From Spiroplasma alleghenense (lineage in GTDB: Bacteria > Bacillota_I > Bacilli_A > Mycoplasmatales > Mycoplasmataceae): a stretch of 64,000 nt of DNA. Positions within the stretch are counted from its first letter, which is position 1. Every line of letters starts with the position of its first letter. The position numbers and the translations under genes are program-made. This document shows, one piece after another, positions 1-64,000 of this stretch. The stretch is from the NCBI RefSeq assembly GCF_003363775.1, contig NZ_CP031376.1:1054001-1118000 (forward strand), in the 5' to 3' direction. The notes under the pieces are model-generated. The model ran no database searches and was not told the DNA's origin. It saw nothing but the letters and a program-made list of their open reading frames with translations.

Positions 1-1089
1 GATGGTTTGAGAAGAAATCTCAACTGTACCATTTCAATTTTTATAATAAACTTTATTCAGTCCATAGGCGCTTGATATTCGTAAGGGAAAAATAATTGAC
101 TGAAAATGGGTTATCATTCTATTAACAGAAGCAATATCTCCATCACCTAAAGTGTCGGTAGCTTTTTGAAATTGAATAGTAGCTTCTTTAAAAAGAACGT
201 TACTTATAACTGCAGCGGGAACGAATCATATCCACCAAATTGATAAAGCAGTTGCTGCAATTGAGCTAGCCCCAATATTCATAGCATTATTATATTTAGA
301 AGTCACATCATTAAAATTGTTTCAACTATAAGTTGTTTCATCAAATAATTTCGAATCTAATCTACTTATATTATCAATTTCAAAATTAAGTTCAGTAATT
401 GATTCGTTTACATTTTTTGTTTTTTCATCAATTTCTGAAACACGAATTATGTTATCTGCTATTATTTCATTATTTTCTACAAACTCTTTTTTCATAATTT
501 CTTGTTTAATAATTTTTATATCCAGAAGGCCTTGAATGACCTTTATAAAAGACTCTCTACAGTTATATATATACTTGTATTTTTCAACATTATTTAAATT
601 TGATCATTCATCAAAATTATATTTAAAGAATTCTATTTTCATGATTTGATCATAATCATCTGAGCTTACTAGATTTTCATATGCTAAAATATTTTGAAAT
701 AAAATATTTTTTACAAAACCAATTTGTTCACGAACTTGACCTTCACTATAATTTCGGGTTACCAATCTGGAAGAAATTTCATTTTGAATTTGTAGATTGA
801 CATCAACAAAATCACTGTTTTGAACCATACTTCTATGGAAAGAATTAGCACTAACCTTTTCTAATTCGTTTAAATACAAAGCTGTTAATTCCTCTTCAAT
901 GTCAGCCTTTTGAAATGAGGAGATAACTTGTTGTTTTGAAGTAAAATTATAATTATTTTTTAATTGAATTTGAGGGTTATTATTATGTGATAAAGAGTTT
1001 GCTAAAATTGCTGAACTGGAAGCCACTAGCGCCAGACTACCAAAGACCCCTAATCATAAATATGTTTTTTTATTTGATTTAATTTTCAT
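1..1089 (-). CDS. Signal-anchored membrane protein, copy 1 (C-terminus outside window)
   Basis: I do not recognise a named family. With TGA as Trp the frame is open from the ATG at 1089 to the window edge. The N-terminus is basic, followed by a hydrophobic stretch (LGVFGSLALVASSSAILA) that looks like a signal peptide or anchor without a lipobox cysteine. A charged helical part follows, then a second hydrophobic stretch near residues 275-300. The first ~170 residues are almost identical to the protein at 3817-5478, after which the two diverge. It is probably exported or anchored with the bulk outside. Start chosen because it gives the complete signal sequence. Function unknown. Confidence 0.75.
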
Positions 1090-1841
1090 TTTCGCACTTT
1101 TCTATTATGACTTATTGAATTTTATCAAAAAATCAATGAATTTGATTTTTAACTATATCAGCTATTAAATAGAAAATTGCAAAGTAAATTTATGCTTTAT
1201 TCTTGATTAAGTATTATATACTCTATAAAAGCTAACAAATTAATTATATACTATTCTTATTAAAATTAGCAAAAATATAAAATTTGAGTAATATGAAAAA
1301 AAACAGCGTATAAACGCTGTTTTTGCACTATTCTTAAACATTCTCCCCTTTTGATTAAATTATTTTTTGATATCAATGAAAAAAATCTTTTTTAAAAAGC
1401 TTTTTGTTTCCATCTCAAAAATCATCTTGGTCTATATAAATTAAACCATAAAGTTTCGACATTTCAATAGTTCCATGAGGGATTACATCAATTTGAGTCC
1501 ATAAAGTATAACCTAAAACATCTACCTTATCTTCATTAATAGCTTTACTCATTTCATTAATATTTTGACTTAAATAATCAATTCGATAATCATCATGGAT
1601 TTCATTATTCTTATCTAAACTATCAACAACTCCAATACCGTTTCAGCCACCACTAATGGTAAGTTATAGCGGAAGTATAAATCATTCATAGTATAACGAA
1701 TTCCTTGAGGATCAATTTGTCATCCTCATTCTGAAGCCTTTAAAAATGGATTTTACCAAGGGTCACTAAGTTTCCTTCGGTTTTTTGGCCATTATCAAAT
1801 CCTGAAGTTCCTGACATATAATGGTTGGAACCAATATAATT
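578..1841. repeat. Long direct duplication, copy 1 (partner 4978-6215)
   Basis: This stretch matches 4978-6215 in the same orientation. It covers the 5' half of the membrane protein gene, its upstream region, the hairpin terminator and the 3' third of bgl. Identity is very high over 580-1320 and lower over the bgl part, where this copy carries frameshifts. It shows that the locus was duplicated and that this copy has decayed. Confidence 0.85.
1296..1324 (-). terminator. Rho-independent terminator of the bgl remnant
   Basis: A stem of AAACAGCG / CGCTGTTT with a short loop, flanked by A and T runs on both sides. On the minus strand it follows the 3' end of the bgl remnant. The same hairpin follows the intact bgl at 5686-5711. 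Confidence 0.75.
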
Positions 1842-1850
1842 CACAGGATT
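1334..1850 (-). pseudogene. 3' remnant of a 6-phospho-beta-glucosidase gene
   Basis: The DNA aligns with the last ~500 bases of the intact bgl at 5720-7171 (stop codon at 1334-1336 against 5720-5722). Two single-base deletions break the frame: one T is missing near 1640 (CCGTTTCAGCC here, CCGTTTTCAGCC in the intact gene) and another in the T-run near 1752. Similarity ends near 1841-1850, where it jumps to sequence homologous to the 3' end of the MerR-like gene. The 5' two thirds of bgl and the whole PTS gene are missing. Not functional. Confidence 0.85.
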
Positions 1851-1904
1851 ATTAAAAAATGAAATAGAGCATAACGGCTCTATGGTCCATATAAATAAAT
1901 TGAA

Positions 1905-2095
1905 AGGATTTTAAGACATTACTTCCCCATTCCTTTAACCATTGTATTAAAAATATTGTGTTTTGATTAACTTGTGAGGAATCTTATATAAAAATCCAAA
2001 TTAGTTTATGTGAATTTACTTTAGGTAAAAACTACTATGAAACTTTTCTAAAATTTTGAAAAAATAAACTTTGTGCAATAAAATATGAGAAATAA
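1905..2095 (+). pseudogene. 3' remnant of the MerR-like regulator gene
   Basis: This resembles 9475-9660, the 3' end of the regulator gene at 8896-9651, including the stretch AAAACTACTATGAAACTTTT. The frame is broken by substitutions and indels. Together with the bgl remnant it shows that the copy once held bgl, PTS and regulator and later lost about 3.2 kb internally. Confidence 0.75.
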
Positions 2096-2133
2096 ATATG
2101 ATAACTAACGGAAAAAATATTTATCAATCATTA

Positions 2134-2180
2134 AATCTTATTTAGGAACCATTTTATGTCTCTTTAAGGTAGATGTTTCT
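2134..2180. mobile_element. Decayed end of IS-A
   Basis: The sequence GGAACCATTTTATGTCTC and the following AGATGTTTCT are a degenerate copy of the right end of IS-A (11050-11107). It sits after the regulator remnant, just as IS-A follows the intact regulator gene, so the element was probably in place before the locus was duplicated. Confidence 0.6.
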
Positions 2181-2317
2181 TAATAACTATTATACAAATA
2201 TACTTATTATTAAAATTTTTAATAATTTTGATTTTTAATTCAAACTTATCTTTATACTTGAAGTCGATTTTAAAATTATTTGCAAAATTTGATGTAGCAA
2301 AATTTTCAATAATATCT

Positions 2318-3772
2318 TTAAATTATTTTTAAATTCTTGTTTCTAAAAATAAGATAATGAATCATCGATAACGTAATTAATAAAATAGCCGCAGAAAATG
2401 CCACCAGAAGAAATATTACTACTGGATTAAAAGCCGCTGCATACAAACTTTGTAATCCTTTTGCAGCATTATCTATCTGTAATTCTAAAGCTTCCTTACC
2501 AACTGTTTTAATTAGATAATTTTTTTCAAATATAAAATAAAGAGAACTTTCAAAAGCGACTCTATAGCTTTCGGGATTAAGGAAAAATATCAATTGAACT
2601 GTGGTATTAATAATCAAAATTAACAAAAAGACATTATTAATAATAAACCTTTTTTCACTTACATTCCCTTTTTGATATGCTTTCAGCGAAAATAAATTTA
2701 AAAAAGAAAAACCTCACAAAAGTAAAAATGTTATAAAAAATAGCCAAGAAGGATCTATTAATCTACCAATAGAATAAGAGTTGACTAGTAAATTTGGATA
2801 AAAATAGGTATTTTTTATCACATCACCATTTTGGTCGATGAATCCGTTGAAATAATCGATTTCAACAAATGGGATTTCTCGAAAACTTACTGAATTGAAA
2901 ATTAAGACAAATCAAAATATCATCGATAGTGAAGATACAATCAAAGTTGATATAAATGATATTAAATAATATTTTTTTGCTATCTCAAATCCTGGTTTAT
3001 TCGAACACAATTGTGTCACTTTGAAATCGATTTCAGTTTTACCATGCTCTAATTCAGAGTTAATCAATTGCTCTTTCAAAAAATTTTTTGTAAATGATTC
3101 ATCTTTTATTGAATCCGATTTTTTATTTTTAATTTCAAAAAAATCTTGAATCAAGCAAAACAATATTGTAAAAATTGTTAAAATACAAGTAGTAATAGCT
3201 ACAATATTTAATATAAAAAATTTATTATATTCAAAACTTTCAATTACTGACTTTCTGAATATCTCAAGTTCTTTTTGAGAATTTGTTGTATTAAAAAAAT
3301 CTCTACCAAAATAATTATATATTTGTTCATCAAATACTTTTGTGAAAGTATTTTTATTAAGTGGCATAGAAAACCCTATTATTAAAATGATGATAATGAT
3401 TATTGAAAGTATCCCCGAAGTAATAAAAGTTTTTCTTCCAATTATTCCCTCTTTTATCTGTAGTATTAAAGGCGGCAGAAAAGCAATAAAAAATAACATG
3501 TTTGTTAAAAATGATATAAAAAAACGACCATTATAAAATATTTTGCCTCCAAAAGGAAATAATAAATATTTAGAATTTAATATTGTTTTATCTGAAATAT
3601 CAACTCCATTTACAACAAAGCCGTTAAAAAAATCTTTTTCTATTCCTGGAAGGTATTTTATATTAATTTCTTTGTCAATTATTAAGCAAAAATAAAAGTC
3701 AGAAAAAAATACTAATAAAGCAAGTAAAATATATGCGATAACAATTGCAATTAATTTTTGTTTTTTGTTCAT
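2318..3772 (-). CDS. Multi-pass membrane protein with internal duplication
   Basis: Unknown 484-residue membrane protein, read through TGA at 2912-2914. The start at 3772 begins MNKKQKLIAIVIAYILL. About seven or eight hydrophobic segments are visible. The two halves are related: each has a TM segment, an outside loop containing FNGF (DFFNGFVVNG and DYFNGFIDQNGD), then TM segments, a charged turn and a long loop before the last TM. It is therefore a tandem repeat of one ~240-residue unit. It lies behind the membrane protein at 3817-5478 on the same strand, so the two may be co-expressed. Transport or surface function is possible, but nothing in it shows a substrate. Confidence 0.7.
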
Positions 3773-4977
3773 TTTATCCTTTCCAAATTCTTGTATTGAA
3801 TTTAATTGTTTTAAAATTAATAAAATAAATTATTTAAAATGTTAATATTTTTAATATAAATATCTTCAAAAATAGTTTGTCAATAAATTTTGTCACTATA
3901 GGTGTATTCAGAATTAAATTTATCAAGTTTATTTTTCAAAACATCAATGCTTTGATTAACTTCTTTTCTAGAACTTATATACTTTTCAGTTAATTCAATA
4001 CTGTTATAGTAGCTTTTTTCGTTATTTTGATTTTTAAAAAAAATATCATTTTCTTGAATAAGATTTCCTGCCGAGAATTTTTTATCCATGTCTGAAAAAT
4101 TTAATTCAATTTCTTGATTAAAAACTTTGAGATCACTATTTTTGATTTTTGCAATTTTATTTTCGAAGTTTAAATTATTTTTTTCAAATAATAAATTGAA
4201 TATTTCATTGTCAAATAATCTAATTTTTGAAGTGATGGAATCAATTTCTCCCTTAGAAGTATCAAGACTTTGCTTTTCTATTTTTTTAGAAGTTTCATTA
4301 AATTCTTTTTTTGATTTAATATAATTGTCAGTTATGAAACCCATTGTGGCTGCTGTTATTAAAATATTAAAGGCTTTTATCAGGCGATCAACTATAATAA
4401 TGGTTTTGCCAAAAAATTCACTAAGATTATTTGATAAATTTAGATTTTTAATGAATATTTTAATTATTGGTACAGAATATTTTATTTTTTTAAATACATT
4501 GGATATAAAATCTATAGATTTTTCTAATTCAGATTTTGAATATACTATAGAATTTTTGAAAAGTTTAACATCTAATTCAAAAATCTTGCCTGCAGCAATA
4601 GCGGCCAAAGTGGCCGGAGGTCAAAAAAAACTCCAAGCGGTTACACCGATTGTAATAGAACCCTGTGTCATAGCCAATGCATATCTTGCTGTAACATCCA
4701 CAAATTTATCATTATTTTCTGTTATTTCGTTAATAAGAGAGTTATCAAGATAATCAACATTTTCAATTTCAACCGCTAATTCTTTAATAGAATTATCCGC
4801 ATCACGAGTTTGTTCATCAATTACCGTAATTCTTTCTTCATTTTCTTTAATTGTATCTAAATTTGCTTCAAATTCCCTCTTCATTAGTTCTTGTTTGATT
4901 TCCTTGGTTTTTATTAAATTTTGCAATACCGATACTAGAGTCTCTCTATAATCATATATATACTTATATTTTTCGAC

Positions 4978-7171
<2,194 letters not shown>

Positions 7172-8771
7172 ATTTATTTTTCTCCTTTATGTATTTTTTA
7201 ATAACTTTATTGTTGGTTTTAACTGGTTTGATTTCTTCAATCCTAGTTTCTTCATTAATAATTCCTCAGTCTGCTTCAAAGATTTGAGCAGTACGAGTTT
7301 TAAAGTATTTAGTTTGACCCAGTATTATAGTTGAGATAAAAGTCACAGGAACCATGACCAATACCCCAATAGTTTCTCAAACAATTCCTCCCCCAGCTCA
7401 AGTTTGAATTCCAATTTCGGTTGGGGGTTGTTGGGCCATTGAAATAATTCCAAAGATTCCTGCTGACCCCACAACTCCAAATACTCCCGCAGCTGTAATT
7501 AGTATTGTTCCTACCAGAGTTCCAATTGAAGCTGCTAGTAATGGATACAAGTATTTAAAATTAACTCCAAATAAGACTGGTTCACTAATACCTCCCACAA
7601 TGGCCGCCAGCCCTGAAGGAATAGCAACTTCACTGACATTTTTAACTTTTCGGTGTTGGTAGTTCATCGCCAAACAAGCCACTCCTTGAGAAATGTTATT
7701 GATAATAATAAACCCGATTAGGATTGTTCCTTGGTACAACGCTTGATCTTGAAACAAGATCGGGGTAACTGTTCGGTGTAATCCTAAAATTACCATGGGC
7801 CCATAACAAGCTGCTAGAATTGGGGTAAAAATAAATTTAGCAACACTTTGAGTAGTGGCTCACTTAATCGCAATTGAAATATAGTTAGTCATTAACAATC
7901 CAATGGGAGCTATAATAAATATCGCTACTAAATAGGTTGTTAGAATAACCAATAATGGTTGAAGCAACATTTTAGCTGTACCATTTTTAATATTGTTAGT
8001 TCACTTTTCCATGTAAGCCCCAAAGATAGCTACCCCAATCATGGGAATGATTAATCCTGCAAATGATATTTTTCATGGATAAAATACTGTGCTATTGAAT
8101 AGATTTCATCCCGGCATAACATCAATGATATTTTGTCCTTTATCTGGGGTGACTGCCCCCATGGCTGTTAGAGCGGGAGAAGTTAGCACAACCCCAAGTG
8201 CTAAACCAAATAATCCATTACAGTTAAAGGCTTTAAAGGTTGTATAAGCTACACCCACAGTTATAAATAAGGTTAGCCCATCAATTAGAACTTTTAAAAT
8301 TGAATCAAATTGATTAAAGAACTCTACACTTCCTGCCAGTGAGCCATTATTACCAGTAAAGTCAATGGTTCCTAAAGCACGAATTGTTGATATTAGTCCA
8401 TAGGCAATTAGCACCGTCACAATGGGAGCAAAGATTCGCGACACTGTTCTTAAAGCTCGCGAGAATCAATTCCCTTGTTTGATTTGATTATTTTTAACTT
8501 CAAAATTAATATCCCCAGAATATAAAGGTTGAAACTGGTTATAAAATTCAATAACATCAGCTCCAATTACCACTTGATATTCACCCGGTGCATTAATAAT
8601 TCCTTTACACCAAGAATGAGATTTGATTTCTTTTTCCTTAATTTTATCTAAGTCTTTAATTTCAAAGCGCATTCGTGTTTAACAGTGAGTCACTCGATTA
8701 ATGTTATCTTTACCACCCAAGAGCTTTAATAACTCCACGGCAGGTTGGCCATACTTTGATAATTTACTCAT

Positions 8772-8895
8772 AATATTTTCCCTTCCTGTAGGAACTCCTA
8801 CATTAATATTATAAAAGAGTAGAGAAATATTTTTTTCCTCACCTAAGGTACGGAAATATTTTTTATGAGTTATAATTATTTTAAAAGGAGTTATT
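8772..8895. promoter_or_regulatory. Divergent promoter region of PTS-bgl and the MerR-like gene
   Basis: This 124-bp gap separates divergent genes. On the minus strand TATAAT lies near 8805-8812 and serves the PTS gene. On the plus strand TATAAT at 8871-8876 precedes AAAAGGAG and the regulator ATG. A palindrome ACCTAAGGT (8841-8849) lies between them, the kind of site MerR-type activators bind. A second perfect inverted repeat, TGTAGGA-AC-TCCTACA (8787-8802), lies in the PTS leader just before its ribosome site and may be an operator or a leader hairpin. Confidence 0.55.
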
Positions 8896-9651
8896 ATGGA
8901 GCAATTTTATACTACAAAGCAAATTTCCAAAATATGTTCAGTTACTCGCAAAGGTTTAAATTACTATCAAGAAAAAGGTTTGTTAATTCCAGCAAAGATC
9001 GAGAATAATAAAGCTCTATATAGTGGTGCCAACATTGCCACTTTACAACAAATTTTATTATTAAAAAAACTTCATTACTCAATTGATGAAATTGAAATCA
9101 TTATGCTTAGTGAAAACTGAAATCCTAAATATATGTTCCAAAACTATCAAGTCTATTTAAAACAACGAATTTTAGATTATCAAACTATGTGTGAATCTTT
9201 ACAAGAAGTTGAGCAGATGTATGAGAATAATAACTTTGATAATATTATGGATCGAAAAAACTTTATTATCTTTAGTAAAAAGAAATCCGTTTCATCAGTT
9301 ATATGAAAATTTTGAGATGATAAGAATGAATTTATTAAAAATAAAAATCAAAAAGATTTACTAACCAGCTACATGAAAAAAACTTTTGTTATGTACAAAG
9401 ATTATCTAGAAAATAAAATAGAGCTTGTCCAGCTTTATGATTTATATGAAGAAATTGAAGGGATTTTAAAACAATCTTTCCCCCATTACTTTAACCCTTA
9501 TATTAAAAATCTGGGGTTTTGATGAACCTATGAAGAATCTTATATTAAAATCCAAATCAGTTTATGTGGATTTACTTTAGGTAAAAACTACTATGAAACT
9601 TTTTTAAGATTTTGACAAAATAAACTTTGCTCTGGGGGATATGAGAATTAG
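8896..9651 (+). CDS. MerR-family transcriptional regulator
   Basis: A 251-residue protein with an N-terminal MerR-type winged helix (residues 4-70: YTTKQISKICSVTRKGLNYY), a coiled-coil linker around 75-115, and a C-terminal helical domain of unknown ligand. The start at 8896 follows AAAAGGAG. It is transcribed away from the PTS-bgl genes, the usual arrangement for a local activator; regulation of the beta-glucoside operon is an inference from position. A degenerate copy of its 3' end lies at 1905-2095. Confidence 0.8.
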
Positions 9652-9716
9652 AATTAAATACGAAAAAGTACTTTTAAAATAAATAAAAAATCAGCTTAAT
9701 GAGAAACATCAACCTT

Positions 9717-9753
9717 AAGGAGACATCATCAAAAACGATGAATCTCCTTTTTT
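9717..9753 (+). terminator. Terminator inside the left end of IS-A
   Basis: AAGGAGA and CATC pair with GATG and TCTCCTT, followed by six T on the plus strand. It would end transcripts entering the element from the regulator gene at 8896-9651. Confidence 0.65.
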
Positions 9754-9755
9754 AA

Positions 9756-11051
9756 TTAATACCTTAAATTTTGTAGATTATTTTTGGCAAAAACAAATTT
9801 ACTAAATTCATTTTCAAAATTTTCTATGCTATCAAATTCTATTCCACAAGTTTTAAAAAAAATTGTCTTTATTCAACCATTCATAGATTCTGTTGGTGCG
9901 TTATGTTTAAAACCCGCTTTAGACATCGACATGATAAAGTTATTTTGTTTTTCTTCGAAATTTTTAACTATAATTGAGGCATTTGCTCTGCCGCGATCAG
10001 ATTGAATAATTGCATCATTGAAACTATTTTTCAAACAATATTTGTGTACTTGTTTTATAACATCCAAAACAATTTGTGCATTTTCGCTGGTACCAAATTT
10101 TCATCCAATTACTTTGCGACTGTAGAAATCATAGGCAATTTCACAAAGTAATTCAACTTTCTTACCATCAATTAATAGCTTAAATACGGTTCCATCAATT
10201 CCGATTTTTTCGCCGCAATTGTTAGCACTAAAATTGTTTTCGATCAAATCAGCTCTAATGGTTTTTTCCATTAAATCGCGACCTAGAATTTTGCTTCGCT
10301 TGAATCGGTAAGGGCTTTGAAATTTAAATTCGTTATCTTTCATTATTTTTAGAATTGTTTTAACACTAACTTTAATGTTAAAAACAGATTTAATTCATAA
10401 TTTAATGTTTTTAGCACCCGATGATATCTTGTTTTCTTTGAAAAACTCATTTATCAATTGAATAACATCGTGCTTAATTTTACTTTGAAAAATCGGTAAA
10501 GTGCTTGAATTAAATTTATAATCATTTTTAGAAATATTGTTTAATAATAAATTATCTTTTTTAAACTTTTGATATTTGCTTCGAGAAACCTTGGCAATTT
10601 TGCACATTTTGGCAATTGATAAAACTTTGCGAAATTCAATTTCATAAATTAAACAAAAAGCTTTGTACTTATACTCCCTCGTTGCTTGAATCATCATCAC
10701 TTGTTGGCGGCTGTAATTCATGCAAGAGGGCATGCACTTTTCCATGAACTCTTTTTCAATCTGTAGTTTTAAAAATTCCTCATCTTTCTTTTTTAGTTGT
10801 TTTTGTAGCTCTTCTATTTTGTCTGTTAATACTTTATTACTAACATCTTTTTTCAAAATATAATCTCCTTTGCAAGATAATTTATTTCCTGCATTCTTTA
10901 TGGATTGATTATACATTGAAACTCATAATTTTATAAGTTGTGGACCAGATTTTATATCATAATCTTTTGCAAGTTCACTAGCACTAAATCCTTTATTATA
11001 AAGTTCAATAATTAATAATTTTAATTCCTGAGAATATGGTTTTTGGGGCAA
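9756..11051 (-). CDS. IS3-type transposase, single open frame (IS-A)
   Basis: A 431-residue DDE transposase. An N-terminal helix-turn-helix part (SQELKLLIIELYNKGFSASE) is followed by a basic and coiled region and by an rve-type integrase core with IGIDGTVF, IIQSDRGRANAS and NAPTESMNGW carrying the D, D and E residues. Most IS3 elements split this into two frames; here it is one. The start is a TTG at 11049-11051 directly behind the T-run of the right-end hairpin, so the ribosome site AAAGG lies inside that stem. The frame is intact, so the element may still be active. Confidence 0.88.
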
Positions 11052-11101
11052 AAAAATCAACCTTTCTTTAGGAAACCATTTTAGGTCTCCTTAAGGTTGA
11101 T
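11050..11101 (-). terminator. Terminator / translation-blocking hairpin in the right end of IS-A
   Basis: On the minus strand ATCAACCTT pairs with AAGGTTGAT, enclosing an inner hairpin GGAGACC/GGTTTCC, and is followed by seven T. The stem contains the likely ribosome site of the transposase, so RNA entering from outside would be ended or made untranslatable. Confidence 0.65.
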
Positions 11102-11156
11102 GTTTCTATGGAAACTAAATAAATTTTCCAGATAGAGCTGATATTTTATTTTAAAA

Positions 11157-11504
11157 CTATTTATTAAATTTTTGATACATTCTAAGCATCTTTTTAGCCA
11201 AGGCAATAATTGTTTGACTTGACAGTAATTGGTCTTCTGAACGAATTAGCAATAAACTAATTTCATTTTTTTCACCTTTGGTTTCATAAAAAATTAATTC
11301 GCTGTGAGTTTTTTCATCATTTAATGCCGCTTAATCAGCTATTACTATTTTTTAGTTTGCCAGGTTATAATCACCTTTTTTTGCAAAATCGATCACCTCT
11401 ATTGCGTGAGATTTAGAATCCCCATATGATGAAAAAATTGCAAAGCATGCTAATTCTAATTTCTCGCTCCCAGATTAAATTTTTTAATTATAGTGATCCT
11501 CCAT
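11157..11504 (-). pseudogene. PTS lactose/cellobiose-type EIIA pseudogene
   Basis: The frame (ATG at 11504, stop at 11157) gives a ~115-codon product that resembles small PTS IIA proteins of the lactose/cellobiose family: LELACFAIFSSYGDSKSHAI, then ALNDEKTHSELIFYETKGE and ISLLLIRSEDQLLSSQTI. Four in-frame TAA codons interrupt it, at positions where Glu or Gln codons would be expected. The active-site segment usually reads (V/L)HAxDHLM, but here it reads IRSEDQLLS, so the phosphorylatable His is gone as well. No EIIB or EIIC partner is next to it. Dead gene. Confidence 0.75.
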
Positions 11505-11811
11505 AGTTATTACATCCTTTGAGGAAATTAAACGCAAATTTATATATTATCAAAACATAAAATAATAGAATAAAAATACTCCATTATTTAATATCCAATT
11601 GTTCAAATATTACCAAGAACAGAAGCTCAGCAATTATTTTTCTGTAGTACGTATTAAAGTATTTTACTTTACTTCTTAAAACCATGACATTCTTTTCTTT
11701 TTCTATTCTTTTCTCTTGACCAGTTGTTGTAATAAAGAAAAGATTTTCATAATCACTTTTTTTAATTTTTTGGTACAAATAGTACAACCATAGTCAACTT
11801 GTACGTCTAAT
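11505..11811. other. Spacer region on the leader-distal side of the CRISPR array
   Basis: No convincing gene. A 67-codon minus-strand frame (11584-11787) has only a TTG start and no recognisable motif. No degenerate repeat is seen next to the first repeat at 11812. Confidence 0.5.
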
Positions 11812-14800
11812 GTTTTAGCACAACACAATTTTACAAGGTACCATAACACAAAGATACTACAAAAGCAACAGTTTCTAGTTTTAGCACAACACAATTTTAC
11901 AAGGTACCATAACAAGCTGTCCAATAATTGTAGCAAAACTCTAGTTTTAGCACAACACAATTTTACAAGGTACCATAACCTCAATCCATTTTCTATTCCT
12001 CCTTTCTAAGTTTTAGCACAACACAATTTTACAAGGTACCATAACTATCATCAACTCCATCAGTTTCATATTTTAGTTTTAGCACAACACAATTTTACAA
12101 GGTACCATAACCAGCTGCTTCTCATACAAAGCATGGAACAAGTTTTAGCACAACACAATTTTACAAGGTACCATAACATGTTTTTAATTCTGCTACTGTC
12201 ATTTGTTGTTTTAGCACAACACAATTTTACAAGGTACCATAACACCACGATAGCAAGCAAGCACATAAAACTAGTTTTAGCACAACACAATTTTACAAGG
12301 TACCATAACAACTCATTAAAAGGTATTCGCTTTCAATTTGTTTTAGCACAACACAATTTTACAAGGTACCATAACACAACGGAATTTATAGAAAAGATTT
12401 TAAAAGTTTTAGCACAACACAATTTTACAAGGTACCATAACAATTCTTCTCATTGACAATCTCAATTTTTTGTTTTAGCACAACACAATTTTACAAGGTA
12501 CCATAACTGCTTACTGCTAAGTTTGTGTGTTCTGGAAGTTTTAGCACAACACAATTTTACAAGGTACCATAACATGCTTTTATATAAACATCTGTTAACT
12601 CTGGTTTTAGCACAACACAATTTTACAAGGTACCATAACTTACCATATCAATCAGAAAGTTTCTATATTGTTTTAGCACAACACAATTTTACAAGGTACC
12701 ATAACATAGTCCTTTATACCCTCTACATTGATCAGTTTTAGCACAACACAATTTTACAAGGTACCATAACTGTAATAAGTACTTCACTACTATTTAATAA
12801 GTTTTAGCACAACACAATTTTACAAGGTACCATAACTAGAAGTATCTATACGATTCCCTGTTAAATGTTTTAGCACAACACAATTTTACAAGGTACCATA
12901 ACATGGTGGGTCAGTTAGTATCATATCAATACGTTTTAGCACAACACAATTTTACAAGGTACCATAACTCAGCCATAGGTTCTTTTTAGGAACTGGGTGT
13001 TTTAGCACAACACAATTTTACAAGGTACCATAACGTATTAGGATACCGAATTTCTCTTACACCCGTTTTAGCACAACACAATTTTACAAGGTACCATAAC
13101 AGGTTTGAGTTCCTTTTTCAAATGGATTCTGTTTTAGCACAACACAATTTTACAAGGTACCATAACTGAAACTACTTTTTGATACTCTTCGGTTTCGTTT
13201 TAGCACAACACAATTTTACAAGGTACCATAACGTGTAATCAAAATCAATCTCTTTTTCTCTAGTTTTAGCACAACACAATTTTACAAGGTACCATAACTG
13301 TAGTTCTCTTTCGCTAACCTTTTCCATTGTTTTAGCACAACACAATTTTACAAGGTACCATAACCCACTAGCCGCTCTTTATCGGATTCATTTTGTTTTA
13401 GCACAACACAATTTTACAAGGTACCATAACACACGATTCACTACGATTGTTAATGGTGCTGTTTTAGCACAACACAATTTTACAAGGTACCATAACAAGA
13501 ACCAGGAGGTGCTAAGGTGTTATTAGGGTTTTAGCACAACACAATTTTACAAGGTACCATAACAATCAACTTCAACTCTCTCACCAAAAAGTTGTTTTAG
13601 CACAACACAATTTTACAAGGTACCATAACTACAAGAGCGATTAATACCGCCTCCATTTGGTTTTAGCACAACACAATTTTACAAGGTACCATAACTATAG
13701 TATATTTGCTCTGCCAACTTTTTATGTTTTAGCACAACACAATTTTACAAGGTACCATAACAGATTAAAGATATTGATTATCAAAAATGAGGTTTTAGCA
13801 CAACACAATTTTACAAGGTACCATAACGAGTAGCCAATATTCTTGCATATTCAAGTTGTTTTAGCACAACACAATTTTACAAGGTACCATAACAGGGAAG
13901 AAACAAGAAAAAGAACTTTAGAAGTTTTAGCACAACACAATTTTACAAGGTACCATAACATTTCCTCACAATCAACTTGGAAGTTCCTAGTTTTAGCACA
14001 ACACAATTTTACAAGGTACCATAACTAACAACAAACCCGAAATCGAACAATTCATGTTTTAGCACAACACAATTTTACAAGGTACCATAACCGATTTGAT
14101 AGAAGTAGTCCTCAGCACTTTGTTTTAGCACAACACAATTTTACAAGGTACCATAACGAGTGAACCGACCAGATGATGATTTCTATTGTTTTAGCACAAC
14201 ACAATTTTACAAGGTACCATAACCGTAATAGCAATTTTTACAAAGATAAGGGGGTTTTAGCACAACACAATTTTACAAGGTACCATAACATTCATCTTTA
14301 TTTTCAGCCATTCAATTTGGTTTTAGCACAACACAATTTTACAAGGTACCATAACGCTAAAATATTTGTTCCGGTAAAAAAAATAGTTTTAGCACAACAC
14401 AATTTTACAAGGTACCATAACAGCCAGTAAAGCGTATTAACTACGTTAATGGTTTTAGCACAACACAATTTTACAAGGTACCATAACAGTATAGCAACTG
14501 GTCGCTCATTGTTTAGTGTTTTAGCACAACACAATTTTACAAGGTACCATAACGATAATGTGCGTTATCATTAAAATTTGCGAGTTTTAGCACAACACAA
14601 TTTTACAAGGTACCATAACTTAACTGTTGGAAAGGGTATATTATTTGATGTTTTAGCACAACACAATTTTACAAGGTACCATAACGGAGTTATCGATGTT
14701 TTTTTGACAGAGAGGGTTTTAGCACAACACAATTTTACAAGGTACCATAACTATAGTAGATTTGCTCTGACAACTTTTTATGTTTTAGCACAACACAATT

Positions 14801-15081
14801 TTACAAGGTACCATAACTCTGTTATACAATAAAAGAGTCAAAGGAAAGTTTTAGCACAACACAATTTTACAAGGTACCATAACTGTATTCATGTGGATTA
14901 TTCAATTTGTCTGGTTTTAGCACAACACAATTTTACAAGGTACCATAACATTCAGGGATTATGAAGTGTCCATCAAATCGTTTTAGCACAACACAATTTT
15001 ACAAGGTACCATAACTTCAAATCGGAGATTCCAACGAACATCCTTGTTTTAGCACAACACAATTTTACAAGGTACCATAAC
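11812..15081 (-). CRISPR. Type II-A CRISPR array, 50 repeats and 49 spacers
   Basis: Fifty copies of an identical 36-bp repeat, first at 11812 and last at 15046-15081. Spacers are 30 nt except one of 29 (12706-12734) and one of 31 (13497-13527). In crRNA sense, on the minus strand, the repeat begins GTTATGGTACC and ends GTGCTAAAAC. Orientation is fixed by the tracrRNA: its antirepeat and its tail plus terminator read correctly only on the minus strand. The leader is therefore at the 15082 side and the oldest spacers at the 11848 side. The 66-bp period keeps a reading frame open on both strands, so apparent proteins here are artefacts. Two spacers (13696-13725 and 14752-14781) differ at only two bases. 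Confidence 0.99.
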
Positions 15082-15108
15082 CCCAAATCAAGAGTTTTTG
15101 GTAAAAAA
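15082..15108 (-). promoter_or_regulatory. Short CRISPR leader with leader-anchoring motif
   Basis: Only 27 bp separate the csn2 stop from the first repeat. On the minus strand the leader ends in ATTTGGG immediately before the repeat. This resembles the ATTTGAG leader-anchoring sequence known to direct spacer integration in type II-A systems. It supports integration of new spacers at this end. A promoter, if present, must lie inside csn2. Confidence 0.6.
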
Positions 15109-16077
15109 TTAAAGTTTTCTGTCGAAAACTATCTTTCCGGCCCTAAAAGGCATATTTTCACTTTTTTCAAATAACGAAAGCAGTTGTTCTTTAGTGTAGT
15201 ATAGAATGTTTAAGGAGAGGTACTTTTGTATAAAAATAAATAAATTTTCTAAAAATATATTTTTATCGGGTTTATCAAAATACTCTAAGTACTCCGTTGG
15301 GTCGTCAATTATTTTTGCAATATCTATAATATTATTAAAAGCAATAATTTTTGAATTTTCAATATTTTTAATTTCAATATGGCAGCTATTTGACAAAAAA
15401 ATAATATAGTTATCCAGTTTATTTATTTGATTTGATAAATCCAATATTTCTTTAGTATTAAGAGAAATAAACGGGTTATTAAAGATGAATAGTAGATGCT
15501 TGCTTTCCAATTGATTGAATAAATCTATTATTGCAAAATATAAATTGCTAATTTCTTTGCTCAATAAATATAAATTTTCTTCATCAAATTTGTTCATAAA
15601 TCTTAAGGATAAATTATCAACCAAATAATCAATAAATTTGTCTTCAATAAAAAAGTTAATTTTATTTTCTTCGCTGTCAAAACACTCTTTTATTGTGGAA
15701 ATAACCTCAACTGAGTTAATATCAATACCTGAAATGAGATTATAAATCATATTCAGTTGCTCGTTTTGAAACAAACTATTTTCTAGAACTATTTTAAATA
15801 GCGATTTCAATACACCTTTTTTTCCGTTGATTAAATCAATATTTAATTCCATAAGAGATGGTATATGAATAATTTTTCAATTTGTCTTATCATAAACTGT
15901 ATCATTCTCCTGATACTCAATTATAATATCAGTTGTTTCCAATTTTCCAGATACAGCATTTATATAAGCTTGATTTAAAATCTTCATTTCGTCTAAGTTA
16001 TTTATAATAAATGTGTTTTTGTTTAAATTAATAAATTCAAGATAAAAATCATTTTTATGTTTGAAATTAATTATCAT
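15109..16077 (-). CDS. csn2: Csn2-like adaptation protein
   Basis: A 322-residue protein, assigned to the Csn2 group mainly by position: last gene of a cas9-cas1-cas2 operon and directly before the leader. Sequence motifs are weak; the N-terminal part (IINFKHKNDFYLEFINLNKN) and the acidic helical middle fit the long Csn2 variants (about 320-350 residues) rather than the ~220-residue classical form. Csn2 binds DNA ends as a ring and takes part in spacer acquisition with Cas1, Cas2 and Cas9. Its ATG overlaps the cas2 stop codon (TAATG), so translation is coupled. One TGA (15877-15879) is read as Trp. Confidence 0.75.
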
Positions 16078-16400
16078 TAATAAATCACCAACCTTCTATC
16101 GTTTGACTCCTTCTCTTGAAGTGATTTTTTGCCATTGAAAAATATCATTTTTGCATACTGCTTTTCAGTTACAATCATCGCTCTTATATTACCTTCCGAA
16201 GGCTTTATTTTTTCAATTCTTGAAACTAGTCTATTCATAGATTCTTCGTTTATACAAATTTTTGAATAAACAGAATATTGAACTAAGACAAAACCCTCTT
16301 TTAATAATTTGTTTCTAAATTGATTGTATGTTTTAACAAGATTTTTCTTGTTCATTGGAAGATCATAAAATAGAATCATTCTCATATATCTATAACTCAT
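16077..16400 (-). CDS. cas2: Cas2, CRISPR adaptation protein
   Basis: A 107-residue Cas2. Signatures are the N-terminal beta strand MRMILFYDLP with the conserved Asp, followed by YNQFRNKLLKEGFVLVQYSV and the C-terminal IRAMIVTEKQY. Cas2 dimers bridge two Cas1 dimers in the spacer integrase. A longer upstream extension of this frame lies inside cas1; the ATG at 16400 was chosen because it puts the Cas2 fold at the N-terminus. The start overlaps the cas1 end by 11 nt and the stop overlaps the csn2 start. Confidence 0.92.
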   Translation of the reverse strand: MSYRYMRMILFYDLPMNKKNLVKTYNQFRNKLLKEGFVLVQYSVYSKICINEESMNRLVSRIEKIKPSEGNIRAMIVTEKQYAKMIFFNGKKSLQEKESNDRRLVIY

Positions 16401-17295
16401 AATATAAAACCGATGAAACATCAGGAAATTTTTCATCTGAAAACTTCTTTTCTTTAAAGAAATTGATAACTTCATCGATATAAATTTCTATCGCGTTAGT
16501 AAGATAAACACTTTTACCATTTATTGTAACTTTACAATTAAGCAAATTAATCAAAGCAATTCTATGATTCCTTGAAAAATAGTCTTCGTTCATTATTTTA
16601 CTAAATACATACAAATCAACAATGGGTCTAAATGGTTCCATTAAGTCATCCGCTAAAGCAAAAGCATTAAAGCCGTTGTGATGAAATAAAGAAATTGACG
16701 GATGAAGTCCTTTTGAGCAAATTGTTCTAGCTACTGCGCTTCTGATAATTGAATAACCAAAATTTAAAGCAGAGTTAATATGATTATCTTTATTTCTCCT
16801 AAATTCCATGCCAAATAATTCGTGAAAATATACTTTTGCAGCGTGAGCTTCGCGATTTGTTGAATCCCCCAACTGTAATTCTGAAATAAACTTATTTAGA
16901 TGAGCAACTTTATCAAAATTTTTATTTGTCATTTTTAAATTATCAATTTGATTTTCAATTTTATTTTTAACTATTTTAGTTCATAAAAATAGTTTATCTT
17001 TTTTATTTCAATTTATCTGGTTTAATATTTGTTCGTATTGTTTATGGTGACCTTTGATGGGAGTTATTAATGCATTAGGCATCAGGGTGTCATCACACAA
17101 AATTGTTAAAACACCTTTTTCAGCAAGCTTATTTATTACTCTAGTTGTAATCGTTGTTTTATAACTTTCAAATATTACAGAATTAAGATCACCAATTGGT
17201 TGCTTGACTTCGCCTTGTTTTGTTCTTATTACTACACTATCCAGAAATACATTTATGTATTCTGAGTCTTTTATTATTAACGTTTTTCAACTCAT
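16390..17295 (-). CDS. cas1: Cas1, spacer integrase
   Basis: A 301-residue Cas1 that joins prespacers to the leader-repeat junction as part of the Cas1-Cas2 complex. The expected metal ligands are visible: E149 in NREAHAAKVYF, His in LHPSISLFHHNGFN (about residue 205) and E220 in DDLMEPFRP. The frame includes TGA-coded Trp residues. It starts a few bases after the tracrRNA terminator, so its transcription must come either through that terminator from cas9 or from its own promoter. It overlaps cas2. Confidence 0.95.
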
Positions 17296-17300
17296 AAAAT

Positions 17301-17392
17301 AAAAAAAAGAGGGTCGAAACCCTCACTTACGGCATTTAAGCCTTATATACGGTAGTCTTGTAAAATTGTGTTGTGCTAAAACTATGTATACA
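17301..17392 (-). ncRNA. tracrRNA
   Basis: On the minus strand, 17382-17357 is a 26-nt perfect antirepeat (GTTTTAGCACAAC... to TTTTACAAG). It is followed by a bulge, a lower-stem partner ACCGTA that pairs with TATGGT of the repeat, then ATAAGGCTTAAATGCCG, which closely resembles the nexus hairpin of Streptococcus CRISPR1 tracrRNA. A GAGGGTTTCGACCCTC hairpin with a T-run forms the terminator. It guides Cas9 and RNase III processing. The gene lies between cas9 and cas1 on the same strand. Confidence 0.95.
17309..17324 (-). terminator. tracrRNA terminator
   Basis: Perfect GAGGG/CCCTC stem with TTTCGA loop region followed by eight T on the minus strand. It doubles as the last tracrRNA hairpin. 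Confidence 0.9.
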
Positions 17393-17397
17393 TAATT

Positions 17398-17425
17398 ATT
17401 ATAGCAAACACCAAAATTAAGTCAA
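17398..17425 (-). promoter_or_regulatory. tracrRNA promoter inside the 3' end of cas9
   Basis: On the minus strand TTGACT (17425-17420) and TATAAT (17403-17398) are 16 bp apart. The -35 box overlaps the cas9 stop codon, so tracrRNA can be made independently of the cas operon. Transcription should start near 17392. Confidence 0.85.
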
Positions 17426-20400
17426 GATTTTTATTTTATTTTTAATAATATTTGAAGTAACTTTTTTAAAATCTTTAATCTTTGATACTGATTTAATCAT
17501 TCTCTTTTCTTCAATCTGTGATAATTTTTTGAATTCAATTAAATTAGTTGATTGAACAAAACCAACAACATATAAATTATTGTTATTTTCACCATCATAT
17601 TTAAATTTAACTTCATCATATTTATTTAATTCAAATACTTTTTCAAAAGTGTCACTTATTTTTAATTTTTCCTTGGATTTTTGGTAAGCAACCGGATCAA
17701 TAGTGATTTGATCCTCTTGCATTTTGGAAATTAATAAGGAATTAATTGCTAAAATTTTATAAACATCTAAGGTTTTGCTATATCAAACATCAAGTCTTAA
17801 TCAATTTTTACCATCTAAAAGGACTCTTTTTTTATCAGCTGAAATATTTTTGTACTTGTGAGAAATATCAAATATTTCATCTAATTTGATTGGACTCTTA
17901 TCTCGATATCTTAGGAAGCTTATTTTTGGAGGATTATCCTCATTAGATTGTTTTGTTATACTTTCCCCCAATTCATTTTTAGCAAAAATGAATGCATTTC
18001 TGGATTTTCCGCTTTCTTTATCAATTGAGTATTCATTTCAAATACTTTGTAAAAAATTAAAAGTTTTTGGGTCAGAGTCTTTCATTAATACCTGATTAGA
18101 TTCTTCATTAAATAATTTAGATATTGTTTTTCATTTTTTAGAGTCGTCGGTATAAATATCTATTTTATTAATTTTGAAGAAGTTGTCCCCGATTTTTTTA
18201 GCAGAATAAATTGTTTCATCTGATATTTTCATATTATTTTTTTGCTTAACTTTTCTGGTAAATTTGTAATTATCAAATTTTGAAATATTATCTCCAACTT
18301 GAGCCCATTTTTTGTAGAATTCAGTTTGATCAAAATCTAGGTCCAATTTTTCTTCTTCAGTTTTAGTATTAATCAAATCAAATAGTTTTTTGTTTTTGTA
18401 CTTAAATTCTGCAGCCAGAGAAATCATAATCGCATCTTCGGCATGATGTTTATTTTGCTCACGAATTTTATTTGGAATTCTAAAATAATTTTTACGCAAT
18501 TGGTGAGTAAATCCTCCATTAATTGTTTTAACTTGAATATCTAAATCATTGGTTTTGATATAGTTTTCAATATATTTTTTGACCTCTAATGTTGCGTAAC
18601 GAGTGTCTACTAAATTTCTTTGAATGAATCCTTGTTGTGTTTTAAATGAATTGATGTCCTCTTCAAATAATAAATAATTGATTTTTTTAAATAATTGTTT
18701 TCGATTTGGGAATCGCGTATCATTTTGTTTATAAATGCGATTAACTCCTTCTAAGTATTCTTTTCAAGCAACCTGACCCTTATCATTAATAATATATTGA
18801 TATGGGGTTCTATTTTTCTTGCTTTGGTTTTCTGAGTTTAATACTAATACTTTATTGCTTCGTGAATTATCAAATGAAATTGATACTGGAATAATGTGGT
18901 CTATTTCACAATAATTGTAATCTGACATAAGTCTTGTAATATCAATCTTTTCTCCACTATAAATACAGTTTCCATCTTGTTCTAAGTAATAAGACATTTT
19001 TTCTTGAAATTTAAAGTTATCAATTCCACTAGTATTTACTTTAGCGATTTCTTTCTTCATTTCAGTTCCTAAAGCTTCGTTTTGCTTTTGAATTTTGTTA
19101 ATGAATTGTCTTTGTTCAGCTGAATTTTTTTCACGCGCCATTTCAATTACAATATTTTTTATTTCTAAATCTTTTAGTTTTTGAATTTCTTTAATTACTT
19201 TTAATGATTGAATTAAAGATCTTTTCACAACTGGGGAAATATACATTTCATTAATTGATTTTCTTAAAACTGGAATAGTTTGTGTTTTACTAAAGTTTTT
19301 ATGGTAATCGGGTTGACGGCCTTGCTCGGTTAGAATTTGCATACTATTTTTATTGGTATCTCACATTTCTGCAATTACTTCATTCATAGTTTTAAAACTT
19401 AAAGCATGAGTTCCGCTATTTTTAACATAACTTAAAACTTCACAAATTCTTAAACTTAAAAAATCATAATTTAATTTTTGTAGTTGTTCTAGTCTGCTTG
19501 CATAGTCTTGATACTTAGTTAGTATTGTCAATATTTCATCAATTTTATCTTTATTTTTAAAAGCAATTCAATCAATTGGTAAATTATTATTTCTCATTAT
19601 GTCTTTAATTTTATTAATACCTTTAAATTCAGTAAAAATGGCCTTATTATTTTTATCAATTCTAAATCCAGAAATATCTTCAGGATTAACTTGGATAAAT
19701 TTAGCAATTCTATCTAATTTTAGGTTTCAAGTTTTTGGTGATTCAATACATTTAATGATTAAATCTCTTTTTTCAATATTTGTAATACCTTCTTCTCTGT
19801 TTAGAATTTTTAAGTTATTTAAATCATTTAAGGTATTAAAAATATATGCAGTTAATGATTCTTTAGGTGCTCGCGGTTGAGTTTTATCATAGGTATCATT
19901 TCCTGCAAGACGATCAAAAAATTCTTCATCCCCATTTCAGCCCCAAGGACTTAAAGTACCAGTTTTTTGATTTTCCAATCCTGGACCAGTAAAGTAATCT
20001 CTTTTACGAGTGAATATTTTAATAAAGTCATTTATAAAATCTTCGTTAATTGAACCAAAATCCTTTTGCTTATTTAAAATTTCTTTTAGTTCAGCGAGTA
20101 ATTCTTCGTTTGTAAATCTGATGCTATCATCTTTAACTCCGATTAATTTTCCATTCGCTTCATGAAACTCCTTCATTATTAATGATGGTTCGGTTACTTC
20201 CTTTCTTTCAGAAATATCAACGTTTTCTAAATTTTTACTTGCACTTTCCTCAATTATTTCATCTTCTCAAGAAAAAATCCCTCTTTTTTTAACTGCATGA
20301 TATAAAATTGCTGCTATTTCATAATTAGTTAAAAGTTCTTTTTTTCCTTTTAATTTCAGATTAAAAATCATTTCTTGAGGAATGTTGGCTTGAAAATCAT

Positions 20401-20647
20401 CATTACTTTTAATCAAATTATTTTTAATCATCAAATTAATTAAATCGGATTTACGTAAATTTCTTCTTCTTAATCTTCTTCGCGAACTTCTCTTAATTCT
20501 ACGATCTGCTCCACTTGTGCCACTACCGGTTTGACCAGCTTCTTCAAAAAGACTAACTCCTGCATCGATAATATTTAATTCTTCATCCGTAATCGCTCAT
20601 CCCACAGAGGCAATTCCAATATCTAACCCTATATTTACTTTTTTCAT
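17417..20647 (-). CDS. cas9: Cas9, small type II-A effector nuclease
   Basis: A 1,076-residue Cas9, complete when TGA = Trp. RuvC-I (GLDIGIASVGWA) carries D9; an arginine-rich bridge helix follows (about residues 47-73); RuvC-II (IVIEMAREKN) carries E502; HNH (CEIDHIIPVS) carries H584; RuvC-III (HHAEDAIMISLA) carries H735 and D738. All catalytic residues are present, so cleavage of both strands is expected. The size matches compact Cas9s (about 1,050 residues) rather than the ~1,370 of S. pyogenes. ATG at 20647 follows GGAATGGAG. First gene of cas9-tracrRNA-cas1-cas2-csn2-array; PAM cannot be read from this window. Confidence 0.97.
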
Positions 20648-20830
20648 ATTTTAACTCCATTCCCAATTATTATATTACTTTTATAATAAAATTAAAGTAA
20701 TTATTATAGGCCGGAATAGAATTAATATTTTTACCTCATTAAAAGTTAGTTACTTACTTTTAATGAAAATTAATTTTTTAGCAATTATTTAGATGCATTA
20801 AAAATATTTTAATCTTAAAAATTAAATATA
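20648..20830 (-). promoter_or_regulatory. cas9 upstream region with inverted repeats
   Basis: Several TATAAT-like boxes lie between 20665 and 20715 on the minus strand. A perfect 10-bp inverted repeat, CATTAAAAGT / ACTTTTAATG with a 9-bp spacer, occupies 20737-20765, and a smaller one (ATTACTTT / AAAGTAAT) lies around 20677-20701. These may be operators of the cas operon. No regulator gene is nearby. Confidence 0.4.
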
Positions 20831-20880
20831 AAATCAACCCTTTTTTGGAAACCATCTTAGGTCTCCTAAAGGTTGATTTT
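20831..20880 (-). terminator. Terminator between the DUF262 gene and cas9, derived from an IS-A end
   Basis: AAAATCAACC pairs with GGGTTGATTTT around an inner hairpin. The block is nearly the same as the right end of IS-A (11050-11101), including GGAAACCAT and AGGTCTCCT. It directly follows the DUF262 stop codon (20887) and insulates cas9 from upstream transcription. Confidence 0.7.
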
Positions 20881-20886
20881 ACTATT

Positions 20887-22686
20887 TTATTTATTATATA
20901 TTTTTCTATTTTCTCTGTTTTCAATTGATTTTTTAAATCTGTTAAAAATTTTATCAATTTGATTTAAAATAAATTTCTCTCAATTTTTTTCTAAATCACC
21001 CAGATTTTTAACGCTGTTAAATTCATTATTAATTTTAAATGAACTTGTCCTAATTATATTTATTTTAGTTTCAAAAATTTTATCTGCTGCCTCTTTGTTT
21101 TGTTCTGGGGATAAAATCGTTAAATTGGATAGTTTATTGACATGGAATTTTACTATTTTAACATTATTATCTTCCAAAAATTTTTTTCATTCATCATTTT
21201 CTGAAAAACTTTGAGGAATAATATGCTCAACTGTTGTAGATCTATAAAAATCCAAACTATCTATTTTCATAGAATCGCTCATATCATTATTTATAATTGT
21301 AAACAAATATTTAGATCTACTGAAATCTGTAAAAGCGACTTTTATGTGTTCGGTAAATTCTGCATTATCAACTTCTCTTAAATTATTATTCAATTTATTA
21401 TTTTCACTAATAGTCTCACTTATTGCTGAACAAATTATGTCGGGCAATTTTTGTTTTTTATTTTTTTCTAATGCTGATATTTTAATTAAGATATTGATAA
21501 AAAATTTTCTTTCTTGAGCTGTTATTCCAATTACTTTTCGTTTATAAATATAGGTATTTACAAACGAAAGAACTAAGTCAAAAAAACTGATTCTTATTTC
21601 TCCGCTTATTAGTTTATCTGATAAATACATTAAAAATGAGTTAGCAGCATCCACATTCAAGAACTTGTACTCGGCAAGATGCAAGTCTCAATTTTTTTTA
21701 TTGACAATTGCAACTAATTTATCGGCAAAAAATTCAGAAAGCCTTTTGTTTGTTTTTATAGAAGAATAGATGTCGAAATAGCGCACAATTTCATCTATAA
21801 ATGATATAACACCCTTCGTCTTATCTTTAAAACCTTCTAGCTTCGAGTTTAAAATTAATTTAAAACCTTTGTGAATTTCGTAAGCCTTATCAGCTACAAC
21901 TTTACATGAAATCATAGACACATAATCTCTGAAAAATTTATCTAAATCTACATTCGAATCGTTTTTAAATTTTCTTTCCCACTTAAGTCTGTGAATCTTT
22001 TCTTGTTTTTTTTCATCTTCTATATTCATAAAAATGGAGTTTACGATTAAATCGTAATTTTTAAGTGGTTCATTTTTGGAGTTAAAAGATTCAAATAGGT
22101 TATTTGGGTCTATTTTAAGATTCGCTAAATCAATATTAAAAAGATTGATATCTAAAATTTTTTTTGCAAAATCAAATAAAGTTGATGCTTCAAATTTATC
22201 TAAAGATTCACCTATTATTTTATATGCTTTGGAAATAGAATACTTTTGATCTTCCAAATCAAGATCATAATTATCCATTATTTTTTCCAAAATTATTCTG
22301 TCTCTATAAGACTTTAGTTTTACTACAAGTTCATTATTTTCTTTATTAAATAGACAGCTCTCTATTTTACTAATAATTTCGTTTACTTGGGTTGAGCTAT
22401 CCATTTCATTAAACTTCAAAATTAATTTATTTAAAATTAAGGAAATTGTGACGATTCTCTGTTGACCATCAACTACGATTAATTCTTTATTTTTTCTATG
22501 ACAAAATATAACGCCTATAAAAAATTCTCCCCCCGGCTCCGTATCATTGATATCGTTAATCAATTGATTTACTTGCTTAGTTCAAGAGTAACTTCTTTGA
22601 TATGGTGGTATCTTGAAAGTTGTCTTTCCGTCATTTTCTAAAAAATCTTTTATTGTTTGAAGTTGTATAGAACTGTTATTGGCCAT
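20887..22686 (-). CDS. GmrSD-like DUF262/DUF1524 protein 1
   Basis: A 599-residue protein. The N-terminal DUF262 (ParB-like NTPase) signatures are PPYQRSYSW (27-35) and VDGQQRIVT (72-80); the C-terminal DUF1524 HNH-like signature is TVEHIIPQS (E487, H488). Proteins of this architecture (GmrSD, BrxU) are NTP-dependent type IV restriction enzymes that cut modified phage DNA; which modification this one recognises cannot be told. It lies directly downstream of the disrupted nuclease gene at 22704-24729 on the same strand, with a terminator at its end. Confidence 0.85.
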
Positions 22687-23223
22687 TTTTACCTCTTTTT
22701 ATTTTAATATTCATTAAAATAATTATAATACTTTTTTAGGCATTTTTCCAAATTTTCAGACTTTATTAAATAAAAATTTGAAATTCCATTTATATGATTG
22801 TTCAGCTCGTTCATTTTTTGCTCATCGTAATATTCTCCATCACAAATATAAAATACTACAAAGTTCTTTTCACAAGGGTACGGACTTTTTGCGGATTGCA
22901 TTGAAAAAATTACATCATTTTTTTGATTATCCTGGGCTCCGCCTGATTCTTTTGTGTACTTATGAAATACATAAAAATCAGTTTTTAAATCCTTGTAATT
23001 AAATTTAAAGTCCATAGATTTTGATTTTTTTCTGATAGAATCGGGCAAATCTTCTCCCATTCTGACTTCTTGTTCGGAAATATAAACCGAATTCTTTTTA
23101 CTCCCATTTGGTAAATTAACCGCATCTCTAACTCCATCTATGTTCTTAATAAATTCAAAAGCTGTTTTTTCGTAAAGATTTTGCTTTGTTGGATCTTTAA
23201 TAAAAAAGGCCTTTAAGTACGGA

Positions 23224-24561
23224 TGAATATAATCTCTTATGTATAGAGGTAGAATAAAAAAATTATTCTAGTAAACTCTTTGCATAGGAGGTTTTTTAAA
23301 TGGCCAATTTAAAAGGAAATAAAAGTCACATGACTTCTTTTGATAAAAAGTTAGAAATCGCGCATGATTGATTGCAAAATCAACAAAGTTGAAAAAAATT
23401 AGCAGCTAAATACAATGTCTCATACTCGGCAGCTCGAAAATGAGCTTTGGGATACGAGCAGTTTGGGGAAGAGTATTTAAAGAGAATATCATCTAGAAAA
23501 GGACAAACTGCAGGTATTAGTAGAATTGGAGCGCCGTCTAAGCGAGATAAATTAAGTTATGAATTACATCGTTTGAAAAAGAAAAATAAGGAACTTGAAA
23601 TGGAAAACGAATTTCTAAAGAAGTTCAATCAATACCTGGAGGATTTAGAAAAAAACAACAAATAAAATATCAGTCAATTGACACTCAGAGAAAATTATGA
23701 CCGGTATCTTTTATCTGCAAAATTTTAAAAACAACTCAATCAAGCTATTATCGCTGAGTTAAAAATAATCGACCAAACTTTAATTACAAAATTGATCAAG
23801 AACTTTTAGATTTAATTGAAAGTATTTTTCAACAATACAAAGAAATTTATGGATATCCAAGGATAAGAATTGTTTTAAAAAACCAATATAATATTTCTGT
23901 TTCAGGCAAAAAAGTATATCGTTATATGCAAGAATTAGGGATAAAATCCAAGACAAGAATCAAAAAGAAACGCAAACCAAAAGAAGTAAAAATTTTAAAA
24001 AACAGAAAACACGAAAATATTGTAAATCGAAAATGAAATAAATATAGTAAGGGCGAACTTTTTGTAACCGATGTTTCTTTTTTGCCATTTTCAAATAACA
24101 GATTTGCCTATCTTAGTATTTTGAAAGACGTGAGCACTGGGTTTATTGTTGGATATGATGTTTCTTTAAGGAATGACAACAAAATCTATTTAAAAACATT
24201 GAAAATGGCTGAGAGTTATTTTGATTTTGATAAAAATATAATAATCCATTCTGATAACGGATTTCAATATACCAGTGACGCTGTTGAAATATATTGTAGT
24301 AAAAATAATATAAAAATTTCGCTGAGCAGGCCCGGTAATTCCGTTGATAACGCTGTTGCTGAGTCCTTTTTCGCTTGCTATAAAACAGAGTGGTTTAGGA
24401 AAAATTTTAAAACCTACTCAGAGGTGTATAATAATTTCATAGACTACATTAATTTTTATAACTTTAATAGAGTCATGATTAAGCACGAAAAAACTCCATG
24501 ACAAGCATGGAGTACCTTATAGAATAAAAAAACTTATTCTATACTTGACAGAATAAGTTCA
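23224..24561. mobile_element. IS-B, IS3-type insertion sequence
   Basis: A 1,338-bp element with imperfect terminal inverted repeats (TGAA..., with GTATAGA shared), flanked by 13-bp direct repeats CTTTAAGTACGGA at 23211-23223 and 24562-24574. Each end also carries a TAGAATAA / TTATTCTA hairpin. It encodes orfA and orfB on the plus strand and splits the minus-strand gene at 22704-24729. A 13-bp duplication is longer than the 3-5 bp usual for the IS3 family. Confidence 0.88.
23300..24522 (+). CDS. IS-B transposase orfA-orfB, joined by -1 frameshift
   Basis: OrfA (23300-23665, 121 residues) has a helix-turn-helix (SWKKLAAKYNVSYSAARKWA) and a C-terminal leucine-zipper-like coil. OrfB lies in the -1 frame and ends at 24520-24522; it has the HTH_21-like part SSYYRWVKNN and the integrase core with FVTDVSFLPF, IIIHSDNGFQYTS and NSVDNAVAESFFACY (D, D, E). 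The heptamer A AAA AAC at 23650-23656, in the orfA phase and just before its stop, is a classical slippery site for making the fusion transposase. OrfA start follows ATAGGAGG. Both frames are intact, so IS-B may be mobile. Confidence 0.9.
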
Positions 24562-24700
24562 CTTTAAGTACGGACTTTTTTCTATTTCTTTGAATACGTC
24601 ACTCTCGTCAAAGTTAAATTTTTCACAAAATTTTTTAATTTTTTCTTTTTCGCTTTTTCCATTTACATTAAATTTTTCTAAATTGTTCTGTAGTCAAATT

Positions 24701-25744
24701 TTATGAATGTAATTGTAATTCGGTCCCATTTATATCTCCTATTATAACTTTTTGATAAGCGATTTCAATTATTGCTCTAGCGATTTTAAAATCAAGTCTT
24801 CTTCTTCTAGAATTATTTTTATCATTACCTTTAAATGGTGTTAATAAAACATCTCTTGTCTGTTCTCTATAATTATTAAGCAAACTGTTTGAGCAATCTA
24901 TCATTTTTTCAATTGATTTATCATCCAAATTAGAAAGTTTTTTACTATTAATAATTGTAATCGCTCTTGAAGAAACTTTAATATTTGAAAGATTATAGTT
25001 CAAATCCGATTTATTTAAAAATTTTATTTTTTCATTTGGATTTGTTGAATCAACGCCCTTAATTGCAATTCTTCCTTTAATGTCATTAAATCTTAAATCA
25101 AATAAATTAATATTCTTTGCTAAAGGGTTCATTTCAAGCAATTTGCTAAGTTTGCCGATTTTATCATTATTTTTATATATTACACAATCTTGTTTTTTCG
25201 AACCATCAAAACACACTATACAAATAGGAACTTCGGTATCTGCAAATGGGTTGGGCTCAATTATTACTATCTTACTTATAAATTCCTTTGAAAATTTTGA
25301 ATTAATAAATGTTTCTGGAACAATTGCTACACCAGGTATTTTTAAATCTATCATTGTTTCCAAAGCAATTAGATAAAGGTCAACATGCATTGAATTATTA
25401 AAGTATTTTTTATAAGTATCATTAAATCCATTTCTTTTGCAACTATTTTTAGCAAGATAAGGAGGGTTTGTTATAATAAAAGTTTTATCTGGACTATTTA
25501 AAGGTATTTGTTTTAAACTGTCATTTATTTCCCAAGATAATTCTTTATCTATGTCGAATCCTTTGTATTCAAATTCTTTATTGGGAATTTTACTATTTAT
25601 TGCATCAAAAAGGTCTCCATTTCCAGCAAATGGATCTAAGATTAAATTCCTTGATAATATATTTTTATTTATAAATGAAAGAACAGGTCTAGTAATTCAG
25701 CTATTTTTAACAGTAAAGTACTGTCCCAACTCGTTTTTTTTCAT
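24701..25744 (-). CDS. Type II N6-adenine DNA methyltransferase
   Basis: A 347-residue methyltransferase with motif I ILDPFAGNGDLF (about 35-46) and the catalytic motif ITNPPYL (NPPY 93-96), which mark an N6-adenine enzyme using S-adenosylmethionine. The C-terminal third should hold the target recognition part (RRRRLDFKIARAIIEIAYQ). Its 3' end overlaps the start of the IS-interrupted gene at 22704-24729. With the presumed endonuclease dead, it would now be an orphan methylase. The recognition site is unknown. Confidence 0.87.
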
Positions 25745-26045
25745 ATCTTTTGTCCTCGAAACTCTTTAAATATAATTATAGTTTATTATTTTTAAACTAT
25801 TTTATCAATACTTAAATAAATTATTTACAATATTATTCATAAATACTAAATATTGGAATAATAAAAAATAGAGTTCAATTCATTAGGACTAGGTATTTTT
25901 GAAGTTTTTAATAACGAATTGCAATATTATCACGAATATTTTCTACCATTTTGTTTGTATCAATAAAATTATTCATATTCTAATATTTATTTTATCTTTA
26001 ATTATTATGAAAAATAAAACTAGTAAATTATAACTATTTATAATA
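25745..26045. other. Intergenic region
   Basis: No gene I can support. A minus-strand ATG at 25976 starts a 22-codon frame (MNNFIDTNKMVENIRDNIAI) ending in TAA, which may be a relic of a longer gene. The rest is AT-rich and without clear hairpins. Confidence 0.4.
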
Positions 26046-26921
26046 TTAAGATTTGGTTTTTGACTTTCTTAATACATCAATTTTTCGGCCATCTTCTAAT
26101 TGGAATCTTACTCAACCATTTGAAGAAACTCCGGTAATAAAGCAGGCCGCTGACGAAGGTGATTCAAAAAACAAATCCTCGGTTAGAACAAATCTATCAT
26201 TATTTTCCTCAAATCTAGCTAACTTTAAACTTTTAATTGGTGCGTATCTATTATTATTAGGTTCATAAATGACCGAACCAGAAGGTACAATAACCGAATA
26301 ATTACTTTTTATTAATTTTGCTTTAGTTAGGTTTCCGTTTCAGTTAATAGAAATATCTAAATAATCTTCTTCTGTATTTTCACCAGCATTGTAAATTTCA
26401 ATATTTTCATTTTTTTTGAAAAAATTGTTATCAAGAATTGATATTAAATATAATAGATTTTCAAAAATAATATTATTCATATACAGTTCCTGTGGGTGAA
26501 TTTTTGATGCTTCTATTTTGGTCTGAACATTTAGAAGTTTAATTCCATCATAAATTTGATTCTTAATTTTATTAATAAATAAATTTTCAAAATAAAGTCT
26601 CTGTTGACTAGTAAATTTATTTGAATAATCTGTTGAGAAAATTACAATTATTTCTGTATGTTCTTTTAATTTATCGTGAGTTTTGATTCTTTTTAGAAAA
26701 TCATCTGTTTCCCCAACATAATAACTCAAAAATCCATCAATCGTTTCTTCTTTAAAAATATAAAGAGAAGGATTATTCAAATCTTCTCCGAAAATAAGTT
26801 CAGCTTTTTTAATATCAGAATTATTAAATTTTAAAATTTTTATGGATGAGCTTTGCATTATTATTGCTTCAATATCTATATCAAATTTAAATATTTCTAT
26901 TTTTTCTACTTTATTGTTCAT
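26046..26921 (-). CDS. GIY-YIG nuclease-like protein with C-terminal DUF4357
   Basis: A 291-residue protein. The GIY-YIG core is seen as SLYIFKEETIDGFLSYYVGE with FLKRIKTHDKL (about residues 50-90). The C-terminus (about 230-285: SSAACFITGVSSNGWVRFQ, DGRKIDVLR) matches DUF4357, a small domain often attached to GIY-YIG proteins of restriction and defence loci. A DNA-cutting role is likely from the family. It stands alone between the methyltransferase gene and the helicase fragment, all noncoding on both sides; start at 26921. Confidence 0.8.
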
Positions 26922-27180
26922 GTTTTACCTCTATTTAAATTTTTAAATATTGTTTAGAATAAAAATTATTATATTATACAGTATCATCAATTTTTTCCTC
27001 ATAAAATGCAGTCTTTAAAATATATTTTATTCTTCATTGCTTAAATACTCTATTTAATAATTATATCTTATTATTATAATTTAGAATAGGACTACATTAA
27101 ATTATGGCTAATTAAGAATAAATTAATATATAAAAAAATATATTTAAATACTATATCATTATATTATAAGAGGATTTATT

Positions 27181-27567
27181 ATGATATTTACAGACCTACA
27201 ACATAAAGAATTAATTAAGACATTTAGAGAACTTATTTTGAAAAGCCATACCATCAAGATAATTTCCCCCTTTATCACTAAACAAGCCTTTAATATCTTC
27301 AATGATGAATTTGATAGTTTTTTTGAAAATAAGGGAAAACTACAGATTCTAACCACAACTTATAATAAAGATGGTAGTGGCTTTCATTACCAGGATCTAA
27401 CACAAATTAATAAAATGGGTGATACTCAAATAAAAGTTCAAGTAATTACCAATCAAGCCCCAATTCATATGAAGGTTTATGTCTTTGAAACTCACCAAGG
27501 AGTATTTGTGATATCTGGTTCTAGTAATATGACTTCAAAAGGTCTTAGCTATGGGGAGGAACTTTAA
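27181..27567 (+). pseudogene. 5' fragment of a PLD-domain helicase gene
   Basis: Encodes 128 residues of a phospholipase-D-like domain: TIKIISPFITKQAFNIF, then IHMKVYVFETHQG and ISGSSNMTSKGLSYGE, i.e. the HxK and GSxxN parts of an HKD site. In many bacterial DEAD/DEAH helicases this domain is the N-terminal nuclease module. Here it stops at TAA directly after that module and is followed by an unrelated methyltransferase cassette. Plus-strand fragments of the helicase C-terminus lie at 34912-36151 and 41657-42747, so this is probably the severed front part. A short stand-alone PLD nuclease is an alternative. Confidence 0.6.
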
Positions 27568-27627
27568 CTGTTCTAAAATCTTTCATTATAATTCGTATTA
27601 AATCAAAATTTATCTATATTTTGTTTA

Positions 27628-27660
27628 TGATATAATCTAATTTATTAGCTAAATTAGGAG
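27628..27660 (+). promoter_or_regulatory. Promoter of the two-methyltransferase cassette
   Basis: Extended -10 box TGATATAAT (27628-27636) followed by the ribosome site TTAGGAG just before the ATG at 27666. No good -35 box, as expected for an extended -10 promoter. Confidence 0.6.
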
Positions 27661-27665
27661 AAAAT

Positions 27666-28631
27666 ATGGATAAGTATATAAAAAGTCCCATTAATTATAC
27701 GGGCAATAAATTTCGTATTCTTGATCAAATTTTTGAAAAACTTCCCAAAAATAAGCATAAATTTATAGATTTATTTTGTGGAGGCGCGACTGTAGGGATT
27801 AACTCAAATTATGACGAGGTAATATTTATTGATAAAAATCCATACATAATAAATTTATTAAGTACACTAGCAAATAATGATATAAATAAAATAATTAATA
27901 AAATAAAGTCTATTATTCAAGAGTATAATTTATCTTACTCTGCAGAAATGGGATATAAATACTATTCTCTTCAAAAAAGTGAAATCGATAATAACGGATT
28001 GAAGTTTTTTAATAAGCAAGGGTATTATAAGTTAAGAGAAGATTATAATAGTACGAAAAACAAAAACTCATTTGATTCAAATTTGAAACTATATTTGTTA
28101 ATAATTTACGGATTTAATAATGATATTAGATTTAATAATAGCGGTGGATTTAATTTACCGGTAGGCAAAACCGATTTTAATAAAAATAACTTAAAAAAGA
28201 TTACCGAATTTAACCTTAGGGCAAAGGGCAAAAAATTTATTTTCATGCAAGGTAGTTTTGAAGATGAAGAAATTGAACAATTAGTATTTGCTGATAGCTT
28301 TGTTTATATGGACCCTCCCTATTTAATTACTACGGCCTTTTATAATGAAAATAAGGGTTGAAACCTTGAAGAGGAAAAAAAATTACTAAGTTTTATGGAT
28401 AAATTAATTAAAAATGAAACTCCATTCGCCCTCTCAAATATTATTTCCAGGGACAACGCTATAAACCAACCGCTTTTTGATTGAATTAAAGGTAATCAGG
28501 AACTAATTGAAATTCACGAGATAAACATTAATTACTCTAGTGCTAGTTACAATAAACTGGTTAGATATTCAAAGGATAAAGAAATTTTACTGATTGGAGG
28601 TTTAAAAAATGGGTTTAAAAATAGAAAATAG
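27666..28631 (+). CDS. D12-class (Dam-like) N6-adenine DNA methyltransferase 1
   Basis: A 321-residue enzyme with N-terminal PINYTGNKFRILDQIF, motif I FIDLFCGGATVG (33-44) and catalytic YMDPPYL (DPPY 216-219): the order and spacing of the Dam/DpnM group. It methylates adenine in a short site that cannot be predicted here. Its 3' end overlaps the next methyltransferase by 23 nt, and an HNH endonuclease follows, so the three form one restriction-modification cassette. The C-terminal residues past ILLIGGL may be slight run-through. Confidence 0.88.
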
Positions 28632-29628
28632 ACGATACATTGGCAGCAAGAGGAAACTTGTTGAAGAGATATATGCTATTTCTCAAAAATATTTTGGAAA
28701 TAAAAAAATCTCTTTTTCAGACGTATTCGCCGGAACTGGAATTGTGGCAAAGTACTTTTTTGACAGAGGACATGATGTAATAGTTAATGATTTGCTAAAA
28801 TCAAATTTTATAGCTTATTCAGCTTGAATTTCAAATGAAGATTATGATTATAAAAAAATTGAAAAATTACTTGAAAAATTTAATAGCTTTGATGCATCAA
28901 TTTTAAAACCCAATTATTTTTCAGATACATATGGGGATAAATATTTTTCAGTAAATGATGCAAAAAAAATCGGCTATATTCGAGATAAAATAGAGGAAAT
29001 GAAAAATAGTTTGACATTTAGGGAATACTGCATTTTATTGTCTTCGCTAATGTATACAACCGATAAAATTGCTAATACTGTTGGACACTTTGAACATTTT
29101 TTGTCTCAAAAACCCGTATACAAAAACTTCACCTTGGATAAACTCGATTTATCAGAACCAAGCTGAAACAAGGCTCTTATTTTTAACGAAGATTCAAACA
29201 AACTTGTAAAAAAAATTGAAAGCGATGTAATTTACATAGATCCCCCTTATAATGCAAGACAGTATGTTAATTTTTATCATGTTTTAGAGAATCTTGTGAA
29301 TTGAGATAAACCAAATGAATTTGAAGGCAGCTCAATGAAGTTTAAAAGAAACCATTTAAAAAGTGAGTACTCGCGTTCTAAGGCTGTATATTTTTTCGAG
29401 GAACTAATAAACAATATCAAAGCAAAATTAATTATAGTTTCTTACAATAATACATATAATGCTAAAAGCAGCGCTTCAAACAATAAAATTAAAGAATCAG
29501 AAATGATTAATATTTTGAAGAAAAAAGGTAAATTAACAGTTAAAGAGTTTGAGCATCCCTTTTTCAACTCAGGGACAACAAACTTCAATAATCACTTAGA
29601 AAAAATTTATATTTGCGAGGTAAATTAA
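28609..29628 (+). CDS. D12-class N6-adenine DNA methyltransferase 2
   Basis: A 339-residue methyltransferase with YIGSKRKLVEEIY at the N-terminus, motif I FSDVFAGTGIVA (36-47) and catalytic YIDPPYNARQY (DPPY 211-214). It is only distantly related to its neighbour. Two different adenine methylases in one operon with one endonuclease are typical for enzymes with asymmetric sites, where each methylase protects one strand. The start follows TTGGAGG. One base separates its stop from the endonuclease start. Confidence 0.87.
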
Positions 29629-29629
29629 T

Positions 29630-31018
29630 ATGAATGAATTAATACAATATTGTAACAAAATAACTAATGACGAATTACTAAATAAAAGGTATACAAGCTC
29701 AAGTGAAAAAGAAGGATTTTATATAGGTAAATTTTATAGTTTTATTAATACAAATTACCGCAACTTAATGTCTTTTGGAAAGGCATTTAGAGAATTCGAA
29801 TCAGTTGAAGGGATTGATAGATTAAAATGGCCGAAGAAAGAAAAATCTAATCAAGAAATTCACAAGCAATATAAAAATCCTATGGTTTGAACTCGCCTGT
29901 TCGAAGGCAATCAAAACACCTTTAAAAAAACTCTTAAAGGAGATTTATTTAAGCAGGTATGGGATTCAAATTTTAGTAATGACGAAAAATGAATCTTAGC
30001 GCTTTTACTTTTGCTGGACTCAAACTTGCAGAACAAGTATCAATATTTTAAGTCCTTTTATGAAGAATTTTTGAACTTAGTAAGCTGATTAAATTTAGAT
30101 AGAGAAATAATTTTCATAGAAATAAGGGAATTATTTATGAGCAGCAATTTTGAAAAAGATATACTTGCTAGCGATTTGTTTATCCTAAACACATTTTATA
30201 AAGATAAGGATTTTCTTAAGATATTTTTTAATTCTACAAGTGCTGAAAAAGAAGAGTTTAAAAATCATATATTTAAAAATTTTTCAAAGAAAGATTCGAA
30301 GCAATGTTTTATTTCAAATAAATTTTTCTCAACAAAGTTTCATATCAATTCTATAAAAGATGAATTAAAAATTCTCTATTACTCAAACTTAATATCTTTG
30401 GAATTATTAAAAAATAACGAAGATATTAAGTTTGACTTTATAAGCGAATACTGTAGAAATTTTAATTTGAATGACTTAAAGATGCTAAATTTTATTAAAG
30501 AGAATTTATTTACTATCAAAACAATTTTGAAAAATGGTTTTTCAAATTCTTCAAAATTTGAAAAAGAAGAAGAAGCAATTTGCGATTTAAAATCATTGGT
30601 TCTAGGTGATGATGAACCCCAAGAAAAAGAAGTATTTGCAACTTACATTAATCTAAGATCACCTAGTAAAAGATTTGAAAAGTTGAAACCATTTGTTCGA
30701 AAATTAAATAACTATAAATGTTTTTTTGAGAATATTAATAAATGTTGATATTTCCCAGAAAAAAAAGAAGGTAATAATTACGTCGAGATTCATCATTTAA
30801 TACCGAGAGAATTTTCAGGAAATTTTGGGTACTCAATTGAAGTTGCCGCAAATTATGTTTCTCTATGCCCAAATTGTCACAGGATGCTTCATATCGGAAA
30901 ATCGGATTTTAAGAAAGAATATATAAAGTTACTTTACCTTGACAGAAAAAATCGTCTAAAAAAATGTAAATTAGATATTTCACTAACCGAACTGGAAGAT
31001 CTATATTTTATAAATTAG
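29630..31018 (+). CDS. HNH-type restriction endonuclease of the two-methylase cassette
   Basis: A 462-residue protein read through several TGA codons. The first ~340 residues are not recognisable and probably recognise DNA. The C-terminus is an HNH nuclease: VEIHHLIPREF (H388, H389), then AANYVSLCPNCHRMLHIG with the Asn and second His pair; the CPxC pair may bind zinc. Position one base behind two adenine methylases makes it the cognate restriction enzyme; the site it cuts is unknown. Confidence 0.8.
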
Positions 31019-31366
31019 GTGTTTTTATTATAAAAAACCGTCATGTTTTATTTACAAACAATTATTAATTTCGTAGGTAATAGCTTCTTTATAAAATTTT
31101 GCTATCAGTAAAGAACTCAAATTAATGTAAATAAATTTAAATTGTAAAATTCTAATTTAATATATAATAATATGGATTAAAACAAAAAGCTTATATGGTA
31201 AGTAGAAAATCAATCTTAAGTAGAATGAACCCTGATTAATATGCAAAAAGTTTATTGAAATTTTTCAATAAACTTTTTATTTTTCTTAAATCTTCTTTGT
31301 TTCTTATCGTGATTGAGACTATAACTTTTTAGTTTTAATAAGCTAATTTTATATTTTATGTATAAA
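31019..31366. other. Intergenic region with solo IS-C end
   Basis: No gene. It separates the convergent endonuclease and Z1 genes. It contains an AT-rich stretch and the IS-C end remnant at 31219-31292, whose hairpin can act as a terminator in both directions. Confidence 0.6.
31219..31292. mobile_element. Solo end of IS-C type element
   Basis: AGTAGAATGAACCC, ATTAATATGCAAA and the TTTATTGAAA/TTTCAATAAA hairpin match the end of IS-C at 62999-63075 over about 70 bp. No transposase remains beyond the last codons. It records an insertion that was later deleted. Confidence 0.75.
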
Positions 31367-33934
31367 TTAAATTATCTCGCCACTACTTTGATTTATGTAA
31401 AAAGGATTATCATATTTTTCTTGAAATTCAGGATCTTCATTTTTTGGAATTATCATAGCGATTGTTGGTGCTATTTTTAAAAATACCTTTTCTTCATCAT
31501 TTTTTGAAATTATTTTTGAAAAAATGATGAATAGAACCGGGCCGTCTTTCATGGTTCTAATTTTGGCTTTTTCAGTACTTTTAAAAAACTTATCGTTTTT
31601 TGAATCTTCGAAAGATTTTTTCTCAAAATTTTCTAATGAAGTCGTAAGAATCGATTTTAGTCTAAAAGTTTGTAGATTTAACTTTTCATCAAATTTAATA
31701 TTTTCACTAAAAACAGATTTACTCGATAGGTTAATATTAAATTCTCTTAAATTTATAGTTCCATTATTATCCTTGATGTTAGTAGATATTACGACCTTTC
31801 ATTTTTCAAAATACTCTTTGTTTAGCTTTATTTTATCCATTTTTTCCTTAATGTGACTTAAGTTTTTATTTGAAACTTCGGGTAATTTTAATTCTGATAA
31901 AAAACCAGAAATACTGTTGTAGCTAATATTTTCATAGATTTTAAAATATTTATTTTTGACATAAACATTATTTTGGTTAATAAAATTTTTAGTTTTTTCT
32001 AAATTATATTCATTTGTATGGTCATCCTTAAAATAAGTAGAAATAAAATTTCTTCCACTAAATGAAACTTTATTGACCTCAATTGCCCCCTTTATTTTAT
32101 TTAATGAACTGGGCTTCATACCATTTGAAAATTTCTCAATTTTAATTTGAATTTGCTCTGGGGTAAGATCTCTTTCATTCATTTCCCTTAAGTCATTTTT
32201 TAAATTTTCAAAACTTGAAAATACTCTAAAAAACATATCCAAAATAATTTCGCTTGTGAATATTTTACACAAGTCTATATATTCTGTTCTATAGCCAAAT
32301 CATCGACACATTTGCATTAAAGTATCTGCCATTTTTGTATTTCTATAGAAAATTGAGGTTAATAGACACGGAACCGTCATTCCTCGAGAAAGTTTATAAC
32401 CACCTACTCAAACTTGAAATTCCGCATTATTTTCATCCGCAAAACCATTTGAAGAGTTTTTAATCACTATTTTAACTTTTTCATAAAGAAAAATATTTTT
32501 AATTTCTTCCCATACCCTTATCCATGAATATTCATTTATCTCTGAATACTCTTTATAAAAAATAGTTTCAAATTCTTTTTCAATATTTGCGTTATTTATA
32601 TTATCTGAATAATATTTTATTAGTTCTTTAATTACTTTAACTATTTCGTCTTGATTTTTATTTACATGGTGAATATTTATCATCATAGTTTTAACTTTAT
32701 TAATTCTAACTTCCTCATTAAGTTCTCTTAATTTTAAAATCGAACCAGAAATTATAAATCTTTGAAATGCTTTTTTAAAAACCTCATTATCAGATAATTT
32801 TGCCTTTCTGTCTTTGAAAAACGAGTTTAAATTTTCTATTTCTTCGGTTTTTAAAGGAATCATTGAGTACTTTGAGTTCTCACTTATTTCCAAAAACTTT
32901 TGATAACCTGTGTAATATTTACCAGGATTTAATACTGTTATAAAGTCATCTGGATATAAATTTATGTTATGAGAAGTTCTATCTTTATCTGTTAATAAAT
33001 TTGCAAAAGGCGAGGCAGTATACCCAATATAGCAGCATTTAGGGAAAACTGTGGCCAGTTTTGTAATTTGCTCATAGGTTTTACTTACAACACTTTTATC
33101 AGTTTTTGTTCCCGAACTTTCCAAAGATGCCTGATCGGCCTCATCATCTATTATTAGAGTCTTAAAGTTTATAGGTTTGTCGTTACCTTCATTTCCGAAT
33201 ACTGATCTAACATTTTCAAAATAATCATTTATTTTTTTTAAATTTGCAGCTGTTTTTTTTATTATTCAAATGTTCTTTAACTGAATTTCGTTAGCCTGGT
33301 TATTATGAAATGTGTCTTTTTTAATATCACCATTTTTAGTTGGAAAATTTATTCCTTTACTAAGAAAGTGCATCCAGCCACCGTAATTATCCTGAACTTT
33401 TTCATCCGGATGACCCAAGGCAGACTTGGCTCTATTTAAGGTTTGCACTCTTAAATCTTCCAGCAACCCAGTCAAAATAATAACTCTCTTATATCCTAAA
33501 TCAAAGGCCAAGCTGGTTAAAGCCATAAAGTTTGTTGTTTTACCAGACTGTATGTCACCCAGCACCAGGCCCTTAATTGAAAATTTTTCTAGTTCATCGC
33601 TAATATTTATTTTGCTTCCTAAATCAAGAGTGGATTTCTTTATATCTTCAACATCTTCAAACATCACTTCGTTAGAATCGAGTAAATTATTAATATAATC
33701 GTTAAATATAGTCAAATAATTTCTATTGATTGCTTTAACTTCATAGTCATTTTTTTTATCTAAAGTAAATGTCTTTGATTCATCTCTTTCAATTGATTCT
33801 AAAACTTCTTCTTCGGTACAGTTCAATTTTTCAATCACCTGTCTTATTGCTCATGACTTGGCTCCCTCTTCTGTATTATGTCTTAATCCAAACGCGTAAT
33901 GTTCAGTGAATAGCCTCGCTATTTTATCTCTCAT
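31367..33934 (-). CDS. Z1-domain ATPase/helicase-like protein
   Basis: An 855-residue protein of the Z1 family. Walker A is GDIQSGKTTN (126-135), Walker B is LIIDDEADQ, then YIGYTASPFANLL, GGYKLSRGMT and QMCRWFGYR, all hallmarks of Z1, a helicase-like domain found in restriction-type operons with MORC ATPases, DUF4420 nucleases and AIPR proteins. None of those partners is visible here. The N-terminus overlaps the gene at 33924-34517 by 11 nt, so the three minus-strand genes 34856-31367 form an operon. Probable defence role by family and context. Confidence 0.85.
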
Positions 33935-34517
33935 TTATATACTCCTTTGCTAATTGGCTTGACTTAAATTTATCAAAACCAAAATCGTGATTTAAAATTT
34001 CCTTTGTTTTATTTTCGCCTAATTTTTTTGCTTGAAATTTTATTTTTTCAAGTTGTGTTGAAAAATTATCTGAAGGGTTTTTGAAAACTGTTAAATTTAA
34101 ATTATTACAAAAAATATTGCCCGATACCTCAAAATTCAGATTATTTCCATTAACTAAAATTGAATAAAGGAGTTGCATGGTCATCGGAGTTTTAAGTTCA
34201 ATTGAATGCTTTAGAAGCAACATTTCATGGAAATGCAAATTATTAAAATTAAAACTTTTACAAAAATTTGAATAATTTGTGATTTCTTGAATTTGTTTAG
34301 TAAATAACTCAGTCTTAAAATCAGCAAAATCTGATTTGATAAGTATTTTATCTTTTTTGATCAGAAATATCTCTCCATTAACTATTTTATCAGTAATTAT
34401 TTTTTTAAACTTTTCAGTATCAATTTTTACTCCGTAAGCTTTTAATAGTATTTGGAATATAGTATTTAAGTTAGTCTGCTTATTTTGAAAAATTTCTTTA
34501 TCAATAGTATCTAACAT
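33924..34517 (-). CDS. Unknown protein, Z1-operon partner B
   Basis: A 197-residue soluble protein without recognised motif: helical N-terminus, a beta-rich middle (NNLNFEVSGNIFCNNLNL), and a charged C-terminus. It starts one base upstream of the previous stop region (34515-34517 against stop 34518-34520) and overlaps the Z1 start, so it is translationally coupled to both. It is a candidate recognition or nuclease partner of Z1; no catalytic motif is evident. Confidence 0.7.
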   Translation of the reverse strand: MLDTIDKEIFQNKQTNLNTIFQILLKAYGVKIDTEKFKKIITDKIVNGEIFLIKKDKILIKSDFADFKTELFTKQIQEITNYSNFCKSFNFNNLHFHEMLLLKHSIELKTPMTMQLLYSILVNGNNLNFEVSGNIFCNNLNLTVFKNPSDNFSTQLEKIKFQAKKLGENKTKEILNHDFGFDKFKSSQLAKEYINER

Positions 34518-34856
34518 CTATAAAGATCTCCATAAATTTGATAATAAAAATTCTGAGACCGTAGTACCTTTTGCCTCCAATTCGCTTTCCAATATGTAAT
34601 TTTCAGCAAGGATGCCCCGCGATGTATTAGTCTGAATAAGCCCTATAATAATTAAACAATCATTTTCGTTTTCATATTTAGACCTATTATTCATTATATT
34701 TTTAGCTAATTCATTTTTCATTCTAACCAAAACTCTAGAGGCTCTGGGATTTAAGTCAATTCCATGTGCATTTACATTTAGACTAAAATAGAAATCAGCT
34801 TCGTACTCCTTGTAGGATTTTGAATCTATAAAACCTTTTAAAAAACCTAAATTCAT
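34518..34856 (-). CDS. Unknown small protein, Z1-operon partner A
   Basis: A 112-residue protein beginning MNLGFLKGFIDSKSYKEYE, with a beta-rich central part (CLIIIGLIQTNTSRG). Not recognised. The start has a ribosome site (GTGAGG) and a TATAAT box near 34878 on the minus strand, so it is probably complete although the helicase-tail junction begins only ~55 bp upstream. First gene of the Z1 operon. Confidence 0.65.
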   Translation of the reverse strand: MNLGFLKGFIDSKSYKEYEADFYFSLNVNAHGIDLNPRASRVLVRMKNELAKNIMNNRSKYENENDCLIIIGLIQTNTSRGILAENYILESELEAKGTTVSEFLLSNLWRSL

Positions 34857-34911
34857 ATAAATACCTCACAAATTTATTATACAACCAAATTCATATAATT
34901 TATAATAAAAT

Positions 34912-36151
34912 ATGCGAAACCGATTATTATTCGATTGAACATGCATCAAGTATTAACCAACTTTTAATCACCAATAACTATGCTAGTGCTATTTTAACCA
35001 GTGATTCAGAACAAGTTAGTGATCGGCAACAAATCTTAGCTGGCTTTGCTAGTCAAAAAATCAACTTCTTATGTGTGGTTGATATTCTCAATGAAGGAGT
35101 TGATATCCCCAATATTAACAATGTTATCTTTGCTCGTCCTACAAATTCCACCACCATCTTCTTACAACAACTGGGAAGAGGATTAAGAAAACAAAGTGAC
35201 AAAGTCTTAAATGTCTTTGATTTAGTCGCCAATATAAATTCTCCCAATTATTGATATTTACGACTAAATCAATTAACTAAATTAACCCCAAATATGACCA
35301 GTTATGGATATGACATCTTAGAATTAGATAATGTTTGTTTAATCTATGATAAGTTAAGTTACCAAGAAGTAGTTGGTAGTTTAGAGAAAAAATGAGCTAA
35401 AACCTATCAGCTTAATTTAACCCAGTATGATATTAAAAAGACTAAAGCCAAAGATGAGTTAACAAAAGATGAGGTTATCCTTTACTACTTATTTAATAAT
35501 AAAAACTTATCTCATCAATGATGTGGGGTAATTGGGAGTTACTTAAATAAACCCAATACCTTTATAGACGAAAAAACTTTAAACCAAATGGATTTAACAA
35601 GTTGAGAAAAAGACTTTCAGGGAGTTAGGTTTACTAGGTTTATGGATAAGTATAAAGATGTAGAACAACTGGGATTAGAAGATATGGTTAAGTTGGTAAA
35701 ACATGAAATAGGTAAAAATAAAACCAAAACCAATTCCCTGCTTTATAATTATGGCTCACAGGTTTTGGGGGGAGATAGCCTTATAAAAAATGACTCCGTG
35801 ATGTTCAAATTAATTCAAGGTAAGTTTTTAGCTAAAGCAGTTAAAAAAGATGGTAATTACATCTTAATGTCTGGTTCGCATTTTAAACCCCGAGGACGAG
35901 AAAACTACAATAGTGAGGACGAGAAATTGTGAGATAAATATTGCCAAAATATTGAAGACAGAGTTAGTCAAAATCCTGATATCTACCAGATAAAAAAAGA
36001 TATAGTATTTTTTGATCCTAGTAAAATGTGTCGCTTTGTGGTTGGAGGAGATTCTGGTTTTAATGAAGAATTTTTTCTTGAAAATCCTAAAATTAAAATC
36101 AGAAATTATATTTGTCAATTAATTAAATCAGAAATTGAAAAGTATAGTTAG
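34912..36151 (+). pseudogene. 3' fragment of a helicase gene, copy 1
   Basis: The plus frame encodes the C-terminal part of an SF2 helicase: DYYSIEHASSINQLL (motif IV region), LCVVDILNEGVDIPNINNVI (motif V), and QQLGRGLRKQSDKVLN (motif VI), then ~300 residues of helicase-associated sequence to the stop at 36149-36151. There is no start codon, motif I or motif II. Positions 35060-35640 are about 95% identical to 41657-42247, while the last ~160 residues are only distantly related to that copy. A terminator follows. Confidence 0.85.
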
Positions 36152-36166
36152 TTTATAAATAGACGT

Positions 36167-36197
36167 AAAAAAACTTCTTGAAAAAGAAGTTTTTTTA
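36167..36197. terminator. Bidirectional terminator
   Basis: AAAAAAACTTCTT / AAGAAGTTTTTTT hairpin between the helicase fragment (plus) and the TM gene (minus); U-runs on both strands. Confidence 0.85.
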
Positions 36198-36226
36198 AAT
36201 ATATTTTATAGAATGAATTATTGTAA

Positions 36227-36817
36227 TTATTCAGGCTTTTTAGATTTGAAAAGCGAATTCAAATATCGAACATCTTTTCTATTAATTTTTTCTGTTAAAT
36301 AAAATGATTTTCCCATGGTTCTTATATATATTGATCGCTTAAAGAAATAGTACTTTTCCTCAATTGGAAGACTCAGAAAAAAACCCTTTTCCTCATCATT
36401 AGGAATTGATTGTCGGCATTCATAAAACTTTCCATCAGATTCTTTAAAGTCATAAAATCTAATGTCTCAGTTGTTTTTTAATGCTAATTTAGTATTTTTT
36501 TTAACATTTTTATATTTTTTTATTAAATAAATTCTTATCATTTCTAATTCAGGTTTTAAATTACTCTTGATTGAATTATTTAAATAAATTCAAAAATAGA
36601 TAAAGAAATTATAATTATATGTTTTTTGAATATCGACTTTTTCGTCTAAGCTTTTCTCGTTCATAAAATCCATTTCATTTATCATAAACTTTACTACTTT
36701 GTTTGTGAAATTATTTTTTCACTTTAAAAAAGGTATTAAGAAAAATGTCAGTACTGCCGATAACAAAGATATAGTTATAGCTATTATTGAAACTATTATT
36801 TCCGTTCTGATTTTAAT
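36227..36817 (-). CDS. Small single-TM protein behind the SF1 helicase-nuclease
   Basis: The frame is open from 36835 to the stop at 36227-36229 and gives ~195 residues: an N-terminal membrane helix (IIVSIIAITISLSAVLTFFL) and a basic cytosolic domain ending in KDVRYLNSLFKSKKPE. No ATG, GTG or TTG lies before the membrane helix. The ribosome-like site AGAGG ends at the helicase stop (TAA at 36817-36819), and ATT or ATC just after would be the start, giving stop-start coupling. Exact start uncertain. Product not recognised; probable partner of the helicase. Confidence 0.6.
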
Positions 36818-39800
36818 TACCTCTTTTCTGCAATTTTATAATCCTCAACAAATTTTAAAATATTGTCTAAGAACTCTTGTTTTTTAACTCCATCTAAATC
36901 TCATCAGTGAGTTGATAGAATTCTCATAAATTTTCATCCTTGATTTTCTAAGTACTCTTGACGATAATAGTCATTCATTTTTTGTTCACGAGTTGAGGTG
37001 TGATATCGAGCACCATCAGCTTCGATTGCTAAGATATGCTTATTTTCTTTCTTATCATAAATTGTCATGTCGATTCTATAGCCAGCTTGTTGAATTTGTC
37101 TCTTAATAACAAATCTTTCAGACAAGTGATTTAGTTTATTTCTAACTCCATCAAAAACTTCTAATTCAAATTCTGAATCACTTCAACCTTCTTCATCAGT
37201 ACTTTGGCGAACCAATGGGTTGACACTTGTAAGTAGTGATTTAATTACTGGTGAGTCTAATTCATTTTCTTGAATAGATTCAACGTATTCTAAATACTTT
37301 TTGAAAATAATTGTGTTGGGATTTTGAGTATTTATTATAGAAGAGTGAATTGATTTAACTACATACATTTTAATTTTAGATCTTGTAATGGCAACATTCA
37401 GTCGGTTTGGACCACCATCTTGTTGAATAGGACCAAAATTATTAATAAATCTTCCGTTTAAATCAGGGGCAAATGTAACTGAGAAAATAATAATGTCTCT
37501 TTCATCTCCTTGAACATTTTCAATATTTTTAACAAAAATTGAATTTTCATTTAAGGCAACAGATAGTTCAGGAATTTCACGAGCTTGGTCTTCTAGCATT
37601 TCTTCAATATACTTCATTTGGGTTGAATTTGTTGTAATTACCCCAATTGAAGTTTGTCCATTTAAAACATGTTTAATAACTAAATAAACAACCGCTTCTG
37701 CTTCTTTAGGATTAATTTTTTCCTTTTTAAATCTTAATCCATCTTTTATATAAACATGCTCTAATGGAAGTTCTACAGTACTTGGCTTATCAGAAACAAA
37801 TAATTCGTTTTCGTAAAATGCCGCACTTGAATAACTAATTAATTCCTTATGATTACTACGATAATGGAATTTCAACATTGTTTTAGGAAAGCGACTAATT
37901 GCAAAATCTAGTAAACTTTCATCTTGTAGTGTTGTTAGTTTTTCTTCTATTTCTTCATAATTATCATCATCAATTTCATCAAAGTCTTCATCATCAATTT
38001 CTGAACCCAATCTCTTTGAAGCAAACCAGTTTGATGGTCGCAATTGTTTTGGATCTCCTGCAATGATGGCTTTCTTGGCTCTGAATAAACTTGGCAAGGC
38101 GTTTTCGGTAAAAATTTGTGAGGCTTCATCAAAAATAACAAAGTCATAAGCATTTTGTTTTCAAGGGAAAATTAAACGGTTAGAACTAGTGTCAGGGGAT
38201 GATATTTTAATCGGAAACATTACTTTTAAAAGCGATTCATAGACTTTAAATAACCTAGGAATATTATGACGACCCTTTTCTTTTGATAAAATACTTGATA
38301 ATTTAATATATTTATTATTTAATTCATCATCATTTGAAATTAATAAATGCATTTGATAAATTATATTTCAATAAATTTTATCAGTTGTTGCTTTAATTTG
38401 TTTTGAGTTAGTATTGGCAATTTTTTCAAATCAATCAAAAGACCCAAATTTTAAGATTTCCCTATTTTCATTTTCAAACATTTTAATTAAGTTGTGCTTT
38501 GTGGCAATTTCAATCGTTTCAAAATCATCAACACCCAATTCATACATTTCTTTTATTTGGATAATTTGATTGTTTTGTTGCCTGCTATAGAAAAAGTAAA
38601 CTAAATCGTGACTAAGATTTTCTTGAAAAAATTTTAATTCGTCTAAACATTGTTTGCAGCTTTCAGAACTTAAAAATATTTGAAATTTTTTACGTGAAAA
38701 AAATCCGATTTTAAATTTAATTTTTGATTTATGAAAATAGTTGAATAAGTACTGAGAATAACTACTTGCACTAATATTTTCATTTTCCAATAATATTCTC
38801 TCCAGTGACGGGGTTCTTGAAATTTTGGAACAAGTTTTTTCAAACTTTTCATATTCTCTAATTGATTCAAAAGCTTTATTAATAGTTTCTTTTGATGTCA
38901 AAGTGTTTTTCATTTTTAAAATACTAAATTTTTCTAAAGCTTCAGACATTTTTTTTAACTGATCAAAGTTTTCTTGATATATTTTTAAGTTATTCGGTGA
39001 AGTATCTAAAGAACTTTTCAAATCTTTTTTATATTTTAAGTATTCTTGACCTTCTTCTGTATTTAATAGTTCTTTAAACTTAGCAACGTTTTCAAAAATT
39101 TCATCAATTTCACTACCATATTCTGAATTTGCAAATTTCATATCTAAGTTCATAAAATTATCTAAGTCCTTGGTAAGAACTTTAATCTGGTTGTAAATGC
39201 TTAACTTATCTTTTTCAATATTATGAATTCACAAAGCTAGATTTGATAGCTTACCAATTCTTTCAAAAACAACTTCTGAAGCTACCTTTTTTTCAGTTAA
39301 AAATAGCGCTGTTTTAGCATCGCTTAAAATATTGGCAATAATATTTGAAATAGTTTGAGACTTACCTGTTCCTGGTGGTCCCTCAATTACTAAATCTCCT
39401 TTTTTAGCTTTTTTGATTGCTAGCTTTTGAAAGTAGTCTAACTTGCTTATTAGTTTAACTTCGCTTTCATTAAAGTCATCTTCTTGACTATTTAATCCAC
39501 TAAAGCTATTTGCTCCAAAAAAGTTTTCTAACTCCTCGTCAGTTAACTCTTTAAGCTCTTCATAGTTTGCAAAAATTCCTGTTGAAGTCATATTATATCT
39601 TCCAATACTCAAGTTTGGGGAAATGCTAGCAATACAATCTCCATTTTTTGCAAACTCAGATTTATTTTCTTCATTGAATTCTCTTTTAACTTTTAATACT
39701 AGTGGTTCTAATTTAATTGGATTTGTGAAAAAATTATAAAGTTCATTTTTTTGACTGAAACCAACTCCGGTATTTCTAAATAATTTATTAGTCTTAATTA

Positions 39801-40467
39801 AGTTATCGATAAATTCTGAGTCTAAATTTTTATTAAATTCAAAACCTTCTGAAATGATAGAATTTTCTTCTTCGCTAACCTCAACTTGTTCAAAGTCAAG
39901 TTTAAAATCGTTGATTCTGTTATAAACAGCAGCATTAGAAATAATTGAAGAATTAACAACAAAATCCTTGCTGACTTGGAACTCAAAGCGATCATGTCCA
40001 ACCTTGGTCATTTTTAAATCATAAAAAAATAATGGAGCTCTAAAGTTTGTAGCTTCATTTGATAAATTTATGGCCCCTTTTACAAATGGGAAACCAACTC
40101 TAAGTGACTCAATAGAAAATTGTTGCTGGTCGTTTAAACATTCTTTAATAATACTTTTTAATCTTTTAAAAATAGTGCTTCTAGTTTTATCCATAGTATC
40201 GGTTCATCCACTTTGTCTTAAGCGAGCCGGAATTAACTCTTTACTAAAATTAATAATGAATCCTCCAGATTCAAAGCACTTCATTGGCAAATTTTCAATA
40301 TCTTCTACATTAATAGAATTATGTCTAATTTCAACTAAATAGTATTTAAATAAATCCAAAAAATCAATTGAACTTGATTTAGTTGAAAAAAACGTATTAG
40401 TTCTTGTATTATTTGAAACTAATCGGTTTTGTAAGTCTTTCAGTATTTCTCTATAATTTGCTGCCAT
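36817..40467 (-). CDS. SF1 (Upf1-like) helicase fused to a PD-(D/E)XK-type nuclease domain
   Basis: A 1,216-residue protein. Walker A is EGPPGTGKSQT (363-370 core), followed by a long coiled insert (about 420-740), FDEASQ (780-781 DE), GDPKQLRPSN (804 onward), KFHYRSNHKEL, NVQGDERDIIIFSV and LNVAITRSK: a DNA/RNA helicase of the AAA_11/AAA_12 type. The C-terminus (from about 1090) has RIDMTIYDKK (D1133) and LAIEADGARYH (E1149, D1151), the core of a Vsr/DUF559-like endonuclease. Such helicase-nucleases occur in defence islands. It lies between two membrane protein genes on the same strand. Start at 40467. Confidence 0.85.
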
Positions 40468-40569
40468 AAAGTCCCTCAGTTTGTATCATAATTATTATAC
40501 CTAAAATATATTACTATTATAACTAAATGGAAAACTTGTTATGATTTCAAAAATAAAAAAATTTTATAT

Positions 40570-41523
40570 TTAGTAAATATAATAGCCATTGCTAATTTCG
40601 TTTTCACAAATAAGTAAGTAAAGAATTTCCAATTCTCTGAAATATTCCGATTCTGCTCTTTTTGCTTCACGGCTATTTTTATTTGCATTTTTTTCACACG
40701 AATTTAATGATTTATTAACTTTTGCATTTTGTTCAGACACAAATAAAATATAGTAATAGAAGGCTTTTTGCTTAATATCTAAAAATTCTAATTTTTTTCT
40801 TAAAAGTATTTCACGGCTGAGAAGGAGATCTCCGTTGAGAAGGAGATCTTTTGATTTAATTTTAGTCAGCAAAAGTTTCAGTTCTTTTACGGTTATTTTC
40901 TCGTTAGAAACCACTTTAGATAAATTTTTTATATCTAACTCAAAAAAAATATTAAAATTTTGATTGATGTTTAAAATAGCGGAGTATCCAGTTTTCATCC
41001 TGAATGATTCAACCATTATTCAAGAAATTATAGGACCCGTAAATGATGGTATGAAAATATTATTAAATTCGTAGACATTACTTTGATAATTTTTTGAGAG
41101 GATATTTCAAATTACAAAAATCACAGACATCAAAAGAATTCAAAATGACATAATTATTTTATTTGTTTTCGCTGCTTTTTTTGAAACTAGTTGGTTAATA
41201 ATCGAATTGAAGTGGCCTAATATCGGATTGTTGGTATTGTTGGTATTGTTGGTATTGTTGTTATTATCGACTATTTTTAATTTAACATTAAAAATGGTCT
41301 TTGGTCCAAAAAGTAATCACATAATGAATCCAATTGATATAATGAATCAGAATATAGCAATAACCAAGTAGTAATAAATTTCCTTATAAGAAATTCAATT
41401 TGAGTTAGATTGAGAAATTGGTCAAAAAAACAGAGCAAGAAAAGCGATTAGAAGTAAATTAAAAAAACAAAAAACTATATAAAACAAAATTCAAAATAAA
41501 CGAATTTTTTTAGTAGAATTCAT
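40570..41523 (-). CDS. Four-TM membrane protein upstream of the SF1 helicase-nuclease
   Basis: A 317-residue protein. Two membrane helices near the N-terminus (IRLFWILFYIVFCFF, then IYYYLVIAIFWFIISIGF), an Asn/Thr-repeat linker, two more (IIMSFWILLMSVIFVIW, then FIPSFTGPIISW) and a cytosolic C-terminal domain of ~150 residues. Not a recognised family. Same strand as the helicase-nuclease, 102 bp upstream of it, so co-expression is possible. The linker is coded by a 9-bp tandem repeat (about 41229-41268). A short direct duplication GAGAAGGAGATCT occurs twice near 40817-40850. Confidence 0.7.
41229..41268. repeat. 9-bp tandem repeat in the membrane protein gene
   Basis: TTGGTATTG repeated about 3.5-4 times, coding for NNT units on the minus strand. 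Being a multiple of three, changes in copy number alter linker length but not the frame. Confidence 0.8.
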
Positions 41524-41656
41524 AAATTAATCACCCTCTTTATATTAATTCTTTAGATTATATTTATTTATATTTTATATTTTATTAAATTAAATTTCAA
41601 ATATTGCTAATTTTATTAGAAAAGTATGCCTCACTCATTTACACATTTAATTGTAC

Positions 41657-42747
41657 TTTCCAACTTCTTATGTGTTGTCGATATTCTCACCCAAGGTGTT
41701 GATATCCCCAATATTAACAATGTTATCTTTGCTCGTCCTACAAATTCCACCACCATCTTCTTACAACAACCGGGAAGAGGATTAAGAAGACAAAGTGATA
41801 AGGTCTTAAATGTCTTTGATTTAGTCGCCAATATTAATTCCCCCAATTATTGATACTTACGACTAAATCAATTAACCAAATTAACCCCAAATATGACCAG
41901 TTATGGATATGACATCTTAGAATTAGATAATGTTTGTTTAATCTATGATAAGTTAAGTTACCAAGAAGTAGTTGGTAGTTTAGAGAAAAAATGAGCTAAA
42001 ACCTATCAGCTTAATTTAACCCAGTATGATATTAAAAAGACTAAAGCCAAAGATGAGTTAACAAAAGATGAGGTTATCCTTTACTACTTATTTAATAATA
42101 AAAACTTATCTCATCAATGATGTGGGGTAATTGGGAGTTATTTAAATAAACCCAATACCTTTATAGATGAAAAAACTTTAAACCAAATGGATTTAACAAG
42201 TTTGGAAAAAGACTTTCAAGGAGTTAGGTTTACTAAGTTTATGGATAAGTATAAAGATGTTAACCAGTTAGGGTTTGAGGATATGGTGAAGGTTGTGAAG
42301 GCTAAAAGTACAACTAGTTCAAAAGAGTTTACCTTGCTATATAATTATGGTAAAAAAGTTTGTCCTGAAATTTTATATATAGCCCCAGGTACAACTATAT
42401 CTAGAAAAGTTGATCAGCAATATCCAGCAACTTTAGTTAAAGAAGAAATTGGTTATACTTTAAAATCAAGTTCTTACTTTAAACCCCAAGGCAGAATCCG
42501 TGTTAACAATAAGGTAACCCAGTTGTGAGAAAAACACTGTCATGGTGAAAGTAATTTAGTTGACAAAGAAAAAAACATCTTCTTACTAGAAGAAGATGTT
42601 TACTTTGATAGACAAAATATCTTAGGTCAGTTTGTCATTGGGGGTAATGCTAGTTTTCCTATTGAATTTAGAATTGATGAATATAACATGTCAATTTCGA
42701 AGTGATATGTTAAACAACTAAAAGATATTATTGGGGGTTGCGGTTAA
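41657..42747 (+). pseudogene. 3' fragment of a helicase gene, copy 2
   Basis: Second copy of the helicase C-terminus: LCVVDILTQGVDIPNINNVI and GRGLRRQSDKVLN, then the same ~190 residues as copy 1, then a diverged tail ending at 42745-42747. The QQLGR motif reads QQPGR here, a change in motif VI that would damage the enzyme. Homology to copy 1 begins at about 41657; the 30 bases before it are unrelated, so the fragment has no start or ATPase motifs of its own. Confidence 0.85.
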
Positions 42748-42767
42748 AAATAGCATAATTCAGATTC

Positions 42768-44966
42768 TTATAGATATTCATTAATAAGAGCTTTTTTTAG
42801 TAATTCTGAAATAACTTTATTTCTATCAACTATTTCTTCTTCTTTAAAAACTTTCAATTGCTTTACTGATAATTTTTTGAATATTTTTTCCTCGACTCCG
42901 AATAAGGTTTCATCAATATATTCTTGATTAGAATAAACCTTACCTTTTTTATCCTCAAATCCACAGTTACTTAATTTTGCATTTAGTTTTTTCTTTAGCA
43001 AAATCATATTACCAATAGAAAATTTTATTGTGTCATAATTTTCAATTTTATTTTTAGATTCCTTCTGCTTGATTGGTAGTATATGTTCCAATTCATATTT
43101 TCTCTTGATAATCTCATGTTTATTGGAAGCTGAAAAAAAGAACAAATCTTGGAGAATTGCTTTAGACGCACCATTATCTTTAAATAATTCTGATTTAATA
43201 TCTTCAACCTCTTCAGATAGTTTTTGGATATATTTATTTCACTCGCTGTCTTCTAATAGTGATTTAAATAGCGGATCTTCTAAAATATTGTTTTCATCGT
43301 CTTTTTTGCTATTTAAATTTATTAGTGCTTTATAAATGTCTTTTGATTTAAGAAACTCTTTTGAAATTTCTCTAAATTTATTATCATGCCAGTTTGCCTT
43401 TTTATCATAGCAATTTAGATTAATTAAATAAATATATGAGAGTTTCTTCACAAAATTTGTTGCTTTATTTTTCAACTCTCTGCTGTTTTTTATCGAATCA
43501 TCTCTGTCTATCGCTGTATGCATACCTATTAACATAGATTTCAGTACTTTAAAATTTAAATTATTTATTACTCTATAGCAGTTGTAAAAATCAAGGTCTC
43601 TATCATCTTCTCCGATTGAATATTCCTCTGGGTTTTTAGGAAAGATTTCACAATAATTTTTAAAATAAATTTGTAAATCCCTTAATAAAATACACGGATT
43701 TTCCTTATACCTATCATCATTTTTGAGTACTTGGCTCACCCTTTCAAATATATTGGCTTTATTAACGTCTTCCACTTTTTTCAAGTGATTTAAAAATAAT
43801 CCTTTATAAAAATCCAATAAATATTCATTATTATCGAGACTCTTATAGGAATCTATTATTAGGTTTTCAATTTCCTCTATCTGCTGAGCAAATTCTTCCT
43901 CATTGAATTTTTGCTTAGACTTTTTTATTGATTGATATATCGCATTTTTGAGCAGGTCAAATGGAGTCAATTGGGTTCCTTTGGAGTTAATATTTTCAAA
44001 GATTTTTGAAATTTGATCTTCTTTTTTTATATTAAAAACACCTATTTGAAAATATTCAGAAATATCAAATGTGAACATAAACATTGTAAGTAATAATGTA
44101 AAGTTTGGAGAATTAATTTTTTGTAAATAGTCAATTTCGCTATAATTATTTTCTTCAATTTTCTTAATTTTACTTAAAAAATAATTTTCAGCGTAAATAA
44201 AAGCATTAAAGATTTTAGAGTCTATTATTGATTTATATGAGGAATTTTTTTTAGTATTTTTTAAATCATTTGAAAGACTTAGTTGAAATTCTTTAAAATT
44301 TGAAAAATTATCATCAAAAACTTTATCTAAGAATGGCTTTCCATCTATTATTTTAAATAAATTTTCTCATACATTTTTATCGTTCAAGTTTTCGGTTTCA
44401 AATTTACTATTTCCAAATAGTTTATCATTATTTTTTGACATGAATATTAATTCTTTTATTGATCTACTAAAATAATCAAGCATTTCGCTTGCTCTTTTTT
44501 TCAGTTTTGTTTCTTCTATATTATTAATTAGATTTTTGAATTCTTTTTCATGTCTTTTTAAGAGAGACCACTGTGCAATTAGAAATATGTACAATGTTGT
44601 TATTCTTTGCTGACCGTCTATTATTTTGGTAAGCGCACTTTGCTGTTTTAAAATATAAATTGGACCAAAAAAAGTTCTAAAGACATTATTTGTCATTTTA
44701 GCTTTTTTAACAACTTCATCTTGTTGGTCATATGTAGGCATATCATTGCTAGCTTCTTTTAAAAATGATTCAAAATATTTGTCATACTCATTTGAAAAAT
44801 CTACAAGTTGTTCTTCAGATCATGAATAGTTTCTTTGAAAAATAGGAATGTTTATTTTCCCCTGATTTAAATCCTTATTATGGAATATATCATGGAATGT
44901 GTACATTTCTCTTTCATTTTCGGCGTTTTCACTTGGTTTTGTTAAAATTTGAATGTATTCGTTCAT
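42768..44966 (-). CDS. GmrSD-like DUF262/DUF1524 protein 2
   Basis: A 732-residue relative of the protein at 20887-22686 with low sequence identity. N-terminal DUF262: IPIFQRNYSW (40-49) and IDGQQRITTL (116-125). C-terminal DUF1524: YELEHILPIK (E627, H628) with a downstream Asn (SIGNMILL). The predicted role is NTP-dependent restriction of modified phage DNA. It ends 20 bp from the convergent helicase fragment and is divergent from the Sau3AI-like gene. Longer than protein 1 by an insertion of ~130 residues. Confidence 0.87.
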
Positions 44967-45084
44967 TTAATTTTCTCTTTTCTTAAATATATAATATATT
45001 ATACACAATAAAATATTTTTAATGCGTATAATTTAAACGCTAATTTTTATAATTAATTGTATAATCTTTATAGAGGTTATTACT

Positions 45085-46416
45085 ATGAATAAAGAAGAGA
45101 TTTTACAGATAGCAAAAGGTGCGATTAACAAAACCATTGGGGAAATAATTGGTAATCAAGAAATTGAATTAATTAAAAAAGACAAGGGTGCGATTGGACA
45201 AGCAATTGAACAAGGTCTATTTGGATTAAAAAGAAATAACTTGGATAAGGCTGATTTTGCTGAGATTGGATTAGAACTTAAAGTCATCCCGTTAAAAAGA
45301 GATAGTAAAAATAATTTAGTTCCAAAGGAACGTATGGTTTTAAGTATCATTAATTATGAAAAAGACTTTCTATTCAAATTTAAAGAAAGTCATGTTTATG
45401 AGAAAAATAATTGTATTCTAGTTTTAGCCTATGAACACAATTACATAGATTTAAATAAATTAAATTATGTTATCAAAGATGCTTTTCTATTAGATTTAAA
45501 TACCATTGAAGAGTATCAGATTATTGAAGAAGATTATTTAACTTTAAAGAAAATGGTTGAATTAGGAAATGCTCACTTAATTTCAGAGAGTAACTCAAAT
45601 ATTCTAGCGGCTTGTACTAAGGGTTCCAAAGGTGATAATTTTAGAACTCAACCATTTTCTTCAACCCCTGCCAAACAACGTGCTTTTTCTTTTAAAGTCG
45701 GATTCATTAAGAAAATCTTAAATTCTAAAACACGAAATCAACACTTAGAATATAACCTATTTGATAAAATTGATTATATTATTGAGAAATATCAAAATAT
45801 AAATGTTATTGATTATTATCTTAACCACATTAGAAAAGATGTCACTAAAAAGATTCCCAAAAACATTAATAGAATAGTTTTAGATTACTGAATGAAGCTA
45901 GAAGTTCCCAATTACAAAAAACAACTACAAGCCTTAACTTGTGAGTTAAGAACTTGTACAGTTAACAAAGATGGTAAAATTCAAGAATCATTATCTTTAA
46001 ATGTCATTAACCCCTTAGCAATAGTTGAAGATAGTTTTGAGGATTCTTCAGAATATCTTGATTTATTTGAAAATAAGTTCTTAATGTTTGCTTTTAAAAA
46101 AGTTGATAAGCAGCATATTTATTTAGAAAAAATGTTTGAATTAGAGTTTGATAAATCCGAATATGAGACTATTCAATCAGTTTGAGAAGATACTAAATTA
46201 AAATTCATCTCTGATTATCAAGAAACCATTTCCCCAAATGGTCAAGTTAAAGATAACTTTATTAAAGAAAGTAGTAATAAAATTATTCATATAAGACCTA
46301 AGGGTGTTAATAAACTAGATCAGTACTTAATAATGAATAATACTAAATCAATCTGTAAAAAGTCATTTTGAATTAACAACAAATACATACAAAAAAAGTA
46401 TGATAACTCAAAATAG
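45085..46416 (+). CDS. Sau3AI/MutH-type restriction endonuclease
   Basis: A 443-residue enzyme of the Sau3AI type. The MutH-like catalytic triplet is visible with exact family spacing: D57, E64 and K66 in KADFAEIGLELKVIPLK. The second half is the MutH-like regulatory domain of Sau3AI. Known relatives cut GATC; the convergent C5-methylase makes this a likely GATC system. The start follows AGAGG at 45074. A shared terminator (46393-46428) separates it from the methylase. TGA codes two or more Trp in the C-terminal part. Confidence 0.87.
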
Positions 46417-46428
46417 TTATCATACTTT
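46393..46428. terminator. Bidirectional terminator of the Sau3AI-type pair
   Basis: AAAGTATGATAACT pairs with AGTTATCATACTTT, T-runs on both sides; it contains the endonuclease stop codon and precedes the methylase stop. Confidence 0.88.
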
Positions 46429-47652
46429 TTATTTCTCATTAAACTCAATGATGTTTTTACCAATTGCTTTAACAATATCAACCACTAAGGCATTTCCCAT
46501 ACAAAAGTAACGCATTTTTTCTGGCATTCCTGTATTAGTTCAATTATCATCAAATCCATTTAAGCGCTCAGCTTCAATTGGGGTGATAAACCTAATTTTA
46601 TCTTTTCCTACTGCTATAAAATGAGATGAACGATTAATTGTTGATTCACTAGTTAACATAGTTCTTCCTGGTTTATTAACATCATCTACTAGAGACATTT
46701 TACCTTCAGCATAATAATATTCTTCCCCATTGGGTTTATATCTTAAAATCTTTTTAGCACCTTTAACATATTCAGCTTTAAGTTTTTGTTCACTTGTAAG
46801 TAAATAATTATCACCAACGTTGTTTTCTAAAATTGAACCTAAAGTTTTAATTATTTTTGGTTCATTTTGAGGTTTGGTTCTAAGCGTATAAATGTCTCCA
46901 TTTATCATTACCCCAGTATTTTCAAATTTTTGATTAATTCAGTTTTGTGTAATATCTATTTCATCTTTAAATTCTTCTTTAAAGTCATATTTGCTAACTT
47001 GGGTATCCTCTAAGAAAGGTTTAATTTTAAACGCCTTATTAATTACTCCGTATTGATTTAATACATCAGTTAAAGAACTACTTGAAAAATCACTTTTCTT
47101 AATTATGGCTTTACTTTTCTTGTAAGCAAAAATGAATACTCTTTTTCTTCTCTGAACCATGCCATATTCTGCAGCATTAACAACTTGTCATTCAACATTA
47201 TAGCCATTTTTATAAAAGTTCATTAACATAATGGCAAAATCTCGCCCACGATTTTTAGATGGAGATAACAATAATCGATCAACATTTTCTAGTAAAACAT
47301 ATTTTGGTTTTTTGTTTTCAAGAATATGAGAAATTTCTCATCACAAAACACCCTTTTTACCCTCAATTCCTTTGGCCCCAGTTGATGCCACCGAATAATC
47401 TTGACAAGGAAATCCCCCAACTAATAGGTCGAAGCTATTGGGAATTTGGTATTTAGCAATTTCAATATTTTCATTTGAGGTATTTTCAATACCAAAATGA
47501 TTTACATAACAATTATAAGCATGTTGGACCTTTTTATTTGGTTCTCACTGATTGGCAAAAACTAATTCAAAAACACTTTTATTAGCTTTTTCTAGACCAA
47601 GGCGAAAGCCTCCTACCCCAGCAAACAACTCTACTACTTTTATCTTTTTCAT
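46429..47652 (-). CDS. C5-cytosine DNA methyltransferase (partner of Sau3AI-type enzyme)
   Basis: A 407-residue C5 methylase. Motif I is VELFAGVGGFRLGL, motif IV GGFPCQDYS with the catalytic C83, motif VI LLENVDRLL, motif VIII-like QRRKRVFIFA, and motif IX/X ITPIEAERLNGF with GNALVVDI. It transfers a methyl group to cytosine in its target, expected to be GATC from its convergent partner. The variable region (about 210-300) holds the target recognition domain. Start at 47652. Confidence 0.9.
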
Positions 47653-47790
47653 AACTACCTACTTACAAGTTTCATACAATTAATTATATCTAAAAAGGCA
47701 ATTTAGATCAAGAGCAAATTTATATTAATATATTTATTTTTTTATTTTATTTGATTAATTATATAAAATAATGGAAAGGACTAATATGAT

Positions 47791-48696
47791 ATGAAAGAAA
47801 AAATAGAAAAAAACAACCCATTACTTTCCGATTATATTTATGGAAAAGAGAAAGTGGTTAAAAAAAGATTTAATTATATACCGGATGATTTATTTTTAAT
47901 AATCGCATATTTTATTATAATTCTAATAGCTCTAATTGCACCTTCATTAGTAATTTGAAAAAAGTGAGAGTTTAAATGTAATTATATTACTATTTTATTT
48001 ATTGCCACGTTGGTTAATTCTTTATTTTTAATTGTTTTTGTGACAAAGCCAAATGAAATTGCTAATTTTAAGGAGGAAGTTTACATAAACAAAGTCTTAG
48101 GTAGAGAAAATTATCATTATTCAAATATAAAAATTGGCTATAAACAGATTAATAAACCTCTAACTAAATTGATTTCTCTAATAATTATTGCATTGATTTT
48201 AATGACTTCTGCAATCATAAATTTGATTTCAATTATTTATGTTATAAGTTTAATTAATACTAATTTTTATTACAAATTTATTTTTGGATTTTTTTCTTAT
48301 CATTCCACTATAATATTTTTTTTCTTTATAATAAAAAACTTTTTTAAAATTTTAATCAAAAATTTTAAAATAATAAATAAAGACATATCTGAATTTGAAT
48401 ACGAAATTTTAGAATATCCGGATCTATTTAAAGATTTTGAAATTTCGAAAAATAAGAAATACTGGATAAACCCCAAACTTGAAATAGAAACTAAAAGAAA
48501 TTTTTTTAAAGCACAGGATTATTTATCCTATCCTAATTTAGGCAATGATATCTTAAATTTTTATAATAATCTATGATATGAGTACTTAAATTTTAAAGGA
48601 AAAAAACTTGATTATAAAAAGAAACAATACGTTATAGTTGAAAAAACCTATAAGTTTATATTTAGAAATTTCTTGAAATTGGAAATTAGAAAATAA
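47791..48696 (+). CDS. Four-TM membrane protein beside the KAP-DUF3800 genes
   Basis: A 301-residue protein with membrane helices LFLIIAYFIIILIALIAPSL, YITILFIATLVNSLFLIVFV, LISLIIIALILMTSAIINL and a fourth around STIIFFFFIIKNFF, then a basic cytosolic tail. Start ATG at 47791 after AAAGGA; an ATG four bases upstream leads into a stop. It is on the plus strand, convergent with the DUF3800 gene (30 bp between stops). Not recognised. It could be a membrane partner of the KAP system or independent. Confidence 0.65.
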
Positions 48697-48726
48697 TATG
48701 TATTTTTTAAAATTTTATTAGATCAA

Positions 48727-49743
48727 TTATTTAATATGTTTATTTTTACCAAAATTAATAGAATCAATAACGTCCCTGAAATCTTGTCCACTATTCATAA
48801 ATTTTTTTTGGTCTTCAGAATACATCATAAAGTTGCCTTTACCAAAATAATTAATACCCATTTTTGAAAAAATTTTTTCTGCAAGCTCATCCTTGTTTTC
48901 AAATAAAATATATTTAAAATATCGATTAAGGAGTCTAGCTATATTGTCAGCAAACTGCAAAATGATATAATTTTCGCTTTCCAAAAAATTAATTTCCGAA
49001 ATGAAATTTTTTAGAAAATGTTCCTCAGTTTTAATTCTTTGAAACTCTTCATTATTATCATAATAAACATTATATTTTTTTAAAATATCTAGGGAAAGAA
49101 AGTTGCTATCATTGTCCACCATAGAAAAGAGATATAAAATAGATTCTAAATGATGAAATTTTGCGTATTTTTTGTCTTGAATAAATATTTTAAAATTACT
49201 TTCTAAATTAATTTGAGAAATATTCTCATAATAGGGTCCAAAATCTATATTTTTAGTTATGTTTTTATAATATTTGCTTAAATCTAAAGATTTTAAAAGT
49301 TCAAAATATTCTTTGACAATAAAATCTATTTTATCTCTATTTAGTTGTACTGCTTCATAAATTCCATATGATTTTTCGTCAAACGAATTCGGAAACAACA
49401 AGTATAGGGCATCATTGCAAATATCAAATGTCTTATCAATTACTGAAAAAAATCAAAAATCTTTTTCAATAATGAGGTCGATAAAATCCGCTAAAATATG
49501 ATTATTTTTCTTACTAAACATTTCTTCTTTAAACTCTGATCCAGTGAATTTGTGTTTTAATAAAAATTTTGTATAAATATTTTCGATTTCTCTATATTCT
49601 TTTTCGTTATTTATAAGAATTGATGCCACCACAAATAGTGGCTGGCGTAAATATTTTTCATGGTCTGTATCCAGTTTTATATTTCCAGAAAAACCACTCT
49701 CATCACAAAATAAGATTGGTTTATCAAAATTAATTTTATTCAT
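48727..49743 (-). CDS. DUF3800 protein (RNase H-like fold), KAP partner
   Basis: A 338-residue protein starting with the DUF3800 signature ILFCDESGFSGN, in which the D and E are conserved acidic residues. A second acidic site (LQFADNIARLLNRY) lies in the C-terminal half, as in this family. DUF3800 proteins are predicted RNase H-like nucleases found near defence genes. Its ATG overlaps the KAP stop (ATGAATAA), showing translational coupling. Probable effector nuclease; not proved. Confidence 0.8.
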
Positions 49744-52045
49744 ATTTTTCTACTTGGTTAATTATTTGACTACGACCACATATATTATTTTCAATAAAGT
49801 CTTCTACTTCTTTTATAAATGGAAGAGCTTCTCTTGCAAAAACCAAATTATGGGGTTCTTCAAGGTACTGTGTGTATTCCTTTGTTTTAGATTTTAAGTA
49901 GTTTTTTAGTTTAATTGTAAATGGAGTTGATATTTTTTCGTCTTGATTTATAATGAATTTCAAGACACTCTTGTTGTAAAATCATTTACCAGTAAAAATG
50001 CAACCAAGCAAGAAGTTGAAAAAACTTCCAAGTTTGATCTCTAAACTTCATCAATAAATTAATAATCTTTGAAAAATTTCATAACTTTCAGTATTAGATT
50101 CAAGGGAATTTAAGATAAACTCATTAGCTATTTCATGTTTCTTTTGGTATTCTGAAAAGTGTCCACTGTATAAAGACTCGTTTAAATCATCTACATAGAA
50201 TCTTCAAGAATCATTGTTAAATTTTTTTCCAACCAACTTGTATCTTTTTTTAACTAATTCAGCCAATGTTGATTCAATTCTAAAGTAATTCTTTTTAAGT
50301 TGATATAAATTTAAATTAAATAGCGAATTGTGGTAGATTTTTTCAAATTTCATCTCTTCACCACCATCAGCTTCAAAATTTTCTATAAAAGAGTCAAATT
50401 CATTTGATTTAAATTTATCATTTAGAAATATGGATAGAGAACTGCTTATTTTAGTTATAGAATTGTAACTATAGTAACTATCTATGAATATATATTCCCA
50501 AAACTTGAAATTAAATGAATCTTCTAAAAATTTATCAAGACACTTTTCGGGTTTTAACAATCTCGAAGATTCATCAATATATTCCAAAAAGAATTCACTT
50601 TTGTTTTGTTCATTTACATTATTTATAATTTCAGGATTTATTAAAAACTTTGAAAATTTTCTGTTTTTTAAATTTATAATTTTGTTAGTTTCGGTAAAAA
50701 CATACTCACTTTCTCCCAAATTTTGGTAGTATTCATTACTTTGAGAATTATATTTCTTTATTTCATCAGCTTCTTGTATTGGCAACTTATTTAAATCTTC
50801 AAATTTATATTTATAGCCTAGGTGGTCTTTAGGATTTACAAAATCTTTATCAGGTTTAAAACCTTCTGATACTACTCCGTTTCAAAATTTTCTTTTGTAC
50901 TCAAAAATAGTTTCAAAACATTCACTATATTGTCTTTTTTGTTCTAAGTATTTTTTGAAATTCCATATATCATGAAATTCAAAATTTTTTCCTTCTTCAA
51001 TTTTTTCTAATAAATTAGCAATCGATTCGTCTTCATTATAAATTGTTTCTAAAAGAGAGACCGTCTCAACCGAATTTCGGTCAAACATTTTTAATTTTTC
51101 TTCTGAAATTTTTAGTAACTTTTTATCCAATATATTGACATATTCGTTTATTTGCCTGAAGCTTCTCATCTTACTGAAAATCATTTTTTCGTAATCCGAG
51201 AACTTTCTGTCTTTATAAATATATTTCAATTTTTCTAAATCAAATTTAAAGTGTAAACGCTTAGACAAAAATTTATAAACAAAATCTGAATCACTTTTAT
51301 TAACAAGGTCATCAGAAGTAATAAAAACTAAAATAATGTTTTCTGGAGGAGTACACATAACGTTATTTACCCCCGATACTTTCATAATAAAATCTTCTTG
51401 AGTTTCTCTTGTCAATCTATTCAGGTCATCAATAAAGATTAGGTACTTTTTGTTTTTATAACTCGTTTTTCGTTTATTGGGAATGCTTATTTTGTTACTT
51501 TTATAAAAGTCTTTTTCTAATGTTATTTTCTTAAAAGTTGATTTAAAGCTGAGGAAAAACCACAATAAAAATGAGATAAGGGCCAATAAGGATACAACTG
51601 AAAGAGTAGCAATGAAAATATAATCTTTTAAATTAAAAAAGGCAAATGATACAGATGTAATAGAAATAATAAAAGCAAAAAAAGCAGAAATTATACTTAA
51701 CAAGAATGAAGATTTTGATGCATCCAAATTTTCATCTCAAGAAGCAGAATTTTTCTTTATAAAGTTTGATATTACTTTGTGGCTTTTGCTTCTAAGTGAT
51801 TCATTACCTCCAGAAAAATTGTCAACAAAATCGGTACACGAAACCTTTAAAACTTTTACTCCTTCTTGTTCCAACGAGGGCATTAATTTCTCTTTTATAA
51901 AATGAGTTTTACCAACGCCCTTTCCTCCGTAGATACAGATGTTCTTATAATCATCTAATTGAAGTTTTTCATCAAATAAATCGCCAATTTCTTTTTTATA
52001 GTTCTCTAATTGCGATTTTAATTTTTCTTCATTTGCTTTATCCAT
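49736..52045 (-). CDS. KAP-family P-loop NTPase with inserted membrane helices
   Basis: A 769-residue protein: Walker A YGGKGVGKTHF (40-47 core), then two membrane helices (about 113-136 and 141-163: SIISAFFAFIISITSVSFAF and VVSLLALISFLLWFFL), then Walker B YLIFIDDLNRL (203-211) and a sensor-like VFITSDDLV. Insertion of TM helices between Walker A and B is the hallmark of KAP NTPases, which include phage-exclusion protein PifA. The C-terminal 400 residues are helical and not recognised. First gene of a two-gene operon with DUF3800. Start at 52045 after AAGGAG. Confidence 0.85.
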
Positions 52046-52142
52046 AAAATCTCCTTAACTTTATCCTCTATTATATACATTATATACCTTTGAAAATAAT
52101 TTTTTATATATATTTTAGGAGTATAAATCTCTTAATAAACCA

Positions 52143-52169
52143 AAAAATCAAACCTTCCGGTTTGATTTT
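52143..52169. terminator. Terminator behind the PTS gene
   Basis: AAAATCAAACC / GGTTTGATTTT hairpin with TTCC loop, immediately after the PTS stop codon at 52172 on the minus strand and upstream of the KAP promoter region. Confidence 0.85.
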
Positions 52170-52171
52170 AC

Positions 52172-54523
52172 TTATTTCATTAATACTAACTCTAATCCAT
52201 CATAATTAACACCAACTGAGTTTAAGAAGTATGATAAGTTGTTTTCTAACTTCTCTTTATTTTCGGGGTTAATTTTAGCAATTAAGGTTTTAGTTTTATT
52301 GATAACTGTATCATTTACTTGACTATTTAGTTGTTGTAATTGATTGATGTTCAGATTAACTTGTTCTAACTGTGACTGTAATTGTTGAATCTTGTTTTCA
52401 TCTACAATCTTTTTAGCTTGATTAGCTTTAATGACATCAATTAATTTAGCTTTTTTAATAAAGTTTTTCTCTAACTCTAAGTAGTTAGAGTTATTATTTT
52501 TAACTAATTCTTCAATGGTTTTAAAGTCATTGTAGTATTCTCAATCAACTATTTTAACTTTACCTGCAAGTTGTTTGGAACTGACTTTATATAGTTGTTT
52601 TTCAATTTTAACTAATCCTTTATATTCATCCACTCGTTCACTATAAAAGATTAAGGTTCCTAGTAATCCTAAACCAATTGAGATTCCAGCCACTAGTAAG
52701 AATCACAACATACTTGAAGTTTTATCAAAACTTAAGACTCCTAAAATTCCAAATCCTCCTAAGTGATCTGCTTGCAGGTTTAATAAACCCGCAATTACCC
52801 CGGCAATCCCACTAGCAATACATCCAATTACTAAGGGACGAACTTTTTGTAAGTTCACCCCATAAATTACTGGTTCAGTTATCCCTAAGGTAGCTGGTAG
52901 TAGAAATGATAATCCTTGGCGACGTGTTTCTAAAACTTTACTACGAATGATAACCCCAATTAAAGCTCCAACTTGTCCAAGTTCTGCAATTCTTACACAA
53001 GTAATATAAATGGTTGGCACTCCTGCTGCAATTGATGGGGAGAATACGGCAAACAAGGCTAAGTGACCTCCTAGTAAAACAATTGGTTGCATTAATAAAG
53101 CCAATAGTCCTGAACCGATTCCAAAAGGAATACTCATTACCCAAGCGGCCCCAATTCCAACTAATTGTTCAATCATTCCTAAGAATGGTGAGAATAAGAA
53201 GAAAGATAACCCAATGGTGGTGATGAAACTGATAAAGGGTCTAAAGATGGGGTCAACACTAACTGGCATTCAAGTTTTAACTCATTTATCAAAAATTAAG
53301 TAAAAACTAACAGCTCCCACAAATGGTAGAATAGTTCCATAAATAGATTTGAAGTAGACGTTTTGTCCCCCAATACTAAATAGTTTTCAACCAACCCCAT
53401 CGTTGGCAAGAACTCCATGACCATTGCCTAAATATCCTCCAGCTCCAAGTAATAAATGACTTGATAAACTTAAAGCAATTAATAAGGCCATGGTTTCATT
53501 ACCCTTAAAGTATCGAGCAATCGACCAAGAAAAGAAGGTTCCCAATACTGCTAATCCAACTGAAGAGGATGCAATAAAGATTGCTGATAGTGGATCGGTT
53601 TGAGTTAAGTCTCCACTCTCAGGAATGACAATAACTTTTGAGATTGTCAGAATTGATTGTAGTGAGTACAATAATCCCGTTACAATTAATACTGGAATAA
53701 TTGGGGAAATTACCCCTGATAAAGTTGATAAGATTTTTTTACCAAATGAGACTTTGGTTTTGGGTCCTGTGGAGTTTGAGAGAATAAAATCAATGTTTCC
53801 TTTGACTTTATAAACCTCTCCCCCAATAATAATTTGTAGTTCATCTCCACTTCAATTTAAGCCTTTAACAATATCAATTTCTTTAATTTTAGCTTCTTGA
53901 ATTAAATCTTTATTGTGAACCACTACTCTTAATCGAGTCATACAGTTGTTGATATTTTTTAAGTTATCTTCGCCTCCCAAGAATTGAATGATATCTTGTG
54001 ATATTGGAGAGTAATCTTTTTTGACTTTTTTAGGTTTAACTTTAGCTTTATCTAAAATTGTAATGGTGGCAATCACCTCTCCTTGTTTAACCTCTTGGGC
54101 CAGTTTAAGTTTTTTAATTTCAACTTGGTCTAAGTAATTGGGGTCAACCAAAATTGGAGTTGCCATATTTAAACTTTTTAAAAACTTTTTATCAAAACTT
54201 AAAACTTTGCTGTTATGATTGACCAAGTCGTTAACTTTAACCAACGATTCAAAACTGTTTTCTTGATATTTATCTGATTGCAATCCTGTATGCATTAGGA
54301 TTGGTATGGTTTGTTTTTCAAAATAAATAGCGTGTTTAGTTTCAACTAACAAACTAACTTTTCCCTCATCAATGACACAATTCATTACATTGCTGCTAGG
54401 TTTAATATAAATCCCATCTCCCAAAACCAATTGAGAGAAAATTGGATCATCTAGGTTTTTGATGTCATCAACTCAACCATCACATGGTGCAAAAATTTCT
54501 ATTACTTTTTTATTACCACTCAT
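52172..54523 (-). CDS. Beta-glucoside PTS EIIABC (locus 2)
   Basis: A 783-residue permease in the order IIA-IIB-IIC-tail. IIA (1-150): FAPCDGWV, GDGIYIKPSS, H64 and the phosphorylatable H78 in ILMHTGLQ. IIB (165-240): phosphorylatable C194 in NNCMTRLRVVV. IIC (255-640): eight or so membrane helices with TLGITEPVIYGVN. A ~120-residue coiled-coil tail follows, which is unusual. It imports and phosphorylates beta-glucosides such as cellobiose-like or aryl sugars at the membrane. Start at 54523 follows AAGGAGG, which overlaps the bgl stop, so the two are coupled. Confidence 0.9.
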
Positions 54524-54535
54524 AATTAAGCCTCC

Positions 54536-56095
<1,560 letters not shown>

Positions 56096-56905
56096 TTAAA
56101 AAGCGTATTTTTGGTCATTTAATGTTTTAAGTAGTTTTTCATTATTTGATACTAGGTAATTTATGATTTGGCGAAATAAGTAGTTTAAATGAATTTCTTT
56201 ATTATAAATAATCACCTTATCAACACTTGCATCAATTGTGATTTTTAAGTCACAATCATCAAACTTATGAAATTGAGAAATAGAACTAACAACGGCAGTG
56301 TTCGAAAAATCTTTTTTAATTAAGCTAAACATGTTTTCTAAATAGGCATTATCCATTCCTGCCACCACGAAAAGCACAAGATCATCTGATTTTATGTTGT
56401 CTAACATTACTGACATATTTTTTCTAGATTTAGAAAAGAATAAATTCTTATTAATTATTTGCAAAAAGTCTATCAAAATTTTGGCAGTATCTTCTACTTC
56501 ATATGAAAAGAACATATAAATATTTTTGGCTTGATTAATTTTTTCGCTTAAGGCAATGATGCTAGTAATTTGTTGATCAAATTGGTTTAAGTCATTAATT
56601 AATTGTTTCTTATATTCTTGAAAACCAGCACTACTAGATGCATTAATTACTTTATCAAGATTTTGATAATAGTTGTTGTCCTGGTTTTTTAAAGTATAAA
56701 TCAATTCCTTATATCCTGTATACCCCAATTGATTACAAAATCTTGTGACTGTAGACTTGGTTGTAAAGGCGCTTCAAGCAACCTCTTGCATACTAGGATA
56801 ATTTTTTAAGGTAATTTGCTCTATTATGAATTCGCAAATCATTTTATACAACTCGTTGGTAGTTACTTTATTGTAATTGATAAGATTTTCTCTGACACTT
56901 TTCAT
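56096..56905 (-). CDS. RpiR-family regulator of the locus 2 bgl-PTS genes
   Basis: A 269-residue RpiR-type protein: N-terminal helix-turn-helix (about 25-60: YPSMQEVAWSAFTTKSTVTRF) and a C-terminal SIS domain (about 95-240) that senses phosphosugars (KNIYMFFSYEVEDTAKIL, KSDDLVLFVVAGM). It precedes bgl on the same strand and probably controls it in response to a sugar phosphate. Start at 56905. Confidence 0.82.
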
Positions 56906-56954
56906 TTTTTTCCTTTTAATTTTCTTGAAATTAACCAATATAGAATAAATTTTA

Positions 56955-56992
56955 AAATTTATTATTTATTATTTATTATTTATTATTTATTA
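56955..56992. repeat. 7-bp tandem repeat upstream of the RpiR gene
   Basis: ATTTATT repeated about five times. It lies in the RpiR promoter region and includes the stop codon of the kinase gene (56983-56985). The unit is not a multiple of three. Confidence 0.85.
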
Positions 56993-58209
56993 GTATTTGC
57001 TTTTAAATCTATTCTATTAAAAGCTAATTTTAATTCATTAATGCTTTTAAATCTTTTATATTCTGGGTAGTCCATTCCTTTTTCCATAAATTCAGAAACA
57101 TTAAAGTAGTATTTTTTATATTTTAATTTATCAAGATTTGTAATTCCAGTTATTACGTATAATAACGTATATGTTAGGGCGTATATTTCGTGATGATAAT
57201 TATATTTATCTCAGCCAAGCTGAGCTAATTTTGGGTCATTATAGGATTTGCCCTTCATTTTTGTACCCTCTCTTGTCAAAGATTGAATTTCGTCTAATTT
57301 GGCTAAACCGAAATCGCTTATTTTAGGAATTATTTGATCATTATATTTTTTTATTAAGATATTGTGTGGCGATATATCTCTATGTAGGGTTTTTTGGCTA
57401 TGAATAAATTCAAATCCATTAATAATTTTATTTCCCAATAGTTTCCTTTCTTTTAGGGTTAAACTATTGTTATTTAATTTAATGTAATTAAATAGGGTTT
57501 GGTCCATTAATTCCATAATATAGCTAGTTTCGTCGACCATTGAATAAACTTTCAGTAAGAATAAGTTATTTCATTTTTTCAAAAATTCAAATTCCCTCTG
57601 AAATCTTTTCTTATCTTCTTCAGAATATCCATTCTTTAATGATTTAATTGCGAATTTCTCATCCATAAATTCATCTTTAAATACAAATATATTTGCATAT
57701 GAACCCTCTGCTAAAAAACTTTTGCTTATAATTTGGGAATTGCCTCTACGTTTTATTTCTAAGGAAAGTTTTTTATTTTTTCATGAATAAACAGCTCTGC
57801 CTGAAATATATTTTTGTTCATATATTTCAATATTGTCATAATTTAAACAATCGTTTATTGACTTAAGAAAGTTCCTCCAATCATTGCTTTCCTTTCTTAC
57901 TTCGGGATGGAACATTTCGCACAAAAAATTCAGAAATATTTCGTCATCTCCGTCTAGCAATCCGAATCTATTGTCATCAAAAACTCACCCATTAGGTCAA
58001 TCATAATTATTAATAGTATGCTGTCAAATTTCATCTTCAATTTTATTAAATCTTGTATCGTGTATTTCAATTTTTCTTAAATCAAAAACCCTAGCTAAAA
58101 AATCAGTTTCCCATATTCGTCCATAATAATTATCTGTGAAACTATTCTCGAATTTATTTTTTATTAATTCAATAATGTCCATTCTAGTTATTTTTGATAC
58201 TTTTTCCAT
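56983..58209 (-). CDS. AbiJ-NTD3-like domain fused to a Ser/Thr protein kinase
   Basis: A 408-residue protein. The first ~130 residues match the AbiJ N-terminal domain 3 pattern (WETDFLARVFDLRKI, NNYDWPNGWVF, LNFLCEMFHPEVR), a module placed in front of varied effectors in abortive-infection genes. A Hanks-type kinase follows: glycine loop LAEGSYANIF, FAIKSLKN, catalytic loop HRDISPHNIL, SDFGLAK. The kinase looks intact. It would phosphorylate host targets on infection; that is inference from architecture. It lies in a minus-strand row with the HNH-like and OLD genes upstream. The stop lies within a 7-bp tandem repeat. Confidence 0.82.
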
Positions 58210-58316
58210 TAAATCACCTAATCTTAAAAAAATACTATAATTATTATATCAACTATTTGTCAGACAAATTTAATTCTATCGATAAAATTAAACCATATTG
58301 ATAATATATATTGAAA

Positions 58317-58919
58317 TTAATTCTTTACTCCCAATTTTCTCAGTTCATCAAAAATTTCTTTATTTTTTTCTGGATTCCAAATTCCCGAAAGTTCGTTAAA
58401 GTAAAATGATCTAAGTAGTGGTCGGTCAAATCCTAAACTCAAAAGTTTTTCTATACATTTAAAATAATCAGATTTTAGCGGTATAACTACCTCTACAACC
58501 TTCTGCTTTCAAGGTTGTTTATAAGAAATTCCGGAATAAATATCATTTAGTTCTGGGGCAATAAAATTATAGATGCCGCCAATTCCAACATCCTCTCCTA
58601 TATTTTTATTCTTATTAGGATATTCAAATATTTTTATATGCAATAGCAAATGTTCTAAGAGGTTGCAATAAACCAATCTATCTGCCTTTTGAAATTCAAA
58701 AGGATTTTCTCTTGCATATTCAGGGGTAGATAATAATATAGCTTTGTCTTCATCTATATGGTGAATATACAAACCCTCTTTACCTCTTGTTACTTTTGTA
58801 TTTTTACGTGTACATTCCTCGTCATTAAAATAGTTTCCGCCTACTTTTCCGTATTTATTAATAAAATAATTACAGCAATCTTCATAATTTAATTCTAATA
58901 ATTTTTCTATTTCTGTCAT
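58317..58919 (-). CDS. Small HNH-like protein
   Basis: A 200-residue protein with GLYIHHIDEDKAILLS followed by KADRLVYCNLLEHLLLHIKI, i.e. His-His, Asn and a final His-x-x-x-His spaced as in HNH nucleases (about residues 51-95). The rest is not recognised. It lies between the OLD-family gene and the kinase gene on the same strand (~110-170 bp gaps) and may act with either. No metal site was tested; confidence in nuclease function is moderate. Confidence 0.7.
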
Positions 58920-59093
58920 AAAATTTCCTCTTCTCTAAAAATTATTCTTCTACGATTATCATTGATAATGGAATAATTGAAATATTTTTTTAAAAACATA
59001 GAGCAATATTGCTAAAATTAATGCCTTATAAATTTTTGTTTTTTACCGGTTGAAATCAGGCATCATGATGTGTTTAGTGTATTTTAAAAAATA

Positions 59094-61052
59094 TTACAAT
59101 TCTACTAGTTCTAATATAGCTGTTTTCAGTTTTTCAAATGAGTCGGAATTATAATTTTTTTCTTGAATAATTTTTTTAAAATTATTTGCTATTTCAAATT
59201 TTACTTGGCCAATTTTAACTTTATTTTTTTCTTGTTTGATATTCTGTAATAGTTCATATTTTGCTTGCTCTTCTTTAGTTAAGATATCAAATATTAAATC
59301 TTCAATCTCTTTTTTTTCTTCAGATATTTTTTTAAACTTAATTTTTGTAAATTGGCTATATAAATTCTTGTATTTCACAAAATGTTTTTCAGAAACATCG
59401 GTTGCATCATTGTCTCTAATACAAATTATTGAATTATATTTATAATCCAATAACTGGTTAAGTATTAGTGGCATTGTGGTGTACCCATTAGCAACTATAA
59501 TTAAAACTGATTTTTTCTTTATATATTCTTCGCCTAAAATGGATTCAATAATGATTTGATCTGTTACACCCTCAACAATAATAATATTTTTATTTTTAAA
59601 TTCATCTTGACCTCATTCTGTTCCAAATACACTTGAAAGTATATTTACCCTTAAATCAATTCAGTAATTATTTGATGTATTAAAATGATTTGAAGCAATA
59701 AAAAATCCCCCACTTTTCTGCAAACAAATAATATCATTTACGTTCATCATCTCCAGATTATGACTTGTAAATATTATTTTGCTGGAATTCTGCTTGAAAA
59801 GTTCTATTAGTTTCATCCTGTTATCGAAATGAAGGCTATTTCCCGGCTCGTCAATTAGAATCACCTTTTTTCCTTCAGTTAAATTAATATCATAAAGCGC
59901 TATAAATAAATTTAAGTATTCAATAAATCCAGTGGATTTATATTCTGAAATTTCTCTCTCAACATTTTTTTCCGCCTCATCCCAAACGCCTATCTCAAAT
60001 GAGTGTTCATAATTCTTTTCGCTATAATTGTCAATCTCAAATATTTTATTATTTACTGATTCTAGTTCGTTTATTGAATTTATTTTGTTATAAAAAGTAA
60101 GAAATTCTTTCGATAAATCGTCAAGTTTTTTTTGAACACTTTCTCTAGCTGTTCTTCATAAATCTCTGGTTCCATGATTTCAAAGTTTTAATTCTTCCTC
60201 TGTAATTTTACTTAAATTTAAAAAAGACTTCTGAATTTGATTTAAACTCTTATTCTTAATCATAATTTCCTTTATTCCCATAAAGCTAGAATCATTTTGG
60301 TTTAATCTAATAAATTTTGTACTAAAATGAAAGTTTGTTAATTCCTGTATTAACATTTTTTCAAAATAAAAGTAATATGTTTTATCAAGATAATCCTTCA
60401 AAGTAACATTATCCCCATACCTTCTATTTGGGAAAATGTTTAAAAAGTCCTCGTCTATTTCTGTTTCATAATTTATCTCGCTATCAATAGAAAATCCAAG
60501 CTCTTCTTTATGAGACTCAATGAATTCAAAAATCAATTTATAATTAAGAGAAAAAGAATCGTCAGATATTAGAAACAAGTTTTCATCAGATTCGTTTAAA
60601 TAAGCGAATTGAACATCGTTGATTTTTGATTCTTTTAAAAAGTTTTTAACACTTTCAGTCATATATTTTTTAATTTCTAAACTACTTTCTTCGAAATTGG
60701 CTGCACTTAAAAAAGCATTAAAATAATTATTTTTCAGTTCTTCAATTTTTTTCGAAAATAAAATTTTTGCATTTTTTATTTCAGTAAAAACGCTTCCACT
60801 ATCCATTCTTTCTATGACTACGTTTTCAAATTTGAATGATATTTTTGAATTACTATAAACCTTATCATTCATTATTTTTTCATATCTAAAATTCGAAAAG
60901 TCTTCCATTAACTTTAGCAACTGCGTTTTTCCAGCCTCATTTGGACCAGCAATTAATGTAGGGGGCCCTTCAATATCAATTTTAATTGTGCATTTATCTT
61001 TAAAGTGGATAAAATTTTCTAATTCTATTTCTATAAATCTTTCATTTTTCAA
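59094..61052 (-). CDS. OLD-family ATPase with Toprim nuclease domain
   Basis: A 652-residue single-chain OLD-type protein: ABC-like ATPase with Walker A AGPNEAGKTQLL (36-43 core), Walker B VILIDEPGNSLH (D401, E402), then a C-terminal Toprim domain with IIIVEGVTDQ (E494) and CIRDNDATD (D547, D549). The group includes P2 Old and the GajA subunit of Gabija, DNA nucleases controlled by NTP. No GajB-like UvrD helicase lies next to it, so it is either a stand-alone OLD or works with the HNH-like and kinase genes downstream. Start at 61052. Confidence 0.87.
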
Positions 61053-61135
61053 AATAATTACCTCTATTCATAAATATAATACAATAAAATGATTTAAAAT
61101 TTACTTATAAATAAAATATATAGAAAAATTAAAAA

Positions 61136-61179
61136 CATTGGTTACGGAGATAAGAACTAATTTATCTCCTTTACCAATG
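61136..61179 (-). terminator. Terminator behind bgl of locus 3
   Basis: Long imperfect stem CATTGGT..GGAGATAA / TTATCTCC..ACCAATG followed by TTTTTAATTTTT on the minus strand. Confidence 0.75.
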
Positions 61180-61196
61180 CATATTTAGTATTTCTA

Positions 61197-62606
61197 CTAC
61201 CCCAATTTCTCCCCATTACTTTTAATAACCTCTTGGTATCAATAAGAGCTTTTCTTGCGATAGCGTTTTAAGTCTAAAATTTCTTCATCACTACGATTGA
61301 CATAAATAAACCCATAGCGTTTTTTAATCCCTTCATGAGTTGAGACTAAATCAATAGCACTTCAAGGATTATAACCAAATACTTCAACTCCTTCATTGAT
61401 AGCTTCTTTGATTTGAAAGATATGTTCTTGGTAGTATTTAATGCGATAATCATCATTGATTTGATGATTTTTATCTAAACTATCATAACCCCCAATGCCA
61501 TTCTCAGTTACTATTAATGGTAAGTTATAACGTTCATAGATTTCTTTTAAAGTATTTTTAAAACCAATGGGATCTATTTCTCATCCAAACTCAGTTTTAT
61601 CTAAACTATCATTGCTAACTTGTTGATACATTCCCGCAACACTTCTAACTCGTTGTTGGTCAGTTAATTGACTAAAGTCTAAATCTGATTCAGGAAATTT
61701 TACAGTTGACGAAGCATAGTAGTTAAAAGCGATAAAGTCAGGTTGAGCTTTTTTTAAGACTTCTAAATCATCTACTTGGATTTCAAATAAAGCGTCTTGT
61801 TTTTCTAAGTATGCTAAGGCAATTGGATTATAAACTCCTTTTACTGCAACATCCAAGTAAAACCAGTTACGCATAATTCTCATATTTAAAGCAGCAGTTG
61901 CATCTTCGGGTTTATTTGAATCACTATAAATCGCGGAGATATTTGGTGCGGGTCCAATTTTAGCGTTGACCAGCATTTCATGACACAACACCATCGCTTT
62001 TGCTTGAGCCACCATCATATGATGATTTAACTGATAAATACTTTTGAGTTTATTGTCCCCATTAGGTAATTTAACCCCGATGATTTCCCCCAGCATTATC
62101 ATGATATTTTGTTCATTGATAGTTAACCAGTATTTAACTCTATCCCCATAGTTTTCAAATAGCACTTGAGCATACTTTTCAAAAGCAGTAATAGTTTCAG
62201 GATTACTTCAACCGCCCTTTTGTTCTAATGCTTCAGGTAAATCAAAGTGGTACATCGTAACAATGGGTTCAATCTTGTATTTAATTAATTCATTAATTAA
62301 ATCATTGTAGAATTTAACCCCTGCACTATTAACCACCCCATCCCCATCAGGAATAATTCGCGTTCAGGCAATCGAAAAGCGATATGATTTTAAACCCATT
62401 TCATGCATCATTTTAATATCAGCTTTAAAGTTATGGTAGTGGTCAACAGCTACTTTTATATCAGCCAAACTAGCATCTTTAATTGTTTTAACATCTTGGA
62501 TGGACAATCCTTTACCATCAATATTTCAAGCTCCTTCAACTTGATAAGCGCTGGTGGAAGCGCCTCATAGAAAGTCTTTAGGAAATGGTTTGTTTAATTT
62601 TTTCAT
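61197..62606 (-). CDS. bgl: 6-phospho-beta-glucosidase, GH1 family (locus 3)
   Basis: A 469-residue GH1 enzyme, more distant from the other two: [20 protein letters not shown], acid/base TINEQN, nucleophile VTENGIGGY. Same role as the others, hydrolysis of phosphorylated beta-glucosides in the cytosol. The start at 62606 lies 29 nt inside the end of the upstream PTS frame and follows AAGGAGTCC. Complete. Confidence 0.9.
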
Positions 62607-62999
62607 TACTGGACTCCTTACTTTTCTTTTTAGTTTTAGTTAAATTAAATGGTAATTTATCACAGAGGTTATAGTTAATTTCAATTGAGTTTAAACAATT
62701 ACAATAACCATTTTTTAATTCTGTATAGTTTAAGTAATCAGGGTTAATCAACAAACAAGCAGAGATTAGACCATCCACTTCAACTAATACTTTAACAATA
62801 TTTTCATCATAGGTTTGTTTAGCCAATTTAGCTTGAGTTTCTAATAAAGCTATTTGATCACTAATTTGTTTGATATCCTCTTCCTTATTAAAGTCAAGAT
62901 ATAACTGGGCAGCCAAATTGTATTTAGCCAAATCCTTATCTTTTAATTTCATCGCTTTTAAATAAAGTTTATCTCTATCAGCTTCAACCCTATTAACTA
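62578..62999 (-). pseudogene. C-terminal tail of a PTS permease gene cut by IS-C
   Basis: The frame runs from the IS-C end into a ~140-residue tail (RVEADRDKLYLKAM..., coiled coil, then SLNSIEINYNLCDKLPF) that ends at 62578. It resembles in character and position the coiled tail of the locus 2 PTS, so it is probably the end of a third beta-glucoside permease. IS-C lies directly upstream; the rest of the gene is beyond the window or lost. Confidence 0.6.
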
Positions 63000-63000
63000 G

Positions 63001-64000
63001 TAGAATGAACCCATATTAATATGCAAAGAGCTTTATTGAAAAATTTCAATAAGCTTTTTATTTTTTTTAAATATATATCAGTTATTTCAATCAATGACAT
63101 CAGTAACGTAGGCATTAATATCTGTATATTCATTATTATGAATTGTTCCTTTCTTTAAAAGAGCGTGAAAGCTTTCAATTACAACGTTATCACTACATTG
63201 ACCGACTCTTCCCATAGAAATTTTGATCCCTTCTGCATGACATCTATTTTTGTAAGCATTTGAGATATATTGTGATCCGTGGTCAGAATGAATTATAATT
63301 CCGTTTGTGCTAGAATTAATTTTTTTTATTCTAATCACTGCAGCATTAAAATTATCTAAAACCAATTTTAAATCGTTAAATTTAGAAATTTGAAAATCTA
63401 TTATTTGTTTTGTACAAGCATCAATAATTGTTGATTGATACATTCTTTTTCCATTTAAAACTAAGTATGTTACATCTGTATATAAAACTGTAAGTTCCTT
63501 TTGAATATTATATTTTCTTTTAACCAAGTCTGGAAAATCTCAAATTTTATTTACTTTAGCTTTTCGTCTTTTGTAAATATATTTCCTGACATATTTTGAA
63601 ATAATTCCTTGTTCTTTCATAATTCTAAGTACTTTTTTATGATTAATTCTTGGTAAACCAATTGATTCGTAGTATTCGTTAGTAAATTTGGTTAATTGTC
63701 TGTAACCAAACTGTTCCTTGTTTTCTTTAAAAATTTTTCAAAGCGTATCAATATGAAATTGATCTTTAATAATCGTTCAGTCTTTATTTTTGAAACGATT
63801 TCAATAAGAACGCTTTAATTCACAAACTTCAAGTAAAATTTTTAACTTATGATCTTTTAATTCCTCACGAATGAATTCTACTTTTTGTCTTCTGTTGACT
63901 TGTAGAATTCATGGAGCTTTTTTAAAATTTCATATTTTTCCTCCAAAGAATCCATTTCTTTTTTTTGTTTATTTAGTTCCTTGTTGGGAGAAATGCTATT
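63001..64000. mobile_element. IS-C, IS3-type element (partial, right side outside window)
   Basis: The left end begins near TAGAATGAACCC at 63001; a ~70-bp copy of this end occurs alone at 31219-31292. The interior encodes orfB and the end of orfA on the minus strand. A TTTATTGAAA/TTTCAATAAA hairpin at 63031-63053 overlaps the orfB stop. The second end and any target duplication are not in the window. Confidence 0.85.
63033..64000 (-). CDS. IS-C transposase orfB and 3' part of orfA
   Basis: OrfA ends at a TAG at 63878-63880 with the coil LEEKYEILKKLHEFYKSTE. OrfB reads in the -1 frame from the overlap near 63900 to the TAA at 63033-63035 and is a typical IS150-group integrase: YWNRFKNKDW, FGYRQLTKF, then YTDVTYLVLNG, IIIHSDHGSQYIS and SDNVVIESFHALLK carrying D, D and E. 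The AAAAAG run before the orfA stop is a plausible slip site. The visible part is uninterrupted. Confidence 0.85.

What the first reader, a model, noticed from the sequence alone, without database searches (positions are those of the whole stretch)
31367..34856. Z1 ATPase operon without its usual partners
Z1 proteins usually go with MORC ATPases, DUF4420 and AIPR proteins. Here two small unknown proteins are tightly coupled to it instead. Either a minimal new Z1 system or highly diverged partners.
Basis: partly seen in the sequence, partly recalled or inferred. Interest (0 to 1): 0.58.

Follow-up and report, generated by a model that had tools for sequence, protein, structure and literature searches.

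The report
Three-gene Z1 ATPase operon with SSB-like partner
A mollicute genome carries a compact, recurring three-gene unit that pairs a motor-like ATPase of a known phage-defence family with a small protein shaped like a single-stranded-DNA-binding protein, instead of that family's usual partner genes.

Summary
Read with code 4 (TGA=Trp), window 31367-34856 (- strand) holds three coupled genes: A (112 aa), B (197 aa) and Z (855 aa, Z1 domain, E=1e-50).

The unit recurs. A, B and Z occur together in 7 of 60 genomes of the window's family and in none without the others. These Z proteins form one clade (100/99), sister to MzaC of the MZA defence system and separate from 15 other mollicute Z1 proteins. 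MORC, DUF4420 and AIPR profiles match no adjoining gene at the seven operons. A and B show no relation to those partners or to the small gene upstream of MZA loci.

A folds (AlphaFold, pLDDT 86) as an SSB/PriB-like OB domain. Its profile ranks five chromosomal ssb genes first among 318 ORFs. It lacks the acidic SSB tail and has an invariant Trp near its C-terminus. B remains unassigned. No nuclease or methylase is constant nearby.

Best reading: a mollicute-specific Z1 variant, probably defensive, in which an SSB-like subunit brings a Z1 ATPase to single-stranded DNA. Operon and predicted fold are shown; defence role and mechanism are inferred.

The parts
34518..34856 (-). Gene A, 112 aa: SSB/PriB-like OB-fold protein without acidic tail, C-terminus ...NLWRSL (invariant Trp)
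   Evidence: ORF; AlphaFold pLDDT 85.9, pTM 0.78; Foldseek SsbA/SsbB/2hql, TM 0.5-0.6, though the first-ranked row is an unrelated chain; VIA-align Z up to 9.4, nearly all of 50 rows SSB or PriB; profile finds chromosomal ssb genes
33924..34517 (-). Gene B, 197 aa: fast-evolving protein of unknown fold, no conserved catalytic residues (3 invariant columns: I, I, L)
   Evidence: ORF; alignment A3; no credible Pfam, PADLOC, NCBIfam or PHROGs family; AlphaFold pLDDT 54.7
31367..33934 (-). Gene Z, 855 aa (TGA=Trp): P-loop ATPase with Z1 domain, MzaC-like over its length, distinct clade
   Evidence: Pfam Z1 1.2e-50; PADLOC MzaC 2.2e-42 and Helicase_II 3.6e-38; NCBIfam MzaC 187.7 bits, below the equivalog cut-off 1500; hhalign to canonical Z1 100%, columns 74-840; tree
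27181..27567 (+). N-terminal remnant (PLD domain, residues 1-126) of a PLD-SF2 helicase that is intact next to the same operon in L037 and L045; not part of the three-gene unit
   Evidence: tblastn with the intact L037 and L045 proteins; RE_NgoFVII/PLDc_2
34931..36136 (+). C-terminal remnant (about residues 428-825) of the same broken helicase, starting 75 bp from gene A; part of it is repeated at 41661-42350; not part of the three-gene unit
   Evidence: tblastn and self-blastn; repeat D1

Best explanation
This is a self-contained three-gene variant of Z1 systems found in one mollicute family, most likely an anti-invader (phage or plasmid) system. Gene A makes an SSB-like OB-fold protein that would bind single-stranded DNA exposed by an invading or replicating element. 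Its conserved C-terminal Trp motif, in place of the acidic SSB tail, would dock it to Z and/or B. B would be a lineage-adapted adaptor or specificity subunit. Z, a P-loop ATPase related to MzaC and to the N-proteins of CglI-type restriction systems, would be loaded at that DNA and use ATP to translocate along it or remodel it, stopping replication or exposing it to nucleases encoded elsewhere. Shown: operon, conservation, clade, motifs and the predicted OB fold of A. Inferred: ssDNA binding, complex formation, ATP-driven translocation and the defence role.
For: Recurrent coupled A-B-Z operon in 7 of 60 family genomes, each gene found only with the other two. Z keeps Walker A GDIQSGKT, IDDE, the YTA.PF motif, KLSRG and QM.RW.GYR in 7 of 7. 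Z aligns over nearly its whole length with MzaC-type Z1 proteins. A: OB-fold model, SSB/PriB matches, ssb genes top-ranked, hhalign 81.8% with SSB. The window's genome has a separate ssb, so A is an extra copy (L171:11928-12404). Context: the window is a defence island with Cas9, two GmrSD proteins, DCM plus a MutH-type nuclease, D12 methylases plus HNH, and PDC-S14 and PDC-S37 candidates. The G026, G067 and G165 loci also lie near methylase or AIPR genes. Related N-proteins are fast ATPases that act with a nuclease in restriction (PMC4267653, passages).
Against: No experiment. No nuclease in the unit and none constant within about 20 kb. Close neighbours in G165 include a beta-galactosidase and an RpiR-type regulator, and in G141 a PTS gene and a RecD-like helicase, so defence context is not universal. 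A matches Pfam SSB only weakly (2 of 7 members, best E 0.027, the window's own copy none); its best Foldseek row is an unrelated chain at a similar E-value, and lysyl-tRNA synthetases (other OB folds) also rank high. A's net charge is near zero, so DNA binding is not evident from charge. B's fold is unknown.
Confidence: 0.45

Rival explanations
1. Reduced or diverged MZA system: A and B are remnants of MORC, DUF4420, AIPR or MzaA and the unit works as an ordinary MZA system.
For: Z is MzaC-like over its length and the clade is sister to MzaC-type Z1. Small genes also precede MORC in some MZA loci.
Against: hhalign of A and B against MzaA-like, MORC, DUF4420 and AIPR profiles: at most 0.3%. A is a predicted OB fold whereas the aligned small gene of MZA loci is a different, conserved family. 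No MORC, DUF4420 or AIPR match in any adjoining gene of the seven operons. All seven keep A and B, which argues against random decay.
Confidence: 0.1
2. A CglI/NgoAVII-type restriction system whose nuclease and methylase are encoded nearby: Z is the N-protein and a PLD protein plus a methylase complete it.
For: PADLOC Helicase_II match. PLD-SF2 helicases with an NgoFVII-type PLD domain lie next to the operon in 2 of 7 loci and as fragments in the window. DNA methylases lie within about 20 kb in several loci.
Against: The PLD-helicase family occurs in 3 of 7 neighbourhoods and is broken in the window while A-B-Z is intact. The cytosine-methylase family occurs in 3 of 7. Neither is in the operon.
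Confidence: 0.15
3. Replication, repair or maintenance module of a mobile element (SSB-like protein, helicase-like ATPase, small accessory protein) rather than defence.
For: SSB-like plus helicase-like gene content; the operon sits beside broken genes and a 74-nt repeat shared with a transposase-like stretch. Unrelated contexts in G141 and G165.
Against: tblastn with A or B found nothing among 72,556 plasmid records; Z matched 47 plasmid and 7 phage records at under 60% identity, and the 5 plasmid Z1 proteins examined score far better with the MzaC-type profile. A scan of viral contigs with the Z alignment confirmed no relative. No shared integrase or replication gene showed up among the seven neighbourhoods.
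Confidence: 0.2
4. The operon acts together with MORC, DUF4420 or AIPR proteins encoded elsewhere in the genome.
For: The window's genome has a second Z1 locus with MORC- and DUF4420-type neighbours. HATPase_c_3 matches over cut-off in 5 of 7 genomes. AIPR in 2 of 7, about 6-8 kb from the operon.
Against: DUF4420 matches in only 2 of 7 (G000, G141), AIPR in 2 of 7 (G026, G165), and G109 has none of the three over cut-off; G026 has no DUF4420 and only a sub-threshold HATPase match near position 2.9 kb, where gyrB is expected (label recalled).
Confidence: 0.1

Closest known systems
MZA (MzaABCDE) anti-phage system
   Same: Z1 ATPase MzaC-like along its length (hhalign 100%, 25% identity; NCBIfam MzaC 187.7 bits), multi-gene operon
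   Different: No MORC (MzaB), DUF4420 (MzaD) or AIPR (MzaE); SSB-like A and unknown B instead; score far below the MzaC equivalog cut-off of 1500; separate clade
CglI / NgoAVII restriction systems (N-protein: SF2 ATPase plus Z1)
   Same: ATPase with Z1 domain; the PLD-type nuclease domain family RE_NgoFVII occurs nearby in 3 of 7 loci, broken in one (PMC4267653 passages)
   Different: No PLD-B3 R-protein or methylase constant in the unit; two small proteins instead
Putative Z1 systems type I / II of PMC9523054 (section 11 read)
   Same: Z1 protein of about 900 aa as the core gene
   Different: Those share a PD-(D/E)XK protein and a cytosine methyltransferase; here neither is in the operon
MORC-type operons with SF2 helicase (PMC2292703, section 4 read)
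   Same: Helicase with a C-terminal domain carrying a DT..Q..R.FG type motif
   Different: No MORC and no restriction-fold nuclease in the operon
SSB / PriB family (for gene A)
   Same: Predicted SSB-type OB fold, profile similarity to mollicute ssb genes
   Different: No acidic C-terminal tail; below the Pfam SSB gathering score; C-terminal helix with invariant Trp

Membership tests
MZA (MzaABCDE) | MzaC-type Z1 ATPase at the equivalog cut-off | tested here: not met
   NCBIfam NF041933 187.7 bits, cut-off 1500; the MZA-like L067 protein also misses it at 494 bits, so the cut-off is strict
MZA (MzaABCDE) | MORC-type ATPase MzaB beside Z1 | tested here: not met
   0 of 7 loci match the MORC profile
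MZA (MzaABCDE) | DUF4420 PD-(D/E)XK protein MzaD beside Z1 | tested here: not met
   0 of 7 loci; the Pfam DUF4420 matches in G000 and G141 lie beside other Z1 genes
MZA (MzaABCDE) | AIPR protein MzaE beside Z1 | tested here: not met
   0 of 7 loci by profile; AIPR in G026 and G165 lies about 6-8 kb away
MZA (MzaABCDE) | Small upstream gene related to that of MZA loci | tested here: not met
   hhalign A or B against that gene 0.2-0.3%
CglI/NgoAVII type | ATPase with P-loop and Z1 domain | tested here: met
   Pfam Z1 and invariant P-loop
CglI/NgoAVII type | R-protein with PLD nuclease and B3 domain in the operon | tested here: not met
   operon holds only A, B and Z; PLD-helicase near 3 of 7, broken in the window
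CglI/NgoAVII type | Cognate DNA methyltransferase in the operon | tested here: not met
   none in the operon; one cytosine-methylase family in 3 of 7 neighbourhoods
SSB family (gene A) | SSB-type OB fold | tested here: met
   predicted model and structural matches; a prediction, not a solved structure
SSB family (gene A) | Pfam SSB gathering score | tested here: not met
   best E 0.027, 2 of 7 members, window copy none
SSB family (gene A) | Acidic C-terminal tail | tested here: not met
   tails printed against the acidic tails of the ssb genes
SSB family (gene A) | Binds single-stranded DNA | not testable with these tools
   needs a binding assay
Anti-phage defence system | Protects a host against phage | not testable with these tools
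   needs expression and plaque assays

The most novel reading that the evidence does not exclude
A nuclease-free branch of Z1 immunity: an SSB-like protein that has traded the acidic tail for a Trp docking motif detects or coats invader single-stranded DNA and loads a Z1 ATPase that stops replication by ATP-driven remodelling, with B as a rapidly evolving sensor.
Probability: 0.25. Interest if true: 0.75.

Novelty: new variant of a known kind. Interest (0 to 1): 0.52.

Why it matters
The Z1 ATPase is a shared core of several restriction-like and abortive systems, yet what it does is poorly known. A natural three-gene unit with no nuclease, MORC or AIPR gene in the operon would let the Z1 ATPase be studied nearly on its own. 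It would also link Z1 motors to single-stranded DNA, a target not suggested by the known partners that I read about. It is small enough to clone after recoding TGA.

Tried and rejected
Housekeeping role of A as the genome's only SSB: rejected, since a separate ssb gene lies at L171:11928-12404. A and B as DUF4420, AIPR or MORC fragments: not supported. An obligatory neighbour nuclease: all-against-all BLAST of 262 neighbourhood ORFs from 7 genomes gave no family in all seven besides Z. At its threshold (1e-6) even A appears split into groups of 5 and 2, and B into three groups of 2 with the G067 copy outside any group, so weaker shared families could be missed. The abutting 334/340-aa gene upstream of A in G109 and G135 is homologous between those two (E 2e-33) but was not grouped with any ORF of the rest and has no Pfam match. 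PDB sequence searches with the Z, A and B profiles found nothing credible: Z none, A three rows with best E 0.04 (dehydroquinase), B two rows with best E 0.2. B's fold was not searched because the model is too poor. By eye B's N-terminus looks like a winged helix; this was not tested. The genome-contig scan returned 27 relatives and none with A or B: no B match at all, and for A only two weak hits, E 0.015 inside a Z1 protein and E 0.069. It gave no mollicute record, so it cannot count absences there. In the class sample (395 genomes, only two candidates per genome scored) the best match outside the family has 374 bits against 1087-1143 for the clade members in that sample. Of 13 such loci fetched, 8 carry MORC, Z1, DUF4420 and AIPR, 4 have other neighbours, and one is too short to tell.

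Literature: searches found no paper describing a Z1 operon with an SSB-like gene (titles, abstracts' starts and counts of the listings were seen; three papers were opened). The library lacks most subscription papers, and one search was swamped by journal codes.

Full report
The window lies in a single-contig genome of 1.336 Mb (G000) that reads TGA as Trp. Under table 11 the Z1 gene is broken; under table 4 it is one 855-aa ORF with five TGA codons, one of which encodes the invariant Trp of RW[FY]GYR.

The unit. On the minus strand, A (34856-34518), B (34517-33924) and Z (33934-31367) abut or overlap. In six other genomes of the family the same three genes lie in the same order and overlap: A/B by 16-19 nt, B/Z by 1-17 nt, and in L040 by more, depending on the start chosen. 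Searching all 60 family genomes with the Z alignment gives seven matches at 1068-1143 bits, then a gap to 216. The A profile gives seven matches at 126-145 bits, then at most 25. The B profile gives exactly seven. The three sets are the same seven genomes: G000, G026, G067, G109, G135, G141 and G165. Thirty-seven genomes of the order outside the family that hold a Z1 domain have no such Z; the best is 168.5 bits. The order was sampled, 298 genomes, and the alignments were built from the seven, so the bit scores are partly by construction. Single-sequence searches with the window's A and B found full-length relatives in only one other genome, G026; the other five came from the neighbourhood layout.

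Comparison with usual Z1 loci. Of 27 relatives from named genomes, 18 carry MORC, DUF4420 and AIPR profiles and 23 carry MORC; several are cut by contig ends and three (L089, L090, L092) have none. The profiles were built from some of these loci, so this is partly circular; NCBIfam matches L067's genes to MzaB to MzaE independently, below its strict cut-offs. Of 15 non-clade mollicute Z1 loci, 12 match MORC and 4 DUF4420, and none matches A or B. Among 13 class loci, 8 show all four MZA-type genes. A tree of 39 Z1 proteins places the seven in one clade (100/99) beside the MzaC-type clade, apart from the 15 other mollicute Z1 proteins; the long branches of L057, L038 and L041 make the details of that other group unsure.

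Gene A. The model (pLDDT 85.9, pTM 0.78, seven sequences) has the SSB strand order. Foldseek E-values are modest (6.6e-4 for an unrelated chain, 7.4e-4 for B. subtilis SsbA), with lysyl-tRNA synthetase OB domains also high. VIA-align gives Z up to 9.4 with SSB and PriB entries filling almost all of 50 rows. Sequence agrees: among 318 ORFs from eight 19-kb stretches at 12-31 kb of eight genomes, the A profile's five best hits are the five ssb genes found there by a seed search, E 5e-7 to 1.4e-4, the next hit 0.11. hhalign A against SSB is 81.8%, against 0.1-0.3% for B, MzaA-like, MORC and DUF4420. Invariant columns of A are N2, G8, S14, V42 and W109; all seven end in W-[RK]-x-[LF] with at most one more residue.

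Gene B. It is conserved as a gene, not in residues: three invariant hydrophobic columns, length 164-229 aa, pI 5.1-9.2. No family matches credibly. I infer that it is not an enzyme.

Gene Z. It is related to MzaC along its length. Invariant motifs include the P-loop GDIQSGKT, IDDE and QM.RW.GYR. N-proteins of CglI and NgoAVII, also SF2 plus Z1, hydrolyse ATP at high rate and work with a nuclease partner (passages of PMC4267653). Iyer and colleagues described a third type of MORC operon with such a helicase and a restriction-fold nuclease (section 4 of PMC2292703 read).

Neighbourhood. The window holds Cas9 (17417-20647), a CRISPR-like array, two GmrSD proteins, methylases, an HNH protein, a DCM/MutH-type pair and two PADLOC candidates. 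The operon lies between pieces of a PLD-SF2 helicase gene that is intact beside the operon in G026 and G067. The break left A, B and Z open, so the helicase does not seem needed for their retention. In G141 and G165 neighbours include sugar-metabolism genes and a RecD-like helicase, though G165 has restriction-type genes and AIPR within about 5-16 kb.

Mechanism. Shown: the conserved operon, its clade, the motifs, the predicted OB fold. Inferred: A binds single-stranded DNA, A's Trp tail docks to Z or B, Z moves on or remodels DNA, and the outcome is defence. I put the whole statement at 0.45, because the defence role rests on relatives and island context only.

Noticed in passing
window 11812-15081: CRISPR-like array: 50 copies of one 30-mer, 47 of 49 spacings exactly 66 nt, about 2.3 kb from the Cas9 gene at 17417-20647.
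   Followed up: partly
window 27666-31018: Two overlapping D12 adenine methyltransferases followed by a 462-aa HNH protein (PADLOC type IV match): looks like a restriction system with paired methylases, lying within the broken helicase gene.
   Followed up: partly
window 34931-36136 and 41662-42735: Two copies of the C-terminal part of the same PLD-SF2 helicase, 92% identical over 693 nt, flank a block with a PDC-S37-type helicase: possible module exchange by recombination at this gene.
   Followed up: partly
G000:C1:1288119-1292222 (within L057:4024-8271): Second Z1 locus of the same genome: MORC-type, short Z1 (520 aa) and DUF4420-type genes, with a very long branch in the tree.
   Followed up: partly
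L166, L167, L169, L170: Class-level genomes with a Z1 of about 910-934 aa flanked by unassigned genes of about 370, 665-705 and 310 aa, none matching MORC, DUF4420 or AIPR profiles: a further Z1 context.
   Followed up: no
L042:9839-10843 and L043:3377-4399: Homologous 334/340-aa gene of unknown family just upstream of A in two genomes: possible accessory gene of a subtype.
   Followed up: partly
window 31219-31291 and 62999-63072: 74-nt repeat, 89% identical, just downstream of Z and beside an ORF at 63033-63620 related to the transposase-like ORF at 23926-24522: possible insertion-sequence scar.
   Followed up: no
L181 (Terribacillus plasmid) and L182 (Helicobacter plasmid): Z1 proteins with an AIPR gene but no annotated MORC or DUF4420 neighbour, or with a HaeIII-type restriction pair: Z1 without its full partner set also occurs elsewhere.
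   Followed up: partly
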